Virus record (IMG/VR): IMGVR_UViG_3300043119_000038
Location: 1 to 21,939 of that record
Reading direction: 5' to 3' (one strand)
Length of the DNA: 21,939 nt
From: a virus
The notes under the pieces are model-generated. The model was given only the letters and a program-made list of their open reading frames with translations. It had not been told where the DNA came from and searched no databases. Shown here one piece after another: positions 1-21,939 of the stretch; within the stretch, counting starts at the first letter, position 1, and the number at the start of each line of letters is the position of its first letter. Made by a program: the position numbers and the translations under genes.

Positions 1-1
1 T

Positions 2-1033
2 GGTAACTTCTCGTCTGTTATCTATTCCAAGAAAGTCCAACTTGCTTTCCGTAAGGCAACCATCGTTGGCGACATTACCAATTCGGATTACTTCGGTGAG
101 ATTGCTGCTCAGGGTGACACCGTTCGTATCATCAAAGAGCCAGAAATCTCTGTCTCGTCTTATGCTCGTGGTACTCAGGTACAGGCACAAGACCTGCAGG
201 ATGCTGACTTCTCGCTGGTGATCGACAAGGCTAACTACTTTGCCTTCAAGATCGACGACATCGAAGAAGCCCACTCGCACGTTAACTTCATGGACTTGGC
301 TACCAACCGTGCGGCTTACCGCTTGGCTGACCAGCATGACCAAGAAGTTCTGGGCTACTTGTCGGGCTACAAGCAGACTGCTTTGAACACGAATGCAGGC
401 GCTGTGAATGACATTGTGAACGGCACGAAAGCTGTCACGACTGCTGGTTCCGACGAACTGTTGACCACGATGAAGCTCAAGAAGGGTTCCTTCGGCAACA
501 TCACGACCGCCTCTGCTGGCGAACACTCGATCCCTGTGGCTGCTCGTCTGCCCGGCGCTACTGCTCTGCCTACTGAGTACGTGTCGCCTGTCATGCTGAT
601 CAACCGTATGGGCCGTCTGCTGGATCAACAGAATGTTGACAAGGCTGGCCGTTGGGTTGTGATCGACCCCGTGCTGATGGAAGTCCTGATGGACGAAGAC
701 TCGCGCTTCCTGAATGCTGACTTCGGTGACTCTGGCGCACTGCGTAACGGTCTGGTTCTGACGAACTGGAATGGTTTCCGTGTGTATGTCTCGAACAACC
801 TGCCTTCGGTTGGTACGGGTGCTGCTACCACTGGCGTTGCAAACCAGAATGCTAACTACGGTGTGATCGTTGCTGGTCATGACTCGGCTGTTGCTACCGC
901 TGAGCAGATCAACAAGACCGAAACCTACCGTGACCAAGACTCGTTTGCGGACATCATCCGTGGTATGCACTTGTATGGCCGTAAGATTCTGCGTCCAGAA
1001 GCAATCGCTACTGCAAAGTACAACCTTGCCTAA
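2..1033 (+). CDS. Major capsid protein, C-terminal part (5' truncated)
   Basis: The frame is open from the left edge and ends in TAA, giving 343 visible residues; the true start lies upstream. A GTG at 218 is internal and not the start, because the upstream residues are colinear coding sequence of the same style. The visible protein is soluble and mixed alpha/beta, with no signal peptide or membrane segment. The stretch IDKANYFAFKIDDIEEA and the following Ala/Arg-rich helix resemble major capsid proteins of T7-like and marine podoviruses; this is family recollection, not a search. Position supports it: it is followed by a small head-type gene and then the tail adaptor and nozzle genes. Codons are strongly biased (AAC, AAG, CGT, GCT), as expected of the most abundant virion protein. 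A strong terminator follows directly. The fold is presumably HK97-like, which cannot be shown from this fragment. Confidence 0.82.
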   Translation, partial: GNFSSVIYSKKVQLAFRKATIVGDITNSDYFGEIAAQGDTVRIIKEPEISVSSYARGTQVQAQDLQDADFSLVIDKANYFAFKIDDIEEAHSHVNFMDLATNRAAYRLADQHDQEVLGYLSGYKQTALNTNAGAVNDIVNGTKAVTTAGSDELLTTMKLKKGSFGNITTASAGEHSIPVAARLPGATALPTEYVSPVMLINRMGRLLDQQNVDKAGRWVVIDPVLMEVLMDEDSRFLNADFGDSGALRNGLVLTNWNGFRVYVSNNLPSVGTGAATTGVANQNANYGVIVAGHDSAVATAEQINKTETYRDQDSFADIIRGMHLYGRKILRPEAIATAKYNLA

Positions 1034-1049
1034 TGGTAAGTTACACTAG

Positions 1050-1073
1050 AGTATCCCTTCGGGGGTACTTTTT
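1050..1073 (+). terminator. Rho-independent terminator after capsid gene
   Basis: An 8-bp stem (AGTATCCC with GGGGTACT, one T-G pair) closes a C(TTCG)G tetraloop and runs into TTTTT. It lies 17 bases after the capsid stop codon. A near copy follows the next gene at 1533-1560. Confidence 0.85.
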
Positions 1074-1106
1074 AACTCTGCCATAAATCTAGGAAAGGAT
1101 TATAAA

Positions 1107-1514
1107 ATGGCTCTTTCGCAATCCCTTCGTAACAAAGCTGTGCTTGTTGAGAAGTACGTAACGCTGCCCGCTACTTCGGGTACGACTGTTGGTCCCGCTG
1201 TGCCTGCTGGTACGATTGTTTTGGCTGCTGGTGTGGAAGTTTTGTCTACCGTCCCTACGGTAACGACCTTCACCGTTGCTGCTAACGATGGTACGACTAC
1301 CTTCATGGCTGCTACTTCGATCAGCAACACTGCTGCAGGTACTATCAAGGCTGGTGTTACCCCCGGTTTCATCGCTGCTGCTGACACCATTGATGCTTTG
1401 ACCTCCATCACGGGTTCGCCCGGCACGACCTCGGCTCGTATCTGGGCGTTGGTTGCTGACGTTAATGACTCGGTTCTGCCTGCTGCAGAAGTTGACCGCG
1501 ACACCTTGGCTTAA
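1107..1514 (+). CDS. Small Ala/Thr/Val-rich virion protein, probable capsid decoration protein
   Basis: 135 residues, rich in Ala, Thr, Val and Gly and probably nearly all beta, with no Cys and no membrane segment. The N-terminus (MALSQSLRNKAVLVEKYVTL) is the only clearly helical, charged part. The start is ATG with AGGAAAGGA upstream. It sits alone between two near-identical terminators, right after the capsid gene and before the tail adaptor; this is the usual place of head decoration, stabilisation or head-fibre proteins. Codon use is as biased as in the capsid gene, suggesting high expression. I do not recognise a named family, so the decoration role is inferred from position, size and composition. 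Alternatives are a head fibre or a scaffold-associated protein. An antiparallel open frame on the other strand (1100-1504) is a shadow of its GC pattern. Confidence 0.7.
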   Translation: MALSQSLRNKAVLVEKYVTLPATSGTTVGPAVPAGTIVLAAGVEVLSTVPTVTTFTVAANDGTTTFMAATSISNTAAGTIKAGVTPGFIAAADTIDALTSITGSPGTTSARIWALVADVNDSVLPAAEVDRDTLA

Positions 1515-1532
1515 TTAGCTTAGGCTAACAAG

Positions 1533-1560
1533 GAGTATCCCTTCACGGGGGTACTCTTTT
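1533..1560 (+). terminator. Rho-independent terminator, near copy of the one at 1050
   Basis: A 9-bp stem (GAGTATCCC with GGGGTACTC, one T-G pair) has a 6-base loop TTCACG and is followed by TTTT. Stem and flanks nearly repeat the terminator at 1050-1073, so the small gene between them is bracketed by duplicate terminators. Confidence 0.85.
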
Positions 1561-1593
1561 AACTTTCTACTGGACCCTGAGGGAATATAGATA

Positions 1594-2286
1594 ATGTCTG
1601 CATATAATTTCCTCGGCCTAGTCAACGATGTAAATCGTCGTGCCAACGAGGTAGAACTAACCTCCTCCACATTCTCAGGTGCTGTAGGTTTCTATACTGC
1701 GGTAAAGGATGGGGTTAACTCTGCTATCTACGACATCAACCAACAACAGTTTGAGTGGCCTTTCAACCATGTGTCTCAGAGTGAGGCTCTTGTTGCAGGT
1801 ACTGTACGTTACGATATTCCCAGTGATGCCAAAACTCTTGACATGGACTCCTTCCGTATTGCAAGGGATGATGCACTGGGTAACGAAACAGTAAAACTCC
1901 AAATAATCTCTTATGAAGATTACCTTGACAAGTACTTAGACTATGAGTATAATACTTCGGATGGGATTCGCACCCTGCCACGCTTTGTGTTCCGCACACC
2001 CTCACTCCAGTATGGTGTAGTACCCTCCCCAGACAAAGCATACCCTATTAAGTATGAGTACTACCGTAAGATAACACCACTCGACGTATACTCGGATGTA
2101 CCAAGCATTCCAGCAGACTTTCGCCACGTTATTGTCGAGGGTGCTATGGTCTATGCCCACACATTCTTGAGTGACAATGAAAGCTCTCAGCTTAGCCAGA
2201 AGAAGTTTGAGGATGGTATTAAGGCTTTGAGAACCTTGTACATCAACCGCTACGAGTACATCCGTTCGACCGTAAGGAATAAATAA
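1594..2286 (+). CDS. Head-tail adaptor, tail tubular protein A-like (T7 gp11-like)
   Basis: 230 residues. The N-terminus is predominantly helical, with an opening that resembles gp11-type adaptors (FLGLVNDVNRRANEVEL). A central beta region carries FEWPFNH and a C-terminal helical bundle ends in YINRYEYIRSTVRNK. T7 gp11 is somewhat shorter (about 196 residues). In the virion this protein would form the ring joining the portal to the tail nozzle. The start is ATG preceded by GAGGGA. The stop overlaps the next start as TAATG, so it is translationally coupled to the nozzle-like gene, which is its expected structural partner. No membrane segments are seen. The family call rests on sequence feel plus the order capsid, adaptor, nozzle, fibre. 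Confidence 0.68.
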   Translation: MSAYNFLGLVNDVNRRANEVELTSSTFSGAVGFYTAVKDGVNSAIYDINQQQFEWPFNHVSQSEALVAGTVRYDIPSDAKTLDMDSFRIARDDALGNETVKLQIISYEDYLDKYLDYEYNTSDGIRTLPRFVFRTPSLQYGVVPSPDKAYPIKYEYYRKITPLDVYSDVPSIPADFRHVIVEGAMVYAHTFLSDNESSQLSQKKFEDGIKALRTLYINRYEYIRSTVRNK

Positions 2287-3824
2287 TGCCTTCACAGTGG
2301 CAAACATTCCCAATCGAGTTCGGGGGTGGCCTAATCTCCAATATGAGTGCGCTACAACAGGGTCTTCAGAAGGTTGGTTCGGCAACTTTACTGCAGAACT
2401 TTGAGCCTTCCAAAGAGGGTGGCTACAAGAAGGTGTTGGGCTACACAAAGTTTAGCTCTACGGTACTGGCTGGCTCAGGTCCAGTGCTTGGACTCAAGGT
2501 TCTTAATGAGACACAAGTTGTTGCAGTCAGAAAGAATGCCAGTAACCTATCTCAGTATTATGTTGGTAGTGGTACAACTTGGACTTCTTTAGGAAGTGCA
2601 GCCCTGCTTGGGGGTCGTGTTCAGGCTGTGTCCTATAACTTTAACGGTAGTGACAAAGTATTCTTTGTGGACGGGGTTAACCATCCTGCCATCTACAACG
2701 TCACTGCAAACACAATGAGCTTTGCTACTATTAGTGGAGACTTATTGGGTACGGAGAGAGTTGCACTCTTTAAGAACTCCATCTTTTGTGCTAAGGGTCC
2801 ACTGTTATATTTTTCTGCACCCTACCTCGACACAGACTTCAGTTCGGCTTCTGGTGGTGGTTCTATCAATGTGGGACAGAACATTGTTGGCTTGATTGTG
2901 TTCCGTGACCAACTCATCATCTTTACTAAAAACAAGATTAGACGCCTTGTAGGTAATAGCATAGCAGATTTTCAGCTTGTCCCTATCACAGATGATATTG
3001 GTTGTTTGCATGGCGAGACTATTCAGGAAGTCGGCGGTGACATTATGTTCATGGCTGCGGATGGTCTACGTCTTCTGAGTGCAACTGAGCGTATCGGTGA
3101 CTTTGGGCTTGGTGTGGCTTCTTCTCCAATCAATAAAGATGCTATCACTTTTGTTAATAGCACACAAGTCTTTACAAGCCTAGTGATCAGAGAAAAAGCA
3201 CAGTACAGGGTCTTTGCTTATAGTACATCTGTAAGTTTAGATAATGCTAAGGGTCTAATTGGTACACAGTTTGCTGACCAAGGTTCGACTAATGTTAACT
3301 GGGCTACCCTTAGTGGGTTTAAGGTCTACGTTGCAGACAGCCGTTATGTTGCTGGTGGAGAGTTTATTGTCTTTGGCAATGACACAGGCTACGTGTATCG
3401 TATGGAGTCTGGGGCTAGTCGGGATGGATCAAACATCGAGGCAATCTATCGCTCTCCACATATGCCTATTGATGACCCTCAGATACGCAAGACCTTCTAC
3501 AAGGTAGCCTTGTATACAGAGATCACGGGTACTTTCTCGGTTAACCTGAGTGTAGACTTTGATATCTACAAGGTTGCAAACTATAACAGCACACCAGTAA
3601 CCACAATACTTTTAGAGAGCAGTGGTACAGGTGTTTCTATCTATGGAAGTCCTTCGGCTATCTTTGGGACTTCTCTATATGGGAGCCTACTAGACGATGT
3701 TTACAACGCAAACCTAATTGGTAGTGGTAAAACTATCTCTCTGCGAATTGAAGACATCTCAACGAACCCCTCATTCAGCCTAGATACTGCTGTCCTTGAG
3801 TATAAAGTAAACGGAAGAAAGTAG
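2286..3824 (+). CDS. Tail tube/nozzle structural protein, tail tubular protein B-like
   Basis: 512 residues, almost wholly beta with many short hydrophobic strands, consistent with a propeller-like nozzle fold. The N-terminus carries FGGGLISNMSALQQ and later GYKKVLGYTKF, the pattern of phage tube proteins that open with a short ordered segment and then repeat strands. Midway, VFRDQLIIFTKNKIRRLVG and GCLHGETIQEVGGDIMFMA are motifs I associate with structural proteins of marine podoviruses and myoviruses. T7 gp12 is longer (about 794 residues), so this would be a compact version. It starts on the last base of the adaptor stop (TAATG) and is followed 4 bases later by the tail-fibre gene. The general role as a distal tail protein is fairly safe; the exact equivalence to gp12 is inferred. 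Confidence 0.65.
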   Translation: MPSQWQTFPIEFGGGLISNMSALQQGLQKVGSATLLQNFEPSKEGGYKKVLGYTKFSSTVLAGSGPVLGLKVLNETQVVAVRKNASNLSQYYVGSGTTWTSLGSAALLGGRVQAVSYNFNGSDKVFFVDGVNHPAIYNVTANTMSFATISGDLLGTERVALFKNSIFCAKGPLLYFSAPYLDTDFSSASGGGSINVGQNIVGLIVFRDQLIIFTKNKIRRLVGNSIADFQLVPITDDIGCLHGETIQEVGGDIMFMAADGLRLLSATERIGDFGLGVASSPINKDAITFVNSTQVFTSLVIREKAQYRVFAYSTSVSLDNAKGLIGTQFADQGSTNVNWATLSGFKVYVADSRYVAGGEFIVFGNDTGYVYRMESGASRDGSNIEAIYRSPHMPIDDPQIRKTFYKVALYTEITGTFSVNLSVDFDIYKVANYNSTPVTTILLESSGTGVSIYGSPSAIFGTSLYGSLLDDVYNANLIGSGKTISLRIEDISTNPSFSLDTAVLEYKVNGRK

Positions 3825-3828
3825 AGAC

Positions 3829-5550
3829 ATGACTGGATATGTACGTCAGGATACCGCAAACAACATCTCTAACGGGAGTGTCATCAATGCTGATGACCTT
3901 GATGCAGAGTTTGATGCGATTGTAACTGCTTTCAATGCCAGCACTGGGCATGTCCATGATGGGACTTCAGGCAATGGTGCGCCAATCCTTGTTGTTGGTC
4001 CAGCACAGGACGTTGTTATCAGTGCTACAAGCGTGTTGCCAAAGACTGACAACGTGTTAGACCTAGGCAGTTCCACGAGAGAGTACAAAGACTTGTGGAT
4101 TGACGGTGTTGCTAACATCGACTCACTTGTTGCTGACACTGTTGATATCAATGCTGGTACGATTGATGCTACGGTTATTGGTGCTACTGCTCCTGCTGCT
4201 GGTAGCTTCACTACGGTGAATGCTTCTGGTGCTATTACTGGCGATCTGACGGGTAATGCTGCCACGGCAACCAAATTGGCTACTGCTCGTACAATCGCTC
4301 TGAGTGGTGATGTCGCAGGTTCCGCATCCTTTGATGGTTCTGCAAACGTCACAATCACTGCTACTATTCAGGCTGACTCTGTAGCACTGGGTACGGACAC
4401 TACGGGTAACTACGTTGCTGGCATCTCTGGCACAACCAATCAGGTTACTGTAACCTCTGGCACTGGTGAGGGTGTAAGCCCTGTGGTTAGTCTTCCTGCT
4501 ACCCTAGTGGTTCCCGGAACGCTTACGGTTACTGGTGCAGCAACTATTACCAGCGGTTCTATCTCTGGGATTACTGACTTGGCTGTGGCTGATGGTGGTA
4601 CAGGTGCTTCTGATGCTGCCACTGCACGTACAAACCTTGGGCTTGGCACTATTGCTACTCAAGCAGCCTCTGCAGTGTCTATTACGGGTGGGACTATTAC
4701 AGGTATTACTGACTTGGCTGTGGCTGATGGTGGTACAGGTATCTCCTCCTATACTATTGGTGACATCCTATACGCATCTGCTTCAGGTGTGCTAAGCAAA
4801 CTTGCTGACGTTGCTACGGGTAACGCCCTGATCTCTGGTGGTGTTGGCGTAGCTCCTTCCTATGGTAAGGTTGGTTTGACCACCCATGTGTCTGGTACGT
4901 TACCTCTAGCCAATGGCGGCACTAACGCAACCGATGCTGCTGGTGCGAGAACAAACCTTGGGCTTGGTACTATTGCAACTCAGGCTGCATCTGCTGTAAC
5001 TATCACTGGAGGTTCTATCTCTGGGATTACTGACCTTGCTGTAGTTGATGGTGGAACTGGGGCTTCTGATGCTGCTGGCGCTCTAGTTAACCTTGGTTTG
5101 ACTGCAACGGCTGCTGAACTTAATTATACAGACGGTGTTACCTCTGCTATCCAGACCCAACTTGATGCTAAAGCTCCTCTTGCTTCTCCTGCTCTCACAG
5201 GTACGCCAACAGTAAACGGGTCCAGTGTTGCGCTAAATAAAGCTGCGTCAGCACTCACAGATGCGGCAACGATAGCAGTCGATATGGCAAACGGCCCAAA
5301 CTTCTCTGTTACACTAGCTGGTAACAGGACGCTTGGAACTCCCACAAACCAAGTGGTTGGCATGAGTGGCTTTATTGTTGTAACTCAGGATGCAACAGGC
5401 TTTAGAACACTGTCCTATGCTGCTGACTGGAAATGGTTTGGTGGTCAGACGCCAGTGCTTACAACGACTGCAAACGCACGAGATGTTATCCTGTACACAG
5501 TACTCTCCAGCGGTAATATTCTGGCATCTATCGCAAGGGCCATCCCATGA
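3829..5550 (+). CDS. Tail fibre protein with GGTG-type repeats
   Basis: 573 residues. The N-terminus (about 1-60) has the DADDLDAEFDAI style of phage fibre attachment domains and ends in GHVHDGTSGNG. A long Gly/Thr/Ala-rich shaft follows. Between about residues 240 and 425 it repeats the unit GITDLAVADGGTG plus ARTNLGLGTIATQA, with further partial units. The block LNYTDGVTSAIQTQLDAKAP is a very common fibre motif, and the C-terminal 110 residues form a small globular region. It has no signal peptide and no catalytic motif. It would attach to the tail hub and carry the adsorption proteins encoded next. The stop overlaps the next start (ATGA). The name is well supported by the repeats and context. 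Confidence 0.85.
   Translation: MTGYVRQDTANNISNGSVINADDLDAEFDAIVTAFNASTGHVHDGTSGNGAPILVVGPAQDVVISATSVLPKTDNVLDLGSSTREYKDLWIDGVANIDSLVADTVDINAGTIDATVIGATAPAAGSFTTVNASGAITGDLTGNAATATKLATARTIALSGDVAGSASFDGSANVTITATIQADSVALGTDTTGNYVAGISGTTNQVTVTSGTGEGVSPVVSLPATLVVPGTLTVTGAATITSGSISGITDLAVADGGTGASDAATARTNLGLGTIATQAASAVSITGGTITGITDLAVADGGTGISSYTIGDILYASASGVLSKLADVATGNALISGGVGVAPSYGKVGLTTHVSGTLPLANGGTNATDAAGARTNLGLGTIATQAASAVTITGGSISGITDLAVVDGGTGASDAAGALVNLGLTATAAELNYTDGVTSAIQTQLDAKAPLASPALTGTPTVNGSSVALNKAASALTDAATIAVDMANGPNFSVTLAGNRTLGTPTNQVVGMSGFIVVTQDATGFRTLSYAADWKWFGGQTPVLTTTANARDVILYTVLSSGNILASIARAIP
4555..5034 (+). repeat. Imperfect direct repeats inside the tail-fibre gene
   Basis: An exact 36-base repeat occurs at 4570-4605 and 4705-4740 (135 bases apart), encoding TDLAVADGGTG. 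A 24-base exact repeat occurs at 4555-4578 and 5011-5034. A 17-base repeat (ACAAACCTTGGGCTTGG) occurs at 4630-4646 and 4951-4967. All are in frame, so recombination between copies would lengthen or shorten the fibre shaft without a frameshift. Confidence 0.9.
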
Positions 5551-6212
5551 TCAATAATAACCTAATAGTCCCACCAGCCTATAAGGCATGGAACAAGAAT
5601 GACTTCTTGGGTTATAGCCTTAATGTGGCCCCGCATGATCTTAGAAAAACTGGACCAGCCGCTACTACCCTTGCTATCGTTCCCTCCGTAAGTGGGCGGG
5701 GCGTAACCCAAAATAATACCGTAAACAATGGTCTTGCACTCTTTTTACCCCATACCGATATTAACATCTTGGTTAAGTTTACTGTTCCCCCAGTAACGCA
5801 GGCAAACCGAGGTTATATAGGGGTATGGTTTCGCTCCTCCACCACTGAGTTAGCGACTGACACCCAGTATGTCGCAACATTAGGTACGGGTGGAAGCAAT
5901 CCCTTAGACGTGGGCAACCTCGCCAAATATGCGACAGGGTTCGCGCAAAACTCCGTGGTCTTATCTGGGATGACTAAAGGAAATAAGGCATGGCTAAGAT
6001 GCGGGGCGGTTGGGACCAATATTCGTGCTAAGTGGTGGATGGATGGGTCAAGCGAACCCGGTTCTTATCAGAATAGCTGGACCCAGACACAGATTGCGTC
6101 TGGAAATTACATTATCCTAGGGACGTATGCCCCCGGTGATGCCACCAACAGAACGACGATTGAATACTTTAGCTACGCTCTCGGCTCATCTGCCGTGGCC
6201 CCTAGTCCATGA
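5547..6212 (+). CDS. Probable receptor-binding or fibre-tip protein
   Basis: 221 residues, not confidently assigned to a family. It appears to be mainly beta, with a lectin/LamG-like feel: YIGVWFRSSTTELATDTQYVATL about a third of the way in, and KWWMDGSSEPGSY near the end, patterns seen in concanavalin-like sandwiches. It has no signal peptide or transmembrane segment. It overlaps the fibre gene by ATGA and precedes a fibre-assembly chaperone, so a distal fibre or receptor-binding role is the natural inference. Codon choice differs visibly from its neighbours (more CCC, GGG and CGG; fewer of the GCT/GGT codons that dominate the fibre gene), hinting at recent exchange, as is usual for host-range genes. 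The function is unproven. Confidence 0.6.
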   Translation: MINNNLIVPPAYKAWNKNDFLGYSLNVAPHDLRKTGPAATTLAIVPSVSGRGVTQNNTVNNGLALFLPHTDINILVKFTVPPVTQANRGYIGVWFRSSTTELATDTQYVATLGTGGSNPLDVGNLAKYATGFAQNSVVLSGMTKGNKAWLRCGAVGTNIRAKWWMDGSSEPGSYQNSWTQTQIASGNYIILGTYAPGDATNRTTIEYFSYALGSSAVAPSP

Positions 6213-6219
6213 GGAATGA

Positions 6220-6567
6220 ATGACACACTGCATCAGTAATGACGGGACCATTTGGCAGGGAGAACCTATTAACGGGGTCCAGCACCCACAGAACATCGTT
6301 GACCTGTGGACAGATGAAGAACTTTCTGTAATTGGGTTGACGAAAGTTGTAACCGTTTCAGTTCAGCCAACAGAGGCGGATTTGGTAAGGGGAGAGAGAA
6401 ACTACCTACTCATTACCGTTGTTGACCCTATCGCCACTAACGTCCTACGTTGGAACGACCTTACAGAAGCAGAACAACAAGCACTGGCAAAATATCGTCG
6501 TAACCTACTTGATGTACCTAACCAAGATGGTTTCCCTCAAAATGTGATCTGGCCTGTCAAACCCTAA
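6220..6567 (+). CDS. Tail-fibre assembly chaperone-like protein
   Basis: 115 residues. The C-terminus LTEAEQQALAKYRRNLLDVP, followed by a Gly-Phe-Pro and an ending WPVKP, matches the pattern of phage tail assembly chaperones (Phage_tail_APC type), which help fold or mount tail fibres. The N-terminal half is a variable beta region probably specific to the partner fibre tip. The ATG at 6220 is preceded by GAGGA at 6211-6215. An ATG four bases earlier is out of frame and closes after seven codons. It directly follows the receptor-binding candidate, the common order for fibre plus chaperone cassettes. It is the last gene before a fresh promoter. Confidence 0.72.
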   Translation: MTHCISNDGTIWQGEPINGVQHPQNIVDLWTDEELSVIGLTKVVTVSVQPTEADLVRGERNYLLITVVDPIATNVLRWNDLTEAEQQALAKYRRNLLDVPNQDGFPQNVIWPVKP

Positions 6568-6575
6568 AATAAGGG

Positions 6576-6602
6576 TTGCATAAACTTCCCTCTTAGTATA
6601 AT
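6576..6602 (+). promoter_or_regulatory. Sigma70-like promoter for the ejection-protein module
   Basis: TTGCAT (6576-6581) and a consensus TATAAT (6597-6602) are separated by 15 bases, a little short of the ideal 17. They lie in the 61-base gap between the chaperone and the next gene. A second -10-like TATAGA overlaps just downstream. The gap contains no terminator, so this promoter would boost rather than isolate the downstream genes. Confidence 0.5.
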
Positions 6603-6617
6603 ATAGAACAAACTTCT

Positions 6618-6631
6618 GGAGAGATACCTTG
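6618..6631 (+). promoter_or_regulatory. Shine-Dalgarno GGAGAG deciding a TTG start
   Basis: GGAGAG at 6618-6623 is spaced 5 bases from the in-frame TTG at 6629. The first in-frame ATG is 14 codons later and has no comparable site, so the TTG is preferred. Confidence 0.65.
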
Positions 6632-8479
6632 GACTTTACACCCCAACAGCAACACAGCTTGCTAACTCAGATGGGCTACAACGGTCCAACAGACTCTAAG
6701 ATGATGGAAGCATTCCTGTCGTCTAATCCCGGAGCCGCTGCCCGTATGGGTAAGTTCAGTCGTGTCGTCAAGCAACGTGCAGGCATGGCAGTGGGTGGAA
6801 CTGTAACCAACACAACACCCCAAACTCAGCCTGCCCCTGCTACACAGTCTGACGGCAGCAAGTTGACCGAAGCCATCATTCAGAACCCTGCTGACCTCAC
6901 AGTGAAGTCTGATGTAGCCAAGCTGGAAGTGACACCAGACACCCTGATTGATACTAACGCAGGACAAGTTGGAGTCGCTCCCACTGTAGACACCACCACG
7001 GTCACTGATGTTGGTCAGACCCAAACACCCGTACAGACACCAGCCAGCCTGATTGAGTCAGTCGTTACGTCAACCCCTGCTGTGAAAGCTGAGACTGAAA
7101 AGCTCAAGCCTGCTGTTGGTGTTGTATCTGAGGCTGCTAAAACAACTGCTGCACAGCAGACTGAAAGCTCCCTGTCTAACCTCAAGGCTGAGCAGGGTAC
7201 TGGCATCTTGATGAACAACCCAGTGCAGCGTAAGGTAGAAGAGGGAGAGTTAATCTCTGGTTCTACTGTGGACGCCTCCAAGGTAAACGCACTGGCTGAG
7301 AGCATCCAAGCAGCAGAGGCTACTCCCACAAAGCAGGCAACTGTACAGGGACAGCTTGAGGGCTTGATGCAGCAGTTCGAGGGTGGCAACACACCAGCAT
7401 GGGCTGCAGGAGCTATGAGGGCTGCTAATGCTACTCTTGCTGCTCGTGGTCTTGGTGCATCCTCGTTGGCTGGACAGGCTGTCATTCAGGCTGCTATGGA
7501 GTCTGCTCTTCCCATTGCTCAGGCTGATGCTAACACTCGCGCACAGTTTGAGTCACAGAACTTGTCCAACAGACAGGCTACTGCAATCTTCTCTGCTCAG
7601 CAACGTGCTGCCTTTCTGGGACAAGAGTTTGACCAGAACTTCCAGAGCCGTGTTCTGAATGCTGCCAAGGTTGCTGACATTGCTAACATGAACTTCACTG
7701 CGGAACAGAACATCGCAATGGAGAACAGCCGTATTGTCAACACGGTAAACCTAGAGAACCTCAACAACCGTCAGTCGATGGTGATGGCTCAGGCTGCTGC
7801 TCTGGCAAACATGGATACTGCAAACCTGAATAACCGTCAACAGGCTGCTGTACAGAATGCTCAGGCGTTCCTGCAGATGGACCTGACCAATGTGAACAAC
7901 ACACAGCAGACGGAAATGTTCCGCACACAGTCTAACATTCAGGCACTACTGACTGATCAGGCTGCACAGAATGCTGCACAACAGTTTAATGCTTCAAGCG
8001 AGAACCAGACCAACCAGTTCTTTGCAGACTTGACAAGCAGAGCAAATCAGTTTAACGTAGAGCAAACCAATGCCATCAAGCAGTTCAATGCTGGTGAGAC
8101 TAACGCTGCACAGAAGTTCAATGCTCAACTCAAGGCACAGCAGGAACAGTTTAATGCCACCAACTCTCTGGTGATTGCACAGGCTAACGCCCAGTGGAGA
8201 CAGAACACTGCCACCCTGAATACTGCTGCACAGAACGACTCCAACATGGAAATGGCTAAGACCCAGAATGCTCTTACTGGTAAAGCTCTTGACCAAATCT
8301 GGCAGAATGAGCGTGATGTTATGGCCTTTGCTTTCACTGCACTAGAGTCTAACAAGGACCGTGCAGCAGACTTGATGCTTTCTGAGAAGAGGGATGACCT
8401 AGTGAAGCTACAAGCCAACCAAGCAGAAGAGTCCGCTAAGTTTGCAGTCTTGACCAAACTTGTATTCGGAGGTTTCTAA
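6629..8479 (+). CDS. Internal virion (ejection-type) structural protein, Ala/Gln/Asn-rich
   Basis: 616 residues, starting at TTG. The first 50 residues end in a basic patch (MGKFSRVVKQRAG). A Thr/Pro/Val/Gln-rich low-complexity linker runs to about 190, then a long helical part to the end. The helical part holds two sets of repeats: NNRQ-type units (SNRQ, NNRQ, NNRQ, NNTQ) spaced about 20-35 residues between 310 and 430, and five QFN-type units (QQFNA, NQFNV, KQFNA, QKFNA, EQFNA) between about 450 and 510. These patterns suggest a long coiled-coil or helical-repeat protein. I recall similar proteins in marine podoviruses and cyanophages annotated as virion structural. Its place at the head of the transglycosylase and giant-protein cluster matches T7 gp14/gp15-type ejection proteins. 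The exact role is inferred. The stop overlaps the next start (TAATG). Confidence 0.68.
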   Translation: MDFTPQQQHSLLTQMGYNGPTDSKMMEAFLSSNPGAAARMGKFSRVVKQRAGMAVGGTVTNTTPQTQPAPATQSDGSKLTEAIIQNPADLTVKSDVAKLEVTPDTLIDTNAGQVGVAPTVDTTTVTDVGQTQTPVQTPASLIESVVTSTPAVKAETEKLKPAVGVVSEAAKTTAAQQTESSLSNLKAEQGTGILMNNPVQRKVEEGELISGSTVDASKVNALAESIQAAEATPTKQATVQGQLEGLMQQFEGGNTPAWAAGAMRAANATLAARGLGASSLAGQAVIQAAMESALPIAQADANTRAQFESQNLSNRQATAIFSAQQRAAFLGQEFDQNFQSRVLNAAKVADIANMNFTAEQNIAMENSRIVNTVNLENLNNRQSMVMAQAAALANMDTANLNNRQQAAVQNAQAFLQMDLTNVNNTQQTEMFRTQSNIQALLTDQAAQNAAQQFNASSENQTNQFFADLTSRANQFNVEQTNAIKQFNAGETNAAQKFNAQLKAQQEQFNATNSLVIAQANAQWRQNTATLNTAAQNDSNMEMAKTQNALTGKALDQIWQNERDVMAFAFTALESNKDRAADLMLSEKRDDLVKLQANQAEESAKFAVLTKLVFGGF

Positions 8480-9174
8480 TGGACTACGCACAGAACTACC
8501 TTAACACTTCCAGTCTTGCAGACCGTGTACGTCAGGGTGCTGCCTCTGGACAAGTTGCTAAGGCTGGTGGTGGTCTTGCTGCCAGAGAGAAGCGCAGGGA
8601 AGCTGCTACAGAAGAACCAGACTTTGCTGCAATCCGTGCAGAATACTTCAACAGTGTTCGCAACATGTTCTCCTCTATGGAAGATACCCCTGTTGCTAAG
8701 AAGGAAGAGTTAACCTACGGACTCCCTAGTGCGCCTGTTTCTGGTAATGCAGAAGGCTTGTCCTTTGGTGGTGAAGACTTCCTGAGTAGCCTGATCCAGT
8801 CTGAGTCGTCTGGTAATGCACAAGCCTTCCGCACGAACAAGGATGGTGAGACTTATGCTGGCCTAGTACAGATTGGTACTGCTCGTATTGCTGACTACAA
8901 CAAGGCTACTGGCTCTGATATCACTCAAGCAGACTTGCTGCAGAACGCTGCCATTCAGAATGAGGTTATCAACTGGCATGTGAGTGACCTACGTAAACTT
9001 GCTACCAAGCTGTCTGAGACAAGCGGCATGGACATCAACGGCCTGATTGCTGTTGGTCACTTGGGTGGTCGTGGTGGTATGACGCAGTTTGCTAACACTG
9101 CTGGTAAGTACAACAAACAGGATGAGCTTGGTACAAGTCTCTCCGACTATTACACGAGGTTCAAAAGCAAATGA
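8479..9174 (+). CDS. Virion-associated lytic transglycosylase (SLT-like)
   Basis: 231 residues. A charged, disordered N-terminal 95 residues precede an SLT/lysozyme-like domain. The domain shows LIQSESSGNAQA with the presumed catalytic Glu109, then YAGLVQIG (127-133) matching the GLMQI motif of soluble lytic transglycosylases, and a late AVGHLGGRGGM (191-201) in the position where the family has its Asn-Ala-Gly type motif. It would locally cleave peptidoglycan so the ejected DNA and proteins can cross the cell wall. There is no signal peptide, consistent with virion delivery rather than secretion. In T7 this activity is the N-terminal domain of the giant gp16; here it is a separate gene. It overlaps the next gene by ATGA. 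Confidence 0.82.
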   Translation: MDYAQNYLNTSSLADRVRQGAASGQVAKAGGGLAAREKRREAATEEPDFAAIRAEYFNSVRNMFSSMEDTPVAKKEELTYGLPSAPVSGNAEGLSFGGEDFLSSLIQSESSGNAQAFRTNKDGETYAGLVQIGTARIADYNKATGSDITQADLLQNAAIQNEVINWHVSDLRKLATKLSETSGMDINGLIAVGHLGGRGGMTQFANTAGKYNKQDELGTSLSDYYTRFKSK

Positions 9175-9695
9175 TAGAACTAAGAGGGCCAATCCCCGGA
9201 CAATCCTTGACGACACCCCCTAAGGGTTTTCCTTGGGAACGTCCACCTGAGATCACTGACCCAGAAGAAGCAATCCAGATGCACCTAGCCCGCTTGTCTC
9301 GACCAGACATGATGGATGCTGTGGCACAGGCTGTTGAACTGCAAGACCTAGACATTAAGACAGTGACCAATGGCATCCTGCGTGGTGCTGTTGCTAGTGG
9401 TATTCATAGTGTAGATGTCAGCCTGCTAGTTGCCCCTGTTATCCACGAGTTTATCAAGCAGACCACCAAGGCGCTGGGCATTGAGGCTGATGATGGCTTC
9501 GAGGACAAGAAGGCTAAGGCTGCTCAGGATCAGGCTGTTATTGCTATGAGAGCTAAGAAGCAGCTTAAGGCTATGGGTGTGAACCCTAAGGAAGTTGCAA
9601 AGAGTGTTGAAGCTGAAGTTGCTGCTGAGCCTGTTGTTGAGGCTGAGCCAGCACCTGCTCCATCCAAGGGTCTGATGTCAAGGGGTGCTATGTAA
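9171..9695 (+). CDS. Conserved phage structural-type protein of unknown function
   Basis: 174 residues. The N-terminus GPIPGQSLTTPPKGFPWERP is Pro-rich and I recall near-identical openings in marine podovirus and cyanomyovirus proteins. Next comes DPEEAIQMHLARL, then a helical and partly hydrophobic middle (TNGILRGAVASGIHSVDVSL and following). The tail is charged, and the last 40 residues are rich in Glu, Ala, Val and Pro. No catalytic motif is visible. It is locked into the ejection-protein cluster by a 4-base ATGA overlap upstream and a TAATG overlap downstream, so a minor virion or assembly role is likely. The function is unknown. Confidence 0.75.
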   Translation: MIELRGPIPGQSLTTPPKGFPWERPPEITDPEEAIQMHLARLSRPDMMDAVAQAVELQDLDIKTVTNGILRGAVASGIHSVDVSLLVAPVIHEFIKQTTKALGIEADDGFEDKKAKAAQDQAVIAMRAKKQLKAMGVNPKEVAKSVEAEVAAEPVVEAEPAPAPSKGLMSRGAM

Positions 9696-10669
9696 TGGGT
9701 TTCTGGCAAGGACTAAACGAAGGTCTTACCTATGTGATGGAAGACAAGGCTCGTAAGAAAGAGCTTGCTGATGCTAAGCAGGAGCGCATGGAAGAACGTG
9801 CTGCTTCTCAAGCGGAGAAGGCTGCTGACCGTGCCTACCAAAGAGAGCAGATGCAGTGGCAGCTTGGCGAGTCACGTAGGGATGCTCTTTTGCCACTCAT
9901 AGTGAAGAGAGAAGCAGAGAAGGCAGAGTCACAGAAGTTGACTGGGCAAGCACAAGCATTCTTCTCACGCCTTGAGGGAGTTGACTTAGACGACCCGAAG
10001 TTAAAAGCACTGGCTGATAACCCACGACTAACAGCAGAGCTTGAGGCACAGGCGGATGCTCTTGAAAAGGATATGGCCAAGGCGGGTGTGGATGTACCTC
10101 CCCTACGTGGGCAGAACTTGTTGGATGCTCTCACAGTATTCGACCCAAACACAGGGGCTGTAGCAGCATCTAACATAACTGTGGATGACATACTGTCAAT
10201 GGACATGTCTGACCGTAGTGCATATGAACAGACAATGCTGGACCTTAGCCGTACTCAGGATGGTGGTGCTTACGCTACGATTAAGCCAGACGCTTACCGT
10301 GTTGCTGATCCTAAGAAGCTGGAAGAGGGTCGTAAGATGTTTGACCAGCTTGTGCTGCGTCAGGCTCAGACAGAACTGGCTAACTTGGATGAAGCAAGTG
10401 GAGAGTGGGCTGACCTTAAGGCTCAGATTGATGGCTATCGTGAAGAGAACAGCGCAGAGCGTTTGGCTATTCAGGACAAGTATGGCTACGGTGTATACAA
10501 GACACTATTGGAAACTAATAACCCATACATCCAAGGCTTGAAAAATGATCCTCAACTGCAAATATTTGATGCGGAGGCACAGCTTCGGGCTATCCTAGCA
10601 GACCCAGAAGCAAGTCAGGCGGATAAGGATGGTGCTGCTGCTAGACTACAGGCATGGGGTATGAACTAA
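9695..10669 (+). CDS. Putative internal virion protein, coiled coil
   Basis: 324 residues. Residues about 15-85 are extremely charged, heptad-like and Ala/Lys/Glu/Arg-rich, which suggests a long coiled coil. The rest is mostly helical and soluble, with acidic loops. No enzyme motif, signal peptide or membrane segment is seen. The position between the transglycosylase cluster and the 1162-residue protein, and coupling to both sides by TAATG overlaps, suggests a component of the ejected channel or internal core, comparable in position (not demonstrably in sequence) to T7 gp15. The family is not recognised. Confidence 0.7.
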   Translation: MGFWQGLNEGLTYVMEDKARKKELADAKQERMEERAASQAEKAADRAYQREQMQWQLGESRRDALLPLIVKREAEKAESQKLTGQAQAFFSRLEGVDLDDPKLKALADNPRLTAELEAQADALEKDMAKAGVDVPPLRGQNLLDALTVFDPNTGAVAASNITVDDILSMDMSDRSAYEQTMLDLSRTQDGGAYATIKPDAYRVADPKKLEEGRKMFDQLVLRQAQTELANLDEASGEWADLKAQIDGYREENSAERLAIQDKYGYGVYKTLLETNNPYIQGLKNDPQLQIFDAEAQLRAILADPEASQADKDGAAARLQAWGMN

Positions 10670-13600
10670 TGGCTGATAAGTATGCAGGTATTCTGGAGGA
10701 GTTGGACACAAAGTTCGCTCTTCCTACTGCCCCTACGACTGCACCACTTGTACCACCAGTACCTGACAGCAAGTACGGATCAATGCTGCAAGACTTAGAC
10801 CAACAGTTCTCTACCACAATGGTAGTGGAGCCTGTAACTACACCCCCTACAACCATTACAAACTACTCTGAGAATGACCTAGTGCAGGATCAATTCTTCT
10901 TGCCAATACAGAACTACATGGTTGACCGTTTTGGTGAACACATTAAGGACTTGGATCGTGAGGATGTTATTGGTAAGTACACCAACAATATGCGTGGGTT
11001 TGAGGGCGGTAACTCTGTACGTACAGTCAATGAAGTCGTCTACCTCAACGAGATTGGCGATGATGAAGAACGTATGGCTAAGGCTGGAGAGGCTTACAAA
11101 ATCTATCAGGGGATGCAGGGGGTCTTTGGTGACACCTCTCTGGGAGAGAAGGCTGAGACTGTGTGGGACTTCACAAGGTCTGCTGTTGCTGATCCAATCA
11201 ACTTGCTTGGCCTTGGTATCGGTAAGGTTGCCACTGGTACTGGCTTCCGTGCAGGCTCACAGCTTACCCTGATTGCAGCCAAACGTGCATACGAGAAGGC
11301 ACTGGTTAAGGGTCTTACCAAGGAGAAGGCACTAGAGGTTGGTCAGAAGGTCTTGGCACGTACTGCACGTACTGAGGTCCAGAAGACTAACGCACGTATT
11401 GCCCAGAGACAGGCTGTAGAACAAACCGCAAAGACTGTCCTGCAGCGTATGACCACTAGCACTGCACTCAAAGAAGCTGCGATTATGGGAACCTTCGAGG
11501 CTGCTGTCTCAGCGGGTACTGACTACCTGTATCAGGATGTTATGCTACGCACGAAAGTTCAGGATGAGTACAGTGTGTTTCAGACTGGTTTATCTGCTGT
11601 CGTTGGCCTTGTGGCTGGTGGCTTGGCTGGTGCTGCAAGTAACGTAGGCACTGGTGCATCTGGGTTGAAGGCTCCTAACGCACTCAAGAAGAGTGTTAAG
11701 GGTAACAAGGCACTTGGACAACTCATAGGGCAAACCTCTACCGCTGCTACACCCTCTCCTGCTCAGGGTAACTGGCTGGCAGATATTGCTAAGGGTAAAG
11801 AGTTGAAGGATCAGGACACTGAGTTCTTCATTACAATGCTGCTTGGTAACGACGAGAAGGGTCTGAAAGGTCTGGCGCAAATCCTTGCAGAGGATGGATA
11901 CACTTGGGTTCGTCGTAGTCCAGACGACAAGGTGTCCAACTGGATTGGTGATGTTATCAAGGATGCTGACCCACAGGACGCTAAGCAGTTCCTCAAGGAC
12001 TTTACTACAGCCACTGGCATCAAGATGTCCGAAGGAAAGAAGCTCACGGTAGAAGCCCTTGCAGACACCTTCAAGAGAAAGCTGAGTGACAGTGCTAGGG
12101 TGATGAATGCAGCCAGCCAAGTGTCGGCTGTACTTGGTGGTAACCTCAAGGGTAAGACTGTGGATGACTACGTGTCTACTGTCATTGGTGGTGGAAGCTA
12201 CCAGCCTGCTTCTGTTCAGACCAAGATAGGCAAGTTCGTAGACAACAACATCAACCGCAACCTGCCAGACTTGCAGAACAACATCATCCGTCTGATGGTG
12301 TCTAACTTGTCCACGACAGCCATGAACGTGACTGGCTATGCTGCCATGACCAGCCTCAACAGTGCGTCTGATGTAGCCCGTGCAGTACTCATGGGTGGTA
12401 AGGCTGGCTTGTACCTTGCGTATAATCCTGCTGAGGCTAAGAAGGCTGGTATCACTGCGCTAAACATCCTGCAGAACCAGAAGACCAAGGTTCAGAACAT
12501 CTTGGACATCAACACTACGTATGACCAATTCTTGCGCTACTCTCAGTCCCGTCCAGAAGCTATGCGTCCCCTTACTGCTCTACTTCCGGGGGGTGTTGAA
12601 GACCTAGAGAAGGCATCAAAGAGTTTTGATCCAGAGACTCCCCTGCTTACCCTACAGGCAAACCAAGTGGTTGACCTTGTGCAACGTGCAGCACTGGGCA
12701 GCGCACAGGATGCTCTCACTAAGTCCGTAGAGTTCTTCTCCCAGTTGGATAAGGGTCTTCGTCGTTCCCGTGACGATGGCGGCTTTGGCATGTCCTACAA
12801 TGAGTTCATGGCTGACCCAAAGCATACCTCCAAGATGATCTCAGAGCAGTACCTTAAGATAGAAGCTCGTGCTATTGACGAGACACTCAAGTCAGTCTTT
12901 GCTAAGTCTTACAAGGGTGAGGGCTTCGTGGGTGAGGTGGCTGGTGTTATTGAGGATGCACGTACCATTCCGGGTATTGGTTTGCTTGTACCATTTGGTC
13001 GGTTCTTTAACAACACAGTTGCGTTGGCATATGAAACCACAGCTATTGGTCCCTTGCTCAGTCGTATCGGTGGCAAGACTGATGACAAACCATTCTCAGA
13101 AACCTTCATTCGTGGTGCTGTGACTTGGGGTCTTATCGGGACACTTGCACAAAGAGAACAAGGCTACATTGACTTGGGCCTTGGGTGGAGCGAGGAGATT
13201 GACGAAGAAACTGGTGCTGTGATTGACGAGCGTTACGAGTTCCCCTATGGCCTGTACAAGGCGCTGGCTCGTACTGTTGCACACCTGTCCCGTGGTGAGG
13301 GTATCCCAAGCGAGTTGGGGCTACAGTTTGCTGAGCAGTTTGGTGTTGACCAGCTTACTCGTCAGCTTGGTGATGCTGGTTCAGGTCTGGGTAACATAGC
13401 GAATGCTCTCCTGTCAGAGGAGGGGCCAGACTTAGCGAAGGTGCTGCAAGAAGCTCTTGGTGGTATAGCATCACAGGCTATCTCTGGGGCTACTCGTCCG
13501 CTTGAACCTATCAATGCTTTGATTGGGTTGGGTCGTGATGAAGAGTTCTATGTGCCTGACCGTAAGCAGGGTGCAAAGGCTTTCAACAACGCAATCAGAT

Positions 13601-14157
13601 ACATCGACCAAGGCTTTGCGCTGTTCTCTGGTAACACCATGCCACCAGCATTCTCTGCTGCGGAGGGTCAACCCAGACAGAATATCTCTAAGCTAGTCTC
13701 AACAACCCGTGAGTCTAGGTTGACTGCAACTGAACAAGTGATGAACTCTATTGGTCGTCCAAGCTGGAAGGTTAACATGGCCTCAGACTCAGAGGCAGCG
13801 GACAACAGGTACAACCAGTTGTATAACCAGATCATCGAAGATGGTGCTTCCAAACTGTGGGAGTCCGAAAGGTTCAAGAAGGGTGACCTTGAGTACAAGC
13901 AGTTGGCAGTGACAGACCTGTTACAGAAAGCAGCAAAGGCAACCAAGGCGTACATGGGTAGTCTGGCGGCTAAGAGTGGGGATCGTACATTACTTAAGAT
14001 GATCCAGATTTCTAATGCTCCACAGGTTACTATCCAGAGGGTTCTTGCTGACCTCGGCATTGAGAAAGGTCTGGATGAACTCTCAGAGGAAGAACTGGAT
14101 ACCGTAGCTAATGCTATCAAGTATCGAGAAGATATCGTCCAAGCAAAGAATGAATAA
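10669..14157 (+). CDS. Giant internal virion / DNA-ejection protein
   Basis: 1162 residues from the ATG at 10669, which overlaps the previous stop as TAATG like the other junctions of this module; an in-frame ATG at 10654 would overlap by 16 bases and lacks such spacing. The N-terminus repeats a short unit: KYAGILEELDTKF (4-16) and KYGSMLQDLDQQF (35-47), joined by a Pro/Thr/Ala-rich linker. The body is helical. Gly/Ala-rich hydrophobic stretches lie at about 305-328 (AVVGLVAGGLAGAAS), about 538-584, and about 767-800 (IPGIGLLVPFGRFF), which could insert in or cross a membrane during ejection. It ends with a charged helical tail. By size, position and context it corresponds to T7 gp16, except that the transglycosylase is a separate gene here. 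A bidirectional terminator follows its stop. Confidence 0.75.
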   Translation: MADKYAGILEELDTKFALPTAPTTAPLVPPVPDSKYGSMLQDLDQQFSTTMVVEPVTTPPTTITNYSENDLVQDQFFLPIQNYMVDRFGEHIKDLDREDVIGKYTNNMRGFEGGNSVRTVNEVVYLNEIGDDEERMAKAGEAYKIYQGMQGVFGDTSLGEKAETVWDFTRSAVADPINLLGLGIGKVATGTGFRAGSQLTLIAAKRAYEKALVKGLTKEKALEVGQKVLARTARTEVQKTNARIAQRQAVEQTAKTVLQRMTTSTALKEAAIMGTFEAAVSAGTDYLYQDVMLRTKVQDEYSVFQTGLSAVVGLVAGGLAGAASNVGTGASGLKAPNALKKSVKGNKALGQLIGQTSTAATPSPAQGNWLADIAKGKELKDQDTEFFITMLLGNDEKGLKGLAQILAEDGYTWVRRSPDDKVSNWIGDVIKDADPQDAKQFLKDFTTATGIKMSEGKKLTVEALADTFKRKLSDSARVMNAASQVSAVLGGNLKGKTVDDYVSTVIGGGSYQPASVQTKIGKFVDNNINRNLPDLQNNIIRLMVSNLSTTAMNVTGYAAMTSLNSASDVARAVLMGGKAGLYLAYNPAEAKKAGITALNILQNQKTKVQNILDINTTYDQFLRYSQSRPEAMRPLTALLPGGVEDLEKASKSFDPETPLLTLQANQVVDLVQRAALGSAQDALTKSVEFFSQLDKGLRRSRDDGGFGMSYNEFMADPKHTSKMISEQYLKIEARAIDETLKSVFAKSYKGEGFVGEVAGVIEDARTIPGIGLLVPFGRFFNNTVALAYETTAIGPLLSRIGGKTDDKPFSETFIRGAVTWGLIGTLAQREQGYIDLGLGWSEEIDEETGAVIDERYEFPYGLYKALARTVAHLSRGEGIPSELGLQFAEQFGVDQLTRQLGDAGSGLGNIANALLSEEGPDLAKVLQEALGGIASQAISGATRPLEPINALIGLGRDEEFYVPDRKQGAKAFNNAIRYIDQGFALFSGNTMPPAFSAAEGQPRQNISKLVSTTRESRLTATEQVMNSIGRPSWKVNMASDSEAADNRYNQLYNQIIEDGASKLWESERFKKGDLEYKQLAVTDLLQKAAKATKAYMGSLAAKSGDRTLLKMIQISNAPQVTIQRVLADLGIEKGLDELSEEELDTVANAIKYREDIVQAKNE

Positions 14158-14161
14158 AAAG

Positions 14162-14182
14162 AGGGAGCCTTTTCGGCTCCCT
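14162..14182. terminator. Bidirectional terminator between converging arms
   Basis: A perfect 8-bp stem (AGGGAGCC with GGCTCCCT) encloses the loop TTTTC. Reading rightward it is followed by TTAAG, so it is only a modest terminator there. Reading leftward it is followed by CTTTTTATTC, a good U-tract. It sits between the rightward late arm and the leftward early arm and probably ends both transcripts. Confidence 0.85.
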
Positions 14183-14210
14183 TTAAGTTTATCACGGGGT
14201 GTTCTTGTTG

Positions 14211-14465
14211 TTAGTCCTCAAGCATAAAGTCGGCCCAGTCCTCTGCCTCACGCTTGATCTCTTCCCTGCGTACCAGACCCGTAGACCTAGACAGCAGGGC
14301 ATTCATTGCCATCCCAACAAGATAGATGCGGGATGTCATAGGCTTGGGTGGCCCGCTGTACTTCTTCTTAGCGGTGAACTGCTTGGCTTCTTCCTCAAGC
14401 ATTGCGTTCACTTTGACCACCTCAGGAGACTTCTCAGCAGGTTTTATTAGTGTGGTCTTCCCCAT
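14211..14465 (-). CDS. Hypothetical protein, last gene of the leftward arm
   Basis: 84 residues from the ATG at 14465. A start four codons further upstream (14477) is possible, but the downstream ATG has GGAG six bases before it and the upstream one has no clear site. The protein is charged and helical, with a Lys-rich patch (KKKYSGPPKPMTSRIYLVGM) and an acidic end (EDWADFMLED). No family is recognised. It overlaps the 3' end of the 56-aa gene by 32 bases in another frame and is followed by the bidirectional terminator. It has no membrane segment. Its small size and terminal place fit accessory phage genes that modify host functions, but nothing proves this. Confidence 0.6.
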   Translation of the reverse strand: MGKTTLIKPAEKSPEVVKVNAMLEEEAKQFTAKKKYSGPPKPMTSRIYLVGMAMNALLSRSTGLVRREEIKREAEDWADFMLED

Positions 14466-14604
14466 ACTCCACTCCATTAAGTCTCATGTTTATTACCTTT
14501 GGGTAGATGCTGTGGTCACTCTTAAGCCAATCACTTAGAGTTGTTTGCCTTCCCAGATACCAGTATTGGTTACCCTCTGGTGAAACATTAACCTCAAACC
14601 TCAT
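14434..14604 (-). CDS. Small hypothetical protein (56 aa)
   Basis: A 56-residue frame that opens MRFEVNVSPEGNQYWYLGRQ and ends HTNKTC. Its start is supported by an AGGAGG (complement of 14614-14619) nine bases upstream and a second GGAGG nearer, a much stronger signal than most neighbours have. It overlaps the end of the DUF3310 gene by 11 bases and the beginning of the 84-aa gene by 32 bases, in keeping with the compressed style of this arm. Aromatic and charged residues suggest a small folded domain. No family is recognised. It fills what would otherwise be the only coding gap between its neighbours. Confidence 0.68.
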   Translation of the reverse strand: MRFEVNVSPEGNQYWYLGRQTTLSDWLKSDHSIYPKVINMRLNGVEYGEDHTNKTC

Positions 14605-14941
14605 GGTCCTCCACCTCCTGAATCAACCTACTTAGATACCATTGCGCTTTCTTTAAGTCCTCTAGCCCGTTCTTGTAGCGCCAACGGTGCAGATACTTCG
14701 CAATGTTACCACGAAGATACCCTACATACTCATCATAAGAGAGGAAGTCCGCAATGTAGTCAATACACTCAATGTCACCCTGACCGTAGTGCTTTGGGTA
14801 ATTCACAATGTCATAGTTGATCCTATCTTGTGATACTTCTTCATCCTCTTCAGGGTCTGTCCAGTATGCACCACCGACAACCCCAGCCCTCTTGATGTTA
14901 TCCAGAGCCTGTTGTATTCCGTCTGTATCCCACTTAGCCAT
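14594..14941 (-). CDS. DUF3310 / T7 gp1.7-like nucleotide kinase-type protein
   Basis: 115 residues from the ATG at 14941, which overlaps the PhoH stop as TGATG; a GTG one codon earlier would also work. The diagnostic block is in the second half: NYPKHYGQGDIECIDYI, then YLRGNIAKYLHRWRYKNG and LEDLKKAQWYLSRLI. This is the DUF3310 pattern, shared with the C-terminal part of T7 gp1.7, which is a dGMP/dTMP kinase. The N-terminal 45 residues are acidic and variable. The expected job is converting deoxynucleoside monophosphates during phage replication. It sits in one operon with ribonucleotide reductase, glutaredoxin and MazG, consistent with that. The domain call is strong. The kinase activity is inferred from T7, and stand-alone DUF3310 proteins are mostly uncharacterised. 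Confidence 0.75.
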   Translation of the reverse strand: MAKWDTDGIQQALDNIKRAGVVGGAYWTDPEEDEEVSQDRINYDIVNYPKHYGQGDIECIDYIADFLSYDEYVGYLRGNIAKYLHRWRYKNGLEDLKKAQWYLSRLIQEVEDHEV

Positions 14942-15645
14942 CACAACTTCTCCTCTTCAAAAGCAATGATCCACTGCTTACAAATGTCACTACGAACGAT
15001 ATCATCCACGCCAAACTCAATGGTTGGGATACCCATGTTATACTTCTTGGCGAGGTGCAGAATCTTACTAAGGCCACTCTGTTCCTTAATGTCGCTCTGC
15101 TTGATATCACCATTGATGACAATAGTACACTCTTTACCAACACGAGTCAAGAGCATTTTCATCTCATGGATCGTAAGGTTCTGTGCCTCATCAACGATAA
15201 TAAAAGCCCTGTTGAAACTACGCCCACGCATGACAGACAGTGGGACCATCTGGATATTACCAGCCTTCATCCCAGTCTCGACCACGCTCTTGCCCAGTTG
15301 CTGCTCAAGTACGTCAAGCACTGGCATGATCCACGGGGTGTACTTCTCTTCAAGAGTTCCCGGAAGGTAACCCAAGTCTTTACCCACAGCGATGTTAGGT
15401 CGAGTGATAATGATGCGGTCAATGCGGCGATTAGCATACAGATTCGCCGCATGGGATGCGGCGATAAAGGTCTTACCCGTACCACTGAACCCTGTCACAA
15501 TGATCTGACTGCTTGTATTAAGCGCAGAGATATACCGTTGTTGTGCATCATTCATAGCCACAAGATTGACAGTGCGGACCTTAGCCTCTTCTCCTGCGTT
15601 CTTGTAGCGTGTCACCCGTTTGCCCTTAGGCTTGCCTTCATCCAT
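14941..15645 (-). CDS. phoH: PhoH-like P-loop ATPase
   Basis: 234 residues. The Walker A is GFSGTGKT (52-59). Walker B is FIIVDEAQN (about 148-156). Other PhoH hallmarks are TRPNIAVGKDLGYLPGTLEEK, a VPLSVMRGRSF block, and a late VINGDIKQSD resembling the sensor motif. The length is typical for the phage form, which lacks extra domains. PhoH proteins are widespread in marine phages; the family is linked to the phosphate-starvation regulon and to RNA-related or helicase-like ATPase activity, but the phage role is not settled. It starts 8 bases before the glutaredoxin stop and its own stop overlaps the DUF3310 start. It is cytoplasmic with no membrane segment. Confidence 0.93.
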   Translation of the reverse strand: MDEGKPKGKRVTRYKNAGEEAKVRTVNLVAMNDAQQRYISALNTSSQIIVTGFSGTGKTFIAASHAANLYANRRIDRIIITRPNIAVGKDLGYLPGTLEEKYTPWIMPVLDVLEQQLGKSVVETGMKAGNIQMVPLSVMRGRSFNRAFIIVDEAQNLTIHEMKMLLTRVGKECTIVINGDIKQSDIKEQSGLSKILHLAKKYNMGIPTIEFGVDDIVRSDICKQWIIAFEEEKL

Positions 15646-15868
15646 TAGATGGTTCCTTGAAGTATGCTTCTAGTTCTGTGTAGCCACCAATAACCTCTGT
15701 CTGGCGGATGATTAGTGGGACTTTCTTGTAGCCACCCTTCATCATAAGAGCTGCCACCCAGATATTATCATACAGGTCTACATAGCAGTAGCTTACCTGA
15801 TTGTCCTTAAGTAACTGCTTGGCTTTGTCGCACCAGTGGCAGTCAGGTCTTCCAACGATTGTATACAC
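15638..15868 (-). CDS. Glutaredoxin
   Basis: 76 residues, the normal length for a phage or small bacterial glutaredoxin. The redox site is C10-His-Trp-C13, followed by DKAKQLL. The cis-proline site is KVPLI and the C-terminal IGGYTEL is the glutathione-side motif. It most likely supplies electrons to the ribonucleotide reductase encoded upstream in the same operon. The start is GTG at 15868, served by a full AAGGAGGT (complement of 15872-15879). An ATG two bases upstream (ATGTG) is out of frame and would encode an unrelated 25-residue peptide. The last 8 bases overlap the PhoH gene. Upstream lies the only sizeable non-coding gap of this arm, which is rich in hairpins. Confidence 0.92.
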   Translation of the reverse strand: MYTIVGRPDCHWCDKAKQLLKDNQVSYCYVDLYDNIWVAALMMKGGYKKVPLIIRQTEVIGGYTELEAYFKEPSNG

Positions 15869-15871
15869 ATT

Positions 15872-15879
15872 ACCTCCTT
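15872..15879 (-). promoter_or_regulatory. Consensus Shine-Dalgarno for glutaredoxin
   Basis: AAGGAGGT on the minus strand, a perfect anti-SD match, ends 3 bases before the GTG start at 15868 and 1 base before an out-of-frame ATG at 15870. The better spacing and the conserved protein select the GTG. Confidence 0.75.
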
Positions 15880-15918
15880 GTGTTCTGTTGTAGGGGAGGA
15901 CGAGGGGCGCTCTAACCC

Positions 15919-16009
15919 TAGGCCAGTGCCGAAGCTGTGGCCTATCCTATTCCCTTGTGGGTGATCAGTCCCACTCACTGTGTAACATCCACAGATTAGG
16001 CCGAAGCCT
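15919..16009 (-). ncRNA. Candidate structured RNA / untranslated leader with four hairpins
   Basis: This part of the 158-base non-coding gap upstream of glutaredoxin folds, on the transcribed minus strand, into four successive hairpins. (1) 15998-16009: AGGC, TTCG loop, GCCT. (2) 15978-15994: CTGTG, 7-base loop, CACAG. (3) 15957-15974: GTGGG, 8-base loop holding TGATCA, CCCAC. (4) 15919-15944: a 7-bp stem TAGGCCA/TGGCCTA, a 2x2 internal loop, 2 bp and a TTCG loop. None is followed by a U-tract, so they are not plain terminators. A TAGGG/CCCTA pairing (15891-15895 with 15916-15920) could compete with hairpin 4 nearer the ribosome site. I do not recognise a riboswitch class. It may be a leader, an mRNA-processing or stability element, or a small RNA. 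Confidence 0.45.
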
Positions 16010-16026
16010 CGGTCAGACGCTTGTTC

Positions 16027-16242
16027 TTAAGTTTTTGTAGCCGCTTTCACAGCCCACATAGCTGCACTCTCAACCTCGGTTTGAGCCAGAGATTTAAGTC
16101 TGACGATCTCCCCTAGATTAGCCTGATCATCAATACCCTCAATCAAGTCAATTAGGTCAGCCGCAGCCCGCTTGATCTTACTCACCGTGTCATCGTTAGA
16201 GGGGTTAAAGCTAATCCCCACTCGGTACTCACCTTTAGTCAT
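16027..16242 (-). CDS. Acb2/Tad1-type hairpin protein, candidate cyclic-nucleotide sponge (anti-CBASS/anti-Thoeris)
   Basis: 71 residues. It opens with YRVGISFNPSNDDTVSKIKR, continues as a helix (AAADLIDLIEGID), and ends in the hallmark AQTEVESAAMWAVKAATK. This two-helix layout, with the FNPS element, a Lys/Ile-rich first helix and the AAMWAVKA second helix, matches what I know of the small Acb2/Tad1 hairpin domain family. Characterised members assemble into oligomers that bind signalling cyclic nucleotides and so silence CBASS or Thoeris immunity. Phe12-Asn13 and Lys24 fall near the positions where I recall aromatic, Asn and Lys ligand contacts in Acb2; this is inference. The start is ATG with GGAGAGGAG upstream. 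It lies 16 bases after the reductase stop. Activity and ligand are untested, and many family members are simply small unknown phage proteins. Confidence 0.72.
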   Translation of the reverse strand: MTKGEYRVGISFNPSNDDTVSKIKRAAADLIDLIEGIDDQANLGEIVRLKSLAQTEVESAAMWAVKAATKT

Positions 16243-16258
16243 TCTAGCTCCTCTCCGA

Positions 16259-18172
16259 TTAAGTCAAGTCAACAATCTCACAGGCATCACCAGAACAAGC
16301 CATCGTCTGTGAACCTGATGTGTTGTCTTCCTGTTCATAGTCTGCCAGCTTAGCCCAGTCAATAGCCTTGGGCATAACCTCTAGCAGTTTCTCGTAGTCA
16401 CTCTTACCAATCTCTTGGTAGGGAGCCTGTTGGTAGGTATGCTCGTTGTATGGCAAGAAAGACACACCAGACATTTCATCGAAGTGCTTGTAGACAAAAG
16501 CACCAACCTCAAACCACTCATCACTACGCACGTTAATAGTAACAGATGGCTTATGCTCACACCAACTACGCTGATAGGCCAACCACATCTCTAGCTGGTC
16601 GATAGCACTCAGGTCTTCCGTAACCACTGCACCCTCTGGAGCCTTCATGGGGAAGCTGAACACGGTGGTCTGTGTAGGCTTCATCACATCAGGTTCAGAT
16701 GGGATACCTTGGTCCTTCATAAACTGTGTCAGAGGGTCTTTGTTATCTCCACGCACAGTCCGAATATAATAGGCTGAGTGACGAGCATGAATCCCACTGG
16801 CACTGTCAACAAGCTGAGAGACTGTTCCCGAAGGTTTAACACAGGTGATAGCAGCAGCCACAGGGATGCCAAGACGTTCAGCCCACTCAGCGTTAGTAAC
16901 AATAGCAACATTCTTTAGATGCTCCAGTGTCTGAGATAGACCAGCGTTCTTAGTGGTCATCAGTGGGTTGTCCATGATCCCAGTCAACGACACACCAAGC
17001 AGACGTTCTTCTTCTGTGTTGGTTTGCCAAATCTTACGCAAGTAGGGGAACTTGGTGTAGGTAGACTGGATCGTACCCAAGATGGTAGCAAGGCGAACCT
17101 TATCCTCCAGTGTCTTGAGTGTGTCAGTGGCACGAACAACAACCTCTGTCAGGTTGCAGAACTGGTATGGACGCAGGATAATCTCTGAGCATGGGTTAGT
17201 CCCAAAGTCATAGTCAGTCTTGCGGCGACCATTCTTTGCTGCCTGCTTCTTGGAAGCCTGACGATTGAAGATGCCACGCTCACCTGAACCACTCTCAACA
17301 AGTGCAGTCCACTCACGCATGAAGCTGACAGCATCTGGCTTCTCTGTGTAGCTAACAGAGTTGTTAGCCAGACCACGCTGAGGGTTGTTCTCCCACCAGT
17401 TGCCAGACTTAGCATAGCGCATACGATCATCCGACAGGTTGGACAGAGAGATCATAGCACTACGGCGTACACCACCAACCACAACCACTTCACCAATCTT
17501 ACACATGATGTCATGGCACTCAAGGGAGGACAGCTTGCGACCCTTGGCTTCCTTGAACTTACCAGTAACGAACTGGAACAAGTCAATCAGTGGGGCTGGA
17601 CCAGATGCACGACCACCAAAGGTCTTCAACTTAGCACCAGCAGGACGCACCAGAGAGACATCCCACTTAGGGATTTCACCAGAGTACAGCAGGGCAATGA
17701 CTTGACGCAGTGCCTTGGCCCAACCCTCCTTGCTGTCCTTGACCACAACAGTGGTGTCAGACTGGAACATAACCTCTGGAACCTCTGGCAGCTTGCTGAT
17801 GAACTGACGCTCAACAGAGAAGCCAACACCAGTACCACACAGCAGGATGAACATAGCTTCATCAAAAGCCTTAGGGTCATCCACTGGCAGGTACGAGCAG
17901 TTGTATCCAGCAGTGTTGTCACGCTCCAGCGCAGGGCCAGCAGTCATTACAGCCCGCATGGATGGCATAATCTCTAGGCCAAGGATAGCAGCTTCGATAG
18001 CCTCATAGGTGGCCCAGTCTTCACCACGGTCCAGTGGCTTAGCTACTACATTCTCCATGTAGCGGGTGACAGTCTCACCCCAGTTCTCACGACGACCCTC
18101 ATCCTGCAACCAACGTGCATAACGAGAAGTCGCAATGAAGGACTGATAGTCTGTAGGCAAGTAGTTGCTCAT
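16259..18172 (-). CDS. nrdJ: Adenosylcobalamin-dependent (class II) ribonucleoside-triphosphate reductase
   Basis: 637 residues. It reduces ribonucleotides to deoxyribonucleotides using B12 as radical source, with no oxygen requirement. Visible catalytic set: Cys92 (GYNCSYLP), Asn326/Cys328/Glu330 (GTNPCSEI), Cys339 (QFCNLTEV), and a C-terminal pair Cys626/Cys631 (CSGDAC). The 11-residue step between Cys328 and Cys339 and the 5-residue step in the tail equal those of the Lactobacillus leichmannii monomeric enzyme (408/419 and 731/736), so the whole redox relay is present. CVKPSGTVSQL is also conserved. It is about 100 residues shorter than that enzyme. The start ATG overlaps the stop of the upstream membrane-protein gene (TAATG). 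A glutaredoxin in the same operon is the likely reductant. The host or its surroundings must supply cobalamin. Confidence 0.93.
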   Translation of the reverse strand: MSNYLPTDYQSFIATSRYARWLQDEGRRENWGETVTRYMENVVAKPLDRGEDWATYEAIEAAILGLEIMPSMRAVMTAGPALERDNTAGYNCSYLPVDDPKAFDEAMFILLCGTGVGFSVERQFISKLPEVPEVMFQSDTTVVVKDSKEGWAKALRQVIALLYSGEIPKWDVSLVRPAGAKLKTFGGRASGPAPLIDLFQFVTGKFKEAKGRKLSSLECHDIMCKIGEVVVVGGVRRSAMISLSNLSDDRMRYAKSGNWWENNPQRGLANNSVSYTEKPDAVSFMREWTALVESGSGERGIFNRQASKKQAAKNGRRKTDYDFGTNPCSEIILRPYQFCNLTEVVVRATDTLKTLEDKVRLATILGTIQSTYTKFPYLRKIWQTNTEEERLLGVSLTGIMDNPLMTTKNAGLSQTLEHLKNVAIVTNAEWAERLGIPVAAAITCVKPSGTVSQLVDSASGIHARHSAYYIRTVRGDNKDPLTQFMKDQGIPSEPDVMKPTQTTVFSFPMKAPEGAVVTEDLSAIDQLEMWLAYQRSWCEHKPSVTINVRSDEWFEVGAFVYKHFDEMSGVSFLPYNEHTYQQAPYQEIGKSDYEKLLEVMPKAIDWAKLADYEQEDNTSGSQTMACSGDACEIVDLT

Positions 18173-18384
18173 TAAAAGTACCCCATGATTGCACCAGCGG
18201 GTGGGACCACGATACCCAACAGGCGTACCACTACCTCTGTAGCAGATGCTGCATCCATGTTACCCAGTAGGGTAATGATGTTAAACACATAGCCGTAGAT
18301 AGCAGCAGCCCATAACCCAATCACGGTAACCATTAGCAGGATGCCACCAATAAGCGTACCCCAGTCATCATCTTTCTTTTGCAT
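18172..18384 (-). CDS. Small two-pass membrane protein
   Basis: 70 residues. A charged N-terminus (MQKKDDDW) precedes a long hydrophobic segment (about 9-37, including GGILLMVTVIGLWAAAIYGY) and a second one (about 51-69, ending VVPPAGAIMGYF). A short loop with NMDAAS lies between them. No catalytic motif. Two-pass proteins of this size are often holins or holin-like, but the location inside the replication/nucleotide operon, away from any lysin, gives no support for lysis. Other small phage membrane proteins act in superinfection exclusion or remain unknown. The start is a plain ATG after a purine-rich AGAGAAAGAGAAAGA. Its stop overlaps the reductase start, so the two are translated in series. 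Confidence 0.72.
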   Translation of the reverse strand: MQKKDDDWGTLIGGILLMVTVIGLWAAAIYGYVFNIITLLGNMDAASATEVVVRLLGIVVPPAGAIMGYF

Positions 18385-18397
18385 TCTTTCTCTTTCT

Positions 18398-18562
18398 CTA
18401 ATCAGTGATAATTGCTACACGGTGTGCCTGCACTACGAGTCTGTTTATACTTAACTCCGCTACGGTAGCTGTAGGGTCTTGTATGCTCCACTCGACTAGT
18501 ACCACAGGCACACTCTTGTCCTTGATGCTCTCCAGTTTACGGATAAGCTCTGCGACTGTCAT
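18398..18562 (-). CDS. Small hypothetical protein (54 aa)
   Basis: The frame opens MTVAELIRKLESIKDKSVPV and ends RVAIITD. The ATG overlaps the MazG-like stop as ATGA, the same junction used elsewhere in this arm. The opening MTVAELIRKL is a motif common to many small phage proteins of about 50-70 residues, with one helix followed by beta strands (VPVVLVEW). No function is known for that group. It fills the gap between the MazG-like gene and the membrane-protein gene and leaves only 13 bases before the latter. Composition and codon use match its neighbours. Confidence 0.75.
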   Translation of the reverse strand: MTVAELIRKLESIKDKSVPVVLVEWSIQDPTATVAELSINRLVVQAHRVAIITD

Positions 18563-19059
18563 GCTGTTTTCTCTACACGAATAGTAGTACCTTCCAGCAG
18601 GTCTGTCAAGTATGGTTTCTTATAGTTCGGACCCTTAAGAACCTTACCATCCTCACGCAGGATAGGCTTGCCATCGTCACCCAGCTTAGACATGTTGCTG
18701 GCATGGACACGGCGGAAAGCCTCAATGATAGTCGCTTCGTCAAAGAAGCCTAGTGCTTCCTCAACTACTGCAGAAACCTCATCAGACATTTTCACCCAGT
18801 CTTCAAACTCATCCTTCTGTAGGATACCTTCATGGATGCCTCCGCCAAGCACTGCGAGGAAACCTGTCCTGACGTAGATAACATCTGCAATCTCTTTGAG
18901 CATCTCCTCACGGTCATCACTCATAGATGCAACACGATACTCGTGGAGTTCTTCTTTGATCAGTTTAGCCCACAGGCGAAGGTCAAACGAGGCTTTGAAC
19001 ACACGGATAAACTCCGTGACCATAACCAAATCTTCTGACATTTGCACTTCTTGTTCCAT
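18559..19059 (-). CDS. MazG-like nucleotide pyrophosphohydrolase
   Basis: 166 residues. The helical core shows the metal-binding EExxE (Glu36, Glu37, Glu40 in KEELHE) and ExxD (Glu56, Asp59 in KEIADV), the pattern of all-alpha NTP pyrophosphohydrolases. The C-terminal block VHASNMSKL, then GDDGKPILREDGKVLKGPNY, is typical of the phage MazG-like group and probably helps in substrate binding. The reaction is NTP or dNTP to NMP plus pyrophosphate; in phages it has been proposed to clean or recycle nucleotides or to lower host alarmone, with no way to choose from sequence. The start at 19059 overlaps the 52-aa gene stop (TGATG) and has GGAG upstream. An internal ATG six codons in is less well placed. 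Confidence 0.85.
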   Translation of the reverse strand: MEQEVQMSEDLVMVTEFIRVFKASFDLRLWAKLIKEELHEYRVASMSDDREEMLKEIADVIYVRTGFLAVLGGGIHEGILQKDEFEDWVKMSDEVSAVVEEALGFFDEATIIEAFRRVHASNMSKLGDDGKPILREDGKVLKGPNYKKPYLTDLLEGTTIRVEKTA

Positions 19060-19217
19060 CAGTCTTGCTCCAATACTTCTAGTGTGTGTAGTTTAAGGTC
19101 GTCGAGGTCTAGTAGTGCTGCTTCAACAAGGCTGTAGACATTATCCATTTCGTCGTCTGTCCCTGCAAAGTCAGCATGTTTATCAACCTCAACAACCAGT
19201 GTGACTTCATACTTCAT
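19059..19217 (-). CDS. Small hypothetical protein (52 aa)
   Basis: The frame opens MKYEVTLVVEVDKHADFAGT and ends LEVLEQD. The predicted order is strand, loop, acidic helix (DDEMDNVYSLVEAALLDLDD), strand, as in many small ferredoxin-like or ArgB-type phage proteins. Both junctions are tight: its ATG overlaps the phosphoesterase stop (ATGA) and its stop overlaps the MazG-like start (TGATG). It is very acidic. No family assignment is offered. Double coupling and a sensible fold pattern make it a real gene despite the length. Confidence 0.75.
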   Translation of the reverse strand: MKYEVTLVVEVDKHADFAGTDDEMDNVYSLVEAALLDLDDLKLHTLEVLEQD

Positions 19218-19990
19218 TTCAGGTAGGCTTTCATAATCTGCACAAGTGACACAAACTCTGGCTCATACGTACCGTTAGCCAACTCTCGCTTAATCACCAC
19301 ACCGTGCCACCAACCCTTATTAGCCTGACCAGCCCAGTCTTCCTCTGCTCCCTTGAAGCAACCAACAACAAGACCAATGTTACCGTGTGGTAGTGCAGAG
19401 TCCTTGAAGTGTAGGTCACGCTTGTGGGAATGTCCACAGGTAGCAGAGCAGCTTAGATTCTGGATCACCGTGTGGGCATGGTGAATACCACCAGTTGCAG
19501 TTGGTGAATTACCAGAGGTGAAGTAGTGTGCATAGGCCACACCATCATACATAGCAACGGCTGGCCCAGAGTTTTCATACTCGTGATAGTCGTCGAACCA
19601 GTAGTCAGTGTCAAGGTGGCTGAAAGAGATACCGAACTTTTCCCCTTCACTGCGTGGGTTCTTGGCTAGGTAGGACTTGATGCGGTGTTCGTGGTTACCC
19701 TCAAAGCCTACCCAGTAGGGACGTTTCTTGTGGTTACGCTTAAAGGGTTCCCGAAGATACTCTTGTGCTTGGTTGTAGCACACAATGTCACGCTCGTAGT
19801 TCTGTGAAGAGACTGCCTTGGGAGACTTCTCGTCATAGGTGTTGAGGGACCGCATGTCTGCACCATCACCCAGATCAAACACCATGTCTGGCTTCAAGTC
19901 ATACAGGAATTGACCTAATGCTTTGAAGCGGAGGTTGCCAACATCTGGATCAGAGTGGGCGCACGAGTATACTACTACTGTCTTAGTCAT
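19214..19990 (-). CDS. Calcineurin-like metallophosphoesterase with a variant first motif
   Basis: 258 residues. Motifs of the binuclear metallophosphoesterase fold appear in order: VVVYSCAHSDP (Cys10, Ala11, His12) where the family usually has Asp-x-His; FDLGDGADM (Gly41-Asp42); GNHEHR (98-103); a His in YAHYF (155); and CGHSHKRD (Gly186-His187-Ser188-His189). So every motif except the first Asp is intact, and that Asp is replaced by Cys. Substrate is unknown; phage members include DNA-processing and nucleotide phosphatases. It is cytoplasmic. The start is ATG, overlapping the upstream gene by 8 bases. Its place among nucleases and nucleotide enzymes suggests a role in DNA or nucleotide metabolism. 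Confidence 0.85.
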   Translation of the reverse strand: MTKTVVVYSCAHSDPDVGNLRFKALGQFLYDLKPDMVFDLGDGADMRSLNTYDEKSPKAVSSQNYERDIVCYNQAQEYLREPFKRNHKKRPYWVGFEGNHEHRIKSYLAKNPRSEGEKFGISFSHLDTDYWFDDYHEYENSGPAVAMYDGVAYAHYFTSGNSPTATGGIHHAHTVIQNLSCSATCGHSHKRDLHFKDSALPHGNIGLVVGCFKGAEEDWAGQANKGWWHGVVIKRELANGTYEPEFVSLVQIMKAYLK

Positions 19991-20276
19991 ATGCTCTGTA
20001 ATCCTTTAGGTTAAGTGGGAGTGGCTCAATGGATTTGTTGAAGTGATCAATGATAGGCTTGGCATTCTCGTAGTCGTCAAACCATGCCTCAATGTCAAAC
20101 ACTTCGTCACCCATTACAATCTTTAGGTCCAGACGTACAGCCGTGTCGGATACATCTAGGTCACCTAACTCTTCATCACTAAGGTCTTCTGCAAAGATTG
20201 GACCCTTGATGACACTCCAGATTTCTGTCTTGTATTTGTCTTCGCTTTTGAACAAGTTTCGCAGCCAGTTAAACAT
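19983..20276 (-). CDS. Hypothetical acidic protein
   Basis: 97 residues. A basic amphipathic N-terminus (MFNWLRNLFKSEDKYK) is followed by an acidic, mostly beta body (SDTAVRLDLKIVMGDEVFDI) and a short helix. No recognised family or catalytic motif. The ATG has a GGAAAG-type site upstream in the tail of the previous gene. It overlaps that gene and the next one by 8 bases each, so it is firmly part of the operon. The N-terminus could be a membrane-surface helix, but the protein is otherwise soluble. Confidence 0.7.
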   Translation of the reverse strand: MFNWLRNLFKSEDKYKTEIWSVIKGPIFAEDLSDEELGDLDVSDTAVRLDLKIVMGDEVFDIEAWFDDYENAKPIIDHFNKSIEPLPLNLKDYRAYD

Positions 20277-20616
20277 CTTTCCAACCTCTCAAGAGTTCCA
20301 TGTAGTGGTCTAGGCTAACCATTACAATCCATTCAGAACGATCTGCCCTAAAGAAAAGTACTGGCTCACCCTTGCCGTGTCGTTTAGCCTGTTCGATCCA
20401 ACCATACTGCATCTTCATCCCTGACTTACGCCGTTTGACTTCGATACTGATTGGCATCTTCTTGCGGGCAGCGGGAGAAAGCTGAATGTCCTCTCCCCCG
20501 TCACCCATTGTTGTTGACTTAACGTCATCAGGCTCAAGCTCAGGGAATACTTCAAGTAGCTTATCCCTGATCTCATTCTGCCCAAGCCTACCCTTTTGCT
20601 TCGCTGCCCGTGTCAC
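20269..20616 (-). CDS. Small PD-(D/E)XK nuclease, Holliday-junction-resolvase-like
   Basis: 115 residues. The active-site pattern is GED (Asp43) in a GDGGEDIQLS block, then the strand ISIEVKRRK with Glu59-x-Lys61, then a helix YGWIEQAKRHGKGEPV followed by the strand VLFFRADRS. This fits compact archaeal/phage-type Holliday-junction resolvases and related restriction-like nucleases. The N-terminal basic helix (AAKQKGRLGQNEIRDKLL) carries Glu15, a plausible further metal ligand. The likely role is resolving branched DNA in replication or packaging. It starts with GTG at 20616, overlapping the Cas4-like stop as GTGA. Family placement beyond PD-(D/E)XK is uncertain. Confidence 0.7.
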   Translation of the reverse strand: MTRAAKQKGRLGQNEIRDKLLEVFPELEPDDVKSTTMGDGGEDIQLSPAARKKMPISIEVKRRKSGMKMQYGWIEQAKRHGKGEPVLFFRADRSEWIVMVSLDHYMELLRGWKDV

Positions 20617-21467
20617 TCAATCCACTCCGTTACGCGAGGCTCATTGACGACATCAATAAGGAATACTGGTCCTGTGCTGTATAGAAAAGTTCTTGCCTCA
20701 GGCCAACAAACCTTACGAAAGTCGCAGTACCCACAAGTTGTAGATAGCTGAGTGTTCTCAGACGTTTTAGACTGGGGTACTGGGGGTATCCTATCCTCAG
20801 GAATAGGACCAGCGACAACACTTTGGACACGTTTGATCTCCTGTTCTTTTCCCTCAAGCTCTTCTGTAAAGTCGTAACGATCCAGACAGAGTTTGAAGCG
20901 TTCCTTCTGAACCACAAGAAATGCACCCTCAGTCTTGTTAACAACCAGCGGGTCATCTTTCCCTGCGTAAACATAGGAACTAAGCTGGCTGATGTATCCG
21001 AAGGGGTCATCCTCACGTAGGTTATGGTCCTTGAACTTCTGAAAGCCATACTTAGAGGCAGACTTAACATCGACCGTGACACCATCAATGACAGCATCAC
21101 GTTGTCCGCTTACGCCAAAGACATTCACCCTGTCCTGCATACCCTCGACCTTATGCCCTGCGGCTACGGCCAGTGCGAGGATTAAGGCTTCAAGCAGATC
21201 ACCATAGAAGAAAGTCCCTAGTATTTCTGCCCGCAGTGGTTCAGTGTCTTGGCTCTGGTTGATCTTGTACCAGAGTTTCCTGTCGCAGGGTGAGCCAATG
21301 CCAGAGAGGCTTAGGTAGTCCCGTGGTACTTGCTCCTTGGAAAACCTAGCCTCTGCAACACTGGCAATAGCGGAGGACAGGAACGCTGTAGACGTAGCAT
21401 CCCATCCCCCCTTACCCTCGACAACCCTGTAGATATCGTCTACGAGTGTGTCTAGTATTTTACTCAA
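20613..21467 (-). CDS. Cas4/RecB-like PD-(D/E)XK exonuclease with Fe-S cysteines
   Basis: 284 residues. In order: Cys61 in LSGIGSPCDRKLWYK, GDLLEA (89-94), GQRDAVIDG with Asp124, VDVK with Asp133/Lys135, QLSSY (161-165), and CGYCDFRKVC with Cys245, Cys248 and Cys254. One N-terminal plus three C-terminal cysteines is the iron-sulphur arrangement of Cas4 and AddB/RecB-type nucleases. No CRISPR array or cas gene is near, so it is a phage DNA-processing exonuclease of the type seen in several marine podoviruses. It starts at TTG (21467), overlapping the SSB stop as TTGA; no good ATG exists near the N-terminus. It is followed by the small resolvase-like gene, forming a DNA-recombination set. Confidence 0.85.
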   Translation of the reverse strand: MSKILDTLVDDIYRVVEGKGGWDATSTAFLSSAIASVAEARFSKEQVPRDYLSLSGIGSPCDRKLWYKINQSQDTEPLRAEILGTFFYGDLLEALILALAVAAGHKVEGMQDRVNVFGVSGQRDAVIDGVTVDVKSASKYGFQKFKDHNLREDDPFGYISQLSSYVYAGKDDPLVVNKTEGAFLVVQKERFKLCLDRYDFTEELEGKEQEIKRVQSVVAGPIPEDRIPPVPQSKTSENTQLSTTCGYCDFRKVCWPEARTFLYSTGPVFLIDVVNEPRVTEWIE

Positions 21468-21937
21468 AACGGAATCTCGTCGTCATCAATAGTCATAGGC
21501 TTAGACGCTGGCTTGGCTGCTGCCTTAGGTGCATCATCTTCATCGTCTTCGTCAGGGTTATACTCTACGTGGTTAGTGACCTTGACCTTCTCAAGGCGAG
21601 TACCCACGATACCCTTACGCTTCGTGTCGTAGACGTTGAGGATAATCTCCACGGTAGAACCGTTACCAATAGAACCATCCTCGTCGTAGTCCCAGACAGA
21701 ACCATCTGCCTTGACCACCTTAGGCGCACCACCACCATACTCCTCAGTCCACTTACGGCGGAAGCGTACCCGTATCAGGCTAGAGTCCTCTGGGCTTTCC
21801 TTGCCCTTGAGCAGTGACTTGCTCTGGTTCAGCTTGGCAATGCTTGCTGCATCCAAGTCAACGTCGATGGTACACTGACCACCAGACTCCTTGAGTGCAT
21901 CCTCAAACCCTGTCAGGTCACGATTGTCCTCAAAGAC
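21464..21937 (-). CDS. Single-stranded DNA-binding protein, gp2.5-like (5' truncated by window edge)
   Basis: The frame is open to the right edge; 157 residues are visible and the start lies outside. A TTG at 21856 is internal, because coding sequence continues upstream (FEDNRDLTGFEDAL and on). The middle is beta-rich with alternating basic and aromatic residues (RVRFRRKWTEEYGGG, STVEIILNVYDTKRKG), as in an OB fold. A Pro/Ala/Asp linker leads to the acidic tip DDDEIPF, the signature by which T7 gp2.5 and bacterial SSBs recruit polymerase and helicase. It would coat single-stranded DNA in replication and recombination. Its stop overlaps the Cas4-like start. The assignment is strong from tail and context; homology to gp2.5 itself is likely, not proven. 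Confidence 0.78.
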   Translation of the reverse strand, partial: VFEDNRDLTGFEDALKESGGQCTIDVDLDAASIAKLNQSKSLLKGKESPEDSSLIRVRFRRKWTEEYGGGAPKVVKADGSVWDYDEDGSIGNGSTVEIILNVYDTKRKGIVGTRLEKVKVTNHVEYNPDEDDEDDAPKAAAKPASKPMTIDDDEIPF

Positions 21938-21939
21938 TT

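Follow-up and report, generated by a model that had tools for sequence, protein, structure and literature searches.

The 158-base gap between an Acb2-like gene and a glutaredoxin (Grx) gene in this phage genome contains a conserved, structured RNA element of 128 nt, which is present in 17 other uncultured phage contigs and which we consider to be, with a probability of about 0.57, a stand-alone pseudoknotted phage RNA that would be processed from a longer transcript and act in trans. The window, i.e. the whole stretch of 21,939 nucleotides analyzed, carries on the minus strand of its left arm, in this order, a B12-type ribonucleotide reductase (RNR) gene, the Acb2-like gene, the gap, Grx and a PhoH-like gene (Table 1). 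With Grx starting at 15868 and the upstream gene ending at 16027, the gap has the length given in the first-pass annotation, which had read most of it as a multi-hairpin non-coding segment. The named phages closest by the window RNR are Lentibacter phage ICBM2 and Roseobacter phages, so the host is likely a member of the Rhodobacteraceae. The Acb2/Tad1 hairpin-domain protein (PF24729) belongs to an anti-defence sponge family; relatives of this type are abundant among viral contigs (112 confirmed), and the gene is not beside the element in L082 and L083.

Table 1. Features of the RNA element and of the adjoining genes in the window
Feature	Position	Strand	Basis or remark
Conserved structured RNA element, 128 nt	15897..16024	-	Covariance model R1, BLAST, conservation boundaries
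P1, 5' strand, GCGU C UGACC	16011..16020	-	Pairs with 15907-15917
P1, 3' strand, GGUUA GA GCGC	15907..15917	-	Canonical-cell counts
P2, hairpin, 4-5 bp, UUCG tetraloop in the window	15997..16010	-	Hand-registered pair counts
P3, hairpin, 5 bp, 7-nt loop GAUGUUA, invariant stem	15978..15994	-	
P4, hairpin, 4-5 bp, conserved UGAU in loop	15957..15974	-	
P5, hairpin, up to 7 bp, length variable, covarying	15920..15943	-	
P6, 5' strand, AGGAU	15944..15948	-	Pairs with 15897-15901; RNAalifold on alignment A2
P6, 3' strand, GUCCU	15897..15901	-	RNAalifold on alignment A2
P7, alternative hairpin, GGGU(UAGAGC)GCCC	15905..15918	-	Exclusive with P1
B12-type RNR	16259-18172	-	Window left arm
71-aa gene, Acb2/Tad1 hairpin domain	16027-16242	-	Pfam PF24729
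Grx	15638-15868	-	Window left arm
PhoH-like gene	14941-15645	-	Window left arm

Relatives were collected by element-derived pattern scans of IMG/VR and by BLAST; with the gap as query, BLAST against loci retrieved through their neighbouring proteins matched L083, L002, L082 and L010. The 17 contigs comprise 16 complete copies (L082/L086, L083/L089, L087, L088, L090/L002, L091, L092, L093, L094, L095/L010, L096, L097, L098, L099, L100 and L112) and one truncated but true member, L179, which scores 81 bits and was excluded from the alignments. The complete copies, together with that of the window, represent 14 distinct sequences. Covariance model R1, which was built with the window sequence included, gives the window element 145.8 bits, and the covariance model finds a single copy in each of 16 IMG/VR records. 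Loose pattern matches (L101-L111, L178 and L180-L182) were judged to be chance and dropped; among them, L182 reaches 17 bits (E 8e-4), but it had been selected by pattern and visual inspection shows no further likeness to the element, and it is left out of the count. Thirty further pattern loci are T-even rnaD or chance. Seven cultured relatives (Roseobacter phages CRP-4, -5, -6, -118, -403 and -804 and Lentibacter phage ICBM2) gave no significant match to the model, five lacking any match and two being at chance level (E 0.10 and 0.14). Likewise, blastn of the element against 50,697 phage records returned only short chance matches, a comparison with 72,556 plasmid records gave no real DNA similarity, and the only match to one exact element pattern in the genome collection was judged to be chance.

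The element is clearly conserved beyond chance and sharply bounded. Across the 14 sequences, its columns show a mean pairwise identity of 0.82 (minimum 0.68) and 66 of 153 are invariant; for the 100 nt upstream the mean identity is 0.49, with 2 invariant columns of 208, and for the 100 nt downstream it is 0.63, with 3 of 196. Between the window and L097, the element is identical at 106 of 119 positions (89%) versus protein identities of 57% for PhoH and 47% for Grx; between the window and L112, it is identical at 101 of 125 positions, versus 0.58, 0.43 and 0.20 at the four-fold-degenerate sites of RNR, Grx and PhoH, respectively. The pattern does not hold everywhere: compared with L082 and L083, the element (0.75 and 0.84) is about as diverged as the RNR four-fold sites (0.75 and 0.78), mainly because P2 and P5 have been exchanged. 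The conserved block does not look like a gene: no open frame is conserved across the set, all three forward frames contain stops or lose frame, and the lengths of the element span all three classes modulo 3.

The hairpins of the element are firmly established, and the four that the first-pass annotation had listed are all present, P2 with its UUCG loop, P3, P4 and P5, whose 7-bp stem encloses a UUCG. In P2, the UUCG loop is exchanged for GNRA loops among the relatives, where the tetraloop is UUAU, GAAA, GCAA or GUAA, and pairs 2-5 are each canonical in 13 of 13 sequences despite three different stems. These counts were made by hand, since L095 and L099 are misregistered at P2 in alignments A2 and A3, and they omit L112, in which P2 is a different, longer hairpin. 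P4 shows one G-C to A-U double change (4 of 14 sequences), and P5 shows a double change at one pair and one-sided changes at three pairs. Thus, compensatory changes occur in P2, P4 and P5; P3 is invariant, as are P6 and P7 for the most part. Over P3-P7, 96.3% of 350 cells are paired versus 35-49% in slid controls, and none of 500 shuffles reached this pairing fraction or the covariation score; taken by itself, however, the count of doubly changed pairs, two, is no higher than in shuffles (375/500). In the set that includes P1 and P2, 91.2% of 364 cells are paired.

The long-range organization of these hairpins is a proposal. In P6, 98.6% of the cells are paired. In P1, canonical cells amount to 67 of 70 for UGACC/GGUUA and to 52 of 56 for GCGU/GCGC, and we propose that P1 and P6 cross to form a pseudoknot. 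Alternative hairpin P7 is canonical in 56 of 56 cells, with a U-G to U-A change in L100. P1 and P7 cannot form together, so that either may belong to the true fold, and invariant pairs prove neither of them. Another possible pseudoknot, ACAAGG/CCUYGU, was not relied on (73 of 84 cells canonical, no compensation).

Altogether, the suggestion of a structured RNA in the gap is borne out by homologous gaps that exist and covary, with 66 invariant columns and compensatory changes in three hairpins, and by the lack of an Rfam match. A search of the whole window against Rfam 15 at the gathering threshold returned no family, a search of positions 15800-16300 with E up to 10 returned nothing but an 11.5-bit snoRNA match lying outside the element, and the element loci of four relatives gave, with E up to 1, at most sub-threshold snoRNA matches that are possibly chance. 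A cobalamin riboswitch, considered as a candidate given the B12-dependent RNR, found no Rfam match. A literature search for noncoding RNAs of roseophages and for nrdJ RNA motifs brought up only papers that look unrelated, which is not proof of absence. According to PMC6775973, cobavirus genomes have no tRNAs, and the main text of that paper uses none of the terms ncRNA, non-coding or riboswitch. The companion expectation of a fold more stable than shuffled sequence failed: the folding energy has a z-score of -1.08 for a 177-nt stretch and of -1.45 for the 128-nt window element, and the z-scores of 11 relatives (out of 13 that are distinct) range from -0.86 to +0.31. Folding energy alone is therefore no better than that of shuffles and uninformative here. 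These near-zero values would suit hairpins that arose by chance within a spacer, an explanation that is refuted by the conservation, its boundaries and the compensatory changes and is hardly credible.

The genes around the element vary. Upstream neighbours include RNR, the Acb2-like gene, a GIY-YIG gene and tRNA-Leu, and downstream neighbours include Grx, tRNA-Arg(UCU) and a tRNA that looks intron-split; a tRNA gene adjoins the element in 4 of the 14 distinct contexts. RNR lies directly upstream in L082, L083, L087, L099 and L112; the Acb2-like gene stands between the two in the window, L090 and L095; and L091-L093 have an apparent HNH insertion, as read by eye, near the end of the upstream RNR. 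In L096 and L097, a GIY-YIG gene and a much-diverged RNR (27-28% identity, PF02867; L097:1883-3577) lie upstream, the latter replacing the usual RNR beside the same RNA element. In L100, the 3' end of tRNA-Leu(UAA) coincides with the start of the element, and this phage matches the window at only two places (window ORFs 3829-5550 and 6220-6567). Since the neighbouring genes differ while the element is conserved, the element moves without being tied to any single gene.

Several insertions were also observed. In L002 (2262-2494) and L023 (856-1089), the phage B12-type RNR gene is split near residue 339 by a group I intron (RF00028), and in L112 this gene is likewise interrupted, with a GIY-YIG gene inside. 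At L100:11768-12300, an apparent tRNA gene seems to be split by an insert that carries an HNH gene (PF13391) on the opposite strand and gives no group I match at the gathering threshold. Finally, three distinct contexts (L082:3806-3853, L092 and L112:3420-3470) have a CCTAGGACA...TGTCCTAGGTTT hairpin after the RNR stop and before the element, perhaps a weak terminator.

We favour a stand-alone RNA over a leader of Grx or a 3' element of RNR, because the element is sharply conserved while the flanking genes change. A compact pseudoknotted RNA of about 120-145 nt would be transcribed together with the left-arm genes and probably released by processing of the transcript, through the enzymes that mature tRNAs in those contexts that have an adjoining tRNA; the invariant single-stranded segments of the RNA would then bind a host or phage partner, so that it would act in trans. 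Several observations count against this reading: Grx follows the element in 12 of the 14 contexts, directly or after a tRNA, as would also be expected of a cis-element; no promoter was found within 15600-16400, where searches for sigma-70-like and terminator-like sites were both negative; the folding energy is no better than that of shuffles; and P1 and P7 are competing pairings. More tentatively, and at somewhat less than even odds, the element may represent a new family of trans-acting pseudoknotted RNAs that moves between unrelated marine phage lineages, occupies a slot among tRNA and nucleotide-metabolism genes and targets a conserved host component, perhaps of the translation or RNA-decay machinery, a role that T4 RNAs C and D may share.

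The same frequency of Grx is what would favour a cis-regulatory, riboswitch-like leader, in which P6 or the 3' tail would compete for the ribosome site and control Grx and later genes. The mutual exclusion of P1 and P7, both conserved, would fit such a switch, and in the window fold the tail of the element does pair with the Grx ribosome site (CCUCC/GGAGG), as the first-pass annotation had noticed; this part of its claim stands for the window, but the partners differ among the 10 contexts tested, and no conserved pairing masks the site. Moreover, Grx directly follows the element in only 10 of the 14 contexts. In L097 and L112 a tRNA-Arg(UCU) precedes Grx; in L099 it precedes an unknown gene; L099 and L100 have no Grx after the element, and L100 has no tRNA-Arg(UCU) there either. 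A tRNA between element and Grx would be excised by RNase P and 3' enzymes, which would separate the two. In addition, Grx lies -4 to +45 nt 3' of RNR in four of the seven cultured relatives searched, and these four carry no copy of the element. The earlier idea of a regulatory leader is weakened accordingly, and we regard it as unlikely. Slightly less probable still is a 3'-UTR or intercistronic element that would determine where the upstream message, mostly that of RNR, ends and how stable it is. RNR does lie upstream in 13 of the 14 contexts, often with another gene between, and to this extent the proposed tie to nucleotide genes holds; it breaks down in L100, where tRNA-Leu rather than a message is directly upstream, and other genes are interposed in the window, L090, L095, L096 and L097. 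The short stems also do not resemble RNase III sites. The gap contains no intrinsic terminator (GC hairpin followed by a U-tract), in agreement with the initial remark that none of the hairpins ends in a U-tract. The fold, which is compact, perhaps includes a pseudoknot and leaves invariant segments unpaired, would also fit a self-cleaving ribozyme of an undescribed class acting on the transcript, but no Rfam ribozyme matches with E up to 10, and this is improbable.

The element thus defines a candidate RNA family that has covariation support and is not represented in Rfam 15. Being short, single-copy and sharply bounded, it makes expression, fold and partner directly testable, and it illustrates how structured RNAs missed by a folding-energy test can reside in the gaps between tightly packed phage genes. 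It joins a small set of phage RNAs that lie near tRNA genes and have no known function. The closest in setting are the two small stable RNAs of T4, rnaC and rnaD (139 and 119 nt), which lie beside tRNA-Arg and the GIY-YIG gene segB and which PMC9697503 calls 'RNAs of yet unknown functions'. tRNA-Arg with anticodon UCU also adjoins T4-type rnaD in related records, and the same tRNA stands beside the element in 3 of the 14 distinct contexts (L097, L099 and L112), not in the window. However, T4 is an enterobacterial myovirus with many tRNAs, unlike the setting of the element, and RNA D has no significant sequence similarity to it. A joint alignment reveals some likeness of motifs by eye; homology is unsupported by model R1, which has no match at the gene in T4, by pairwise alignment (69 of 400 shuffles score as high for T4) and by profile comparison (equally high scores in 65 of 150 nulls). 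GOLLD and ROOL, described in PMC12286853 as phage RNAs of unknown function that are often near tRNA islands, are far larger, many GOLLD RNAs exceeding 800 nt according to the same paper, whereas the element matches no Rfam family. Finally, riboswitch-type leaders are similar in being conserved, pseudoknot-capable RNAs, usually upstream of a metabolic gene, and differ from the element, which lacks an Rfam match, has a variable downstream gene and is followed by an interposed tRNA in three contexts.

Follow-up and report, generated by a model that had tools for sequence, protein, structure and literature searches.

The window analysed here, a stretch of 21,939 bases that is one complete IMG/VR virus record, encodes at positions 16,027 to 16,242 a 71-residue protein that, judged from its sequence, is probably a small sponge of the Acb2 type, with counter-defence as its most likely role. 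The results showed that the gene for this protein (the acb2-like gene) is a precise accessory cassette that is present or absent in otherwise closely similar reductase operons, and that proteins which share its FNPS and AAMWAVKAATK motifs form a distinct, diverged subfamily of the Acb2/Tad1 hairpin family.

Genome context and coding evidence

The record is probably a genome fragment. Its structural genes, with a P22-like coat protein gene at the start, lie on the plus strand up to about 14,157, and replication and nucleotide-metabolism genes form a minus-strand arm that stretches from the right end to about 14,211 (Table 1). The window shares this two-arm layout with the cobaviruses (Zobellviridae, Cobavirinae; e.g., Roseobacter phage CRP-5), and the B12-dependent reductase, glutaredoxin, MazG and PhoH genes that accompany the layout in cobaviruses of Rhodobacteraceae (PMC6775973) are also found in it. 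We class the window phage as a marine cobavirus-type phage. Because of this layout and gene set, and because its reductase gene and the ones in Roseobacter phages CRP-4 and CRP-5 are 75% identical at the DNA level, we infer, indirectly, that its host is a roseobacter.

Table 1. Features in and around the acb2-like gene, in window positions
Feature	Positions	Strand	Evidence
Terminator-like hairpin closing the minus-strand operon	14162..14182	-	sequence
PhoH-like ATPase	14941..15645	-	profile matches
Glutaredoxin, downstream of the acb2-like gene	15638..15868	-	profile matches
Conserved structured non-coding RNA, core of lineage	15898..16022	-	comparison, covariation
acb2-like gene, 71 aa	16027..16242	-	PF24729 hairpin domain, residues 13-69
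ACTTAA, 3' boundary repeat; source of T71 and of the acb2 stop codon	16027..16032	-	L247 empty site
Ribosome-binding site AGGAG (GGAG), 5 nt ahead of the acb2-like ATG	16248..16252	-	sequence
ACTTAA, 5' boundary repeat; supplies the reductase last codon and stop	16259..16264	-	L247 empty site
B12-dependent (class II) ribonucleotide reductase, upstream of the acb2-like gene	16259..18172	-	PF21995, phrog_367
MazG-type nucleotide pyrophosphohydrolase	18559..19059	-	profile matches

The open reading frame runs on the minus strand from 16242 to 16027 (the preliminary description gave no strand), starts with ATG and comprises 71 codons, which encode MTKGEYRVGISFNPSNDDTVSKIKRAAADLIDLIEGIDDQANLGEIVRLKSLAQTEVESAAMWAVKAATKT with both FNPS and AAMWAVKAATK present, while the plus-strand reading of the same positions is interrupted by stops. 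It begins 16 bp behind the stop of a co-directional reductase gene, whose assignment to class II, as had been stated before, was confirmed by PF21995 (above cut-off) and phrog_367 (E 3e-185), with TIGR02505 at 318 bits, slightly below its cut-off of 340. The placement of the gene in a nucleotide-metabolism setting likewise held, the minus-strand neighbours being the reductase, glutaredoxin, PhoH and MazG genes. The statement that it is the only visible counter-defence gene was not supported, in view of the probably fragmentary record and of the MazG-type gene, since Atd1, a MazG-family protein, has been reported as anti-TIR-STING (PMC10419184). Phage genes of the MazG type, such as that in the window, can be read as ppGpp/dNTP housekeeping genes or, for Atd1, as anti-TIR-STING counter-defence.

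Comparison of the acb2-like gene with its closest relative gave a dN of 0.094 and a dS of 0.77, a ratio of about 0.12, which is a rough estimate, a second pair (L001-L009) giving 0.15/0.22; the gene is under purifying selection relative to this nearest relative. Based on the PF24729 match, the 112 related viral open reading frames and dN/dS, it is a real conserved coding gene and not a chance frame.

Membership in the Acb2/Tad1 family and the FNPS subfamily

The HMM search bore out the family proposed in the preliminary description. The protein matched Pfam PF24729 (Acb2_Tad1_hairpin) with an E value of 8.3e-12 and a score of 45.6 bits (cut-off, 27), over profile positions 3-57 of 58, and it matched phrog_717 at 4e-6; T4 Acb2 and PaP2 Acb2 also match PF24729 and reach 1e-32 with phrog_717. 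On these profile matches we place the protein in the Acb2/Tad1 hairpin family, the tested members of which sequester nucleotide alarm signals of bacteria. PADLOC and NCBIfam searches gave no match, a PDB search with the single sequence returned designed or repeat proteins only, and one with the profile of subfamily alignment A1 gave weak matches.

A scan through viral contigs yielded 112 related open reading frames, up to 84% identical, 80 of which were retained for the subfamily set. Species genomes, scanned as well, added 37 loci; the subfamily occurs in Pseudomonadota and Bacteroidota (Paracoccus, Defluviimonas, Dyadobacter, Spirosoma, Endozoicomonas and others). The subfamily core reads GEYRVG-x-x-FNPS ... 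V-x-x-IK ... LID ... R-L-x-x-x-A-x-T-x-x-E-x-AAMWAVKAATK, with a hairpin turn variable in length and sequence, and F12, N13, K24, R48, A53, T55, E58, W63 and K66, which are invariant in the wide subfamily alignment, are all kept in the window protein. Relatives listed in the phage collection are annotated as 'hypothetical protein'. The structures that were found (T4 Acb2, PaP2 Acb2, Acb2 homolog 43 and Tad1) include none from the FNPS subfamily, and no solved or functionally tested member of it was found. At three loci (L044, L045, L047; 2947-3423) the Acb2-like protein is of the FNPS type and extends at its C-terminus by about 70 residues, which sets it apart from the rest of the members seen. 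Another PF24729 gene, of 91 aa, is present in seven identical copies in one uncultured Rhodobacteraceae genome (G020; L107-L112, L114); the flanks of the copies are near-identical over some 6 kb or more, and their setting looks like a multi-copy Mu-like prophage.

Relation to Acb2 and Tad1

The protein shares its Pfam and PHROG family with Acb2 (T4 Vs.4, PDB 7UQ2; PaP2 p26, PDB 8H2J/8H2X), which is likewise a single small hairpin protein and whose dinucleotide-site Tyr and Lys, as well as a Thr, align. Acb2 is a homohexamer that sequesters cyclic oligonucleotides, leaving them uncleaved, and blocks CBASS. It is shorter, at 71 aa in comparison to 88-93 aa for T4 and PaP2 Acb2; it has three extra residues and the FNPS motif in place of the Acb2 N-terminal segment YRDLSQEEID, and it lacks the aromatic C-terminal residue of T4 and PaP2 Acb2. 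With Tad1 (PDB 7UAV, 8SMD, 8KBE) it shares the second-helix signature R-x6-T-x2-E-x4-W (R48, T55, E58, W63), whereas the N-terminal beta domain of Tad1, which forms the gcADPR pocket, is absent, the 12 residues ahead of the window hairpin containing no strand in the model. Searched against solved structures, the wide-subfamily profile matched T4 Vs.4/Acb2 (E 0.015), Acb2 homolog 43 (E 0.017) and five Tad1 sequences (E 0.1), and the same search also returned a designed TIM barrel and unrelated helical chains. Acb2 homolog 43 (PDB 9PTQ) is a small hairpin protein whose weak match covers the second helix, and its aligned part is without the FNPS motif.

Profile-profile alignment of the subfamily with 72 PaP2-type Acb2 sequences (E 3e-6) paired Y6, R7, K24, R48, T55 and K66 of the window protein with Y11, R12, K26, R67, T74 and R85 of PaP2 Acb2, with a three-residue insertion (VGI) after Y6-R7. 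K26 of PaP2 Acb2 (T4 K23) we take to be the dinucleotide-site lysine, and the role of R67, aligned with R48, is likewise our assumption. Roles of the other Acb2/Tad1 residues were taken from PMC12657218, PMC12657230 and reviews. In T4 Acb2, Y8A disrupts (PMC12657218) and T68M lowers (PMC12657230) dinucleotide binding, and these residues are by alignment the equivalents of Y6 and T55. In alignment A1, Y6 is found in at least 90% of the sequences and K24 in all; R48 and T55 are strictly conserved in the subfamily, R48 being common to PaP2 Acb2 and Tad1 but not T4 Acb2. The cyclic-dinucleotide Tyr and Lys of Acb2 thus appear to be kept as Y6 and K24, an equivalence drawn from the profile alignment alone and across a three-residue gap, and the N-terminal pocket segment appears to be remodelled.

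Predicted fold

The AlphaFold2 monomer model of the protein (pLDDT 94.3) has helices at residues 3-8, 18-35 and 43-68, in the order described for Acb2 protomers (PMC10419184), and its predicted architecture is Acb2-like, with one hairpin domain, helices only and no additional domain. T4 Acb2 was the top PDB match by Foldseek, but at an E value of 1.9, a probability of 0.60 and TM scores of 0.56/0.46, and it was the top match by VIA-align (Z 6.3 over 60 residues at 2.9 A; Z 5.3 for PaP2 Acb2), where unrelated helical proteins such as DgkA tie with it. In the control, a PaP2 family model matched T4 Acb2 by Foldseek with an E value of 0.004, a probability of 1.0 and a TM score of 0.70. As the structural likeness of this canonical pair is far stronger than that between the window protein and T4 Acb2, the window subfamily is a diverged member of the family, and the modelled fold alone would not identify the window protein as Acb2-like. 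Tad1 was not among the hits listed for the window model, which says nothing either way.

An optional cassette behind the reductase gene

The closest comparison was provided by the viral record L247, whose reductase is 97% identical to that of the window at the protein level and whose empty site reads TTGACTTAAGAACAAG, the window counterpart being TTGACTTAA-[insert]-ACTTAAGAACAAG. The two differ by exactly 232 bp between two ACTTAA copies, and these 232 bp hold the ribosome-binding site and the acb2-like gene and nothing else. The 419 bp upstream of the insert site are 92.8% identical, and no PF24729 match was found in the rest of the 29-kb record. Roseobacter phages CRP-5 and CRP-345 gave no PF24729 match either; unlike in the window, the reductase gene of CRP-5 overlaps the glutaredoxin gene, with neither a PF24729 gene nor the structured RNA described below.

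The slot holds an HNH endonuclease in four other records (L249, L250, L252, L255) and a GIY-YIG endonuclease, behind a different reductase, in three (L243, L246, L251). Since it is variously empty or filled with acb2, HNH or GIY-YIG, the reductase 3' end is a hot spot for insertions, with acb2 among its cargoes. In two other carriers (L001/L248 and L009/L256) the acb2-like gene lies farther from the reductase stop, so that the insertion event there may not be the same as that in the window.

The HNH frames directly behind the reductase (L249 2868-3440, L252 5283-5855, L250 227-766, L255 7002-7541) finish with a repeat of the C-terminal tail of the reductase, SGDACEIVDLT, as though the end of the host gene had been duplicated, or restored, upon insertion. 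In the GIY-YIG records (L243 5018-5497, L246 3538-4059, L251 3394-3873) the class II reductase is swapped for another (23% identical) that precedes the endonuclease, and the RNA, glutaredoxin and PhoH are retained downstream despite the swap.

A separate structured RNA in the adjoining gap

The gap on the other side of the acb2-like gene (15869-16026) had been called structured and non-coding, and comparison across records agreed with this, although by folding energy alone (z -1.47) the gap does not stand out. An RNA of about 115-140 nt was found in the window and 15 further viral records (L242-L256), 16 cobavirus-like records, with 13/13 distinct sequences forming the same hairpins, the fourth of which has a local alternative fold in two. 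Beneath tetraloops that vary, the first stem is replaced whole (AGGC/GCCT, CGCA/TGCG, CCACA/TGTGG). Further pairs covary, with both sides altered in 15 cells in comparison to 5.5 in shuffles, and sliding the partners destroys the pairing. The RNA lies ahead of glutaredoxin-PhoH or next to tRNA genes; its usual place is between reductase and glutaredoxin, and in some records it neighbours a tRNA-Arg or tRNA-Leu gene. An Rfam search gave no match, and assignment of the RNA to an established family, e.g., the cobalamin riboswitches, was rejected on that ground. That it belongs to the acb2 gene was also rejected, because 13 further records carry the RNA without any PF24729 match and none of 79 other loci fetched for an acb2-type gene has it, apart from a single chance-level hit of 15 bits. 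It is a separate, unclassified structured RNA independent of acb2. The earlier suggestion that the gap drives early expression was therefore not upheld: no sigma70-like promoter was found in it, and most carriers of this independent RNA are without acb2.

Expected function and alternative readings

A link of the gene to nucleotide metabolism, which its location had suggested, was not supported by its wider distribution. In one reading the protein has no counter-defence role and, as a nucleotide binder built on the hairpin fold, assists or regulates the nucleotide metabolism of the phage (e.g., the reductase); its place directly behind the reductase, co-directional with glutaredoxin, MazG and PhoH, would fit, yet relatives adjoin a GroES-like gene, a helicase or virion genes of the portal/capsid region, or sit in Mu-like prophages, and near-identical reductase operons lack the gene, which makes this reading quite improbable. 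A partner of the reductase was rejected as such, the gene neighbourhood not being kept among relatives. Still less credible, and in our view very improbable, is a passenger acquired by recombination and now dispensable or decaying in this lineage: the insert is optional, homing endonucleases visit the slot, and a boundary repeat supplies the last acb2 codon and stop, as such a passenger might show, but the frame is intact, a ribosome-binding site is present, all invariant residues are kept and dN/dS to the nearest relative is about 0.12.

A further reading is a sponge of like build whose ligand is not a CBASS nucleotide but an NAD-derived signal (Thoeris-type) or another, undescribed one. The R, T, E and W of the protein stand at the spacing seen in the Tad1 hairpin, and its N-terminal pocket segment has been rebuilt in comparison to Acb2. 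Besides cyclic nucleotides, Tad1 reportedly binds gcADPR (PMC12043709). Tad1 contacts gcADPR, however, through loops of its beta domain (PMC12043709), which the all-helical 71-aa model does not have, and the protein retains the Tyr and Lys of the Acb2 dinucleotide site, so that we consider this reading unlikely.

For the preferred Acb2-type sponge, the clean presence or absence of the cassette is as expected of a defence-related accessory gene. Going by spacing and strand, read-through from the upstream early operon would produce the protein alongside the nucleotide-metabolism genes. By analogy within the family it may assemble into a hexamer like Acb2, and its family and residues suggest that it would stoichiometrically hold the cyclic oligonucleotide alarm signals of CBASS or of related systems, e.g., type III CRISPR, whereby the host suicide effectors of CBASS would stay off. 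CD-NTase genes were found in 12 of 149 genomes in the family of Defluviimonas, taken as a stand-in for the host. Since Acb2 and Tad1 were reported to bind trinucleotides at trimer ends (PMC12043709), binding of cyclic trinucleotides at the threefold ends is expected, and an altered dinucleotide spectrum is expected given that Y6 and K24 are kept, R48 and T55 are strictly conserved and the N-terminal pocket segment is rebuilt. Sponges can betray a phage to Panoptes (PMC12657218), and one may speculate that such exposure could explain an on/off cassette. More tentatively, and with a chance that we put as rather low, the FNPS proteins might be a separate widespread sponge class in which the rebuilt N-terminal pocket confers a ligand range unlike that of Acb2/Tad1, possibly for an undescribed signal, and spread as compact phage cassettes.

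In general, the analysis would extend the Acb2/Tad1 sponge family to marine cobavirus-type phages of roseobacters, and the near-isogenic empty site makes the effect of the acb2-like gene testable. As the FNPS subfamily is large and strongly conserved, with no solved structure found, the ligands of one member would inform many phages.
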